The position numbers and the translations under genes were made by a program. A stretch of DNA of 47,539 bases, taken from NCBI GenBank assembly GCA_947626915.1, contig CANQUA010000015.1, positions 1 through 47,539 on the forward strand, read 5' to 3'. The stretch comes from an uncultured Lachnospiraceae bacterium. Lineage in GTDB: Bacteria; Bacillota; Clostridia; Lachnospirales; Lachnospiraceae. The notes under the pieces are model-generated. The model saw nothing but the letters and a program-made list of their open reading frames with translations, was not told the origin of the DNA and ran no database searches. Below, one piece after another: positions 1 to 47,539 of this stretch (positions are counted from its first letter, which is position 1; each line of letters begins with the position of its first letter).

Positions 1-65
1 AAGTTACCCTTTTTGACCTCAATATCAGTAAAAAATTTTTTGCTAATTTGGGCTTGACTTTTCAT
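1..65 (-). CDS. Unidentified protein, 5' fragment cut by the left window edge
   Basis: A leftward ATG at 65 is preceded by AAAGGAG (73-79) at 7-nt spacing, and the frame stays open to base 1. The predicted N-terminus begins MKSQAQISKKFF and is rich in Lys and polar residues, with no signal peptide. The fragment of about 21 codons is too short to assign a family. It lies downstream of the leftward promoter at 366-394 and the 23-codon ORF at 270-341, about 200 nt past that ORF's stop, so it is probably the main product of that unit. The divergent XRE repressor is the likely regulator. The start is well supported by its ribosome binding site; identity is unknown. Confidence 0.5.
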   Translation of the reverse strand, partial: MKSQAQISKKFFTDIEVKKGN

Positions 66-188
66 AGCTGGTCTCCTTTGTTTTTCTCACGCTACAAGAT
101 CTCTCTTCATATAATCTTTTACCCACATCTGCCTCGGTTCCAAGCGGAATCCTGTTCAGGCGCAGAAGCTATTTTCTCTTTTGACGTA

Positions 189-212
189 CTGCAACCTTCA
201 AGCAGGTTACAG
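189..212 (-). promoter_or_regulatory. Leader hairpin between 23-codon ORF and downstream gene
   Basis: Read leftward, the 24 nt form a 9-bp stem (CTGTAACCT with AGGTTGCAG, one G-U pair) closed by a 6-nt loop. It lies in the 200-nt gap between the 23-codon ORF and the gene starting at 65. No T-run follows, so it does not look like an intrinsic terminator. It could be an mRNA processing or translation-control element. Confidence 0.35.
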
Positions 213-269
213 ATATTGGCGCTTACGGCAAAGGGATTTCAAAAAACAAAATAGATTTTACGGTAAGAC

Positions 270-341
270 TTATCCCCCCGCAAGGATTAGTTCCTTCCTG
301 TGCTCTTTTATCCTGCCTGCAAATGATTTTTCCTTTTTCAT
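270..341 (-). CDS. Small ORF of 23 codons, possible leader peptide or small protein
   Basis: A leftward ATG at 341 is preceded by a near-perfect ribosome binding site AAGGAGG (348-354) at 6-nt spacing, and that follows a strong sigma-A promoter at 366-394. The encoded peptide starts MKKEKSFAGRIKEH and ends LILAGG before TAA. It is basic and hydrophilic, with no membrane segment. The quality of promoter and ribosome binding site argues that it is translated. It could be a genuine small protein, a leader peptide for the gene beginning at 65, or the shortened remnant of a longer gene. No family is recognised. Confidence 0.5.
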   Translation of the reverse strand: MKKEKSFAGRIKEHRKELILAGG

Positions 342-365
342 CAATGTCCTCCTTATTCTTTTAAA

Positions 366-394
366 AGTATACGTCATATTAATTTATAAGTCAA
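366..394 (-). promoter_or_regulatory. Leftward sigma-A promoter upstream of the 23-codon ORF
   Basis: On the minus strand TTGACT (389-394) and TATACT (366-371) are separated by exactly 17 nt. The start site is expected near 359, giving a leader of about 18 nt to the ATG at 341. The near-palindrome at 381-392 overlaps its -35 region, so a repressor bound there would block it. Confidence 0.7.
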
Positions 395-410
395 TATTAA
401 CTTATAAGTT
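381..410. promoter_or_regulatory. Paired palindromes, probable XRE repressor operator
   Basis: A perfect 12-bp palindrome AACTTATAAGTT occupies 399-410. A second copy with mismatches, AATTTATAAGTC, occupies 381-392, 18 bp away. Both lie in the divergent intergenic region and the left copy covers the -35 of the leftward promoter. The arrangement is typical of a small XRE regulator controlling its neighbour and itself. Binding by the adjacent protein is an inference. Confidence 0.6.
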
Positions 411-412
411 CC

Positions 413-441
413 TTATCTTTTCCCCCAGTTCCGCATATAAT
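413..441 (+). promoter_or_regulatory. Possible promoter of the XRE repressor gene
   Basis: A perfect TATAAT sits at 436-441, with a poor -35 (TTATCT, 413-418) at 17 nt. The start site would fall near 448, leaving a leader of only about 11 nt that still contains the AGGGG ribosome binding site. The weak -35 makes this tentative. Confidence 0.4.
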
Positions 442-458
442 AAGCAGGGGTGATACGT

Positions 459-821
459 ATGATGATTGATTACAAGCTGATCGGTCAGCGCCTGGCTAAA
501 TGCAGGAAAGAAAAACACATCACACAGGAACAAATGGCGGAATACCTGGACGTCTCCACCGCGTTCATCAGCAAAATTGAGTGCGGAAGAACGCAGATCA
601 ATCTGGAGCGGCTGGTCGAGATGTGCCATTTTCTGCAAATAGAACCGGCCTATATCCTGCAGGGCGCGGACTCAGCGTCCCCCGCCTACATGAGCGGCGA
701 ATTATCACAGCTTCTCAGCCAATGCCCCAGAGAGGCCATCCCTCTGATCAGAAACATCCTGGAAGACATTATCACGCATTTTGGCCAGAATTCCTCCTCT
801 TCCGACAAGGCATCAAAATAA
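459..821 (+). CDS. XRE-family helix-turn-helix transcriptional regulator
   Basis: This 120-residue protein has a Cro/C1-type helix-turn-helix over roughly residues 5-60; readable elements are GQRLAKCRKEKHITQEQMA, the recognition region VSTAFISKIECGR, and a tail typical of small XRE repressors. The C-terminal half is a short helical extension, probably for dimerisation. The frame opens upstream at a GTG (450), but the AGGGG ribosome binding site at 446-450 overlaps that codon and is well spaced for ATG 459, so 459 is chosen (462 is also possible). It is divergent from the leftward unit at the window edge and shares with it the palindromes at 381-410. It likely represses that unit and itself. 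Confidence 0.85.
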   Translation: MMIDYKLIGQRLAKCRKEKHITQEQMAEYLDVSTAFISKIECGRTQINLERLVEMCHFLQIEPAYILQGADSASPAYMSGELSQLLSQCPREAIPLIRNILEDIITHFGQNSSSSDKASK

Positions 822-859
822 CTGCCGGTATATTCTTGTGCTATACCGGCAGTTTACTA
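821..859. terminator. Bidirectional terminator between XRE gene and kinase gene
   Basis: A perfect 12-bp stem (ACTGCCGGTATA, 821-832, with its complement at 842-853) encloses a 9-nt loop. On the plus strand it is followed by TTTACTATTTT, and on the minus strand by TTATTTT. It can end both the rightward XRE gene and the leftward kinase gene. Confidence 0.85.
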
Positions 860-898
860 TTTTCCGCATCTGTTTTGGTATGCTGGCAGCATACTTTT

Positions 899-2089
899 TC
901 AGATATTTATATTTAATATTGCCTGGATCAACAACACTGCGCTTTCTCTGAACACGACCAGGAGCCCCAGCGCAAAGGGCCAGACCATACAGTAGCCGAA
1001 CTGGCGGACCCACCTTTTCTCATGGTGCAGAAACGGCATTTTTGACGCCAATCCATGATAATCCGTATATACGGCGACGGTGAACAGCATGCTGAGCAAT
1101 ACAATGATCCTGTCTGACCAAAGCGCCGCGGGATTCCCTATATCCGCCTCCGGTTCCAGTTCCAGACACAGATAAATGATAAACATATACCCCGATAACG
1201 CCAGAATTTTTTTCCAGAGCACGCCGCTTCGAAAACCGGGAATCGGCCATATTCTTTTCTTTCCGTGCGCGTTATCCGCCGTTCTCCCTGCTTTCACTCT
1301 CATTTCCGGAGCTTCCATTCGTGCAGGTCCCATCCGCAAGGGACCTGTTCTTATTTGCTTTGCTCCCGGGGACGCCGCTTTCGCAAACCCATTGGCCCGA
1401 ATAGTCTGCAATGCCATGTCCAGTTCCCAAACGGACTGGTATCTGCGGTCCGGGTCTATCTGCGTGCATTTTTTTATAATTGCTCCGCAGGCGCCTCCCG
1501 CCCTCCTTCTATTAATATGCTCCCCCGTCAGGAGATAATTGAACACCACGCCCAGAGAATAGATATCCGTTCGGGCATCGGTCTGGGCAAACCCAAACTG
1601 CTCCGGAGCCGCGTAGGCCTCCGTTCCGATCAGCCTGGTGTCCTGATTCAATCCTCTTTCATACAGTCTGGCGGCGTTATAATCGATCAGTTTCACAATG
1701 CCGTTATCGGCAATCATGATGTTGGACAGTTTGATGTCGCGGTGGATGACAGGCGGCGCCTGGGAATGAAGACAAGCAAGCGCTTCGCAGACCTGCCGGA
1801 CGATGCCGACCGTCTCTTCCTGCGAAAAAAGCCGTCCGGCATTCAGCCATTCTTCCAGCGTCCTGCCGCTTATATATTCTTCAATAAGCCAGAGCCTGCC
1901 CTGATCCACTCTCCATGCAAAGATATGCGGGATATGGATATTACGGATTCCGGCCACGCGCTCATATGCCGCCCGGTTAAACGTTTCAAGACATTTTTTT
2001 ACATACCATTCCCCCGTATTCCGGTCAAGGACCAGCCAGATATTCCTGTATTTCCCGATGGGCTTAATTTCCTGATATTGATCCAACAT
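899..2089 (-). CDS. Membrane-anchored Hanks-type serine/threonine protein kinase
   Basis: This 396-residue protein has an N-terminal kinase domain (about residues 5-260). Readable are the ATP lysine in WYVKKC, the catalytic loop HRDIKLSNIM, GTEAYAAPEQ in the activation segment, and DIYSLGVV. The glycine-rich loop is degenerate (IGKYRNIW) and the metal-binding DFG is DYN, with the aspartate kept, so activity is plausible but not certain. A linker of about 60 residues leads to a C-terminal region with about three hydrophobic membrane segments; no PASTA repeats are present. The frame continues upstream to an ATG at 2296, but that codon abuts the predicted -10 element and the extra 69 residues look non-coding, so the ATG at 2089 is chosen. 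It is divergent from the helix-turn-helix protein at 2347, a possible substrate or co-regulated partner. Confidence 0.85.
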   Translation of the reverse strand: MLDQYQEIKPIGKYRNIWLVLDRNTGEWYVKKCLETFNRAAYERVAGIRNIHIPHIFAWRVDQGRLWLIEEYISGRTLEEWLNAGRLFSQEETVGIVRQVCEALACLHSQAPPVIHRDIKLSNIMIADNGIVKLIDYNAARLYERGLNQDTRLIGTEAYAAPEQFGFAQTDARTDIYSLGVVFNYLLTGEHINRRRAGGACGAIIKKCTQIDPDRRYQSVWELDMALQTIRANGFAKAASPGAKQIRTGPLRMGPARMEAPEMRVKAGRTADNAHGKKRIWPIPGFRSGVLWKKILALSGYMFIIYLCLELEPEADIGNPAALWSDRIIVLLSMLFTVAVYTDYHGLASKMPFLHHEKRWVRQFGYCMVWPFALGLLVVFRESAVLLIQAILNINI

Positions 2090-2281
2090 GTTCCTCTCGC
2101 TCCCCTGTAGTCTTTCCGTTCCTTTCACGCAAGGCTGCTTTCCCGCATGGCGCATCTGCCAAAAACGCCGCCTGCATGAACAGCTCCGCACAAACCCGCT
2201 CGCCCGCATGGCATATCCGCGCAAAAGCGCCGTCTCATAAGCCCCTTTACACGCAAAATTTCCGCGCGGGCCAACTTCCGC

Positions 2282-2310
2282 TTGCCAGACGGCCATATTT
2301 AGTGTAGCAT
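2282..2310 (+). promoter_or_regulatory. Rightward promoter of the helix-turn-helix gene at 2347
   Basis: TTGCCA (2282-2287) and TAGCAT (2305-2310) are separated by 17 nt. The -10 overlaps that of the opposing promoter, so only one direction can be occupied at a time. Confidence 0.5.
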
Positions 2311-2328
2311 AAAAAGCGGAAATGTAAA
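2301..2328 (-). promoter_or_regulatory. Leftward promoter of the kinase gene
   Basis: On the minus strand TTTACA (2323-2328) and TACACT (2301-2306) are 16 nt apart, and the -10 has an extended TG motif one base upstream. The kinase leader would be about 205 nt long. Its -10 overlaps the rightward -10 at 2305-2310. Confidence 0.5.
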
Positions 2329-2346
2329 AGAAAGAAGGGACATATC

Positions 2347-2841
2347 ATGCCCAAAAAAGAATACACCAGAAACGAACTGCCGGCAAACGAAAAAGCGCCG
2401 GACAAAACGGATTGCAAAACGACCGGCGAGCTGCTTCATATCCTGACCAGCACCCATTCGGCGAAGGAGCTGGACTCGTACCTTGAAGCACATACCTATC
2501 CGGAGAAAGCGGCTGACTTTGCCTCCTGCTTTCAATATTTCCTTGATCTGCACAATTTAAAAAGGGCCGATGTCATCCGCTCCGCCCAGCTTGACCGCAC
2601 CTACGGTTATCAGATCTTAAACGGCTCCCGTCAGCCGGGACGCGACAAGATCTTGGCGCTGTGCATCGCCGCCGGGCTTTCCCTCAGAGAAACGCAGCGC
2701 TGCCTGGAAATCAGCGGCGAAGGCATTCTTTACGCCAGATCGTCACGGGACGCGGTCATCATCTACGGTATTGAACATCATAAGGACGTAATGGAGATCA
2801 ACGAACTTCTGGCCAATAAGGGAGAGCGTATCCTGGAATAA
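2347..2841 (+). CDS. Helix-turn-helix DNA-binding protein next to the kinase
   Basis: This 164-residue protein has a charged N-terminus of about 30 residues, then a helical stretch (ELLHILTSTHSAKELDSYL), and a helix-turn-helix core around residues 70-120 (RADVIRSAQLDRTYGYQIL, then GSRQPGRDKILALCIAAG). The C-terminal part (ISGEGILYARSSRDAVIIYG) is compact and helical. The ribosome binding site GAAGGGA lies 6 nt before the ATG. Its start region is shared head-to-head with the kinase gene. The function is probably transcriptional regulation or a kinase-controlled DNA-binding role; that link is inferred from the pairing only. Confidence 0.75.
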   Translation: MPKKEYTRNELPANEKAPDKTDCKTTGELLHILTSTHSAKELDSYLEAHTYPEKAADFASCFQYFLDLHNLKRADVIRSAQLDRTYGYQILNGSRQPGRDKILALCIAAGLSLRETQRCLEISGEGILYARSSRDAVIIYGIEHHKDVMEINELLANKGERILE

Positions 2842-2859
2842 CCGCCGCATACTTCTTAA

Positions 2860-2893
2860 ACAGAAAAACCAGCTGACTCCTGAAGCCAGCTGG
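2860..2893 (-). terminator. hemZ: Intrinsic terminator after hemZ
   Basis: Read leftward, a 7-bp CAGCTGG/CCAGCTG stem (2869-2875 with 2887-2893) is followed by TTTTTCTGTTT. It lies just past the hemZ stop codon at 2904. Confidence 0.75.
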
Positions 2894-2903
2894 CCTGAAC
2901 AGA

Positions 2904-4676
2904 TCATTTTGCAGGATCGGTCTGCATTTCTGCCTGTATCCCTAAGCCCCGATGCGTCCCCGCCTTATCTTCTTCCGCAAATAACCGCTCCTTCCGCTCG
3001 ATCATTTCATCCACACGCGCAATATACTGTTCCACATTTTTCACGGTTTCCGCGCGCTCGATGCGGTTCTGACCCGGGATCACCAGCTTCGTGGTCGTGC
3101 CGGCGCCGCAGCCAACGATCGTCTGCTGCTCCTCCATGATCAGGATATTATACAGGCAGGCTTTTCCCGGCGCGGCGTAGCCTACATTCTCAAAATTCCC
3201 CGCCATATTTTTCTGACGGTACAGATAATAGGGTTCCAGGCCCATTTCACGGGCGTAACGGGCCGTCATGCCGATGATCTCCTGGGTATTGACGATCTTC
3301 AGATCCTTATAAACCTCTTTCATCGTGTTCAGCCGCGCCGCGCGCTTGATCGCCAGCGAATGGACCGTCAGGCTGTCCGGTCCCAGGGCCCTCACCTGCT
3401 CCATCGTTGCCCGGACGTCCGCCATATCCTCCTCCGGCAGCCCCACGATCAGGTCCATATTGATATTGTCAAAACCCTCTTCCCGGGCCAGCGCAAATTT
3501 TTCCTTTACAGCTCCCACCGTATGACGGCGCCCGATCAGATCCAGCGTCGCCTGCTTCATGGTCTGGGGATTGATGGAAATGCGCCGGACGCCGTGCTTT
3601 TTCAGCACGCGCAGTTTCTCCCGGGTGATGCTGTCGGGCCTCCCTGCCTCCACCGTAAACTCCTTCGCCCCGTCCACGTCAAACACAGCCCGCAGCTTCG
3701 TAAAAAGCCGGTCCAGCTCCTCCGGCGGCAAAGATGTCGGAGTGCCGCCGCCGAAATATACCGTATCCAGCGTGCGGCCCTTCATTTTGGCCGACACGTA
3801 GTCCAGTTCCTTAAAAAGGGCGTCCAGATAAAGCCCTGTCTTCCCGATCCATTTTCCAATGGGGTAGGATGTGAAGGAACAGTACAGGCAGGTGGTGGGG
3901 CAAAACGGGATCCCCACGTACAGACTATAACCGTTCCGGTAATCAATCTGCGACAAAAGCTGCCTTTCCCTCTCCGCGATCTCAACGCTCAGTCCGGCCT
4001 TTTCATCGCTGGCGAAATAATTGTCCCGCATGAACCGGACGGTCTCGGGCCCGCTCATGCCCTCGTCCAGCTTCGTCATCGCGATTTTCGTCGGCCGAAT
4101 ACCGGTCAGCGCCCCCCAGGGAAGCTGCCTGCCGGTACGCAAAAACAAGAGTGCATAGAGACGGCGCTTGATCTTGTTTTTCGCGTCGGTCCGGTCATCG
4201 TAATCCAGAGAGATGGGGTCGCCGGCCCGGACGATTTCCTGCTGCAGCACGCCGGGAAGTTCCACGTACGGTCGCGGTTCCCCGCACCGTTCCCGAAGTC
4301 CTGTTCCGGAAATATCCCCGTCTCCGTCCGGCGATGCAGGCGAAGCTGCGGCAGCCGGTTTCTCCGCATCCTGAACCTGTTTCATCCTTGTATCAGACGG
4401 CACATCTGTTTTTGCGTCCGGTTCAGAACCGGCCGCCGCGCAGCCGGCGCTTTCCGCAGCCGCCCGGCTGCTTTGTCGGTCCTTCTGCGGGGCACCGTCC
4501 ATGACACGCAGCCGGTAGAGGTTTCTCTCCTCATTCACGGTTCCTTCTACGATCAGGCGGACGGGCTCTTTCGCTTCCCCGTTCCCGTAAAAAAACGGTT
4601 TCCCCGGATAAAAGGCCATCAAAAGTTCCCGGATGTCCTGCTCATACGCATCGTCATTCAGCCGAATCTCAATCAT
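2904..4676 (-). CDS. hemZ: HemZ-type oxygen-independent coproporphyrinogen dehydrogenase-like radical SAM enzyme
   Basis: This 590-residue protein has the radical SAM cluster motif CPTTCLYCSF (CxxxCxxC) near residue 260, followed by TVYFGGGTPTSLP and the HemN-like EFTVEAGRPD. The arrangement matches the HemZ branch of the HemN family, annotated for anaerobic coproporphyrinogen III oxidation in haem synthesis; some family members have other roles, so the exact substrate is an inference. An Ala/Ser/Asp/Gly-rich insert of about 65 residues (roughly 65-130) interrupts the N-terminal domain and makes the protein longer than the usual 490-500. A TTG lies upstream at 4685, but ATG 4676 overlaps the stop of the lipoprotein gene (ATGA), which indicates translational coupling, so 4676 is chosen. 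Confidence 0.88.
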   Translation of the reverse strand: MIEIRLNDDAYEQDIRELLMAFYPGKPFFYGNGEAKEPVRLIVEGTVNEERNLYRLRVMDGAPQKDRQSSRAAAESAGCAAAGSEPDAKTDVPSDTRMKQVQDAEKPAAAASPASPDGDGDISGTGLRERCGEPRPYVELPGVLQQEIVRAGDPISLDYDDRTDAKNKIKRRLYALLFLRTGRQLPWGALTGIRPTKIAMTKLDEGMSGPETVRFMRDNYFASDEKAGLSVEIAERERQLLSQIDYRNGYSLYVGIPFCPTTCLYCSFTSYPIGKWIGKTGLYLDALFKELDYVSAKMKGRTLDTVYFGGGTPTSLPPEELDRLFTKLRAVFDVDGAKEFTVEAGRPDSITREKLRVLKKHGVRRISINPQTMKQATLDLIGRRHTVGAVKEKFALAREEGFDNINMDLIVGLPEEDMADVRATMEQVRALGPDSLTVHSLAIKRAARLNTMKEVYKDLKIVNTQEIIGMTARYAREMGLEPYYLYRQKNMAGNFENVGYAAPGKACLYNILIMEEQQTIVGCGAGTTTKLVIPGQNRIERAETVKNVEQYIARVDEMIERKERLFAEEDKAGTHRGLGIQAEMQTDPAK

Positions 4677-5041
4677 ATTCTCCAAACGCTCCGTCTCTCA
4701 AAAGTTTCTCTGTCTTTCATGCGGTCCGCTTCAGACATACCACCGGCCGCTCCGCACGAAAACAGCCTGTCCTGCCGAAGCCGGCTGGCATATCCTCTGT
4801 ATATGAAAAGAGGAACATCGCGCAACGCTCCGCTGCTATACCTCCCGCGATCCCAGGCGCCGGCCGCCATGTCTGTTTCGGCCGCATTCGTCTCACCTGC
4901 GCCGTTTTCCATCTGCGTCTGAATCACACCGGTTATTTCCTGCTGCCCTGGCATATTAGCCGACGTCTGAGGCGTGCATCCGGCCAGCAGCAGACACCCT
5001 CCCAGTATAAAACCTAAAACACTCCGTTTTCTTCCATACAT
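4673..5041 (-). CDS. Small predicted lipoprotein coupled to hemZ
   Basis: This 122-residue protein has a classic lipoprotein signal: MYGRKR, a hydrophobic stretch, then the lipobox LLAGC with Cys near residue 22. The mature part is short, polar and Ala/Gly-rich with no recognisable domain. A strong GGAGGAGG ribosome binding site precedes the ATG, and its stop overlaps the hemZ start as ATGA. The coupling suggests co-expression with hemZ, but the role is unknown. It was probably exported and anchored on the outer face of the membrane. Confidence 0.7.
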   Translation of the reverse strand: MYGRKRSVLGFILGGCLLLAGCTPQTSANMPGQQEITGVIQTQMENGAGETNAAETDMAAGAWDRGRYSSGALRDVPLFIYRGYASRLRQDRLFSCGAAGGMSEADRMKDRETFERRSVWRI

Positions 5042-5067
5042 AGGAAACTACCTCCTCCCGTACATAC

Positions 5068-5127
5068 AAAAATACCTGCCGACATTTCCGCAGTTTCAAT
5101 CTACCAAAAAAATCTTACGTCAGCAGG
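5068..5127 (-). terminator. Probable intrinsic terminator after the MBL-fold hydrolase gene
   Basis: Read leftward, CCTGCTGAC (5119-5127) pairs over 9 bp, including one G-U, with GTCGGCAGG (5075-5083). The sequence TATTTTTG follows. The loop is large (about 35 nt), which lowers confidence. It lies between the MBL gene stop (5148) and the lipoprotein gene. Confidence 0.5.
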
Positions 5128-5147
5128 TCATTTTCTTTAAAAATAAT

Positions 5148-5792
5148 TTACACATAATAATTATGCTTTTTTTCATATCCGATCGTCGTTTTCTGCCCGT
5201 GTCCGGGATAGACCTCAGTCTCTTCCGGCAGCGCGAACAGCTTCTCCGTCACGGAAACATACAGCTTCTCCGCGCTTCCTGTGGGAAGATCCGTCCTCCC
5301 CACCGACTCACAGAACAATGTATCTCCGCTGATCAGCACATTTTCGTCTTCCGCATAGTAACAAACGCTGCCCTCGGTATGACCAGGCGTAAACAATACC
5401 CTCCATTTCGTACCGGCCAGGGAAAGCGTTTCGCCGTCCCGCAGCCACCGGTCAGCAGTCAGACACATCTCCGCGCCGCTCATGCCCGTCAGATTCATGG
5501 ACGGATCTTCCAAAAGCTCCTGTTCCCGTTCTCCCGCATAGATGGGCGCATGAAAATTCCGCCGCACGTCCTCGGCTGCCAGGATATGATCAAAATGCCC
5601 GTGCGTCAAAAGAATCGCTTCCGGCTTTAAACGCAACTCTCTGCACTTCCGTATGATGAAGGAAGCGTTGTCCGCCGGATCCACGATGAAGCAATGGGCC
5701 GGCCGGTCCGGGGTTCCCTCCTCCTGATAAAGAATGTAGCAGTTCGTCCCCAGCATTCCGAGTTCATTGCACAGGATCTTCAATGTTTTCAT
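5148..5792 (-). CDS. MBL-fold metallo-hydrolase of the glyoxalase II-like group
   Basis: This 214-residue protein carries the metallo-beta-lactamase metal site: THGHFDH near residues 63-69, a later His in FTPGHTEGS, Asp in ISGDTLF and a C-terminal His in VYPGHGQKT. There is no signal peptide, so it is cytoplasmic. Length and motif order match the small hydroxyacylglutathione hydrolase-like hydrolases common in Firmicutes, whose true substrates are mostly unknown thioesters. It lies between relA and the lipoprotein/hemZ pair in the same direction. Confidence 0.85.
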   Translation of the reverse strand: MKTLKILCNELGMLGTNCYILYQEEGTPDRPAHCFIVDPADNASFIIRKCRELRLKPEAILLTHGHFDHILAAEDVRRNFHAPIYAGEREQELLEDPSMNLTGMSGAEMCLTADRWLRDGETLSLAGTKWRVLFTPGHTEGSVCYYAEDENVLISGDTLFCESVGRTDLPTGSAEKLYVSVTEKLFALPEETEVYPGHGQKTTIGYEKKHNYYV

Positions 5793-5878
5793 CTGCTCTT
5801 TTCTTCCTCACTTTTCTCCGTATATAGGCGGCCTTGTCGGACAGAGGCAGTTTGATCTGCCGTCTGCGGGTTAACGCC

Positions 5879-5970
5879 ATTTGACACCCGGCCGCCCGGC
5901 CAGCCGCCTATGCGAATCGCCTCCACTTGACTCCCCGCCGCCCGGCCAGCCGCCTATGTGAATCGCCTCC
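5879..5970. repeat. 46-bp tandem duplication downstream of relA
   Basis: Two adjacent 46-bp units (5879-5924 and 5925-5970) match at about 42 of 46 positions. The last 34 bp of each differ at a single base (CTATGCGAATCG versus CTATGTGAATCG). The copies sit in the short gap between the relA stop (5988) and the MBL gene start (5792). The GC-rich half (GCCGCCCGGCCAGCCGCC) could fold, but no terminator T-run follows. Confidence 0.8.
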
Positions 5971-5987
5971 GGCTGCCGCAGCGCGCG

Positions 5988-8270
5988 TCAGCCGGCCGTC
6001 CGTTCGATATCCAGCACGCCCTCTATCTGGCGCAGCTTTTCCGTCAGCCTGCCCAGCTCGTCGATTCCCGGAATATCAAAGGTCATGACGACGGTTGCTT
6101 TCCCCTGCCGGTTGGTCCGCACATTGATGGACGTGATGTCCACCTGCCGTTCCGTGAATATCCTGGAAATATCCACCAGCAGGCCGATCCGGTTGTTGGC
6201 AAAGATCTGGATCTCCGCTGAATATTTTTCTTTATTCTCTCCGTCCTCCGATTTCTGCCACTCGGCATCGATCAACCTGGCCCGCTCTTCCTCCGGGAGA
6301 TTGATCATATTTACGCAGTCGGTCCGATGAATGGACACGCCCCGGCCCCGGGTGACGAAGCCCACGATCTCATCCCCGGGCACCGGGTTGCAGCACCGGG
6401 AAAAGCGGACCGCCACATCGTGGATCCCCTTGACCACGATCCCGCTCTGGGACCGCTTCGTGACGGGAACCTTGCCGGAGGACATGTCTCCGACGCCGTC
6501 CAGAACCGCCGCATCCGTAACCTCCCGCTTCAGCTTCTTTTCCCGCTCCTCCAGCATCTTATTGATGACCTGGCCCTCTTTCAGACCGCCGTGGCCGATG
6601 GACGCCAGCACCGAATCCCAGTCCTTGAACGCATAGCGCTGCATGACCTTTTCCATGAATTCCGGTTTGCTGATGTCTGCGTAATTGATGCCTTTGGCCT
6701 TGCAGTAGCGGTCGATCATCTCTTTGCCGCGCAGGATATTGTCCTCTTTCAGTTCCGTTTTGAACCACTGGTTGATCTTATTGCGGGCCTGGGTGCTCTT
6801 GACCAGGGCCAGCCAGTCCCGGCTGGGGCCTTTGGCGTTCTGGGATGTGATGATCTCGATCTGGTCGCCGGTCTGCAGCTGATAATCAATATTGACCAGC
6901 TTGCCGTTGACCCTGGCCCCCACCATCTTATTGCCTACGGCGCTGTGGATCGCGTAAGCGAAATCAATGGGCGTGGAACCGCTCGGGAGCGTCTTCACAT
7001 CGCCGGACGGGGTAAAACAGTAAACGCTGTCGGAAAACAGATCCAGGTCCCCTTTGACCAGATTTAAAAATTCTTTGGAATCATCGGTGTCGCGCTGCCA
7101 TTCCAGGATCTGGCGCAGCCACGCCAGCTTCGCTTCCTCGTCGCCGGCCGCGATCGCCCCGCTGCCGCTCTCCTTGTATTTCCAATGGGCCGCGATGCCA
7201 TATTCAGCGGTCCGGTGCATCTCATACGTCCGGATCTGGATCTCAAAAGGCTGGCCCGTGCCGGAAAAAAGCGTCGTATGCAGCGACTGGTACATATTGG
7301 GCTTCGGCATAGCGATATAGTCTTTAAACCGACCAGGTATCGGCTTATACATTTCATGGATAATGCCAAGCGCCGCATAGCAGTCCTTGACCGACTCCAC
7401 CATGATCCGAACCGCAAACAGGTCGTAGATCTGATCGATGGTTTTGTTCTGGTTCACCATTTTTTTATAAATACTGAAGAAATGCTTTACCCTGCCGCCG
7501 ACGGTCGCCTCGATACCGGCCTCTTTCATATTCCGGCGAATCTCCTCCACGATCTCCTGAACAAAGGCTTCTCTGGCGTCCTTGCGCAGATTCACCTTTT
7601 CCACCAAATCGTAATAGACCTCCGGTTTTAAAAACTTCAGAGACAAGTCGTCCAATTCAATTTTTATCTTGGAAATACCCAGCCGGTCGGCAATGGGCGC
7701 GTAGATTTCCAGGGTTTCTCTGGCTTTTTCTTTCTGCTTTTCCGGCCGCCAGAATTTGCCGGTCCGCATGTTATGCAGGCGGTCCGCCAGTTTTATGATG
7801 ATCACGCGGATATCCTTCGCCATCGCCAGGAACATCTTTCGCAGATTTTCAGCCTGAATCTCTACCTTATCCTTATCCCAGGACAGCTGGGTCAGCTTGG
7901 TGACGCCGTCCACCAGAAACGCAACCTCGGAACCAAATTCTTTTGTCAGAGCTTCCAGCGTTACGCCCGTATCCTCTACCACATCATGAAGCAGGCCCGC
8001 GGCGATGGTTTCCTTGTCCATCTCCAGATCCGCCAGTATGATCGCAACGCAAAGAGGGTGAATGATATAGGGTTCACCCGATTTTCGTTTCTGATCTCCG
8101 TGCGCTTCCCGGGCCAGATGATATGCTTTTTCCACAAGCGTAATATCATCCGACGGATGGTATCTGCGAATGCTGCGGATCAGGTCCTGATACAATTCCT
8201 CAGGGCTCGTAAAGGAAGCCGGGGCCTCCAGTTCCTGTTCCTCCGGTTCACGAATCAATTCCTGCGCCAT
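5988..8270 (-). CDS. relA: Bifunctional (p)ppGpp synthetase/hydrolase, RelA/SpoT family
   Basis: This 760-residue enzyme makes and degrades (p)ppGpp in the stringent response. The N-terminal HD hydrolase domain contains GLLHDVVEDT, which indicates an active hydrolase. It is followed by the synthetase domain (RLHNMRTGKF, then DLFAVRIMV and GRFKDYIAMPKPNMYQSLHT), a TGS domain (VYCFTPSGDVKTLPSGSTP), a Cys/His-containing helical region (RFSRCCNPVPGD) and a C-terminal ACT domain. The order and length are those of a full Rel enzyme. ATG codons at 8279, 8276 and 8270 are in frame; AGAAGG lies 8 nt before 8270, which is therefore chosen. It has its own promoter at 8342-8370 and follows apt, an arrangement common in Firmicutes. 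Confidence 0.96.
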   Translation of the reverse strand: MAQELIREPEEQELEAPASFTSPEELYQDLIRSIRRYHPSDDITLVEKAYHLAREAHGDQKRKSGEPYIIHPLCVAIILADLEMDKETIAAGLLHDVVEDTGVTLEALTKEFGSEVAFLVDGVTKLTQLSWDKDKVEIQAENLRKMFLAMAKDIRVIIIKLADRLHNMRTGKFWRPEKQKEKARETLEIYAPIADRLGISKIKIELDDLSLKFLKPEVYYDLVEKVNLRKDAREAFVQEIVEEIRRNMKEAGIEATVGGRVKHFFSIYKKMVNQNKTIDQIYDLFAVRIMVESVKDCYAALGIIHEMYKPIPGRFKDYIAMPKPNMYQSLHTTLFSGTGQPFEIQIRTYEMHRTAEYGIAAHWKYKESGSGAIAAGDEEAKLAWLRQILEWQRDTDDSKEFLNLVKGDLDLFSDSVYCFTPSGDVKTLPSGSTPIDFAYAIHSAVGNKMVGARVNGKLVNIDYQLQTGDQIEIITSQNAKGPSRDWLALVKSTQARNKINQWFKTELKEDNILRGKEMIDRYCKAKGINYADISKPEFMEKVMQRYAFKDWDSVLASIGHGGLKEGQVINKMLEEREKKLKREVTDAAVLDGVGDMSSGKVPVTKRSQSGIVVKGIHDVAVRFSRCCNPVPGDEIVGFVTRGRGVSIHRTDCVNMINLPEEERARLIDAEWQKSEDGENKEKYSAEIQIFANNRIGLLVDISRIFTERQVDITSINVRTNRQGKATVVMTFDIPGIDELGRLTEKLRQIEGVLDIERTAG

Positions 8271-8341
8271 AATCATCACCTTCTCTATGTGCAGCGCGCC
8301 CTGAAACCTCCGGCGCGCATACCTGAAAAAATAATGTAACC

Positions 8342-8370
8342 ATTATATATAGGTTCCGCTGAAAATGCAA
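8342..8370 (-). promoter_or_regulatory. relA: Sigma-A promoter of relA
   Basis: On the minus strand TTGCAT (8365-8370) and TATAAT (8342-8347) are separated by 17 nt. It lies about 70 nt upstream of the relA start. Confidence 0.8.
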
Positions 8371-8492
8371 GTAATATTTTCAGGCCGTGCCGCCGCGGTC
8401 CGCCGGGTGAAAACGCAAAGGCGAAGACGGTTCAGCCCCCCACAGGCCAACGCGCCTCCGCCCTATGTAAGGAATCCTACCGTTCGTACGGG

Positions 8493-9017
8493 TCATTTCC
8501 CCTCATACACGATCACAGAATCCACATCGTAGCTTTTCAGTCTCTCGCGGCCTTTCAGACCCGCCAGCTCCATCACAAAGCAGATCTTCACGACTTCGCC
8601 GCCCAGCTGTTCTACCAGCTTCGTAATCGCCTCAATCGTGCCGCCGGTGGCGATCAAGTCGTCGATGATAACCACCTTCTGCCCCGGTTTGATCGCATCC
8701 TTGTGCATTTCGATCACGGCGCTGCCATATTCCAGATCATACTCCATGCTGACCGTCTCGCAGGGAAGCTTGCCCTTCTTGCGAACCGGAATAAAGCCTT
8801 TGTGCATCGCGTAAGCTACCGGCACACCGAAAATAAAACCCCTCGATTCCGGACCGACCACCAGGTCAAACTCCTTATCCTTCAGGAAATCCATGATCCC
8901 GTCGATCGCCAGCTTCAGTCCGTCCGGATCCTGCAGGATCGTAGTCACATCGCGGAAAATAATACCCGGCTCCGGAAAATCCGGTATACTCCTCACATAA
9001 TCCTCTACTTTTTTCAT
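8493..9017 (-). CDS. apt: Adenine phosphoribosyltransferase
   Basis: This 174-residue enzyme converts adenine and PRPP to AMP in purine salvage. The PRPP-binding signature is readable as VVIIDDLIATGGT, and the family's GPESRGFIFG loop precedes it; length matches the usual 170-175. GAGGGG lies just upstream of the ATG and a promoter is visible at 9083-9111. It sits directly upstream of relA, a gene order widely conserved in Firmicutes. Confidence 0.96.
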   Translation of the reverse strand: MKKVEDYVRSIPDFPEPGIIFRDVTTILQDPDGLKLAIDGIMDFLKDKEFDLVVGPESRGFIFGVPVAYAMHKGFIPVRKKGKLPCETVSMEYDLEYGSAVIEMHKDAIKPGQKVVIIDDLIATGGTIEAITKLVEQLGGEVVKICFVMELAGLKGRERLKSYDVDSVIVYEGK

Positions 9018-9082
9018 TTGCTTGCCCCTCGCTTTTATTTCTATTCTGAACCGTCTCCTCAGACGATCCGTTTCACTTTAAC

Positions 9083-9111
9083 ATCATATCACGCCGGCCC
9101 AGGCCAGGCAA
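9083..9111 (-). promoter_or_regulatory. apt: Sigma-A promoter of apt
   Basis: On the minus strand TTGCCT (9106-9111) and TATGAT (9083-9088) are 17 nt apart, about 65 nt upstream of the apt ATG. Confidence 0.65.
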
Positions 9112-9242
9112 GTCCCAAATGCCGGTTTTTCCGTTTTCCCCCCGTCTCTTCTTCCATGACCGGCGCCGGTCTCCAACCATCTCTGCCAAACCATTCTACC
9201 GGGTCTCCCCGGCCTCCGGCGGTCCTTCCGATTGTCTCCGGA

Positions 9243-10136
9243 TCATTTCCGGGGGTGCGCCGCCTGATACGCCCGCAGCAGCGGGTCCTGCGTCTTTACC
9301 GCGTAATAGATATAGGCCTGGGTCGTGGCCGGATCCGCATGCCCCATCATCATCTGCACCGCCTGGATATCCGCCCCGCCCCTGATCAGGTGGGCGGCAA
9401 ACGAATGGCGCAAAGTATGCGGCGTAATGTCTTTTGTGATCCCCGCCTTTTCCCCGTAATATTTTATGATCTTCCAGAATCCCTGGCGGCTCATGGGCTG
9501 ACCGCTGCAGTTTACAAACAATTCCGGCAGATCGCCGCCCTTCAAAAGAAAGTCCCGGGAATGTTCCAAATAACCCAACAGAGCCCGTTTCGCGGTTTTT
9601 CCAAAAGGAACCGTCCTCTCCTTATTCCCGTCGCGGCAGGTCACAAAACCGATGTCCAGATTCACATCCGCCACGCGAAGTCCGATCAGCTCCGACACCC
9701 GCAGTCCCGTCGCGTAAAGCAGCTCCAGCATGGCTTTGTCCCGGATCTCCTTCGGACTGCTTTCGCCCGGCTGATCCAGCAATCGCTCCACTTCATCCAC
9801 CGACAAAATCTCAGGCGCTTTCTTCTCGATCTTCGGCGTTTTCAAAAACTCCGTGGGGTCCCTGTGAATCATGCCCTGTCTCAGCTCATAATGAAAAAAA
9901 GCCCGCATGGACGCCATGACCCTGGATATCGTCGTGGACGCTTTCCCATTTTTCTCCAGAAAAAGGATGTAGGAGTTCAACGCCGTCTTCGTCACCTTCG
10001 GTACGCTTTCCACTCCCTTTTCCTGCAGATAATCTGCCAGCTGCGTCAGATCCCGCTTGTAGGACGCCAATGTATTCCGCGAAGCATGCTTCTCCTTCTC
10101 CATGTACTCCACGAACCGGTTGATCTCTGTCCCCAT
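9243..10136 (-). CDS. xerD: Site-specific tyrosine recombinase XerD
   Basis: This 297-residue recombinase has an N-terminal SAM-like core-binding domain and a C-terminal catalytic domain with the Arg in ATGLRVSELIGL, HTLRHSFAAHL, the GHADPATTQAY motif and the nucleophilic Tyr. It resolves chromosome dimers at dif. Length and its place next to spoIIM and nudF (the B. subtilis nudF-spoIIM-xerD neighbourhood) argue for the housekeeping XerD rather than a mobile-element integrase. A TTG at 10148 is in frame, but ATG 10136 follows GGGGGA at close spacing and is preferred. Confidence 0.93.
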   Translation of the reverse strand: MGTEINRFVEYMEKEKHASRNTLASYKRDLTQLADYLQEKGVESVPKVTKTALNSYILFLEKNGKASTTISRVMASMRAFFHYELRQGMIHRDPTEFLKTPKIEKKAPEILSVDEVERLLDQPGESSPKEIRDKAMLELLYATGLRVSELIGLRVADVNLDIGFVTCRDGNKERTVPFGKTAKRALLGYLEHSRDFLLKGGDLPELFVNCSGQPMSRQGFWKIIKYYGEKAGITKDITPHTLRHSFAAHLIRGGADIQAVQMMMGHADPATTQAYIYYAVKTQDPLLRAYQAAHPRK

Positions 10137-10188
10137 AATATCCCCCAAATTCTCCCCAAAATCAGGATGATTATGTCCATTCCCCTAC

Positions 10189-10217
10189 ATTATAGTCACT
10201 ATTTTCGCTAAAATCAA
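10189..10217 (-). promoter_or_regulatory. xerD: Sigma-A promoter of xerD
   Basis: On the minus strand TTGATT (10212-10217) and a perfect TATAAT (10189-10194) are separated by 17 nt, about 50 nt before the start codon. Confidence 0.8.
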
Positions 10218-10260
10218 ACACTAATTCCCCACTTTTCCCAGCTTTTCCATCGATTTACAT

Positions 10261-10311
10261 AAAAAATACAACATATGGAAACGCAGATTTTCCGTTTACC
10301 AATATGTTGTA
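10261..10311 (-). terminator. spoIIM: Intrinsic terminator after spoIIM
   Basis: Read leftward, a long imperfect stem (TACAACATATTGG arm at about 10293-10311 with its partner at 10267-10283) is followed by TTTTTT. It lies 20 nt past the spoIIM stop and separates the spoIIM transcript from the xerD promoter. Confidence 0.8.
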
Positions 10312-10330
10312 AAATTCAGATTGTATTTTT

Positions 10331-10861
10331 TTAAAAACATAAAAGCCAGGGATTCACCCAGGCCTCCAGCCCGGTTCCGGCCAGGACCAGAAGCGCCGGC
10401 AGCAGCCAATCGCGCGGCTTCAGATCAATCAGCCCGTTCTCCGCCCGCACCGCCAGGATCACCCACGCCGGAAGATAGCAAAGCCACTGCGGCATAAGCA
10501 CAGCCAAAAAACTCAGGATCCCGGCAAGCCCCCGCAGAAGCGTCATGGCCGCATGGAGAAAACCCAGGCAAAACCCTCCCGCAAAGGCAATCGCCGCAAA
10601 ACCGGCCGCAGAAAACGGCGTCAGGCCGACAAGCACGGCCAGACCGAACTCTGACAGTCTCTGGCGCGCCACATATCCCCAGAGGCGTCTCTTTTCAATC
10701 CGGCTTAAAATTCCGCTTCCATAGTAAACGGATGAAAAAAGGCCAAGCTGCCCGATCAATTCATCGCCTAAGCAGTTGGCCATAACCGCCCCGGCTGCCG
10801 TGCCGCAGAAACAGCACAGGCACAGCACCCAGGGAAATGTAATCCTGCGAACCATTCTCAT
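10331..10861 (-). CDS. spoIIM: Stage II sporulation protein M
   Basis: This 176-residue membrane protein has about five hydrophobic segments and ends EAWVNPWLLCF, which matches the E-x-x-x-NPWLL ending typical of SpoIIM. SpoIIM works with SpoIID and SpoIIP in septal peptidoglycan remodelling and engulfment of the forespore. It lies between nudF and xerD, as in B. subtilis, which supports the call more than the divergent N-terminal sequence does. Presence implies an endospore-forming lineage. ATG 10861 is used; ATG 10855 is also possible. Confidence 0.85.
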   Translation of the reverse strand: MRMVRRITFPWVLCLCCFCGTAAGAVMANCLGDELIGQLGLFSSVYYGSGILSRIEKRRLWGYVARQRLSEFGLAVLVGLTPFSAAGFAAIAFAGGFCLGFLHAAMTLLRGLAGILSFLAVLMPQWLCYLPAWVILAVRAENGLIDLKPRDWLLPALLVLAGTGLEAWVNPWLLCF

Positions 10862-10912
10862 GCGCGTCCGCCTTCCCCGTCGTCCCCATATTTTATGAGA
10901 CGCAGCGAAGGA

Positions 10913-11458
10913 TTATACCAAACCGGCCTGATGCTTCACCGCATAGGTAGAGATCGCGGCTACGGTCTTTCCGTCCGCGATTTTGCCCTCATAGATCATC
11001 TGCAGCAGATCCGGCAATTCCCACTTCTCCACTTCAATATATTCGTCATCGTCCAGATGCTGATGGGACGGGATCAGATTTTTCGCGACAAAAATATCTA
11101 TGGCTTCATCGCAGAAGGCCACCGTCGTATTCACGCTCAGCAAATACTCCAGATGTTCCGTGCGGTATCCGGTCTCTTCTTCCAGCTCCCGATACGCGCA
11201 TTCGATCTTCGGTTCCTCCGGAAAATCCAGTTTCCCCGCCGGGATTTCCAATGTCTCCCGATTCAAAGCATTGCGGTACTGACGCACCATCAGAATCCTG
11301 CCGTCCTCCATCACAGGAAGCACCGCAGCCGCACCGTCGTGATGAATAAAATCCCAGTGCGCCTCATGTCCATTGGCGATCACCGTATCCTCATATATTT
11401 TCAGGATCGTCCCCTGATATTTCAACCTTCTGTCCAGACGAATCACCTTATCCGCCAT
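10913..11458 (-). CDS. nudF: NUDIX hydrolase, ADP-ribose pyrophosphatase type
   Basis: This 181-residue enzyme has a NUDIX box starting at AGKLDFPEEP and ending YRELEEETGY; the spacing between the leading Gly and the RE pair is one residue longer than the canonical G-x5-E-x7-RE. The box is preceded by the beta-sheet framework and VRQYRNALNRETLEIPAG, characteristic of ADP-ribose pyrophosphatases, which split ADP-ribose to AMP and ribose 5-phosphate. AGGAGGAG precedes the ATG. It is followed by spoIIM after 51 nt, probably in the same transcript. Confidence 0.9.
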   Translation of the reverse strand: MADKVIRLDRRLKYQGTILKIYEDTVIANGHEAHWDFIHHDGAAAVLPVMEDGRILMVRQYRNALNRETLEIPAGKLDFPEEPKIECAYRELEEETGYRTEHLEYLLSVNTTVAFCDEAIDIFVAKNLIPSHQHLDDDEYIEVEKWELPDLLQMIYEGKIADGKTVAAISTYAVKHQAGLV

Positions 11459-11581
11459 GTCTGTCTCCTCCTGTACTGTGATTGCAGAAACGCTGCCGAT
11501 CCGACGGTCAGTCCCAGCTCATCGGTCCGGACGAAGCCTGTTCCGGATCATGCCTCCCGCCCCTAAACGCAGGCACACCGT

Positions 11582-12598
11582 CTACTGGATCCAGGCCCCG
11601 GACGCATCTACCCTGCGGCCCAGACCGTCCGGCACGATCCTGTTCGCCAGCATCGCCCCCGTCTCCGGATCGCAGTAGTAACACTTATCGTTCCATTGGA
11701 TCCAACCGGTCACCATATATCCCCGGGAATCAAAATAGTACCACAAATCATCGATCAGCTGCCAGTCATTGGCTGTAAAGCTGCCGTCCGAATTCCGATA
11801 CCACCATTTATCCCCATGATAAATCCATCCGTACATATCCGCGTAGATCGGGTTCGTGTCGCCCGGCGCGGGCGTACCTGTCACCACGTCCTTGTATTGC
11901 TGCCGGAGCTGTTCCAGCACCCCCTGGTCTACCGTCAGAACCGGCGATTCTTTCCAGGCGCTCTTTATGCGTTCGTTCCGCACGTTGACCGCCCGCACAC
12001 GGTAGGAATACGATCCCTCCGCCTGCACAATGGTTCCGAACTCATAGCTTCCGGATTTTACATAATGCGCGGGACCCACTTTTTGGCCGCCGCGGTACAG
12101 CTGCACCTCATAATAGGCCGCATTATAGGTTTCATCCCAGGTTGCTTTCATCAGATCGGTCCAGCCTGCATTCCCAATCTCGCCCACCTGTTCCCGCAGA
12201 GTCGGCAGGCTGATCACGATCAGGTACTCCATCACGTCCTCATCCCAGCCGGCAGACTCCAGCTCGGCGCCCCGGATCCGGATCCTCCTGGGATCCACAT
12301 TAAAATAATACCCTTCCTCTCTGCGCAGATGAAGCAGAATACGGGGGGTATCGGCTATACCCCAGACATCTCCGTCATTTAAAATCTCTGTGTACCGTAC
12401 AATATAGCCGTCGTCGTCCGTCGTAATGACAATATCGCCGTCATAATGCTCTGCCCCCACCTGAATATTCGACTCTATTTTCAGGACCAGCCGCTCGATA
12501 GGCTCATCGTCCTCCGCTGCCCAGCCGGGCATGTAAACGCCCAGCGTCAGCGCGGCCGCCGCTATCAGGCCGATCACCGTTCTTCTCCCTTTTTTCAT
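11582..12598 (-). CDS. Secreted protein with cell-wall-binding (choline-binding type) repeats
   Basis: This 338-residue protein begins with a signal peptide (MKKGRRTV, a hydrophobic core, cleavage near MPGWAA). A beta-rich N-terminal domain is followed by a fibronectin III-like domain (ATWDETYNAAYYEVQLY, SYSYRVRAVNV). The C-terminus has two to three CW-binding repeats rich in Trp, Tyr and Gly (GWIYHGDKWWYRNSDGS, WYYFDSRGYMVTGWIQW). Such repeats tether proteins to the envelope. The frame extends 13 codons upstream, but the signal peptide fixes the start at 12598. The binding ligand is unknown. Confidence 0.85.
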   Translation of the reverse strand: MKKGRRTVIGLIAAAALTLGVYMPGWAAEDDEPIERLVLKIESNIQVGAEHYDGDIVITTDDDGYIVRYTEILNDGDVWGIADTPRILLHLRREEGYYFNVDPRRIRIRGAELESAGWDEDVMEYLIVISLPTLREQVGEIGNAGWTDLMKATWDETYNAAYYEVQLYRGGQKVGPAHYVKSGSYEFGTIVQAEGSYSYRVRAVNVRNERIKSAWKESPVLTVDQGVLEQLRQQYKDVVTGTPAPGDTNPIYADMYGWIYHGDKWWYRNSDGSFTANDWQLIDDLWYYFDSRGYMVTGWIQWNDKCYYCDPETGAMLANRIVPDGLGRRVDASGAWIQ

Positions 12599-12657
12599 AT
12601 TCCACCAGCCTTTCTTTTGCCAAACCCAAAACTCCAAACGCTTTACACGCTTATGCC

Positions 12658-12689
12658 AAAAGAAGCCTTACAGGGTTCCTATAAGGCTT
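12658..12689 (-). terminator. rny: Intrinsic terminator after rny
   Basis: Read leftward, an 8-bp AAGCCTTA/TAAGGCTT stem (12682-12689 with 12663-12670) is followed by CTTCTTTT, a short distance beyond the rny stop at 12704. Confidence 0.75.
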
Positions 12690-12703
12690 CTTTAAGTTTC
12701 TTT

Positions 12704-14248
12704 TTATTTTGCGTAGTCGGTTACTCTCGACTCGCGGATCACATTGACCCGGATCTGTCCCGGATACTCCATGGACTCCTCGATCTTCTTGGCGATATCG
12801 CGGGCCATCAGCACCATATCGTCGTCGCTGACCTGCTCCGGAATAACCATGATCCGAACTTCCCGGCCAGCCTGGATCGCGAACGATTTGTCTACCCCCT
12901 TGAAAGAGTCGGTAATCTCTTCCAGCTGCTTCAGTCTGTTCGTGTAGGTTTCCAGCGTCTCTCTCCTGGCTCCCGGACGGGCCGCGGAAATCGTATCCGC
13001 CGCCTGTACGATGCAGGCGATCAGGCTTTCCGGCTCCACGTCGCCGTGATGGGATTCCACAGAATTGATAACGACTGCGGACTCTTTGTACTTCCTGCAC
13101 AGATCCGCTCCCAGCTTCACATGAGAACCTTCCATCTCATGATCGACGGACTTGCCGATATCGTGCAGCAGGCCGGCTCTCTTCGCCATGCGGACATCCA
13201 CGCCGATCTCCGCTGCCAGAAGCCCTGAAAGCTGCGCCACTTCGATGGAATGCTTCAAGGCGTTCTGCCCGTAACTGGTACGGAACTTCATCTTGCCCAG
13301 AAGCTTTACCAGCTCCGGATGGATGCCGTGAAGACCTACTTCGAGGACGGCCGCTTCGCCCTCCTCGCGCATGTTCATCTCCACTTCTCTCTGCGCCTTC
13401 TCCACCATCTCCTCGATCCTGGCCGGATGGATGCGGCCATCTACGATCAGACGCTCCAAAGCCACCCTGGCTACCTCGCGCCTCACCGGATCGAACCCCG
13501 ACAGCACCACCGCTTCCGGCGTATCGTCAATGATCAGCTCCACGCCAGTCATAGTTTCCAGGGTACGGATATTCCGTCCTTCACGTCCTATGATGCGGCC
13601 TTTCATCTCGTCGCTGGGAAGCTGCACAACCGATACTGTGGTTTCCGCCACATGATCTGCCGCGCACCTCTGGATCGCGGTAACGATGTATTCCTTCGCT
13701 TTCTTATCCGCTTCCTCCTTGGCGCGCGCCTCCAGCTCCTTCACCTTCTTCGCCATGTCGTGCTTGACTTCCTCTTCCACTGACTGAAGCAGGTATTCCT
13801 TGGCCTGCTCTGTAGTCAGTCCGGAAATGCGTTCCAGTTCCTGCAGCTGCCGGCCCCGCAGTTCCTCTGCTTCCGCCAGCTTTTTGTTCAGGTTCTCTTC
13901 GCGCGCCGTCAGGCTTGTCTCTCTGCGTTCCAGTGTCTCGGACTTTTTGTCCAGGTTCTCTTCCTTGCTAAGTACTCGTCTTTCATACCTTTGAAGCTCC
14001 GCCCTTCGTTCCTTGGTTTCCTTATCTAATTCATTCTTAGTCCGGATGGATTCTTCCTTGGCTTCCAGGAGAGCTTCTCGCTTCTTTGTCTCTGCGGTTT
14101 TTAATGCTTCATCTATGATTTTTCTTGACTTTTCTTCCGCACTGCCGATTTTGCTTTCATATGTCTTCTTTCGGTGTGCGACCGCCAATACCCAACTGAT
14201 AGGAGCTACAATAATAATTGTAAGCAATATAGGTATTATATGCGACAC
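12704..14248 (-). CDS. rny: Ribonuclease Y
   Basis: This 514-residue endoribonuclease initiates mRNA decay from the membrane. Its domain order is diagnostic: an N-terminal transmembrane helix ([19 protein letters not shown]), a long charged coiled coil (about residues 30-180), a KH domain ([20 protein letters not shown]) and an HD domain ([18 protein letters not shown]). The start is GTG at 14248, preceded by AAGGAGG at 7-nt spacing. A near-consensus promoter lies at 14298-14326 and a terminator follows at 12658-12689, so it is probably a single-gene unit. Confidence 0.97.
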
Positions 14249-14297
14249 AGGAGCACCTCCTTATTTAGTTTTCATTGTACAAGAATACAACACTACA

Positions 14298-14326
14298 ATT
14301 TTATACTGTTTTGTGCATCATGTCAA
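14298..14326 (-). promoter_or_regulatory. rny: Sigma-A promoter of rny
   Basis: On the minus strand TTGACA (14321-14326) and TAAAAT (14298-14303) are 17 nt apart, about 50 nt upstream of the GTG start. Confidence 0.85.
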
Positions 14327-14373
14327 GAATTTTTATAAACGTACAAAACAAAGTCGCAGAACCCATGACATTT

Positions 14374-14976
14374 TCAACAACCCAGTTCTTTCATCGCCGC
14401 CAGGACCGCGTCATGTGAATAACCCTTCCGCAGGAGATTTCCTGTCAGTTTCCGCCTCTGTTCCGGAGAAACAGTCTCCGGATCGCAGATATGCCTGCGC
14501 AGATACGCTGTGATCTGGGGCGTCTCCTTCTCTTCGCCGCCCTCCGTCAGACTGTCGATCTGCCCTGCGGTCAAACCCTTCCGCCGCAGATCCTGCCGAA
14601 TCCTCCTGCTGCTCCGGCGCGTCTCATAAGCCTCCACATAGCGCCTGCCATAGTTCCAATCGTCTACCAGGCCGCGGTCCCGCAAAAAGTCCACCGTCCG
14701 CAGGATAATCTCCGGGGGATAGAAACCCTCCGCAAGTTTCCGGCGGATCTCCTGTTCCGTCCGGTCGCGGGATTCCAGCAGATGCAGGGCCCTCTCCCTG
14801 GCTCTGGGCCAAAGAACACGCTCGCAGATTTCCCTGTAGCTCTCCTCCGGAAGTTCTTTTCCCGCCTCAATCCGGTATCCGGTCAATTCGTTCCCATACA
14901 AAGCAAAGGCAAAGCCCTCATCTGTCCGGACTTTGCTCCTCCGCTTATCTATGGGGATGATCTCTGTCACCTGCAC
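14374..14976 (-). CDS. recX: Regulatory protein RecX
   Basis: This 200-residue helical protein shows the three-helix RecX repeats, with ALHLLESRDRTEQEIRRKL and FLRDRGLVDDWNYGRRYVE as the clearest stretches. RecX inhibits RecA filament growth. The GTG start at 14976 follows a GGAGGG site. It lies 43 nt after the recA stop in the same direction, so it is probably co-transcribed from the LexA-controlled recA promoter. Confidence 0.9.
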   Translation of the reverse strand: MQVTEIIPIDKRRSKVRTDEGFAFALYGNELTGYRIEAGKELPEESYREICERVLWPRARERALHLLESRDRTEQEIRRKLAEGFYPPEIILRTVDFLRDRGLVDDWNYGRRYVEAYETRRSSRRIRQDLRRKGLTAGQIDSLTEGGEEKETPQITAYLRRHICDPETVSPEQRRKLTGNLLRKGYSHDAVLAAMKELGC

Positions 14977-15019
14977 AGTCCATCCCTCCGTATCTCTGCC
15001 GCAGCTGCAGCGTCCCCGC

Positions 15020-16054
15020 TCAATCCTGCTGCTCCTCCTCCGGGGCCGCCGCGTCCGTCGGCTTCAGGCCGTAAAACTCGCGGACCTTGTTCTCCACCTC
15101 CAGGCATACCGCCGGATTCTCCCGCAGATACGCCTTGGCGTTCTCACGTCCCTGCCCGATCCTGGCCCCCTGATAAGCGTACCAGGCGCCGCTCTTTTCG
15201 ATAATATTGATCTTCGCGGCCAAATCCAGGATATCTCCCTCGCTGGAAATGCCTTTTCCGAACATGATATCGAACTCTGCCTCCTTGAAGGGCGGAGCGA
15301 TCTTGTTTTTCACAACCTTCACGCGGACGTGGTTCCCCACGACCTCGCCGCCCTGCTTCAGGCTCTCCGTCCTGCGGACCTCCAGACGCACGGAAGCATA
15401 AAACTTCAGCGCGCGGCCGCCTGTGGTTGTCTCCGGGTTTCCGAACATGACGCCGACTTTCTCACGGATCTGGTTGATGAAGACAACGCTGCAGTTCGTC
15501 TTGCTGACCACGCCGGTCAGTTTCCGCATGGCCTGGGACATCAGCCTGGCCTGCAGTCCCACATGGGAATCGCCCATCTCGCCGTCGATCTCCGCTTTCG
15601 GCACCAGCGCCGCCACGGAGTCCACGATGATGATATCCACGGCCCCGGAACGGACCATGGTCTCCGTGATCTCCAGCGCCTGCTCGCCGTTATCCGGCTG
15701 GGATATATACAGATTATCCGTGTCCACGCCGATATTCTTCGCATAGACCGGATCCAGGGCGTGCTCCGCGTCGATGAAACCGGCGATGCCTCCCCTTTTC
15801 TGTACTTCCGCGACCATATGCAGGGCCACCGTAGTCTTGCCGCTGGACTCCGGGCCGTATACCTCGATAATACGTCCTTTTGGAATCCCGCCCAGCCCCA
15901 GTGCCAGATCCAGGCTCAGGGAACCCGTGGGAATCGTCTCTATATTCATATTCGCTCCGGAATCGCCCAGCTTCATCACGGAACCTTTGCCAAAAGATCG
16001 TTCAATCTGCGTCAGCGCCGCATCCAGCGCTTTCATCTTATCTTCTTTATTCAT
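15020..16054 (-). CDS. recA: Recombinase RecA
   Basis: This 344-residue protein has the Walker A motif [27 protein letters not shown] of the Walker B region, and the L2 loop [20 protein letters not shown]. It catalyses strand exchange and LexA self-cleavage. Two ATGs are in frame; the GGAGG site overlaps the upstream one (16066) and sits at good distance from 16054, so 16054 is chosen. A promoter and a LexA box lie immediately upstream. Confidence 0.98.
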
Positions 16055-16067
16055 AGTTTCCTCCATT

Positions 16068-16081
16068 CGAACATGCGTTCT
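16068..16081. promoter_or_regulatory. recA: LexA (SOS) operator of recA
   Basis: CGAACATGCGTTCT matches the Bacillus-type LexA consensus CGAACRNRYGTTYC at 13 of 14 positions. It sits between the -10 element and the recA start codon, where LexA binding would block transcription. Confidence 0.85.
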
Positions 16082-16087
16082 GTTTTT

Positions 16088-16116
16088 ATCATAATATACC
16101 AGCCGGAAAATGTCAA
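16088..16116 (-). promoter_or_regulatory. recA: Sigma-A promoter of recA
   Basis: On the minus strand a perfect TTGACA (16111-16116) and TATGAT (16088-16093) are 17 nt apart. The LexA box lies just downstream of the -10. Confidence 0.85.
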
Positions 16117-16169
16117 CTGTTTTTCCCGCTTTTCTCTCACATTTTAACGATCGTCCAGATCTGTTTCGT

Positions 16170-16265
16170 TCCTGTCTGTAACGGGGTTCTACGGGTGAAA
16201 CCGTCCGCGGTGCCGCGTCGGTTTAGAAGCCTCAGGACAGCCCTTCGCAGGCTGCGGTCACAGGA
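16170..16265. other. Unexplained structured intergenic element upstream of recA
   Basis: A 6-bp closing helix (TCCTGT 16170-16175 with ACAGGA 16260-16265) encloses two further hairpins: AAACCG/CGGTTT (16198-16203 with 16219-16224, with an inner GC stem) and CAGCC/GGCTG (16238-16242 with 16250-16254). No T-run follows on either strand, so it is not an obvious terminator. It could be a small RNA, an RNA-processing site, or part of the protease gene's 3' end. No known RNA family is recognised. Confidence 0.4.
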
Positions 16266-16335
16266 GAATTCCTACAAAATAAAAAATACCATACTTTCCG
16301 TTAAAAAGCAAGAAAAAAGATTGGGCCGGCCGCGT

Positions 16336-17244
16336 TTACGGCAGCCCGGGCGCATCCTCCAGAAGCCTTTCCACATCCAGCATCCCCCAGCCCTGCTGAT
16401 TCTGAGGCAGCCCCATATCCACGGCCCTCTCCCGCAGGCGCAGCTTCACGTCCCGGTTGGACATGCCGGGATATTTTTCCAGAAGCAGCGCGATGGCCCC
16501 CGCCACGATGGGCGTGGACATGGATGTGCCGCTTTTCACCGAATATTTTCCCGGCTCGTTGCAGCAGCTTATAATGCCGGCCCCCGGCGCGATGATCTCC
16601 GGCTTGCAGATGCAGGCGCCCGTCGGCCCCCTTCCGGAATAATCCACCATGCGGCTGCCCATTACATTGACCTCCTTATGATCGTCCGAGCATCCCACGG
16701 TGATCACCTTCCGGCTGATCCCCGGCGTCGTCACGGTCATGCGCCCCGGGCCGTTATTTCCCGCGGCCACCACGACCACCAGACCGTCGTCCCAGGCCGC
16801 GTTGACCCCCTGGACCAGCGCAGAATTTTCACTCATATATTTTCTGGAATAAGATCCCACCGATATATTCACAATCCGGATTCCCAGCTCTTCCTTATGC
16901 TTCCGAATCCAGCGAAGTCCCATCAAAACGTCCGATGCGTAGCCCCCTCCTTTGGAATCCAGCACCTTCACGGAAATCAGGCTGCAGCCCGGCGCGATTC
17001 CCCGGTACCTGCCGCCGGAGGCGTACCCGCTGCCTCCTATGATCGCGGAAATGTGCGTGCCGTGTCCATTGTCGTCATAAGGTTCCCGCCCCCGGTGCAG
17101 CACATCGAAAAAAGCCGTAACCCGCGTTCCGAAATCTTCATGGGGAAATATACCTGTATCCAGGACAGCCACCCCGATCCCCCTGCCGGTCAGACCTGAC
17201 CGCTCAGGCTCACTGCAGCGTATTAGTTCTCTCGCCTGATTCAA
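16336..17244 (-). CDS. Subtilisin-like serine protease (S8 family), no signal peptide
   Basis: This 302-residue protease has the catalytic triad Asp29 (VAVLDTGI), His61 (NGHGTHIS) and Ser241 (SGTSMSTP), and the oxyanion Asn in AAGNNGP. There is no signal peptide and no recognisable propeptide, so it resembles intracellular subtilisins. The start is a TTG at 17244, because no in-frame ATG lies upstream and the family similarity begins at the first residues. A 14-codon ATG frame in another register overlaps the start. Its position near recA has no known functional meaning. It probably degrades cytoplasmic proteins; regulation is not visible. Confidence 0.9.
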   Translation of the reverse strand: MNQARELIRCSEPERSGLTGRGIGVAVLDTGIFPHEDFGTRVTAFFDVLHRGREPYDDNGHGTHISAIIGGSGYASGGRYRGIAPGCSLISVKVLDSKGGGYASDVLMGLRWIRKHKEELGIRIVNISVGSYSRKYMSENSALVQGVNAAWDDGLVVVVAAGNNGPGRMTVTTPGISRKVITVGCSDDHKEVNVMGSRMVDYSGRGPTGACICKPEIIAPGAGIISCCNEPGKYSVKSGTSMSTPIVAGAIALLLEKYPGMSNRDVKLRLRERAVDMGLPQNQQGWGMLDVERLLEDAPGLP

Positions 17245-17402
17245 GGTCTTCCATCCTCAAATATCCCCTTTTTATTAGATTATTCCCGAACATGCAAATG
17301 GTTTCCTGGCCCACAGAAAGCCGTTTAAAAACTCTTTCCGCAGAAATTAAGAATTTCTTCTGAATTTATTTCGACATTCTAAATTCTTTTTGGAGCCGCT
17401 TG

Positions 17403-17411
17403 TGCTATACT
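17403..17411 (+). promoter_or_regulatory. Extended -10 element of a short rightward transcript
   Basis: TG-C-TATACT (17403-17411) is an extended -10 motif; the -35 region is poor (TTCTTT or ATTCTT). TTCGACA, the Spo0A box core, occurs at 17370-17376, about 35 bp upstream, though a 7-mer is expected several times by chance in a window this size. Confidence 0.45.
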
Positions 17412-17417
17412 GTTTTC

Positions 17418-17510
17418 AACGAGATAATTAATCCCAATCACACCCCCTTATCCTTTTAGATTTTGACTCCTTAGCAAAAAGACCTGCCTTTTCGGCAGGT
17501 TTTTGCTTTT
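17418..17510 (+). ncRNA. Candidate C-rich small RNA ending at the lysA terminator
   Basis: An extended -10 at 17403-17411 predicts a start near 17418. The stem-loop with T-run at 17483-17504 would end transcription after about 90 nt. There is no start codon with a ribosome binding site, and the unpaired middle is C-rich (CACACCCCCTTATCC), complementary to GG-rich ribosome binding sites. This resembles trans-acting small RNAs of Firmicutes. It is an inference from sequence layout alone. Confidence 0.4.
17476..17510. terminator. lysA: Bidirectional terminator after lysA
   Basis: A 6-bp CCTGCC/GGCAGG stem (17483-17488 with 17494-17499) has a 5-nt loop and T-runs on both sides (TTTTTGCTTTT rightward, CTTTTTGC leftward). 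It lies about 45 nt past the lysA stop. Confidence 0.9.
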
Positions 17511-17554
17511 CTGTTATTCCATTAATCATGTGCGCCCAGGAACGGCCGGCGCGG

Positions 17555-18823
17555 TTACCGGTACTTGTCCATGACGTTGCAAAAGTCAAAGGTAGCGAAA
17601 TAATCCCCAGGCGTTTCAGCCCTGCGGATCATCTGAAACTCTCCGTTTTCCTTAAGAAGCAGCTCCGCGGACTTCAGCTTTCCATTGTAATTGTATCCCA
17701 TGGAATATCCGTGGGCCCCGGTATCATGGATCACCAGCAGGTCTCCCATGGCGATCTCCGGCAGCATCCGGTCGACCGCAAATTTGTCGTTGTTCTCACA
17801 CAGAGAGCCGACCACATCGTACCTGTGATCGCAGGGGGATTGTTCTTTTCCCATGACCGTAATATGATGATAGGCCCCGTACATGGCAGGACGCATCAGG
17901 TTCACCGCGCAGGCGTCCACGCCGATATACTCCTTGTAGGTGTGCTTTTCGTGAATCGCCCTGGTCACGAGACAGCCGTAGGGAGCCAGCATGAACCGCC
18001 CCATCTCCGTATAGACCGCCACATCGTTCATGCCTGCCGGTACCAGTATTTTCTCATAGGCCCTGCGCACGCCCTCGCCGATCGCCATGATATCATTGGG
18101 CTCCTGATCCGGCCGGTAGGGCACTCCGACGCCGCCGGACAGATTGATAAACGCCACCTTTGCGCCGGTCTCCCGCTGCAGCTTCACGGCCAGTTCAAAC
18201 AGGGTTCCCGCCAGAATCGGGTAATATTCGTTCGTCACCGTATTGCTCGCAAGGAACGCATGGATACCGAACCGCTTCGCGCCTTTCTCTTTCAGGATGC
18301 GGAACGCCTCGAAAATCTGCTCTGTGGTCATGCCGTATTTGGCGTCGCCGGGATTGTCCATGATGCCGTTGCTCATCGTAAATACGCCTCCCGGATTGTA
18401 CCGGCAGCTGATCGTCTCCGGAATAAAACCCAGCGTTTCCTCCACACAGCGGATGTGGGTGATATCGTCCAGATTGATGATACCGCCCAGATCGTGGGCA
18501 AATTTGAACTCCTCCGGAGGCGTATCATTGGACGAGAACATGATCTCGTGCCCCCGAAAGCCGCAGGCGTCCGACATCATCAGCTCCGTCATGGAGGAAC
18601 AATCGGTGCCGCAGCCATATTCCTTCAGGATCTTCAGGATAAACGGATTCGGCGTCGCCTTGACCGCGAAATACTCCCGAAACCCCGGATTCCAGGCAAA
18701 CGCCGCCTTTACCTTCTCCGCGTTCTCCCGGATGCCCTTTTCATCGTACAGATAGAAAGGCGTCGGGAATTTTTCCGCGATCTCCCTGAGCTTTTCCAGA
18801 CTTACAAACGGTTTCTTTTCCAT
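17555..18823 (-). CDS. lysA: Diaminopimelate decarboxylase
   Basis: This 422-residue enzyme makes lysine from meso-diaminopimelate. It has a PLP-binding alanine-racemase-type barrel with the Schiff-base lysine in YFAVKATPNP, followed by the glycine-rich NLSGGVGVPY, the active-site region VGVDACAVNLMRPAMYGAYH and a C-terminal beta domain (GSLCENNDK, DTGAHGYSMGYNYNG). The length matches the family, although the sequence belongs to the variant often annotated as a generic type III PLP decarboxylase. GAAAGGAAG precedes the ATG. No lysine riboswitch is visible upstream. Confidence 0.88.
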   Translation of the reverse strand: MEKKPFVSLEKLREIAEKFPTPFYLYDEKGIRENAEKVKAAFAWNPGFREYFAVKATPNPFILKILKEYGCGTDCSSMTELMMSDACGFRGHEIMFSSNDTPPEEFKFAHDLGGIINLDDITHIRCVEETLGFIPETISCRYNPGGVFTMSNGIMDNPGDAKYGMTTEQIFEAFRILKEKGAKRFGIHAFLASNTVTNEYYPILAGTLFELAVKLQRETGAKVAFINLSGGVGVPYRPDQEPNDIMAIGEGVRRAYEKILVPAGMNDVAVYTEMGRFMLAPYGCLVTRAIHEKHTYKEYIGVDACAVNLMRPAMYGAYHHITVMGKEQSPCDHRYDVVGSLCENNDKFAVDRMLPEIAMGDLLVIHDTGAHGYSMGYNYNGKLKSAELLLKENGEFQMIRRAETPGDYFATFDFCNVMDKYR

Positions 18824-19176
18824 AGTAATTTACTTCCTTTCGCTGCGTACTGTTTCAATAATCCGCTGATCCGCCATTTTAAGTGAATACGGCGGAATCG
18901 TTTCAGCCGGTTTCATTTGTTTGCCATAAAACAGGCCCATGCGGAAGGGACGCCGTCAAACCGCTCGCTGCCCCGCGGCCCGTCCGCTCCCGCAAAACGC
19001 CTCCTGTGCCGGGCACAGGCCGGTTGGTTTCTGCGGACGCATACGGGCCGGCATCCGGATACGAACCGTTTTACGGTTTCCCCCTCGCACGGACCCCTTT
19101 GTCCATCGATCGTTTTTTCCGCGGCATACCGCTCCGCGCTTCACACGGCCGGCGCTTCCTGCCGCGGCACTTTTCA
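18824..19176. other. 353-bp intergenic region between pyk and lysA
   Basis: No gene with a ribosome binding site and plausible composition is seen; several overlapping frames are open only because the DNA is GC-rich. A 17-bp near-perfect palindrome, CCTGTGCC-G-GGCACAGG, lies at 19003-19019, and CCGCC/GGCGG with a 15-nt loop lies at 18871-18895 in the lysA leader. No T-run follows either. A lysA promoter is expected here, but none is clear. Confidence 0.6.
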
Positions 19177-20613
19177 TTATGATACGTTCACGATCCGCAT
19201 CATGTTGGTGTGGACCGCCGGCAGATCCTTCCGGTCATAATTGACCAGCCCCGCCGTCACCACCGCGATATCTCCCGACTGGAACACGCCCTTTTCCTTC
19301 AGATACTCAATGGAGGACGCGATCAGGGCGTCGGTAGACTCGGCGCGCATGGCCAGGTACGGACGCACGCCCCAGTAAATCTGCATCTGCCGCACCGCGC
19401 TGGCTGCCGGCGACATGCCGATGATCTGCACGCCGGATCTCCATTTGGACAGCAGCCGGGCCGTAAATCCGCTGATACTCGGCGCTACGATGGCGCGGGC
19501 CCCCAGGTCATGCGCCGTGGACACCGAAGAAAAGCAAACCGCATTGGAGATAATGGACCGGTTGGAGTCCGTCACCTGGCGGCTGCGGTAAGCTGTATAA
19601 TCCAGGTGGGATTCTGCCTCCACGCAGATCTCCACCATCATCTTCAGGGCTTCCACCGGATATTTGCCGGCCGCCGTCTCGCCGGAGAGCATGACCACGT
19701 CGGTCCCCTCCGCCACGGCTTCAGACACATCCGTCACCTCCGCCCTGGTCGGGCGGGGATTACGGATCATGGAATCCAGCATCTGCGTCGCCGTGATGAC
19801 CGGCTTGCAGGCTTCGTTGCATTTGCGGATGATCGTTTTCTGAATGAACGGAACCTTCTGGGGCGGGATCTCCACACCCAGGTCGCCGCGGGCTACCATA
19901 ATGCCGTCGCTGGCCGCGATGATTTCGTCCAGGTTCTCCAGTCCTTCCGCGTTCTCGATCTTGGAAATGACCATAATATGGGAATCATGCTGTTTCAGGA
20001 TCTCTTTGATCTCCAGCACCGCGTCGGCGGACCGCACGAAAGAAGCCGCGATAAAATCGAAGCCCTGCTCGATGCCGAACACGATGTCTTCTTTATCCTT
20101 ATCCGTCAAGGCCGGCAGCTTCACTTTGACGCCGGGCACATTCACGCCCTTCTGGCTGCCCAGCTCGCCGCCGTTGACTACCAGACAGGAGATATCCTCT
20201 CCCGTAACCTGGTTGACCTTCAATTCGATCAGTCCGTCGTCGATCAGGATACGGTCGCCGGGCTTCACATCCTCCGCAAGCCCGGAATAATTGATGCAGC
20301 AGGTCTGATTATCGCACTCGGTCTCCCTGGTGGTCAGCGTATAGATCTGTCCGGCAAACAGGGAAATCCTGCCGCCGCCCTTCACGCGTCCCGTGCGGAT
20401 CTCCGGCCCCTTGGTATCCAGAAGCGCCGCCACCGGCACGTCCAGCTCACTGCGGATCTGTTTTAACTGATCCAGCCTGGCTTTCTGTTCCTCGTGGGTA
20501 CCGTGGGAAAAATTGAACCGGGCGATATCCATGCCGTATCTGACCAGATCCATCATAACGTTCCGGTCGTCGGAGCTTGGCCCCATGGTGCAGATAATCT
20601 TCGTCTTCTTCAT
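19177..20613 (-). CDS. pyk: Pyruvate kinase
   Basis: This 478-residue enzyme makes pyruvate and ATP from phosphoenolpyruvate. The N-terminus KKTKIICTMGPSS, the ARFNFSHG motif, the catalytic lysine region VISKIENAEGLENLDEI, and MVARGDLGVEIP are all present, followed by MLDSMIRNPRPTRAE and a standard allosteric C-domain. There is no extra C-terminal PEP-utiliser domain. The frame runs 44 codons further upstream, but AGGAGG lies at good distance before ATG 20613, which matches the family start. It follows the rhomboid-like gene in the same direction after about 140 nt. Confidence 0.97.
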   Translation of the reverse strand: MKKTKIICTMGPSSDDRNVMMDLVRYGMDIARFNFSHGTHEEQKARLDQLKQIRSELDVPVAALLDTKGPEIRTGRVKGGGRISLFAGQIYTLTTRETECDNQTCCINYSGLAEDVKPGDRILIDDGLIELKVNQVTGEDISCLVVNGGELGSQKGVNVPGVKVKLPALTDKDKEDIVFGIEQGFDFIAASFVRSADAVLEIKEILKQHDSHIMVISKIENAEGLENLDEIIAASDGIMVARGDLGVEIPPQKVPFIQKTIIRKCNEACKPVITATQMLDSMIRNPRPTRAEVTDVSEAVAEGTDVVMLSGETAAGKYPVEALKMMVEICVEAESHLDYTAYRSRQVTDSNRSIISNAVCFSSVSTAHDLGARAIVAPSISGFTARLLSKWRSGVQIIGMSPAASAVRQMQIYWGVRPYLAMRAESTDALIASSIEYLKEKGVFQSGDIAVVTAGLVNYDRKDLPAVHTNMMRIVNVS

Positions 20614-20751
20614 GTGTGGTTTCCTCCTGCATAATATATAGATTCTGTCCGCAGTGCCGGAAAAGCCGCCGCACAACCTGCCTTCCCAGGCGATTTCCCA
20701 TTTCCTGACGGACTTCCCCTCACGGATTCCCGGCCGCAAAAGCAAAACAGC

Positions 20752-21630
20752 TCACTGTGCCGGGGCCTGCGGCTGCTCCGTCACATGCTGGTGCGTATAC
20801 AGATGATCCTGGCAGTATTCCAGACCGCCCGCGCATTTGGAGCAATAGCGGAATTCCAGGTTTTCCCCGTCCTTCTCCGTCCGTCCGCAGACCGCGCAGC
20901 GATGCCGGACGCCTCCCGGAGACAATATCTTCGTCTGTGTGCGGAAGTCTCTCCTCCGCTTCACTTCCCGCGGAGAATAGCGGCTCAGATTCCTGGTCAT
21001 CAGGAAGAAGATCAGGAAGTTCGCCAGGGACAGCGCAATGGCGCAGCGCTCCGCGGCGCCGCCCACGATAAATCCGTAAAGGAAAAACAGGCCGTCAAAA
21101 AAAGCCAGCACTTTCGCTTTCACCGGGATCACCATAAACAGCAGAAACTGCAGATCCGGATACATGGCAGCGAAAGCGAAAAACAGCGAAAGGTTCAGGT
21201 ACGTGGTCGTCAGGAACAAAAACTGATGGAACACCAGGTACCCGATCAGGGAAGCCAGCACATGGCCCAGGATCCCCATAAAGAAATACACGTTAAAACG
21301 GAACGATCCCCAGGTCCGCTCCAGGTTCGTCCCCAGCGAATAATAGAGCGACAGGGCGATGCCGTTAAAAAGCAGGTCGGACAGCATGCTCCCGGCCGAC
21401 GAGCCGATCGGGGACATGGAACCCATGGGCGGGTAAATAATAAACGTAACGATACGCCATATCTGGCCATGGAGAATCGCGCGGGCGTTCAGGCTCAGAT
21501 AGTTCCAGTACAGTCCCGGCAGGATCATCTGGATCACAATCCCCGCGGCATACAGAATCATAATATAATACATCAGGTTACGGATCGCGTATTTACCGAA
21601 TTTCCGTTCCAGTTTCTCAAAAAATTTCAT
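20752..21630 (-). CDS. Rhomboid-like membrane protein with C-terminal zinc ribbon
   Basis: This 292-residue protein has about six hydrophobic segments in a rhomboid/Derlin-like arrangement (LGTNLERTWGSFRFNVYFF matches the family's L1/TM2 region). The GxSG serine motif and the TM6 catalytic histidine are not seen, so it is probably a non-proteolytic rhomboid relative. After the last segment comes a basic stretch (REVKRRRDF) and a four-cysteine zinc ribbon (CAVC...CSKC, about residues 238-262), likely cytoplasmic. It has a fully consensus promoter at 21673-21701 and precedes pyk, possibly in one transcript. Confidence 0.75.
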   Translation of the reverse strand: MKFFEKLERKFGKYAIRNLMYYIMILYAAGIVIQMILPGLYWNYLSLNARAILHGQIWRIVTFIIYPPMGSMSPIGSSAGSMLSDLLFNGIALSLYYSLGTNLERTWGSFRFNVYFFMGILGHVLASLIGYLVFHQFLFLTTTYLNLSLFFAFAAMYPDLQFLLFMVIPVKAKVLAFFDGLFFLYGFIVGGAAERCAIALSLANFLIFFLMTRNLSRYSPREVKRRRDFRTQTKILSPGGVRHRCAVCGRTEKDGENLEFRYCSKCAGGLEYCQDHLYTHQHVTEQPQAPAQ

Positions 21631-21672
21631 TGAATCATCCGTCCCTTTCCGTCGTTTTCCTGATATGATTTT

Positions 21673-21701
21673 ATTATAAATTCTGGGCAGAGGTTTGTCA
21701 A
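21673..21701 (-). promoter_or_regulatory. Consensus sigma-A promoter of the rhomboid-like gene and pyk
   Basis: On the minus strand a perfect TTGACA (21696-21701) and a perfect TATAAT (21673-21678) are separated by exactly 17 nt. It is one of the strongest promoters in the window. Confidence 0.9.
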
Positions 21702-21735
21702 ATCATGCTTTATATTTTTTTCATTTCTTTCCCGA

Positions 21736-21764
21736 TTGTTTTCTCCCCTGATTTATGGTAAACT
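21736..21764 (+). promoter_or_regulatory. Sigma-A promoter of the dehydratase activase gene
   Basis: TTGTTT (21736-21741) and TAAACT (21759-21764) are 17 nt apart; the start site is expected near 21771, just before the palindrome at 21776-21791. Confidence 0.65.
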
Positions 21765-21775
21765 AAAGGCCGAAA

Positions 21776-21791
21776 TACAGCCATGGCTGTA
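21776..21791. promoter_or_regulatory. Perfect 16-bp palindrome at the activase transcription start
   Basis: TACAGCCATGGCTGTA is its own reverse complement and begins about 5 nt after the predicted start site. It fits a repressor operator or a hairpin at the mRNA 5' end. No regulator is identified. Confidence 0.55.
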
Positions 21792-21801
21792 GGTGTTATG
21801 C

Positions 21802-21834
21802 AAAGGAGGCAGGGGAGAGTCCCCCGCATATATG
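21802..21834 (+). promoter_or_regulatory. Ribosome binding site separated from its start codon by a hairpin
   Basis: AAAGGAGG (21802-21809) lies 22 nt before ATG 21832, too far to work directly. Between them GGGGA (21812-21816) and TCCCC (21820-21824) form a 5-bp stem with a 3-nt loop; when folded, the effective spacing is about 9 nt. No other start codon lies at a usual distance in frame. Confidence 0.5.
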
Positions 21835-24800
21835 AATCAATACCTGACATTGGGAATCGATATCGGTTCTACCACTGTAAAGGCCGTCGTCGCCGCCAGA
21901 AAAGCCCCGGATCCCGCGGACGCAGGCAGTGAATCCGGACAGACCGCGGACCATTCCGGCGTCGGACCGGCCGACCGCAAAACTGCTGCATACGAAATAC
22001 TGTTCTCCGATTACGAGCGGCATTATGCCAATATTCAGGATACGCTGGCTTCTCTCTTGAAAAAAGCCCGCGAACAGCTGGGAGAGGTCACGCTTCATCC
22101 CATGATCACCGGTTCCGGCGGTCTGACGCTCGCCCGACATCTCGATATTCCTTTCGTCCAGGAGGTAGTCGCAGTCGCCGCCTCTTTGACGGATTATGCG
22201 CCCCGCACCGACGTGGCCATTGAACTGGGCGGCGAGGACGCGAAGATCATTTATTTTACCGGCGGCATCGACCAGCGGATGAACGGCATCTGCGCCGGAG
22301 GAACCGGTTCTTTCATTGACCAGATGGCGTCGCTTCTGCAGACGGACGCCGCGGGACTGAACGAATACGCCAGAAACTACCGGATGATCTACCCTATTGC
22401 GGCCCGCTGCGGCGTATTCGCCAAATCCGACATCCAGCCGCTGATCAACGAGGGCGCCACCAGGGAAGATCTGGCGGCTTCCATTTTTCAGGCCGTCGTC
22501 AACCAGACCATCAGCGGCCTGGCCTGCGGCAAACCGATCCGCGGCAACGTAGCGTTTCTGGGCGGTCCGCTGCATTTCCTGTCCGAACTGCGGCAGGCTT
22601 TTGTCCGGACGCTGCATTTAAGCGGGGACCAGATCATTGCGCCGGAACATTCGCATCTGTTCGCGGCACTTGGCGCGGCCATGAGCTGCAAAGAGGACGT
22701 TTCCGTATCCCTGGACCAGCTCATCGACCGGCTGGAAAACGGCATCCGCATGGAATCGGAGATCAAACGCATGGCTCCGCTCTTTGCCAGCCAGGAGGAA
22801 TATGACGAATTTCTGGCCCGGCACAACCGGCACCGGGTAAAAACCGCCCGTCTGGCTGATTACGAAGGGAACTGTTATCTGGGCATCGACGCCGGTTCCA
22901 CGACGACAAAAGTGGCCCTGGTGGGTGAGGACGGTTCCCTGCTCTACGATTTTTACAGCAGCAATAACGGCAGCCCCCTGGCTACGGCCATCCGGGCCAT
23001 GCGGGAGATCCGGGCGCTGCTTCCGCCCAGGGCCCGCATCGCTTATTCCTGCTCCACCGGCTACGGCGAAGCTTTATTAAAGGCGGCCTTTCTGCTGGAC
23101 GAGGGAGAGGTCGAGACCATTTCTCACTATTACGCCGCCAAATTTTTCGAACCGGACGTGGACTGTATCCTGGACATCGGCGGCCAGGACATGAAATGTA
23201 TCCGCATCAAGGACAACAGCGTGGACAGCGTCCAGTTAAACGAGGCCTGTTCCTCCGGCTGCGGTTCGTTTATCGAGACTTTTGCCAAATCCTTAAACTA
23301 CGGCGTGGAAGAATTTGCCAAAGAAGCGCTTTTTGCTCAAAATCCCACGGACCTGGGCAGCCGCTGCACCGTGTTCATGAACTCCAACGTGAAGCAGGCC
23401 CAGAAGGAAGGCGCCAGTGTGGCCGATATTTCCGCCGGGCTGGCTTATTCCGTGATCAAAAACGCCCTCTACAAGGTGATCAAAATCACCAGCCCCGCCG
23501 ACCTGGGTTCCAGAGTCGTGGTCCAGGGCGGCACATTCTACAACGACGCCGTACTGCGCAGCTTTGAGCGCATTTCCGGCTGCGAGGCGGTGCGGCCCGA
23601 TATCGCCGGGATCATGGGCGCTTTCGGGGCGGCCCTGATCGCCAGAGAACGTTACGAGGGCAAAGCTACCGCCATGATGTCCCTGGATGACATCATACAT
23701 CTTCATTATCAGACCTCCATGGCCCGCTGCAAGGGCTGTACCAACCACTGCGTACTGACCGTCAACAAATTCGGAGACGGCCGCCGGTTCATCAGCGGCA
23801 ACCGCTGCGAGCGGGGCCTGGGGAAAGAGAAGGTACGCAAGGAGATTCCGAATCTGTTTGATTACAAGTACCATCGGGTCTTCGACTATAAACCTCTGCC
23901 CGACGACCAGGCCCGGCGGGGTACGATCGGCATTCCGCGGGTGCTGAATTTTTACGAAAATTACCCGTTCTGGGCCACGTTCTTTAAGGAACTGGGGTTT
24001 CAGGTCGTACTGTCGCCCCAGTCCACAAGGACGATCTACGAGCTGGGCATCGAGTCCATTCCCAGCGAGTCCGAGTGTTACCCGGCGAAGATCGCCCACG
24101 GCCACGTGGCATGGCTGATCTCCCAGGGCGTGAAGACCATTTTTTACCCGTGTATCCCGTATGAGAGAAACGAGCAGCCGGGGGCGGGGAACCACTACAA
24201 CTGCCCGATGGTGACCTCCTACGCGGAGAACATCAAGAATAATATGGAAGAACTGGAGGAAAATCACATCCGGTTCCTGAATCCGTTCATGGCGTTTACC
24301 AGCGAAGAAGTGCTGACGGCGCAGCTGGTGAAGGAATTTCTGAAGGAATTCGGCGCAGACGCGCAGACGGACGCGGACGTGAAAACAGACGCCGGCGTTC
24401 CGATTCCTCCGGTCACAGAATCCGAGATCCGTTCCGCCACCCACGCGGCATGGCTGGAGCTGGAACAGTCCCGGCTGGATATACAGAAAAAAGGCGAGGA
24501 GACCGTGGCGTGGCTGAAAAAGCATAACCGCCGGGGCATCGTTCTGGCCGGACGTCCCTACCATATCGACCCGGAGATCCACCACGGCATTCCGGACATG
24601 ATCGCATCTTACGGCCTGGCTGTCCTGACGGAAGATTCCGTCTCCCATCTGGGCCAGGTGGAGCGCCCGCTGATCGTCACCGACCAGTGGATGTACCATT
24701 CCCGCCTTTACGCGGCCGCGTCTTATGTGAAAAGCTGCGACTGCCTGGATCTGATCCAGCTCAATTCCTTCGGCTGCGGCCTTGACGCCGTGACCACCGA

Positions 24801-26208
24801 TCAGGTCCACGATATCCTGTCTTCCGCCGGGAAAATTTACACGGTGCTGAAAATCGATGAGGTGAACAGCCTGGGCGCGGCCCGGATCCGCGTCCGTTCC
24901 CTGATCGCGGCGCTCCGCGTGCGGGATAAGAACCATTATCAGAGGAAGGTGGTCTCTTCCGCTTACAACCGGGTGCTGTTCACCAAAGAAATGAAAAAAG
25001 ATTACACGATCCTGTGCCCGCAGATGTCGCCGATCCATTTTGAGCTGCTGGAACCGGCGGTAAGGGCGTTCGGTTATCATGTGGAAGTTCTGCAGAACCA
25101 TAACCGGAACGCCATCGACGTGGGGCTGCAGTATGTGAATAACGACGCCTGCTATCCGTCTCTGATCGTCATCGGCCAGATCATGGACGCCCTGCTTTCG
25201 GGCAAATACGATCTGAACCGCACGGCCGTCCTCATGACCCAGACCGGCGGCGGCTGCCGCGCGTCCAATTACATCGGCTTCATCCGGCGTGCCCTGGAAA
25301 AAGCGGGCATGTCCCAGATCCCGGTCATTTCCCTGAACGCCAACGGCATGGAGACCAATCCGGGCTTTAATCTGTCGCCGGCCATCCTCATCAAGGCCCT
25401 GCAGGCTGTGGTCTACGGCGACGTGTTCATGCGCGTGCTCTACGGCACCCGGCCCTACGAGGCGGAACCCGGCGCGGCCAACGCTCTTCATGAGAAATGG
25501 AAACAGCGCTGCGTCCGATCCCTGTCCACGCGCTCCGCTTCCATGATAGAGTTCGGCCGGAATGTCCGCGGAATCATCCGGGATTTCGACCAGCTGCCGC
25601 GTAAAGATGTGAAGAAACCGCGGGTGGGCGTGGTCGGTGAGATCCTGGTGAAATTTTCGCCCCTGGCCAACAACCACATCGTGGAGCTGCTGGAATCGGA
25701 AGGCGCGGAGGCGGTGATGCCGGACCTGATGGATTTCCTGCTGTACTGCTTCTACAACAGCAATTTCAAGGCTGAGAACCTGGGCGCCAAATCCTCCACG
25801 GCACGGCTCTGCAATCTGGCGGTTGCCGTGATGGAATACCTGCGCAAAACCGCCCGGAAGGAGCTGGAGAGCAGCGAGCATTTCGCACCCCAGGCCAGGA
25901 TCGACAAACTGGCCCGCATGGCGGAGGATTTCGTCTCCCTGGGCAATCAGACCGGTGAAGGATGGTTTTTGACCGGCGAGATGCTGGAACTGATTGAAAA
26001 CGGCGTAAACAATATCGTCTGCACCCAGCCCTTCGGATGCCTGCCCAACCACATCGTCGGCAAAGGCGTTATCAAGGAACTGCGGAAGGCTTATCCCAAG
26101 TCCAATATTATCGCCGTAGACTACGACCCCGGCGCCAGCGAAGTGAACCAGCTGAACCGGATCAAACTGATGCTGGCGACAGCGCAGAAAAACCTGGATC
26201 AAAATTAG
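21832..26208 (+). CDS. Fused 2-hydroxyacyl-CoA dehydratase activase (two ASKHA domains plus C-terminal domains)
   Basis: This 1458-residue protein contains two BadF/BcrA-type activator domains in tandem. The first has [22 protein letters not shown] and [12 protein letters not shown]; the second has [23 protein letters not shown] and [12 protein letters not shown]. In the family, such domains use ATP and a bridging [4Fe-4S] cluster to inject one electron into a 2-hydroxyacyl-CoA dehydratase; the Cys of the two Gly-rich loops are candidate ligands. The C-terminal half ([18 protein letters not shown] onward, with [13 protein letters not shown] and [15 protein letters not shown]) resembles DUF2229 and dehydratase-subunit-like regions. 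Such giant fusions are common in Clostridia, but their substrate is not established. The start at 21832 is preferred because the ribosome binding site lies downstream of the in-frame GTG at 21793. Confidence 0.9.
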
Positions 26209-26270
26209 ACAGGCGGGAAAAGACAAGCAAGCGTCACTTGGTGCCCTGTTCGCCCGAAAGCAAGAAGATA

Positions 26271-26304
26271 AAAAGGCCCGGGAGGAATCCGCTCATCCCG
26301 GGCC
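26271..26304 (-). terminator. Terminator between the activase and the BlaR1-like region
   Basis: An 8-bp GGCCCGGG/CCCGGGCC stem (26275-26282 with 26297-26304) encloses 14 nt. Leftward it is followed by TTTTTATC, a good terminator; rightward the T-run is weak (GGTCATTTC), so it may end activase transcripts only partly. Confidence 0.75.
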
Positions 26305-26339
26305 CGGTCATTTCAATCCAGCTTTTGGGACGCCCTCTC

Positions 26340-26540
26340 TCATTCTTGTTCTTCCAGCATTCACTGTAAGACATTCTTTTTTCTTATTCCCTCATAATTT
26401 ACATCGCCAAATATCCGATCCAATGTAAGAAGGTATTTCGGATAATTGTCACGAATCTGCCGCAGCGGAGCAAGCTCACGCATGAGAACTCCTTCATCCG
26501 GCGTAGACTGCGCTACCTGAAAATAGATTGGATCTCCGCC
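26340..26540 (-). pseudogene. C-terminal remnant of an AAA-type (DUF4143-like) ATPase
   Basis: Read leftward, the frame gives IYFQVAQSTPDEGVL, RELAPLRQIRDNYPKYLLTL and NYEGIRKKNVLQ, then TGA (26361-26363). This is the conserved tail of the AAA/DUF4143 family of ATPases. The TGA stands where the family normally has Trp, and the frame continues with MLEEQE before a second stop near 26340, so a nonsense mutation is likely. No N-terminal ATPase part lies upstream: the bla-type gene ends at 26572. It is therefore a decayed fragment, and it belongs to the same subfamily as the fragment at 29727-30119. Confidence 0.65.
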
Positions 26541-26571
26541 TGGCATGGCGTCTGCTGCCTTCCGTGTTGTT

Positions 26572-28251
26572 TCAGTCTCCGACAACCTCCACTCCCGTCA
26601 GCCTGCCGTCATCGTCATAAACTGTTTTTACGGTAATACCCCCTTGTTCCGCAGATGTGAAAGTAAACGCGCCGCCGTCCGGGGTCAGATCAGCGAACCG
26701 GCTGACGAGCTGCCCGTTGTAATACACATTTCCTCTTCTGCTGTTCCTCTCGGCTTCTTCATAAGTAATACCGAAGGGGGCGTACTTTTCAAAAATCCCG
26801 GCAAAATCCGTACCCGGCTCCGCCGCGTTTCCCTCCGCCGCAGAGATTTCTCCGGCGACGCTTTCCCGGGCGGCGGTCCCTGATGCGGCAGTTTCTGCGG
26901 AAACAGCTTCCGAAACGGCGTTCCCCGCAAGGGTGTCTTCTGCGACATCGTTCCCCGCCGAGGGCAGAGTACAGAAAACATCTCCGCCGTCTATCGTTTT
27001 CGAATAGAGCATTCCGTTTTTGATATTTTCCAGGATGCCCTCGTACATGGCTATCGTTTCGTCTACGATCTCCTGCGTCCAGATAAATTCACCCCGGCTT
27101 CCGGTCCACGCCTTTTGCCCGATCATACCCTGCAGTTCAACTTTTTCGTTCTCAAGCCACGCCTTGTATTCGTCATAGGTCCACCACTCCACTCCGGCCG
27201 CGGTGAAACGGGCGGCCGGCGCGTTCCCGGCGACCTGTGCAGATGTGGCAAAGGCAGTCGTCATCCCGGCAATCAGGGCCGCCGAAGCAATCAGTGCGGC
27301 CGGCGAAGTCTTTTTTATTTTCATAATCGCTATAATCCTTTCTTCGATCGCATTTTTACTGAAGTTATTGCAAAGAGGGGTCAGGCCGCTCCGGGTTTCT
27401 TCCATGCGGATGAGAGCCATGGCATACGCAGATTTTGCGCGTTCTCCAAATCGGCGGATCACCGTTTCATCACAGGACAGTTCAATATCCCGGTTGGCAA
27501 GAACATACATAAGCCACACTGCCGGATTGAACCAGTGAACACAGAGAGCGGCAGTAAGCGCCAGTTTTGTCACCGCATCAAAGCGGCGGATATGCACATA
27601 CTCGTGAGCCAGCACGTATTTGAGCGTATCCTGATCGTCCCAGTCCGTAGTTTTCGGCATCAGAATGACAGGTCGGAATACACCGTAGGTCAAAGGCGCG
27701 GAAATCCTGCCGGACTGCCGGATCTCAATGGGGCGGTAAATGCGATGTTCGCTGAGCCAGGCTTTTACATACGCATTGTCGTTGTCAACAGGCAGGGACG
27801 CATTAAACTCCCGGCGGCATTTCCAGTAAACTGTCGCGAAAAACACCGCGCATACCAACGCGCCGGCCGCCCAGACGATTACCCATGGATCTGCAGCAAC
27901 AGCCGCCCTGGCAATTCCCCATGAATCAACAGCGCCGGCCGTCATATAGGAGACAACGTCTCCAGGCGCAGACATCCTATTTTGCACCGGGGCGCTCGGT
28001 GCGAATAGAGCTGCAGAACTGTCCTTTATCGCTTCTCCTGCGGCCGCCATCCGCCCCAACAGCGAATAAACGCTAAATGCGGAGCGGAAAGAATAAGGTA
28101 TCAGCAGCCGCACCGCTACCACACCCCACAGCGCCAAAAAAGCTTTTTTAGGAAGCTTATTGATGGCCAGGGCGCGAATAACGGCGATCGCCAAAATCAT
28201 TACAGCCCCGGAGAGGCTCATCTGCGCCAAACTCATCTGCACCAGGCTCAT
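26572..28251 (-). CDS. M56-family BlaR1-like membrane metalloprotease sensor
   Basis: This 559-residue protein has N-terminal transmembrane helices, a cytoplasmic gluzincin domain with the zinc motif HEYVH (YVLAHEYVHIRRFD) and the distal ELSCDE, then another transmembrane helix (ALIASAALIAGMTTAFA) and an external domain of about 230 residues. In BlaR1/MecR1 systems an external signal activates the protease to remove the partner repressor. The external part here is not a penicillin-binding domain: it is Ala/Glu-rich with no SxxK-SxN-KTG set, so the signal is probably not a beta-lactam. The start overlaps the stop of the blaI-like gene (ATGA), indicating coupling. Confidence 0.88.
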   Translation of the reverse strand: MSLVQMSLAQMSLSGAVMILAIAVIRALAINKLPKKAFLALWGVVAVRLLIPYSFRSAFSVYSLLGRMAAAGEAIKDSSAALFAPSAPVQNRMSAPGDVVSYMTAGAVDSWGIARAAVAADPWVIVWAAGALVCAVFFATVYWKCRREFNASLPVDNDNAYVKAWLSEHRIYRPIEIRQSGRISAPLTYGVFRPVILMPKTTDWDDQDTLKYVLAHEYVHIRRFDAVTKLALTAALCVHWFNPAVWLMYVLANRDIELSCDETVIRRFGERAKSAYAMALIRMEETRSGLTPLCNNFSKNAIEERIIAIMKIKKTSPAALIASAALIAGMTTAFATSAQVAGNAPAARFTAAGVEWWTYDEYKAWLENEKVELQGMIGQKAWTGSRGEFIWTQEIVDETIAMYEGILENIKNGMLYSKTIDGGDVFCTLPSAGNDVAEDTLAGNAVSEAVSAETAASGTAARESVAGEISAAEGNAAEPGTDFAGIFEKYAPFGITYEEAERNSRRGNVYYNGQLVSRFADLTPDGGAFTFTSAEQGGITVKTVYDDDGRLTGVEVVGD

Positions 28252-28619
28252 CGGTCCGCCTCGTCCAGATCGCCAACGATCTGCTTCAGCGCCGCGATCT
28301 GTTCAGCCGACAGTTTCTTTCTGCCAAGCAGGGAGGCAAAAAGTTTGTCCACAGAGCCATCATAAAGCTTACCGATCAGTTCATCGGTCTCCGCCTCCTG
28401 CGCCGCCTCTTTCGGGATAAGCGCATGGCACAGAAAGTTCGGCTCCCCGCGCCGAATCGCGCCCTTTGCGATACATTTCTTGATAACCGTATAAGTCGTG
28501 TTCATGTTCCAGCCAATCTCTGCTTTGAGAATATCGGAAATCTGTTTTGCGGTCAGATCGCCCTTATTCCATAAGACGTTCATGACCTTCAGCTCCGAAT
28601 CAAAGAGCTTCACTGCCAT
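28248..28619 (-). CDS. BlaI/MecI/CopY-family transcriptional repressor
   Basis: This 123-residue protein has the family's winged helix-turn-helix (ELKVMNVLWNKGDLTAKQIS, NMNTTYTVIKKCIAKGAI) and a C-terminal dimerisation helix. Such repressors bind ACTAC/GTAGT-like dyads and are inactivated by a partner M56 protease, encoded here by the overlapping next gene. Three 14-bp operator-like dyads surround its promoter, so autoregulation of the pair is highly likely. GGAAGG precedes the ATG. Confidence 0.92.
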   Translation of the reverse strand: MAVKLFDSELKVMNVLWNKGDLTAKQISDILKAEIGWNMNTTYTVIKKCIAKGAIRRGEPNFLCHALIPKEAAQEAETDELIGKLYDGSVDKLFASLLGRKKLSAEQIAALKQIVGDLDEADR

Positions 28620-28641
28620 ACGATCAGATCCTTCCTTTCAC

Positions 28642-28710
28642 ACTACTCGAATAGTTTACGGTATCTATACTATCACAGTAGTGTGGCCTTGTCAATACTA
28701 TTCTGATAGT
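28642..28710. promoter_or_regulatory. Three BlaI-type operator dyads
   Basis: Three 14-bp dyads of the form ACTAY-N4-RTAGT lie at 28642-28655 (ACTACTCGAATAGT), 28669-28682 (ACTATCACAGTAGT) and 28697-28710 (ACTATTCTGATAGT), spaced 27 and 28 bp. The middle one overlaps the -10 of the blaI promoter, the third abuts its -35, and the first lies in the leader. The third also lies close to the -35 of the divergent ArsR-like gene. Confidence 0.8.
28667..28695 (-). promoter_or_regulatory. Sigma-A promoter of the blaI-like/M56 operon
   Basis: On the minus strand TTGACA (28690-28695) and TAGTAT (28667-28672) are 17 nt apart, embedded among the operator dyads at 28642-28710. Confidence 0.85.
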
Positions 28711-28722
28711 TTGATAAAAATG

Positions 28723-28751
28723 TTGACATCCATCCATATTCATGATATTAT
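28723..28751 (+). promoter_or_regulatory. Sigma-A promoter of the ArsR-like regulator gene
   Basis: TTGACA (28723-28728) and TATTAT (28746-28751) are 17 nt apart. The start site near 28758 falls inside the inverted repeat at 28755-28788. Confidence 0.85.
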
Positions 28752-28754
28752 GTG

Positions 28755-28788
28755 ATTACGTAATTGCGTATTCACGTAATTACGTAAT
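28755..28788. promoter_or_regulatory. 34-bp inverted repeat at the start site of the ArsR-like gene
   Basis: Two identical palindromes ATTACGTAAT (28755-28764 and 28779-28788) are 24 bp apart, and the whole 34-bp segment is itself an inverted repeat with one mismatch in each 15-bp arm and a 4-nt centre. It begins at or just before the predicted transcription start. It fits a cooperative operator for a dimeric regulator, or a strong 5' hairpin in the mRNA. The adjacent ArsR-like protein is the likely binder. Confidence 0.75.
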
Positions 28789-28841
28789 CTCGCAGGTAAA
28801 AAGCACATTCAACAATGAAACAGAAAGGATTGGAAGCAGAC

Positions 28842-29726
28842 ATGGAACGGAATTATGGAATGGAAATTGACGCCCTCAAGGAACAAGTGGAAAATTTACA
28901 GGAAACGATCACATCTCAGATAGAGCAGATTTCGAGAATGCTGCAGGAAACGCTTTCCGGCAAGGATTCCGACCAAGAGCCGGGCAAGTGCTCCGACAGA
29001 GAGCCAGGCAAATGTTCCGACAGGAAGCCGGGCAAATGTTCCGACAGGGAGCCGGGCAAGTGCTCCGACAGGAATCCAGACAAGGATTCCGGCAAAGATC
29101 CGGATAAATGCTCCAGCAGAGAGTCGGGCCAACGCCCCGACAGGGAACCAAATCAGTGCTCCAACAAAGAGAAGAGCAAATGCTCCGGCAAGAATCTGGG
29201 CAGAGTATACCTCATGCAGGGCATGCATCCGGATAAGCGGCTCAGTGATCTGATGGAAGAATTGTGCTATAAGACCCAGGAAAGAGGCGGAAGCGGACTG
29301 ATCGCCTACCTGGGCGTATACACTTCCGACAACAGGCAGTCCAACTGGATCCGCAGTTCCGTCCCCACGGAAGATCTGCTTGCCCTGGCTGAAAGCGGCA
29401 TTGCCGGCAGAGTGCTGGCCTGTATCGGCAATACCACCCGCCTTTCCATCCTGCTGGAGATTCTTCGCGGACCCAAAACGGTGTCCATGCTCGTGGAAAA
29501 ATGCGGTCTCGGTTCCACCGGTCAGGTTTATCATCATATGAAGCCTCTTCTGGCCGCCGACCTCATTGCGGAGGACGAACATCAGAAGGGCACTTATGTA
29601 GTTCAGTCTCACAGAGTACAGGGCATTATCATGCTGCTGGCGGGCATCAGCGACATGGTAGACGAAACCTATACGCAGGGAAATTGGGACGGTGAGATTG
29701 ACTCTGATATGAAAAGTGAAGACTAA
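28842..29726 (+). CDS. ArsR-like regulator with coiled coil and cysteine octapeptide repeats
   Basis: This 294-residue protein begins with a short coiled coil (about residues 5-40), followed by nine tandem octapeptides of the type DREPGKCS (about residues 44-115), most with a Cys. A middle domain follows (RLSDLMEELCYKTQERGGS), and then an ArsR-like winged helix (CIGNTTRLSILLEILRGP, GLGSTGQVYHHMKPLLAA). The DNA-binding part is clear, whereas the repeats are not a known metal or redox motif. ATG 28815 is in frame, but it lacks a ribosome binding site; ATG 28842 has GGAAG upstream and is preferred. The gene is divergent from the BlaI-like operon and has its own promoter and the 34-bp repeat. Confidence 0.75.
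   Translation: MERNYGMEIDALKEQVENLQETITSQIEQISRMLQETLSGKDSDQEPGKCSDREPGKCSDRKPGKCSDREPGKCSDRNPDKDSGKDPDKCSSRESGQRPDREPNQCSNKEKSKCSGKNLGRVYLMQGMHPDKRLSDLMEELCYKTQERGGSGLIAYLGVYTSDNRQSNWIRSSVPTEDLLALAESGIAGRVLACIGNTTRLSILLEILRGPKTVSMLVEKCGLGSTGQVYHHMKPLLAADLIAEDEHQKGTYVVQSHRVQGIIMLLAGISDMVDETYTQGNWDGEIDSDMKSED
28971..29186 (+). repeat. Nine tandem 24-bp units inside the ArsR-like gene
   Basis: Nine consecutive 24-bp units are in frame, each encoding an octapeptide near DREPGKCS. Units 1-4 are nearly identical (for example GACAGGGAGCCGGGCAAG then TGCTCC), and units 5-9 diverge, which suggests growth by slippage at the 5' end. A half unit precedes them. Protein-coding on the plus strand is supported by the conserved frame. 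Confidence 0.9.
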
Positions 29727-30119
29727 ACGATACAGAAATATTTCATTGAGATCAATATGCCGAAAGATTCCGTTGGCAGCAAGCTGTTTGAAAGCACCGC
29801 GACGGTGGAAGATTTTTGTCTCCGCGTCAGTATGATTGACGGCGATAAGATGGGGAAGGCAGAAAACACACTGATTTTCACTGATGAGATTCAGGCCCCC
29901 CATCTTCCTACGCTGCTGGAATTTCTCCGTGACGGCCATCGCTTTACCTATATCGCCAGAGGCTCTTTGCCTGACGTGACACTTTCGGAGATGACTTCCA
30001 TTCCTATGGGCAGTACCCGTAAGGTTCGTATGTTCCCGATAGACTTTGAATCATTTCTTTATGCCAACAGTATGAACGCTTATCCGACGATTACACTTCC
30101 TTATTTTTCAAAATCATGA
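29727..30119 (+). pseudogene. Internal remnant of an AAA-type (DUF4143-like) ATPase
   Basis: The frame gives ENTLIFTDEIQAPHLPTLLE (Walker B region), HRFTYIARGSLPDVTLSE, TSIPMGSTRKVRMFPIDFE and SFLYANSMN, all typical of the AAA/DUF4143 ATPase subfamily. The N-terminal Walker A part and everything after about FLYANSMNAYP are missing. An in-frame ATG exists at 29757, without a good ribosome binding site. The frame is continuous with the ArsR-like gene apart from its stop codon, and its 3' end overlaps the ABC permease gene on the other strand. It is a fragment, not a working enzyme. Confidence 0.65.
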
Positions 30120-30738
30120 CCGACACCCCGATCGAGATCCCATACGCTGCTGCGCACCCCGCCAGCACAGCGCCGGCCAATACGGCAGGCTGTTCAAGCA
30201 CCGCCTCAAGTACCGGACTGTTGACATTGACGCGCGGAAGCAGAAACAGCGTGAGGAGATATCCCGTCACAGGAATAAACTGGAACATTTTCCCGCCGAC
30301 CACGCCAAATTTATAGTATCCCGGCAGCTGAAACACTACATAGATGGTATAAACCAGAAACCCGAGCACCGCGCTCACAGCAATCTCCCAGACTGCCACT
30401 GTCTCTCCCATCGCTTTCAGCACAGCCGTATCGGCAATCAGCGAAAAAGCCAGCGCCAGAAGCCCCATGAAACAGATCAGCAGATATTTGCCAAACACCA
30501 GATGCCTCCTGGCAACCGGCAGGACACCGTACAGCCGCTCCATACCGTTTTTCTCCGAAATGGCAAAGGTATAGGACACGGTAATCCCCAGCATGCACAT
30601 GGTAAATGAAATCCCGCCTGACAGAGAACGGGCGACGCTTGTGTAAACGATCGGCATCACAAGAATAAAGCAAATATTTTTCCAGTATGGCCGCAGCAAA
30701 GAATAATCCAGCCGCGCGGCTTTCAACGTTTCATTCAT
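30091..30738 (-). CDS. ABC-2 type transporter permease
   Basis: This 215-residue protein has about six hydrophobic segments and no signal peptide. The N-terminal part (KAARLDYSLLRPYWKNICF) and EKNGMERLYGVLPVARRHLVFGK resemble permeases of YtrC/ABC-2 type that partner with the ATPase encoded just upstream. The AAAGGAGG site at 30748-30755 supports ATG 30738 rather than the TTG three bases before. The substrate is unknown. Its 3' end overlaps the ATPase remnant on the other strand by 29 nt. Confidence 0.85.
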   Translation of the reverse strand: MNETLKAARLDYSLLRPYWKNICFILVMPIVYTSVARSLSGGISFTMCMLGITVSYTFAISEKNGMERLYGVLPVARRHLVFGKYLLICFMGLLALAFSLIADTAVLKAMGETVAVWEIAVSAVLGFLVYTIYVVFQLPGYYKFGVVGGKMFQFIPVTGYLLTLFLLPRVNVNSPVLEAVLEQPAVLAGAVLAGCAAAYGISIGVSVMILKNKEV

Positions 30739-30843
30739 CAAATTTTTCCTCCTTTTGCAGTTTCAAAATGTCCGCAGCTCTGCCGGTGTCCTCCGCGCTG
30801 CACTACGGCAGGAACCGATCCTGTCCGGCAAGTCCCGGCAGCG

Positions 30844-31821
30844 TCACGCTTCACCGTCCTCCAAAACCTTCGAGGTAAATACCACAATCTCGTCGATCGT
30901 CGCCGGTTCCACAACCAGCGTATCCGCTGAAAGCGATTTCTCCTTCACATCGGAATATGCCGCTGACGCGCCGTTCCACAGATCCGCGCCGGCAAAACCC
31001 GTCCGGCTTCCCGACATTTCCGCATCGCCTCTGCGCTTCAGTCTCCCCAAATCCTCCGTCCTCACCAGCGCCTCAAACCCTGTCGGGAAAGTCCGGATAC
31101 CGATCAGCCGCTCCTTAAGTTCCGCCGTCAGATCGCCGGGTCCTCCCTTCACGATCCGGAAACTGTCCACAAATTCATCCTTCCCGCCGGTAAAGAACAG
31201 ACTGCCCCGGTTGATATAGGTGATATAATCCGCCGCCCGCTCCAGATCGCTGGTGATGTGGGTGGAAAACAGGACGCTGTGCTCCCCGTCCTCGATATAC
31301 CCGGACAAAATGGTCAGAAGCTCGTCGCGGGACACCGGATCCAGCCCGCTGGTCGGTTCATCCAGGATCAGAAGTTTCGCATCGTAGGAAAATGCACAGG
31401 CCAGCATCAGCTTCATCTGCATTCCCCTGGAAAGATCCTTCCCCTTCTTTGCCGGATCGATATGGAATCGTGAAAGCAGCTGATGGAACCGGTCCGTATC
31501 CCAGTTCTTGTAAAAGCCTGCCAGCGCCGCTTCCGTCTGCGCAGCGGTCCAGGCCTCGCAGAAATAATTGGAATCGAAGACGACGGCCAGCTCCGCCTTC
31601 GCCGCCTTCTCATCGGAAAGATTGTCCATTCCCAGAATCTTCACCGTTCCGCCGCCGCGTTTAAGCATATTTAAGATCAGCTTGATCGTCGTCGTTTTGC
31701 CGGAGCCATTGGGCCCGATGAGACCCATGATATAGCCCTTCGGCAGCGTAAAGCTGATATCCTTAAGCTGAAAGCCCGGAAATGATCTCGATAACCCTTT
31801 TACTTCCAACATATTATTCAT
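30844..31821 (-). CDS. ABC transporter ATP-binding protein
   Basis: This 325-residue ATPase has Walker A GPNGSGKTT, signature LSRGMQMKLML and Walker B LLILDEPTSGLD, then the H-loop FSTHITSD. The N-terminal about 230 residues are the ATPase domain and the remaining 90 are a poorly conserved C-terminal extension. It sits between a GntR (YtrA-like) regulator, whose 3' end it overlaps by 8 nt, and the permease gene, so it forms a three-gene operon. The family often exports or responds to cell-envelope antibiotics; here that is only an inference. Confidence 0.93.
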   Translation of the reverse strand: MNNMLEVKGLSRSFPGFQLKDISFTLPKGYIMGLIGPNGSGKTTTIKLILNMLKRGGGTVKILGMDNLSDEKAAKAELAVVFDSNYFCEAWTAAQTEAALAGFYKNWDTDRFHQLLSRFHIDPAKKGKDLSRGMQMKLMLACAFSYDAKLLILDEPTSGLDPVSRDELLTILSGYIEDGEHSVLFSTHITSDLERAADYITYINRGSLFFTGGKDEFVDSFRIVKGGPGDLTAELKERLIGIRTFPTGFEALVRTEDLGRLKRRGDAEMSGSRTGFAGADLWNGASAAYSDVKEKSLSADTLVVEPATIDEIVVFTSKVLEDGEA

Positions 31822-32197
31822 TCGCGTTCTCCTCCCATAAAATATCCAGAAGATGATGCAGTTCCTGCGCCGACAGTTCCGCCATCCGCGCCGCCCTGAC
31901 CGCCTCAGTAAGTCCCGCCTCCGCTTTGCAGATCAGCTGCTCCCGGATCAGCTCGGAACCGCGTCCCATCACGAAGCAGCCCCGTCCCTGGATATTCCGG
32001 ACAAACCCTTCCTGCTCCAGTTCCGTATAAGCCCTGGTCACGGTCAGGACGCTGATCTTCAGATCCTTGGCCAGCGTCCGCAGCGACGGAAGCGGCTCGT
32101 TCTCCTGAAGCTCTCCTGACAGGATCGCCGATTTCACCTGCCGCTTGATCTGCTCGTAGATCGGCACGCCGGATACATTGGAAATGATCAGTTTCAC
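31814..32197 (-). CDS. GntR-family (YtrA-like) transcriptional regulator
   Basis: This 127-residue protein has an N-terminal GntR winged helix (GVPIYEQIKRQVKSAILSGE, PLPSLRTLAKDLKISVLTVT, RAYTELEQEGFVRNIQGRG) and a short helical C-terminal part, the YtrA pattern. YtrA-type regulators repress their own ABC operon. The frame extends upstream, but GTG 32197 follows GGAGG at 8 nt and matches the family length. The inverted repeat at 32221-32244 is a good operator candidate. Confidence 0.9.
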   Translation of the reverse strand: MKLIISNVSGVPIYEQIKRQVKSAILSGELQENEPLPSLRTLAKDLKISVLTVTRAYTELEQEGFVRNIQGRGCFVMGRGSELIREQLICKAEAGLTEAVRAARMAELSAQELHHLLDILWEENANE

Positions 32198-32220
32198 CCT
32201 TTGTACCTCCACTGTTTTAA

Positions 32221-32244
32221 CTGTTATTCTGATATGTATAACAG
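32221..32244. promoter_or_regulatory. Inverted repeat operator candidate of the GntR/ABC operon
   Basis: CTGTTAT (32221-32227) and ATAACAG (32238-32244) are separated by 10 nt and lie just past the -10 element, covering the expected start site. The placement suits a YtrA-type repressor. Confidence 0.65.
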
Positions 32245-32271
32245 CATAGCACTCATACGGACACATGTCAA
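32243..32271 (-). promoter_or_regulatory. Sigma-A promoter of the GntR/ABC operon
   Basis: On the minus strand TTGACA (32266-32271) and TATGCT (32243-32248) are 17 nt apart. Confidence 0.8.
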
Positions 32272-32777
32272 TATATTTTGTAAAAAAACTGCCTGATCGT
32301 CACCCGGAAACGCGGGCGGCCGATTGAATGGAAGTATTCCGTGGAACCGAACTAAAGAAATTTTCAACATCATCGGCGGGAATGATACGGTCCGCCTGCC
32401 GCTTTACTTCGAAATTTTGCCGGTGATATGCAGAGAACGAAACGCAGTATTTAAGAAAGTGACTTTCCTATGGAGAAAATTCAGAAATATATGTTGATTG
32501 GAATTATAACAGCGGTCGAAGGATTGTTCTTTTCTGATATTACAGATGATTCTTTCAACGGTATGGAGTATGGATCCGCGTACGTTTGGAGCAGCGGCAT
32601 GTGTCTGTGCGCCGTTATTGCCTGTACGGGGGAGGATTGCAGCAAAACATGCCGGGCCCTGGCAAGCTGTACGGCGATACAAAATCAGAATAATTGGACC
32701 GGCATCCGGCGCGAAATGTATGAATATACCTGGCAGGCCGGACCAGCGGCAGGAACGCTTCCCGAGAAGGAAGTACT
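32272..32777. other. Intergenic region of about 500 bp with no convincing gene
   Basis: Several frames are open, the longest on the plus strand from an ATG at 32470 running into the btuD-like gene, but it lacks a ribosome binding site and resembles no family. A plus-strand stretch around 32340-32500 reads protein-like (for example DTVRLPLYFEILPVICRE) before stops appear, so some decayed coding sequence may remain. A 13-bp palindrome GAAAGTGACTTTC lies at 32455-32467. No RNA gene is recognised. Confidence 0.45.
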
Positions 32778-33554
32778 CTATCCGTTCCACTGCCCCAGCA
32801 TCTGCCGCATCCAGCCGCCCACGTCCATCTGATAGACCGGGTCCAGATGTTCCGGCACGAGAACCTCCGCCGCAGGTCCGCAGGCTACTTCCCGGCCATG
32901 GTTCATCAAAAGAATCTTCGTGCCGTACGCTTTCGCCAGCGACAGATCATGCACCACGGAAATAACCGCCCGCCCCGGCGTCTGAAGCCATTTTCCGATC
33001 AGTTCGAACACCTGCTTCTGGTACACCAGATCCAGATGGTTCGTCGGCTCGTCCAGGAGCAGCAGCTTCGGGTCCTGCGCAAAGACCTGCGCGAGAAACG
33101 TCCTCTGCAGCTCGCCGCCGGAAAGCGTCAGGATCGACTGTCTCCGCTGGGAAATCATGCCGGTAAGCGCCAATGCGTCCTCCACCGCCCGGCTGTCTTC
33201 GCCGCCGCGGCCGGCGCCTTTTCCCGTATTCCGGCGCGCCCCGGCACTATGGGCATAGCGTCCCAGCGCCGCCACTTCCTCCACGGAAAAAGCGTATTCC
33301 ACAAAATGATTCTGCATCAGCACGCCGACACAGCGGGCGCGGTCGGAGGATTTTTTCTTCTTCATCTCCCCGCCCTCAAACATCACGCGTCCGGTGTACG
33401 CCGTTCCCTGGGCGATGGCGTTCAGCGCCGTCGATTTCCCCGCGCCGTTGGGCCCGACGATCATCAGCCACTGCCCTTCTTCCACTGCGAAATTCAGATG
33501 ATCCACGATCGTCAGATCGCCGTAACGCACGGTCAGATCTTCCACATGCAGCAT
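32778..33554 (-). CDS. btuD: Corrinoid ABC importer, ATP-binding protein (BtuD-like)
   Basis: This 258-residue ATPase has Walker A GPNGAGKST, signature LSGGELQRTFLA, Walker B LLLLDEPTNHLD and the H-loop VVHDLSLA, the FecE/BtuD pattern of metal-chelate importers. It energises the permease encoded just upstream. The family alone cannot distinguish iron chelates from cobalamin; the cobalamin riboswitch before the operon decides for corrinoids. The start ATG 33554 follows AAAGGAGG. It lies 185 nt after the permease gene; that gap holds a strong hairpin. Confidence 0.88.
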   Translation of the reverse strand: MLHVEDLTVRYGDLTIVDHLNFAVEEGQWLMIVGPNGAGKSTALNAIAQGTAYTGRVMFEGGEMKKKKSSDRARCVGVLMQNHFVEYAFSVEEVAALGRYAHSAGARRNTGKGAGRGGEDSRAVEDALALTGMISQRRQSILTLSGGELQRTFLAQVFAQDPKLLLLDEPTNHLDLVYQKQVFELIGKWLQTPGRAVISVVHDLSLAKAYGTKILLMNHGREVACGPAAEVLVPEHLDPVYQMDVGGWMRQMLGQWNG

Positions 33555-33656
33555 AACGCCGTTCCTCCTTTCCCTCCTGCCGCTGTCTTCCAATTACAGT
33601 TTTGCCGGCTTTCCTTCCGGACTGCGCCTGTCCCTTCATGCCGGGGAGCAGGGACA

Positions 33657-33674
33657 GCTGCCGTTTTCGGCAGC
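33657..33674. repeat. Intercistronic hairpin between btuC- and btuD-like genes
   Basis: GCTGCCG (33657-33663) and CGGCAGC (33668-33674) form a 7-bp stem with a 4-nt loop (TTTT on the plus strand, AAAA in the leftward mRNA). No T-run follows in the leftward direction, so it more likely affects mRNA stability or processing than termination. Confidence 0.55.
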
Positions 33675-33739
33675 CATCCCCTTCTCATGCAGCCGGCCTC
33701 TTCCGGCGGCGATTCCATCTCACAGCCGCCCGCCGCCTT

Positions 33740-34846
33740 TCACCCATGCTTTCTTGACCGGTAAAAGATCACCACGAACGCCACCGCCCCCACCAGGCTG
33801 GTGACGACGCCAATAGGCAGTTCGATCGGATCCAGCAGGACCCGCGCCGCCAGATCCGCCAGCATCAGAAACACCGCGCCGCCGAACAGCGACGCCGGAA
33901 GCAGCCTGCGGTGATTCGGCCCCACCAGCATCCGCACCATATGAGGCGTTACAAGCCCCACAAATCCGATGCTGCCGCCGATGGACACGCAGACGCCGAT
34001 CAGTCCCGACACCGTGATCAGAATCACCAGCTTCACTTTCCGCACATCGACGCCGATATGGCGGGCATTGTCCTCGCCGATGGCGAAAGCGTTCAGCTCC
34101 CGGGCATGGCGCAGGATTATGCCGCCGCAAACCAGAAGCGCTCCCAGAAGCACCAGCGCGTTCTGATAGCTTGTGCCCTGCAGGCTTCCCATGGTCCAGA
34201 ACGTGATATGCTGAATATGGTCCGCCGCGAACGTTACGATGATATTCATCAGGCTGGACACAAACATGGAAAATATCACGCCGATCAAAATGATCGTGTT
34301 GGTGGCAAGCGAATAATCCAGCCGGTACGCCAGCGCCAGGATCAGTACCAGAGACAGGAACGCAAACAGGATCGCCATGACCATGGTTCCCGCAAACGGC
34401 AGCCCCGGAAAACGAATGCCGAACGCAATGGCCGTCACCGCTCCCAATGCCGCGCCGGAAGACACGCCCAGCGTGGAACCGTCCGCCAGCGGATTCTTCA
34501 GAAGTCCCTGCATGGCCCCGCCCGCCAGCGCCAGCGCCGCGCCGGTCATGGCGACACAGAGTACCCGCGGCAGACGGACCGACAGAATGATCGACGCCTG
34601 CAGCCCTTCCGGACGCGCCGCCTGCCACGCAGACCCCGCCGCGCCGCTGCCGCCCGATACCACGCCGGACAGGACTGTCAAAATCCGGCCTGCCTGGTAC
34701 CGCACGCCTCCCCAGATCACAGACAATGTGTCCGTAAGCGGGATGCCGACGCTTCCCACGCAGACGCAGAGGCAGAACACCGCAAACGCGACCGCGGCAA
34801 AAGCCAAAAATACAATGAAAGAAAACCTGTCTGAACGCGCTTTCAC
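33740..34846 (-). CDS. btuC: Corrinoid ABC importer, FecCD-family permease (BtuC-like)
   Basis: This 368-residue membrane protein has about ten hydrophobic segments, with the conserved LRLPRVLCVAMTGAALALAG-like region (here SVRLPRVLCVAMTGAAL), GVSSGAALGAV, and the cytoplasmic GLVTPHMVRMLVGPNHR that couples to the ATPase. It forms the channel for a chelate across the membrane. It lies 48 nt after the substrate-binding protein gene in the riboswitch-controlled unit. Confidence 0.93.
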   Translation of the reverse strand: MKARSDRFSFIVFLAFAAVAFAVFCLCVCVGSVGIPLTDTLSVIWGGVRYQAGRILTVLSGVVSGGSGAAGSAWQAARPEGLQASIILSVRLPRVLCVAMTGAALALAGGAMQGLLKNPLADGSTLGVSSGAALGAVTAIAFGIRFPGLPFAGTMVMAILFAFLSLVLILALAYRLDYSLATNTIILIGVIFSMFVSSLMNIIVTFAADHIQHITFWTMGSLQGTSYQNALVLLGALLVCGGIILRHARELNAFAIGEDNARHIGVDVRKVKLVILITVSGLIGVCVSIGGSIGFVGLVTPHMVRMLVGPNHRRLLPASLFGGAVFLMLADLAARVLLDPIELPIGVVTSLVGAVAFVVIFYRSRKHG

Positions 34847-34894
34847 AGCCGCTCCTTTCTCCCCGGATCCTCCGCGCGGTTCCGCTCCGCATCA

Positions 34895-35938
34895 CTATTT
34901 TGCGTCTCCGCCGTACACAAAATCAAACAGCATCTGCGCGCCGTCCACCAGCCTGGGCGCCGGACGCGACAGTTCATTGCCCACAAGGTTCAAAATCGCT
35001 TTATTCTTCACCGCCGTCACATTTTCCCAGCCCGCGCGGCTTAAGATCTCCTCCTCAGGCGTGGGGCCCTCGCCATAATATAGGGTAATGGTCAGGATAT
35101 AATCCGGGTTCCGATCCAGCACCTGCTCCTCGGAAATGGCGCTCCATCCCTCCACATCGGCAAAGCAGTTCCTGAGCCCCAGCATATTCGCGACCTCGTC
35201 CATAAAAGTGTGCGCTCCTGCCGTATACAGACCGTACTCCAGCGGCGACACTTCAAAATAAATGCTTTCCGTGCCGTCCCCGGCTGCTTTTTCCTCAAGC
35301 TCCGCAAAAGAGGTCTTCATCCCGTCAATCACTTCCGCCGCGTTTTCGTCCTTGCCCATCAGCTTTCCGATCATTTCAATGGCCGTATAGACGCCCGCAA
35401 TGTCCTGGGCGTCGCTGATCACCACCTGCACGCCGGCGTTCTCCAGCTGGGCCGCCTGCTCTTCGGTCTGCGACATCGCGCTCATGATCAGCAGCTGGGG
35501 TTCCAAAGCCAGAATCTCCTCGATATTGGTTTCGGAGCCGGACTGCACTGCCGGAATATCGAGAACCTCTGCCGGATAATCGCAGTAGGTACCGCGGCCC
35601 ACCAGCGTGTCGCCCGCACCGATGGCAAAAAGGATCTCACAGTCGGAAGCCGTCAGCGCCACAACCCGCGTGGCCGGCTTTTCCAACGTAATTTCCCGGC
35701 CCAGCATATCTGTAACCTTGATAGGGCCGGACGCCTCACTCGCCGCGGATGTCTCCTCAGAAGTTTCCGGCGCTTCCGTCGATGCCTCCGTTGTCTCCAC
35801 CGCGGTCTCTTTTACCGCGGTCTCCGCGGCTGTGGACGCAGCCGCCGTCTGCTGCGTACCCGGCTGACCGCCGCACGCCGCAAGTGCGCACGCCAGTATG
35901 ACAGCGATGCCCGCTGCCAAAAATTTGTTGCGTTTCAT
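34895..35938 (-). CDS. btuF: Corrinoid ABC importer, substrate-binding lipoprotein (BtuF-like)
   Basis: This 347-residue protein begins with a lipoprotein signal (MKRNKFLAAG, lipobox LAAC) and a Ser/Thr/Glu-rich linker of about 50 residues, then the BtuF/FhuD-type binding fold (TDMLGREITLEKPATRVVAL, EEILALEPQLLIMSAM). It sits on the outer face and delivers substrate to the permease. The long upstream extension of the frame overlaps the leader terminator and is rejected; AAAGGAG precedes ATG 35938. The riboswitch upstream implies cobalamin or another corrinoid. Confidence 0.9.
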   Translation of the reverse strand: MKRNKFLAAGIAVILACALAACGGQPGTQQTAAASTAAETAVKETAVETTEASTEAPETSEETSAASEASGPIKVTDMLGREITLEKPATRVVALTASDCEILFAIGAGDTLVGRGTYCDYPAEVLDIPAVQSGSETNIEEILALEPQLLIMSAMSQTEEQAAQLENAGVQVVISDAQDIAGVYTAIEMIGKLMGKDENAAEVIDGMKTSFAELEEKAAGDGTESIYFEVSPLEYGLYTAGAHTFMDEVANMLGLRNCFADVEGWSAISEEQVLDRNPDYILTITLYYGEGPTPEEEILSRAGWENVTAVKNKAILNLVGNELSRPAPRLVDGAQMLFDFVYGGDAK

Positions 35939-36114
35939 TTTGGATTTGCTCCTTTCGATATTTTTGCCAGACAGAAGAAGGAGCATTTGCAGAACCGCTC
36001 TTTGCCTGCCTCCCGGTTTCAGCTGCCGCCCCGCCGCAGTACCGCACGTTCCGGACCGCAGGGCATAAACCGCGGCACAGGACGCTTCCCCGTGCGCCAG
36101 GAAAAGAACGGGCC

Positions 36115-36145
36115 AAAAAAATTGCTCCCCCAGATTGGAGAGCAA
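36115..36145 (-). terminator. Leader terminator of the btuFCD-like operon
   Basis: Read leftward, a 9-bp stem (TTGCTCTCC, 36137-36145, with GGGGAGCAA, 36122-36130, one G-U) is followed by seven T. It lies between the cobalamin riboswitch and btuF and is the likely expression platform: B12-bound aptamer leads to termination. Confidence 0.85.
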
Positions 36146-36203
36146 CAAAAACGCGCAGATTCACACAGACCCGCGCTGTTCCCACCCAACCCCAGAAGTG
36201 TTT

Positions 36204-36380
36204 CATACGCAGACAGGTCTCCCGGCTTGGCTTCCACCTACTGGGGCGCCTTCCCGCCTTGCGGCAGTGACTTGATTGCCCGTTCGTCAGCTTCACGGTT
36301 ACTGGGATAGCCCGACAGTCTCAGTCGTGTTCCCTCGCCGCGGATATCCGCGGCGGCGCCTCCCGGCGCAGAAGCGTATG
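36204..36380 (-). promoter_or_regulatory. Cobalamin riboswitch
   Basis: Read leftward, the closing P1 pairs CATACGC (36374-36380) with GCGTATG (36204-36210). Inside are the B12 box GCCGGGAGACCTGTC (near 36215-36232) and the CACTGCCGC...GGCGGGAAGGC core (near 36247-36272). This combination is characteristic of the AdoCbl aptamer. It controls the downstream importer genes via the terminator at 36115-36145. Confidence 0.93.
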
Positions 36381-36397
36381 CTGTTTGGCTGGATATA

Positions 36398-36426
36398 ACT
36401 ATAACATGACAGGTCGGTTTCGTCAA
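36398..36426 (-). promoter_or_regulatory. Sigma-A promoter of the cobalamin riboswitch operon
   Basis: On the minus strand TTGACG (36421-36426) and TATAGT (36398-36403) are 17 nt apart; the start site near 36391 lies just before the riboswitch P1. Confidence 0.8.
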
Positions 36427-36688
36427 TCGGAATCCAAAAGCTTCGGCGGTTTCTTCTAGGCAGTTTTCTTTGTGTTTTTCTGTATACAGACGCAAAACAG
36501 GGCGGCCGACGATACGAATGTTCCGGCAGCGCCCCGTTCTGAATTTCATGTCATAACAGTTCCGTACATCTGCGCGCATGTTCCCGGCCCCGATTCGGAA
36601 TGTGTCCGGTGCGGCCGCACACTCATTTTCGAAACCGCATCATAATCAAACACAAAACATTCCCCGCGCAGACTTCCGCCCATAAACT
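36427..36688. other. Intergenic region between glyA and the riboswitch promoter
   Basis: No gene is supported; a leftward open frame here runs into the riboswitch and is discounted. A perfect 12-bp palindrome GTGCGGCCGCAC lies at 36609-36620. No clear glyA terminator is visible. Confidence 0.55.
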
Positions 36689-37936
36689 CTATGCGTAGAT
36701 CGGATACTTCTCGCAGATTTTCGTCACCTCAGCCCGGATATAATCGGCTTTCGCCTCAAAATCGGTCGCGGCCAGCCAGATGCACTCGGCCACCTTCGCC
36801 ATATCCGACTCCACCAGTCCGCGGGAAGTCACAGCGGGCGTTCCGATGCGCACGCCGGAGGTCACGAACGGACTTCTCGGATCGCCGGGCACCGCGTTCT
36901 TGTTCAGCGTGATATACACCTGGTCGCAGCGGTTCTGCAGTTCCTTGCCGGAAATGTCCATGCCGCGCAGATCCAGCAGCATCAGATGGTTGTCGGTGCC
37001 GCCGGTCAGGATCCTGAAGCCCTGCTTCTGCAGTTCCTCCGCCAGTGCCTTCGCATTCTTCACGATCTGCTGCTGATAGGCCTTAAATTCCGGCTTCAGC
37101 GCCTCGCCGAAGCACACCGCCTTGGCCGCGATCACATGCTCCAGAGGGCCGCCCTGAGTTCCGGGGAAGATCGCTTTATTGAAATTAAATTTCTCCGCGG
37201 CTTCCTTATTTGCCAGGATCATGCCGCCTCTCGGTCCCCGCAGCGTCTTGTGGGTCGTCGTCGTGACCACGTCCGCGTAGGGAATCGGGCTGGGATGGAC
37301 GCCCGCTGCCACCAGGCCGGCGATATGGGCCATGTCCACCATCAGATACGCCCCAACCTTGTCCGCCACCTGACGGAACCGCTTGAAATCGATCTCGCGC
37401 GCGTACGCGCTGGCGCCCGCCAGGATCATTTTCGGCTTGCATTCCAGAGCAATGCGCTCCATCTCGTCATAGTCCAGGAACCCGTTTTCATCGACGCCGT
37501 AGGACACCATATGGAAATACATCCCGGAAAAATTCACGGGGCTTCCGTGAGACAGATGGCCGCCCTGATCCAGATTCATGCCCATAAACGTGTCGCCCGG
37601 CTTTAACATCGACAGGAACACCGCCATGTTGGCCTGGGCCCCGGAGTGGGGCTGCACGTTGGCGTAATCGCAGCCGAACAGCTTCTTCGCCCGCTCGATG
37701 GCCAGCGTCTCCACCACATCAATATATTCGCAGCCGCCGTAATAGCGCTTGCCGGAATATCCCTCCGCGTATTTATTGGTCAGAACCGTGCCCATGGCCG
37801 CCATCACGGCTTCCGACACGATATTTTCCGACGCGATCAGTTCCAGGTTCCGCCGCTGACGGGCCGCCTCCTGTTTAATGGCCGCTCCGACCTCCGGGTC
37901 CTGCTGTTCGATAAAATCCATTACCTGATTTACCAT
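36689..37936 (-). CDS. glyA: Serine hydroxymethyltransferase
   Basis: This 415-residue PLP enzyme interconverts serine and glycine with tetrahydrofolate. The Schiff-base lysine motif [14 protein letters not shown], the N-terminal [29 protein letters not shown] and the [12 protein letters not shown] cofactor region are intact. Length matches the family. Its promoter is at 37979-38007; no terminator is obvious. Confidence 0.98.
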
Positions 37937-37978
37937 GGTAGTATCCGCCTTTCTGTATGCTTAACTATGGTTTTTCCC

Positions 37979-38007
37979 ATTATATCCAATCCTGTCCGGT
38001 TTTTCAA
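37979..38007 (-). promoter_or_regulatory. glyA: Sigma-A promoter of glyA
   Basis: On the minus strand TTGAAA (38002-38007) and a perfect TATAAT (37979-37984) are 17 nt apart, in the gap after recJ. Confidence 0.85.
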
Positions 38008-38058
38008 CCCCGTGTTTTCGCCCGCCGATCATTTTCCATCCGGGCGGCTCATCCTGCC

Positions 38059-39825
38059 TTAAAAACGGCCTCGCCGCGGCACCGCCGGCTTTCCTGCCGC
38101 GTCCGGGCCTGCCTGGCCGAACTTCCACTCCTTCACCACCGCCTGGATCGTCCGGTTCCCGTTATATTCGTTGATCGTCGGATAATAAATGACGTCCATC
38201 ACGCGGCTGTCTCCCATTTCCTCCATGAACGCGTCGCCGTCCGCAAACACCATGGCGTCTATCGGCCTGCCCGCAGGCGTCACCAGCGAAAGCTTCACCG
38301 CGTTGCGGTTTTTGCCCAGCACCCTGGCGGAGCGGATCCGCAGGCCCTTCTGCGCGAACTGGGGCTTCTCGTTCCCATTGCCGAACGGCTCCAGAAGTTC
38401 CAGTTCGCGGATCAGCGCCTCGGTCACATAGTCCATGGGCATCGGCACATCGATCCACAGCCGCGGCACAAAATCATCTTCCGTCAGGCGGGCCCGCTCG
38501 TTAAGCGCACGCCGCAGCCGTTCCACATCCGCCTCTGACGCCATGGAAAGCCCCGCCGCCATCGGGTGGCCGCCGAATTTTGTAAAGAGTTCTTTTACCT
38601 CGCAGAGGGACGCGAACATATGATACGCCTCGATGGAACGGCCGGAGCCCTTGACGCCGTCCTCGGACCTCGTGATGACGAACGAAGGCTTATTGTACTG
38701 CTCCCGCAGACGTCCGGCGATGATGCCCGCCAGAGACTCATGGCAGTCCGGCAGGTACACTACCAGCACTTTATCGTCCCGGTAATACGCCTCTACCTGC
38801 TCCGACGCCTGCTTCACGCCCTGAATCGTCATATCCTTCCGCTGATCGTTGAGCAGCTTCAGTTCTGACGCCAAAGTGTCCGCCTCCGCCTCATCCCGGC
38901 ACAGCAGCAGCCGCAGGGCCAGCTTAGCGGTCTGCAGCCTGCCGCCGGCGTTCAGGCAGGGGCCGACGACAAAGCCGATATGGTAGGCGGTCAGGTGCGC
39001 AATATCCAGTTCATTTTTCTCCACCAGCTTCCGCAGTCCCACGCTTTTCGTCCCGGGCATCTGCTTCAGCCCTTCCTTCACCAGGATCCGGTTCTCGTCC
39101 TGCAGCCGCATCACGTCGCCTACGGTAGCGATCGCCGCAAATTCCAGCATATCCTCCCATTCCTTCATGGGGATATGGGCCCGTTCGTAAAGGATCTGAA
39201 TCAATTTATAAGCCACCACGGCCCCGCAGATCTCTTTCCACGGATATGCGCAGCCGGACTGCTTCGGGTTCACGATCGCCGCGGCCCACGGCAGGATATC
39301 CTGTCCCTGCTCATCCTGAGGAATGTCGTGATGATCGGTGATGATCACCGTCATGCCGGACTGCCTGGCAAACTCCATCTGAGGCACCGCCGAGATCCCA
39401 TTGTCGCAGGTCAGGACCGTATCGATCCCCTCCGCGGCGGCCGCTTCGATGATCTGCTCATTGATCCCGTAGCCATCCCTGATGCGGTCGGGAATCTCAT
39501 AATCCACCCGCGCCCCCAGCCGCGTCAGCGCCTGATACAGAAGATAGGTGGAGCAGACCCCGTCAATATCATAATCGCCCACGATACGGATCCGTCTGCC
39601 CGCGGCAATTTTCTGAAGCAGCAGATCCGCCGCCTTGTCCGCGTCCTTCAGCAGATGAGGCGAATAAAAATCTCTCCGGGTGCCGTAAAGATACCTGCGC
39701 ACCGCATCATCCCCGCAGACATCCCGGTTCCGGATCACTCTGGCCGTCACCGGATCGATCCCGTACTGTCTGGCTATGCCGTCAAAATCGGCTTTTTTTG
39801 TGTATAGCATCCATTTCGCTGCCAT
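38059..39825 (-). CDS. recJ: Single-stranded-DNA-specific exonuclease RecJ
   Basis: This 588-residue 5'-3' exonuclease has the DHH-family metal motifs IVGDYDIDGVCSTY and IITDHHDIP, a DHHA1 domain with SGRSIEAYHMFASL and the GGHPMAAGLSM motif, and a C-terminal OB-like domain. It acts in recombinational and mismatch repair. In many Firmicutes recJ lies next to apt and relA; here it is about 30 kb away. AGGAG precedes the ATG. It follows the YgjP-like protease gene after 77 nt and may be read through from that run. Confidence 0.95.
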   Translation of the reverse strand: MAAKWMLYTKKADFDGIARQYGIDPVTARVIRNRDVCGDDAVRRYLYGTRRDFYSPHLLKDADKAADLLLQKIAAGRRIRIVGDYDIDGVCSTYLLYQALTRLGARVDYEIPDRIRDGYGINEQIIEAAAAEGIDTVLTCDNGISAVPQMEFARQSGMTVIITDHHDIPQDEQGQDILPWAAAIVNPKQSGCAYPWKEICGAVVAYKLIQILYERAHIPMKEWEDMLEFAAIATVGDVMRLQDENRILVKEGLKQMPGTKSVGLRKLVEKNELDIAHLTAYHIGFVVGPCLNAGGRLQTAKLALRLLLCRDEAEADTLASELKLLNDQRKDMTIQGVKQASEQVEAYYRDDKVLVVYLPDCHESLAGIIAGRLREQYNKPSFVITRSEDGVKGSGRSIEAYHMFASLCEVKELFTKFGGHPMAAGLSMASEADVERLRRALNERARLTEDDFVPRLWIDVPMPMDYVTEALIRELELLEPFGNGNEKPQFAQKGLRIRSARVLGKNRNAVKLSLVTPAGRPIDAMVFADGDAFMEEMGDSRVMDVIYYPTINEYNGNRTIQAVVKEWKFGQAGPDAAGKPAVPRRGRF

Positions 39826-39902
39826 CTGACGCTCCTGCTCTCTTATTTTCTCATTTTTGTGCGGCTGCCGGCGCTGTTCTCCCGCAGCCGCCTGCCATAA
39901 TT

Positions 39903-40571
39903 TTATGATTCCGGCCGCTCTGTCTGTTCATCCCAGTCAGACGGAGCCGTCTGAGGATTCACATACCCTTCATACTCTTTCAGTCTCTTCCTGCACACAG
40001 CATAATCAGGAATCTGCTCCTCCACGATCCTCCAGAACCGGGGCGAATGATTCATCTCCCGGCGGTGGGCCAGCTCATGCACCACCACATAATCCTGCAG
40101 CTCTTCCGGGAGCAGCGCCAGGACCCAGTTAAAGTTCAGATTTCCCTTCGCGCTGCAGCTTCCCCAGCGGGTGGCCTGCTGCCGGATCGCGATCCTGCCG
40201 TAGGTCACGCCCATCCGCGCGGCCCAACGGCCGGCTTTTTCCGTCAGGACCCGCCGCGCTTCCTTCCGGTACTGTCGGATCTCCGCCTCCGTGAACATGG
40301 GCCGCTCTTCCATCCGCTCCCGCGCTCTGGTCAGATGCTCGGATACCCATTCCCGGTGCTCCTCCACAAACGCCCTGACCTGCCGCAGGGGCATCCGAAG
40401 AGGACAGCGCACCTCCACCCGCCCGTCCCGCGTCACCTGAAGGGACACGGTCCTGCGGCCGGAGCGGACGATCTCATATTCGAAGCTTCCGTCTTCCGCT
40501 GCGAAAACAGCCTTTACAGGCATCTTCCCATATTCTTCATGAACCGGCTGCGGCAAATTTCCACGGCTCAC
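39903..40571 (-). CDS. YgjP-like M48-type metallopeptidase
   Basis: This 222-residue protein has the zinc motif VVHELAHRREMNHSPRFW (HExxH plus a downstream His), preceded by RWGSCSAKGNLNFNW, which together define the YgjP/SprT-like family. It is cytoplasmic and its substrates are unknown. The GTG start at 40571 overlaps the stop of the serine hydrolase gene (GTGA), so coupling is likely; an internal ATG at 40523 would give a shorter protein closer to the family domain boundary. Confidence 0.85.
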   Translation of the reverse strand: MSRGNLPQPVHEEYGKMPVKAVFAAEDGSFEYEIVRSGRRTVSLQVTRDGRVEVRCPLRMPLRQVRAFVEEHREWVSEHLTRARERMEERPMFTEAEIRQYRKEARRVLTEKAGRWAARMGVTYGRIAIRQQATRWGSCSAKGNLNFNWVLALLPEELQDYVVVHELAHRREMNHSPRFWRIVEEQIPDYAVCRKRLKEYEGYVNPQTAPSDWDEQTERPES

Positions 40572-41413
40572 AGCACAAACCGCCCCTCCAGCGCCAGGAA
40601 CTGATCCAGCAGCATCCGGCTGATCCGCCCTCCGAAGACGGTCGCCGGATGGCCCGCATAATACATGGCGTCGCTGAAATTTTTATGGAGCATCACCAGC
40701 ACGTAAGGCCCGTACGGCGTGAAAATAATCCCTCCGTCATTCCGGCAGGCGTTCATGCTCCCGCTCTTGGACGCTACGCGGATCATCACATCGTCCGTAT
40801 TGTCGCTGTCCATATAATACTGAGGGAAATCCCTGGTCAGCATACTGTTATAATGCTGTTTTTTCAGAATCTCCACCATCTGGGCATCGGCTTTCGGATT
40901 TAAAAGCTCTCCCCTGGCCAGCCGGGTATAAATGCTGGCATAGTCCCGGGGCGTCGTCGTGCCCAGTTTATCATACTGATCAAAATGGATCGGATTGTGA
41001 AGCACCGTATCCCTGCAGCCCAGCTTCTGAATGCAGGCGTTGATCGTATCGACTCCCAGATAATCGATCATGATGTTAGTAGCAATGTTGTCGCTGACAA
41101 TGATCATCAGCGTCGCCACATCCTTGACCCGCAGCACCGCGCCCGGATCCAGGGCGTTCAGAACGCCGCTGCCGTCCACCACATGCTCTTCCTTATAGGT
41201 AAGCATCTCATCCAGGCCGGCGTGCCCTTTTTCAATCTCATCAAACAGGCAGGCCAGGATATACGTTTTCACCGTGCTGGCTGTCTCAAATTTTTCATCC
41301 GCTCCCATGGAAATGATATTCCCGTGGAAGTCGTCGGCATAAATGCCCACAAACCCATCATAACTTTTCAGTTCCGCCTCGATCCGCTTTTCCAGCGTCA
41401 GTCTCGCGTCCAT
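40568..41413 (-). CDS. Serine hydrolase of class A beta-lactamase fold, no signal peptide (second copy)
   Basis: This 281-residue protein shows the SxxK-SDN-KSG set: ASTVKTYIL (Ser/Lys), IVSDNIATN and ASKSGSMN. There is no signal peptide, so it would act in the cytoplasm, unlike secreted beta-lactamases. The Glu of the omega loop in true class A enzymes is not evident. The start at 41413 follows GGAGG at 8 nt, while the upstream ATG at 41434 lies before that site. It is a paralogue of the protein at 43862-44707, of equal length, and flanks a muropeptide gene set; a peptidase or amidase activity on peptidoglycan fragments is inferred. Confidence 0.85.
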   Translation of the reverse strand: MDARLTLEKRIEAELKSYDGFVGIYADDFHGNIISMGADEKFETASTVKTYILACLFDEIEKGHAGLDEMLTYKEEHVVDGSGVLNALDPGAVLRVKDVATLMIIVSDNIATNIMIDYLGVDTINACIQKLGCRDTVLHNPIHFDQYDKLGTTTPRDYASIYTRLARGELLNPKADAQMVEILKKQHYNSMLTRDFPQYYMDSDNTDDVMIRVASKSGSMNACRNDGGIIFTPYGPYVLVMLHKNFSDAMYYAGHPATVFGGRISRMLLDQFLALEGRFVL

Positions 41414-41537
41414 CTTCCGTACCTCCTTTTCCAATCCAAACGACGGTCTGTCCCATCTGCAGGGCCGTCTGCGTTTTGTGTCCCGCGCTTCCTCTGCGCC
41501 GCCCTTCCCGACAGTCGGTTTCCTTGCCCGGCAGCCG

Positions 41538-42425
41538 TCAGAAAATACTCCCCACGGCTTTCATACAGTCCACCAGATCCTGGCGGTAAATCGGGCTGTC
41601 CGGGTTCAGGCTGTTATACACTACGCCGCCGCTGCCGATTCTGCCGGTAGAATGGATGTAAAGTCCGTCTCCCAGATACATGGCCACATGGCCGGGGAAA
41701 AACAGCAGGTCCCCGGCTTTCTTATTTTCTTTTGGTATCTCCTTCAGCGGGAACCCTTCCAGGATCTTCGCGTCCCGGTAGATCAGTATGCCGTTCAGCA
41801 TATAGCTCACCGATACCAGGCCGGAACAGTCGATTCCTGCCGTCGTCTTTCCGCCCCAGCGGTACTGAACGCCCAGATACGCTTTGGCCGTCTCCATTAC
41901 GGCCCGCCGGAACGCTTCCTCATCCGGGATCTCCGCCTGGGGCAGTTCTACCAGCCATGCGCCCGCCTGAGAAAATTTTTTCTCCATCAGGTACTGGTTC
42001 CGCATATAACCGGTCCGGCCGTCCGCCAGACGGACTCTGGCCCAGCCGCGCGTCTCCGATTCCCAGTCCAGCACCTGCACCATACCGCCGCGGAACAGGC
42101 TGATCAGACACACGCCCTGTACCTTCGGCAGAGAAGTCACATCCACGCAGATACCGCTGACCACGCGCAGATCCGAGGCTTCCCACGCCTGCGCCTCTTC
42201 CCGGGTAACCTCCAGGATGTCCTCCTCAGGGAGATAGCCCGTATAATTGTAGAACGTACGTACCGGGAAGAACCTCCCCGCTTCTTTCCCGCCGGTTATC
42301 TCCACGATCATTCCATGGGCCGCTTCATCGGCGATCCCCGACAGGATCTGCCCATTGGATTCCATTTGCTCTGATGCTCCCTCGTAAATGGTGCTGAGCG
42401 CCTTTCTCACAATTCCATATCTCAT
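41538..42425 (-). CDS. NlpC/P60-family peptidase with SH3-like domains
   Basis: This 295-residue protein has two SH3-like beta domains in the first about 170 residues (RPFFP-like FFPVRTFYNYTGYLP, RVRLADGRTGYMRNQYL) and a C-terminal NlpC/P60 domain with the catalytic Cys in GIDCSGLVSVSY and His in PGHVAMYLGDG. This is the layout of YkfC-type gamma-D-glutamyl-L-diamino acid endopeptidases that cut cell-wall peptides. No signal peptide is visible, consistent with work on imported peptides. The start 42425 follows GGAGGG. The partner epimerase gene is immediately upstream. Confidence 0.9.
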   Translation of the reverse strand: MRYGIVRKALSTIYEGASEQMESNGQILSGIADEAAHGMIVEITGGKEAGRFFPVRTFYNYTGYLPEEDILEVTREEAQAWEASDLRVVSGICVDVTSLPKVQGVCLISLFRGGMVQVLDWESETRGWARVRLADGRTGYMRNQYLMEKKFSQAGAWLVELPQAEIPDEEAFRRAVMETAKAYLGVQYRWGGKTTAGIDCSGLVSVSYMLNGILIYRDAKILEGFPLKEIPKENKKAGDLLFFPGHVAMYLGDGLYIHSTGRIGSGGVVYNSLNPDSPIYRQDLVDCMKAVGSIF

Positions 42426-42459
42426 AAAAAGTCCCTCCCGCGCGGAATCCGCGCCTGTC

Positions 42460-43545
42460 TCACTCTTCAAAGCCCGGTACTCCTATGATCCCGATGCCAG
42501 GCGTCTCGTTCATAATGATGCGGCTGCCCTCATAAACCGGCCCGCCTGTGTACGGGTCGACCCGGCACAGGGACGGTCCGTCCAGATCCGCCCTGGTAAT
42601 CACGCCCTTGCCCGCCGCCAGATGAGCCGCCGCGCTGACCGCGATCTTGCTCTCCAGCATACAGCCGATCATGCACTCCACGCCGTAACTCTCCGCGATC
42701 GCGCAGACCTTCAGCGCCTCATAGATGCCGCCTGTCTTCATCAGCTTAATATTGATCAGATCCGCCGCCCGTTCCTGGATCAGGCAGATCGCGTCCTCCG
42801 GCGAAAATACGCTTTCATCCGCCAGAATTTTCGTATTCACCTGACCGGTCACATATTTCATGCCCGCAAAATCATGGGCGGACACCGGCTGTTCCACCAG
42901 ATCCATCTCAACGCCCATATCCTCCAGCGTGCGGATGATACGCACCGCGTCCTTGGCTGTCCACCCCTGATTGGCGTCGATGCGCAGTTTCACATCCGGC
43001 CCTACCGCGTCGCGGATCGCGCGGATCCGCTCGATATCTTTCAAACTCTCCTTTCCCACCTTGATCTTCAGGATATTAAACCCCTGGGCCACCGCTTTCA
43101 GACTGTCGGAAACCATCTCGTCAATCTCGTTGACGCTGATGGTCAGATCCGTCTCAATCTCTGTCCGGTTTCCGCCCAGTACTTTATAAAGGGGCTTTCC
43201 GCAGGATTTGGCGAACAGATCGTAAACCGCCATATCCACCGCGGCCTTGGCGGAGGTATTTTTCAGGATACAGCCATGAAGCTTTCGCATGATGCCGTCC
43301 AGATTGTCTGTCTCCATTCCGATCAGGCTGGGCGCGATGAACTCCTCAATGGCGCAGCGGATGGAGCCCTTCGTATCCCCGGTAATGACTGCCGTAGGCG
43401 GCGCTTCCCCGTATCCGGTCTCTCCGTTGTCCGCCGTTACCCGCACCACGATGTCATTGACATGATCCACGGTCCGCAGTGCCGTTTTAAAAGGCGTGAC
43501 CAGCGGAATATTCACTTCTGCCGTATCGATCCTCGCTATTTTCAT
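42460..43545 (-). CDS. L-Ala-D/L-Glu epimerase (dipeptide epimerase, enolase superfamily)
   Basis: This 361-residue enzyme has the muconate-lactonising fold: the base in ILKIKVG, metal ligands in LRIDANQGW, VEQPV and LADESVF, and the second lysine in INIKLMKTGG. These match the L-Ala-D/L-Glu (YkfB-like) epimerases that convert D-Glu dipeptides from the cell wall to usable L-forms. The specificity is supported by the NlpC/P60 gene 34 nt downstream. The start 43545 follows GAGGGG; an ATG at 43563 lies upstream of that site. Confidence 0.9.
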   Translation of the reverse strand: MKIARIDTAEVNIPLVTPFKTALRTVDHVNDIVVRVTADNGETGYGEAPPTAVITGDTKGSIRCAIEEFIAPSLIGMETDNLDGIMRKLHGCILKNTSAKAAVDMAVYDLFAKSCGKPLYKVLGGNRTEIETDLTISVNEIDEMVSDSLKAVAQGFNILKIKVGKESLKDIERIRAIRDAVGPDVKLRIDANQGWTAKDAVRIIRTLEDMGVEMDLVEQPVSAHDFAGMKYVTGQVNTKILADESVFSPEDAICLIQERAADLINIKLMKTGGIYEALKVCAIAESYGVECMIGCMLESKIAVSAAAHLAAGKGVITRADLDGPSLCRVDPYTGGPVYEGSRIIMNETPGIGIIGVPGFEE

Positions 43546-43559
43546 ACTATGTACGCCCC

Positions 43560-43859
43560 TCATTCCTTATTTGCGAACTTGCCTGTCACAGTCAGCGTCT
43601 TCCGGAGCTGCTCAATCATGCCCAGCCAGATCGTCCTGACCTCTTCCAGACGCTCCGCGTCAAACTGCATTTGATTTTTATACTCTTCAAAAATTCCGTT
43701 CATCCTGTCCGATTCCGGCGGTATCCCGATCGCCCGAAACGCCTCGCCGTATTTCCGGCGCAAAGACTCCAGTTCGTTCAATTCCCCGCCAATTTGCTCC
43801 AGGACATATTTCATTTGCTCCAGGATACTCTCCGCCGTATCCAGATCCAGCTCCTTCAT
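43560..43859 (-). CDS. Uncharacterised 99-residue helical protein
   Basis: This 99-residue acidic protein is almost wholly helical with heptad-like leucines (ESILEQMKYVLEQIGGELNE, EEVRTIWLGMIEQLRKTL). There is no signal peptide or membrane segment. It is packed tightly: 2 nt after the upstream serine hydrolase and 14 nt before the epimerase, so it belongs to the operon and probably forms a complex with, or regulates, one of its enzymes. No family is recognised; it is not clearly a WXG100 protein. Confidence 0.7.
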   Translation of the reverse strand: MKELDLDTAESILEQMKYVLEQIGGELNELESLRRKYGEAFRAIGIPPESDRMNGIFEEYKNQMQFDAERLEEVRTIWLGMIEQLRKTLTVTGKFANKE

Positions 43860-43861
43860 AA

Positions 43862-44707
43862 TCAGTTCGCCTCCGTAAATTCCCTGTAAATAGGTTCCCA
43901 GCGCAGTTCTCCCCTTGCCAGCACGCCGGGTGAATGTTCCAGATACAAATAATACGTGATCTCCGCCATGACCCGCTCAAATACCGGCGTATCCGTCTCA
44001 TTTCCGCAGAAGCACACTACAAACGGCTTCTCCGCGTAGACAATTCCCACGTCGTGGGTAATCCCCGTATCCTCGCCGGTCTTGTGAGCCACCAGCGGCG
44101 CATCTTCCAGCGCCCGCAGATAAAACGGCATCTTGCTGTCGTACTGCTGGTCCTTCAGAATCGACAGCATCTTTTCGCTGGCCGCCCCGCTGACCGTTTT
44201 CCCGTTGTAAATATCGGTCAGCAGCCTCCCAACGCCGCGGGCCGTGATCAGATTCTGAATTCCCCGCCTGGCTTTTTCCCAGTCGTACATTTTCCGGCGG
44301 AGCCACGGATCCTCATAGCCCATGACCCGCACTTCCGCGTTGATTTTCTCCATGCCAAGGAGATCGATCAGAATGTTGGTGGCGGTATTGTCGCTGAAAA
44401 TAATCATCAACGTGATCAGATCCATGACCGTCACCTCCAAACCCTCGTGCATATAGGCCACCGCACCGCAGGACGGTACGTAATATTCCTTTTTCATCAC
44501 AACAATCCGGTCCGGATCCAGCTCTCCCCGTTCAATCATGGCGAAAGCCGCTGCCATAATATAGAGTTTGATCACGCTGGCGGCATATAATTTCTCATCG
44601 CCCCGCCAGGAAAATTCTTCGCCGCTTTCCAGCCCTCTGTAATAAAACGCGATGGAGCCGGGCGCCTGTTCCAGCTTCTGCTCCACCTTTTTCCAGTGAA
44701 TCCCCAT
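43862..44707 (-). CDS. Serine hydrolase of class A beta-lactamase fold, no signal peptide (first copy)
   Basis: This 281-residue protein has the SxxK-SDN-KTG set: ASVIKLYIM, IFSDNTATN and AHKTGEDTG. No signal peptide is seen, so it is predicted cytoplasmic. It is the paralogue of the protein at 40568-41413. The start 44707 follows GGGGGA at good spacing; the frame opens further upstream (44761) but that part is Arg/Lys/Gly-rich and lacks support. It follows the GntR regulator gene by 87 nt and leads the muropeptide gene set. Confidence 0.85.
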   Translation of the reverse strand: MGIHWKKVEQKLEQAPGSIAFYYRGLESGEEFSWRGDEKLYAASVIKLYIMAAAFAMIERGELDPDRIVVMKKEYYVPSCGAVAYMHEGLEVTVMDLITLMIIFSDNTATNILIDLLGMEKINAEVRVMGYEDPWLRRKMYDWEKARRGIQNLITARGVGRLLTDIYNGKTVSGAASEKMLSILKDQQYDSKMPFYLRALEDAPLVAHKTGEDTGITHDVGIVYAEKPFVVCFCGNETDTPVFERVMAEITYYLYLEHSPGVLARGELRWEPIYREFTEAN

Positions 44708-44794
44708 AACCTTCCCCCTTTTCTTATGTTTTGCCCGGCCGCCGCGGCGGTACGCGGACAAATGTTTCTCTTTTCTGCCTTTCAGCCCGGTCCG

Positions 44795-45502
44795 TCAAAT
44801 ATCAAATTTCCCGACCGGGTCCTCCTCCTCAAAATACTCCCGGTATTCCACATCGATCTGGTGACGCATACGCTTCATACTGAAATACAGATGATCCTTC
44901 AAAACCGTCTCCATCCCCGCGATGTCGCGCTGTTCCAGCCGCTCCACCAGCTGCTCATGCTCGTGAACGATCCGGGTAAAGTCTGTCTCCGTCACAAAAT
45001 CCAGCATCCGGAACCGGGTATAATGAAGCTGCTGCTCCTGCAGAAGGGCCCACAGCTTCCCTTTCTTCGTGGCGTCGAACCAGCAGCCGTGCAGTTCCGC
45101 GTCCAGGCGGTAGAACTGCTCCGGTTTGAAATCGCCGGTCTGGATCAGGGCCTTTTGCTTGCGGATCAGGTAATACACATCCTCCATCAACATCGGCGTC
45201 GCAATCTTGGAGAAGTCCCGCATCACCATTGTTTCCACCGCCACCCGCATATAGATCATCTGCTTGATGTTGCTGAGGCTTAAAAGCGTCACATAAATGC
45301 CCCGGTAAGGAACCGTAACCACAAAGCCCTGCTCCTGGAGCAGGCGGAGGGCGTCGCGGACCGGGGTCCTGGAAACCAAAAAGCGCTCGCAAATTTCATT
45401 CTCTTTTATCAACTGTCCCGGTTTTAACTCCAGATCCAGAATCTCCTGTTTCAGGACCTGATACACCATATCTTCCCGACTCTTATACGCCGCATCTTCC
45501 AT
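44795..45502 (-). CDS. GntR-family regulator with FCD domain (FadR subfamily)
   Basis: This 235-residue regulator has an N-terminal winged helix (REDMVYQVLKQEILDLELKP, ICERFLVSRTPVRDALRLL, GFVVTVPYRGIYVT) and a C-terminal all-helical FCD effector domain with metal-ligand type histidines (AELHGCWF, HEHEQL, KDHLYFS). Such proteins often sense sugar acids. ATG 45502 follows GAGG; the frame is open to 45583 without a ribosome binding site. It lies between kduI upstream and the muropeptide set downstream and is the best candidate to bind the TTGTATACAA palindrome in front of kduI. Confidence 0.9.
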   Translation of the reverse strand: MEDAAYKSREDMVYQVLKQEILDLELKPGQLIKENEICERFLVSRTPVRDALRLLQEQGFVVTVPYRGIYVTLLSLSNIKQMIYMRVAVETMVMRDFSKIATPMLMEDVYYLIRKQKALIQTGDFKPEQFYRLDAELHGCWFDATKKGKLWALLQEQQLHYTRFRMLDFVTETDFTRIVHEHEQLVERLEQRDIAGMETVLKDHLYFSMKRMRHQIDVEYREYFEEEDPVGKFDI

Positions 45503-45585
45503 AGTCACCTCATACTGTCCATTCCCGCGGTCACAAGCTTCCCAACCCGCACTTCTTTTCAGACTCAATCCGTCTGATTCCAATT

Positions 45586-45614
45586 CCGGCTGGACGAACC
45601 CGCCGCCCAGCCGG
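45586..45614. repeat. Inverted repeat between kduI and the GntR gene
   Basis: CCGGCTGG (45586-45593) and CCAGCCGG (45607-45614) form an 8-bp stem around 13 nt. No T-run follows on either side, so it is not a clear terminator; it may be an mRNA hairpin or weak operator. Confidence 0.45.
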
Positions 45615-45724
45615 AAAATTTCAGCTATTCCCTTTTCATGTTTCCATTCGCCTCACGGAACCTCCCTGCCGCTTTCCGCGATCCGACAGGAAAATCCGCA
45701 TCTGCGGCTTCTCCCGGCACGGAA

Positions 45725-46567
45725 TCATTTCAGTTCCGTCGGCTTTAAATTGTCCATATCGTCGAAAGCCAGATTTTCTCCGCCCATGGCCCAGATGAAG
45801 GTGTAGTTGGAGGTACCCGCTCCGGCATGAATACTCCAGGAAGGACTGATGACCGCTTCCTCATTCTTCATCACAATGTGCCGCGTCTCGCCGGGCTCGC
45901 CCATCAGATGGAAGACCACATTATCCTCCGGGACCTCGAAATACATGTATACCTCCATGCGGCGCTCATGGGTATGACAGGGCATTGTATTCCAGATGCT
46001 GCCCTTCTCCAGCACGGTCATGCCCATGGAAAGCTGACACGTTTTCAGCACGTCCGGATGAATGAACTGGTTAATGGTCCGCCGGTTGGACGCGGACGGA
46101 TCGCCCAGGGTCCGCTTGGCCGCATCCTGAATGGAAATGAACGTGGTCTTGTAAGAGGTATGAGCCGGTGCGCTGACCATATAAAACTTCGCCGGACGCT
46201 CCGCGTCGTCGCTGGAAAAAAGCACCGCCCTCGTGCCTTTGGTAATGTAGAGACAGTCTTTATATCCAAGGGAAAATGTCTCGTCGTCCGCCACGATCCT
46301 GCCGGGGCCGCCAATATTGAAGATACCGATCTCACGGCGCTCCAGGAAGAAATGCGTACCAAAATTCTTCCAGCAGTCGATTCCCTTGTCAATAGATACC
46401 TGCTCCGTCGTCGGCATACAGCCCATCGTCACCATACGGTCTACATGAGAATATACAGCATGCACCTCATTGGGCGCATAGAGATTCTGAATCAGGAATT
46501 CATTTCTCAGTTCTTCCGTCGTATAACGTTTTACGTCCCTCTGATTTGCAGAATATCGAATATCCAT
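45725..46567 (-). CDS. kduI: 5-dehydro-4-deoxy-D-glucuronate isomerase
   Basis: This 280-residue cupin enzyme converts 5-keto-4-deoxyuronate to 2,5-diketo-3-deoxygluconate in pectin and glycosaminoglycan breakdown. The N-terminus MDIRYSANQRDVKRYTTEEL is the family signature, and the metal site is readable in CHTHERRMEVYMYFE and a later His in SWSIHAGAG. The AGAGGAGG site fits ATG 46567 better than the ATG at 46576. Promoter and a perfect palindrome lie just upstream. The other kdu/kdg genes are not in the window. Confidence 0.97.
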   Translation of the reverse strand: MDIRYSANQRDVKRYTTEELRNEFLIQNLYAPNEVHAVYSHVDRMVTMGCMPTTEQVSIDKGIDCWKNFGTHFFLERREIGIFNIGGPGRIVADDETFSLGYKDCLYITKGTRAVLFSSDDAERPAKFYMVSAPAHTSYKTTFISIQDAAKRTLGDPSASNRRTINQFIHPDVLKTCQLSMGMTVLEKGSIWNTMPCHTHERRMEVYMYFEVPEDNVVFHLMGEPGETRHIVMKNEEAVISPSWSIHAGAGTSNYTFIWAMGGENLAFDDMDNLKPTELK

Positions 46568-46599
46568 CTTGATCATCCTCCTCTGATAAGATTTGTATT

Positions 46600-46613
46600 A
46601 TTTGTATACAAAT
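46600..46613. promoter_or_regulatory. GntR-type operator upstream of kduI
   Basis: ATTTGTATACAAAT is a perfect 14-bp palindrome placed just past the predicted start site; an extra half site ATTTGTATTA lies at 46591-46600. TTGTATACAA-like sites are typical of FCD GntR regulators, which fits the GntR gene downstream of kduI. Confidence 0.75.
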
Positions 46614-46625
46614 TACTCTGGTTCC

Positions 46626-46654
46626 ATTATAAACGTTCCGCCGCAGAACTGCAA
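46626..46654 (-). promoter_or_regulatory. kduI: Sigma-A promoter of kduI
   Basis: On the minus strand TTGCAG (46649-46654) and a perfect TATAAT (46626-46631) are separated by 17 nt. Confidence 0.8.
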
Positions 46655-46715
46655 GATATTTTTGCCGAATTTGCGGTAAAGTCCGCTCAGACGCTCTATA
46701 CTTCCGGGGCTCCGG

Positions 46716-46748
46716 AAAAGGAAAGAGCCCTTGATTTCTCAAGGGCTC
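46716..46748 (-). terminator. Terminator of the tRNA operon
   Basis: A perfect 10-bp GAGCCCTTGA/TCAAGGGCTC stem (46725-46734 with 46739-46748) has a 4-nt loop and is followed leftward by TTTCCTTTTCC, directly after the tRNA-Arg gene. Confidence 0.9.
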
Positions 46749-46750
46749 TA

Positions 46751-46824
46751 CGTGCGCGAGAGGATTCGAACCCCCGACACCTTGGTCCGTAGCCAAGTGC
46801 TCTATCCAGCTGAGCTACGCGCAC
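46751..46824 (-). tRNA. tRNA-Arg (anticodon ACG)
   Basis: A full cloverleaf is readable: acceptor GTGCGCG with CGCGCAC, D-stem GCTC/GAGC, anticodon stem CTTGG/CCAAG around CTACGGA, and T-arm TTCGAAT. The 74-nt gene has discriminator G and no encoded CCA. It is the last gene of the operon. Confidence 0.96.
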
Positions 46825-46950
46825 ATATTCTGTCATCCATCTGATACTTCAATCCTGCGCCGGTCAAACGGATCTCCCGCCGCGCTTCATGAACCGCTGC
46901 ATCCGCCAATGCTGACCGGAAAGTCTGATCCAGCATGCTGTATCAGACAG

Positions 46951-47024
46951 CGACCCGGATGGGACTCGAACCCACGACCTCCGCCGTGACAGGGCGGCGT
47001 TCTAACCAACTGAACCACCGGGCC
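46951..47024 (-). tRNA. tRNA-Asp (anticodon GTC)
   Basis: Acceptor GGCCCGG with CCGGGTC, anticodon stem CCGCC/GGCGG around CTGTCAC, and T-arm TTCGAGT complete a 74-nt cloverleaf with discriminator G. CCA is not encoded. Confidence 0.96.
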
Positions 47025-47064
47025 AAATCATCTTTTCTCTGCGGAACCATATCCGCTAAAACAA

Positions 47065-47138
47065 TGGACCTTCGGGGACTCGAACCCAGGACCGACCGGT
47101 TATGAGCCGGTTGCTCTAACCAACTGAGCTAAAGGTCC
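47065..47138 (-). tRNA. tRNA with anticodon CAT, probably Ile2 (lysidine) or elongator Met
   Basis: Acceptor GGACCTT with AAGGTCC, anticodon stem CCGG with CCGG around CTCATAA, T-arm TTCGAGT, discriminator A, 74 nt. It lacks initiator features (three G-C pairs GGG/CCC in the anticodon stem and a 1-72 mismatch). The GGACCTT acceptor resembles Ile2 genes of Firmicutes more than elongator Met, but this is from memory and not decisive. CCA is not encoded. Confidence 0.9.
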
Positions 47139-47147
47139 AGATGCAGA

Positions 47148-47219
47148 TGACCCCAACGAGATTCGAACTCGTGTTACCGCCGTGAAAGGGCGATGTCTTA
47201 ACCGCTTGACCATGGGGCC
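47148..47219 (-). tRNA. tRNA-Glu (anticodon TTC)
   Basis: Acceptor GGCCCCA with TGGGGTC (one G-U), anticodon TTC in loop CTTTCAC, T-arm TTCGAAT, discriminator A, 72 nt. CCA is not encoded. Confidence 0.95.
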
Positions 47220-47301
47220 CAAATCTCAATAAACTTTACTCAATATGCCTCAGCTGCTCGGCAAGCAGCAACTGTTTCACTTTTATAAAGGCCATTGTAA
47301 A

Positions 47302-47374
47302 CTCCCCGAGTAGGACTCGAACCTACGACAGCGCGGTTAACAGCCGCGTGCTCTACCGACTGAGCTATCGAGGA
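47302..47374 (-). tRNA. tRNA-Asn (anticodon GTT)
   Basis: Acceptor TCCTCGA with TCGGGGA (with G-U), anticodon stem CGCGG/CCGCG around CTGTTAA, T-arm TTCGAGT, discriminator G, 73 nt. First gene of the operon, about 40 nt from the promoter. CCA is not encoded. Confidence 0.95.
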
Positions 47375-47417
47375 TTATATCCGGGAGCAAAAAACGCTCC
47401 CCCAGATCCACTTACCT

Positions 47418-47446
47418 ATTGTATATCGCTCTCTCTGATCTGTCAA
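47418..47446 (-). promoter_or_regulatory. Sigma-A promoter of the tRNA operon
   Basis: On the minus strand TTGACA (47441-47446) and TACAAT (47418-47423) are 17 nt apart. The short leader contains a hairpin GGGAGC/GCTCCC (47383-47388 with 47396-47401) with a T-run in its loop. Confidence 0.85.
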
Positions 47447-47539
47447 GATAGTTTTTTATGAATCTGTTTCCGGCACATACCCTGAAAACCACATACTGAA
47501 TCTCATCCGTTCCACTCCGCTCTCTCTCCGCTCCGCCTC

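Follow-up and report, generated by a model that had tools for sequence, protein, structure and literature searches.

In the 47,539-nt contig CANQUA010000015.1 of an uncultured Lachnospiraceae bacterium (GCA_947626915.1; this whole stretch is hereafter the window), the gene set at 39903..45502 very likely serves the breakdown of murein peptides. Its core consists of two PF13354 serine hydrolases (SH1 and SH2), an L-Ala-D/L-Glu epimerase (Epi) and an NlpC/P60 endopeptidase, and we lean towards the view that this core would degrade Opp-imported stem peptides in the cytosol, with both hydrolases acting as D-Ala peptidases. In the proposed pathway, an Opp-type ABC importer would bring peptidoglycan stem peptides into the cytosol, SH2 and SH1 would remove the C-terminal D-Ala from the penta- and tetrapeptides via a Ser-Lys acyl-enzyme, and the NlpC/P60 enzyme, judging from its family markers, would split L-Ala-γ-D-Glu from the diamino acid. 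The epimerase, as its close solved relative suggests, would convert L-Ala-D-Glu to L-Ala-L-Glu, and a dipeptidase, M19 in related clusters, would perform the last step. The analysis establishes gene content, conservation, motif states, fold and co-occurrence, and all reactions and substrates are inferred.

All seven ORFs lie on the minus strand, and ORF and Pfam scans confirmed the order and positions given in an earlier note on this DNA. In the order of transcription, they encode a GntR/FCD-type regulator (44795..45502; Pfam GntR 60.4 bits, FCD 54.1 bits), SH1 (43862..44707; motifs SVIK, SDN and KTG; Pfam Beta-lactamase2 195.7 bits), a helical-looking 99-aa protein without Pfam families above the cut-off (43560..43859), the epimerase (42460..43545; Pfam MR_MLE N and C), an SH3 and NlpC/P60 endopeptidase of the YkfC/DPP VI type (41538..42425; Pfam SH3 and NLPC_P60), the PBP-A-like SH2 (40568..41413; STVK, SDN and KSG; Beta-lactamase2 196.1 bits) and a YgjP-like metallopeptidase (39903..40571; Pfam 175.4 bits). 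By the longest ORFs, SH1 and the 99-aa gene are 2 bp apart and three junctions overlap (99-aa gene-Epi by 4 bp, Epi-NlpC by 11 bp, SH2-YgjP by 4 bp); if the more probable internal starts are used, the distance from the stop of the previous gene is 14 bp for Epi and 34 bp for NlpC. The widest gaps are those between NlpC and SH2 (124 bp) and between GntR and SH1 (87 bp). We picked the starts of SH1 (44707, an ATG preceded by a purine-rich ribosome-binding-like site), NlpC (41538..42425, start 42425) and SH2 (41413) from ribosome-binding-like sites, and set those of GntR (45502) and Epi (43545) from homologue positions. Hydropathy revealed an N-terminal hydrophobic segment in none of the seven proteins, as the claim that they lack signal peptides would have it, and a control OppA lipoprotein was clearly positive. 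The promoter scan stayed at background (four found, 4.8 expected), and the terminator-like sites, 13 against 5.7 expected, were mostly intragenic. The description of the set as a cytoplasmic muropeptide system holds, with a YkfB-like epimerase, a YkfC-type NlpC/P60 enzyme and two probable peptidases of the PF13354 family.

The best solved relative of the epimerase is 1JPM (E 3.8e-114), which we take to be YkfB of B. subtilis. K160-x-K162, D190, E218, D243, K267 and D320-x-D322 are invariant in all 40 aligned rows, presumably representing the catalytic Lys pair, the DxD motif and the acids of the metal site; the relationship to 1JPM and the retained Lys pair and DxD uphold the earlier identification. 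No NCBIfam epimerase model passed its cut-off (best score 268.5 against 500). In the NlpC/P60 enzyme, Cys200, His246 and Tyr61 are each kept in 60/60 rows and Asp218 in 55/60, with Asn in the other five (both alignments include the window and were filtered by length, stop and identity). Together with the Pfam domains and the YkfC-type markers, this bears out the endopeptidase assignment. Asp256 and the SH3b residue Tyr118 are described as marking NlpC/P60 enzymes that require a free N-terminal L-Ala (PMC2954226). Tyr61 and Asp218 are what we take to be the equivalents of Tyr118 and Asp256, assigned by motif order and by alignment to 3NPF rather than to YkfC itself, and Tyr59 (59/60 rows) is a second candidate for the SH3 tyrosine.

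The core recurs across genera, beyond what chance would give. A scan of genome contigs with the SH2 alignment yielded 517 relatives. We retained the 80 best as named loci, so that the sample leans to close kin. By title these are clostridial except for one 'Firmicutes bacterium' (L103) and three bins titled Paenibacillaceae (L047, L055 and L080), perhaps through misnaming. An epimerase more than 50% identical was present in 41 of the best 80 loci, with SH1 at most 500 bp away in 37 of the 41, and the gene directly upstream of SH2 encoded NlpC or M19 dipeptidase in 60 of the 74 loci with at least 1.5 kb of upstream sequence. Where at least 9.6 kb was available upstream of SH2 (51 loci), we found NlpC in 44, OppD in 42, OppB in 38, SH1 in 37, Epi in 35, M19 in 13, and GntR and kduI in 6. 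The order SH1-Epi-OppA-B-C-D-F-NlpC-SH2 occurs in Hungatella hathewayi, H. effluvii and several Lacrimispora; L051, L053, L061 and L077 likewise have the SH1-Opp-NlpC-SH2 arrangement, with the epimerase undetected. In other loci SH2 is preceded by an M19 dipeptidase, or a third hydrolase (called SH3) is present, the latter in Anaerocolumna. SH2 adjoins alanine racemase and an M20 peptidase in L066, L069 and L071, and lies beside M55, M20, Alr, Opp and S66 in L101. In one Lacrimispora xylanisolvens locus (L057, 3035-5700), OppA and OppB are in several pieces, through frameshifts or sequencing errors. As to the proposed co-occurrence of all seven genes, SH1, Epi, NlpC and SH2 cluster across genera, and the 99-aa gene, YgjP and GntR do not belong.

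Broader samples were searched from the epimerase and from PF13354. In 120 genomes of the family, the epimerase (E 1e-40) was found in 17, and the fetched locus contained an SH gene in 6 of the 16 besides the window. Fifteen PF13354 matches reached at least 120 bits, a cut of our choice with the next match at 119.5 bits, and 13 of them, window included, lie within ~10 kb of an epimerase, counted from coordinates and with one at 10.1 kb. The exceptions are G006, with its epimerase on a separate contig, and G105, which has no epimerase at the threshold and has M55, Alr and Opp nearby. At a cut of at least 78 bits the proportion is 13/23, as none of the eight next-lower matches (119.5-78 bits) lies near an epimerase. 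In the class sample (391 genomes), the epimerase (E 1e-60) was found in 28; the 29 epimerase places outside the window's own genome had PF13354 in 10, S66 in 3, both in 2, and neither SH nor S66 in 18. NlpC was present at 8/10 of the places with SH versus 1/19 of those without (p 8.6e-5). Four loci (L114, L119, L126 and L129) combine SH, Epi, NlpC, M55 and a lysA-like gene, which exceeds the NCBIfam cut-off of 297.9 in L119 (483.4) and L129 (448.8) and rests on a two-sequence profile in L114 and L126; lysA was found in none of the best 80 SH2 loci. The clusters of L119 and L129 also have in common an amidohydrolase (NF006560 in L129, below the cut-off) and a divergent 112-aa protein.

The two hydrolases are paralogues of the beta-lactamase fold, as proposed: both belong to PF13354, they are 31% identical, and SxxK, SDN and K(T/S)G are present in all 36 SH1 rows (the window plus 35 SH1 passing the length and stop filter) and all 53 SH2 rows (the window plus 52 picked from the best 80 SH2, near-identical ones dropped). 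In a tree of 51 rows from the window, chosen loci and class-level matches, the SH1 clade (support 100/99) and the SH2 clade (100/100) both span genera; long branches meet in this tree, as the program warned, and its root is for drawing only. Since each hydrolase forms its own cross-genus clade, we rejected a recent tandem duplication. The distinct, well-supported clades, the position of SH1 close to Epi in most epimerase-containing loci, the stretches KTGED and HDVG conserved in SH1 alone, and the Alr or M55 loci that have SH2 without SH1 would all fit separate steps, with SH1 cleaving L-Ala-L-Glu or another dipeptide and only SH2 being a D-Ala carboxypeptidase. We nevertheless consider this division of labor unlikely, because PBP-A, which has the same fold, is described as releasing D-Ala (PMC11189452), and because, for some class-level SH-Epi-NlpC clusters, the families searched yielded no further D-Ala carboxypeptidase. 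SH2 at least has a reasonably good claim to being a D-Ala peptidase, and for both hydrolases the chances appear evenly balanced. Seven loci (L036, L038, L039, L044, L045, L049 and L060) have the arrangement kduI-GntR-SH2-recJ, mostly with ygjP, and have no SH1, close epimerase or NlpC; the retention of SH2 where these are missing suggests that SH2 may have a separate use.

General scavenging of D-amino-acid peptides, in place of murein peptides, would account for the M55 D-aminopeptidase, M19 dipeptidase, alanine racemase and amidohydrolase in related clusters. It is, however, rather improbable in view of the YkfC-type specificity residues, the YkfB-like epimerase with its DxD motif and the lysA in some of the clusters, a diaminopimelate decarboxylase gene being good circumstantial evidence for diaminopimelate in the substrate.

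The view of SH1 and SH2 as genuine class A beta-lactamases that lie beside murein genes by chance, which PF13354, the common fold and the SxxK, SDN and K(S/T)G motifs might suggest, is very improbable and was rejected, because the Glu166 equivalent is missing, the two proteins score 84.8 and 90.7 bits against an NCBIfam class A cut-off of 200, hydropathy shows no export signal, and synteny with the epimerase and NlpC extends across genera. The Glu166 position in the omega loop is Ile/Leu in SH2 and Met/Leu in SH1 (Ile and Met, respectively, in the window), as called from alignment to PBP-A, its L158E variant and LRA-5, in which the loop is gapped and the SH1 alignment to L158E is ambiguous. 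SH1 and SH2 are probably peptidases, sharing both the fold and the absence of Glu166 with PBP-A, with which 4EWF ties as a relative of SH2. This tie and the distance of the lower-scoring PF13354 matches from epimerases slightly reduce our confidence in the overall reading. The proximity of 13 of the 15 top PF13354 matches to an epimerase, together with the lack of Glu166 in SH1 and SH2, suggests that these top-scoring genes, which are easily mistaken for resistance genes in clostridia, may be murein-peptide enzymes and not beta-lactamases.

PBP-A (Tll2115) of Thermosynechococcus is described as a DD-carboxy/endopeptidase with an N-terminal membrane anchor, in which Glu96 is linked to amidated D-iGln; the same source states that it occurs only in cyanobacteria (PMC11189452). 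In contrast, SH2 is clostridial and anchorless and has Gly at the Glu96 position (Gly81 or Ser79 in the window hydrolases), and SH1 differs from the class A-like proteins LRA-5 and 4EWF, for which the searches turned up no part in peptide recycling, in lying in an epimerase operon. We tentatively suggest, at somewhat less than even confidence, that Clostridia possess two old cytoplasmic PBP-A-like Ser-Lys families that would trim D-Ala from imported murein peptides and would be the sole D-Ala carboxypeptidase of the recycling cluster in several lineages. If so, they would be an in-cell counterpart of the extracellular penicillin-binding carboxypeptidases, and PBP-A-like enzymes would cease to be a cyanobacterial specialty.

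The pathway itself has a known form in the dpp-ykf operon of B. subtilis, reported to comprise the LD-carboxypeptidase YkfA, the epimerase YkfB, the NlpC/P60 enzyme YkfC and the importer dppB-E (PMC2954226), and an editorial states that DppE binds murein tripeptide (PMC10009517). The window cluster resembles it in the YkfB-like epimerase, the NlpC/P60 type and the peptide ABC importer linked in relatives, but has two PF13354 hydrolases and neither S66 nor an importer. The set would be a clostridial form of this pathway with an enzyme type not met in it among the literature matches listed, whose titles and abstract beginnings mention no PF13354 enzyme in a murein-peptide operon. The muropeptide ABC importer YejBEF-YepA described in Agrobacterium (PMC9790009) likewise serves peptidoglycan recycling, in a Gram-negative bacterium.

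The absence of a transporter from the set, noted earlier with the corollary that import must come from elsewhere, was confirmed and can be extended. Opp genes between Epi and NlpC are absent from the window cluster and from those most closely related to it, namely G114 and, where complete, L026-L034. An OppA search of the window's own genome gave one match, on contig C18 and followed by OppBCDF. The reverse search with this OppA found a single match in each of G046, G033 and G024, in every case the in-cluster OppA (48-53% identity, lower than the ~68-80% among Hungatella-Lacrimispora OppAs), one 80% match in G114 on another contig than the cluster, and no match in G037 or G105. Of 26 genomes from the genus, 10 have a close epimerase (at least 90%) and 10 a C18-type OppA, with 8 having both (Fisher p 0.001); among the 11 of high quality, the two genes are present in the same five (Fisher p 0.002), both p values ignoring descent. 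The back-search and this co-occurrence indicate that OppABCDF on contig C18 is probably the importer for the cluster in this genus, and the clusters would then point to an importer and enzymes for wall-peptide uptake in Lachnospiraceae.

The suggestion that the two hydrolases stand in for the LD-carboxypeptidase is not supported as put. No S66 gene was found among the ORFs scanned in the window, but the genome has one at C20, and S66 and PF13354 occur together in six related loci (L112, L114, L069, L071, L101 and L102); strict replacement was therefore rejected, and replacement would be at most partial. The best solved relatives of the C20 protein are MccF, over residues 3-140, and its score with the NCBIfam muramoyltetrapeptide carboxypeptidase model, 72, is below the cut-off of 378. 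An LD-carboxypeptidase activity elsewhere in the genome is thus possible, the N-terminal part of this protein being nearer MccF than LdcA.

The remaining three genes have looser ties to the core. In many relatives, including Hungatella and Lacrimispora, other genes stand between SH2 and YgjP, which is usually followed by recJ in a ygjP-recJ block and is not a conserved member. Nor is the 99-aa gene, found in 2 of 61 genomes, its own included, which represent two species of the genus; in these two species only, it is inserted between SH1 and the epimerase with the tight spacing kept. Its product has no match in the phage collection or NCBIfam and two weak sub-cut-off matches in Pfam, and dN of 0.163 and dS of 1.46 indicate purifying selection and hence a real protein. 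The description 'GntR-led' is not supported either: in the best 80 loci, GntR is paired with kduI in all 14 loci that have it, seven of which keep SH2 and lack SH1, Epi and NlpC. The regulator is probably not specific to the murein genes, and its role may lie in uronate use instead of murein peptides. In the window, kduI (5-dehydro-4-deoxy-D-glucuronate isomerase; 45725..46576, minus strand) reaches 432.5 bits with its NCBIfam equivalog model (cut-off 250). An operator search found no GntR operator, and conservation was lacking in both the kduI-GntR and the GntR-SH spacers, the former ranging from roughly 20 to 300 bp in the 14 related loci. Upstream of kduI, an 11-pair terminator-like hairpin on the minus strand (46749-46724) could be the upper boundary of the transcription unit containing kduI.
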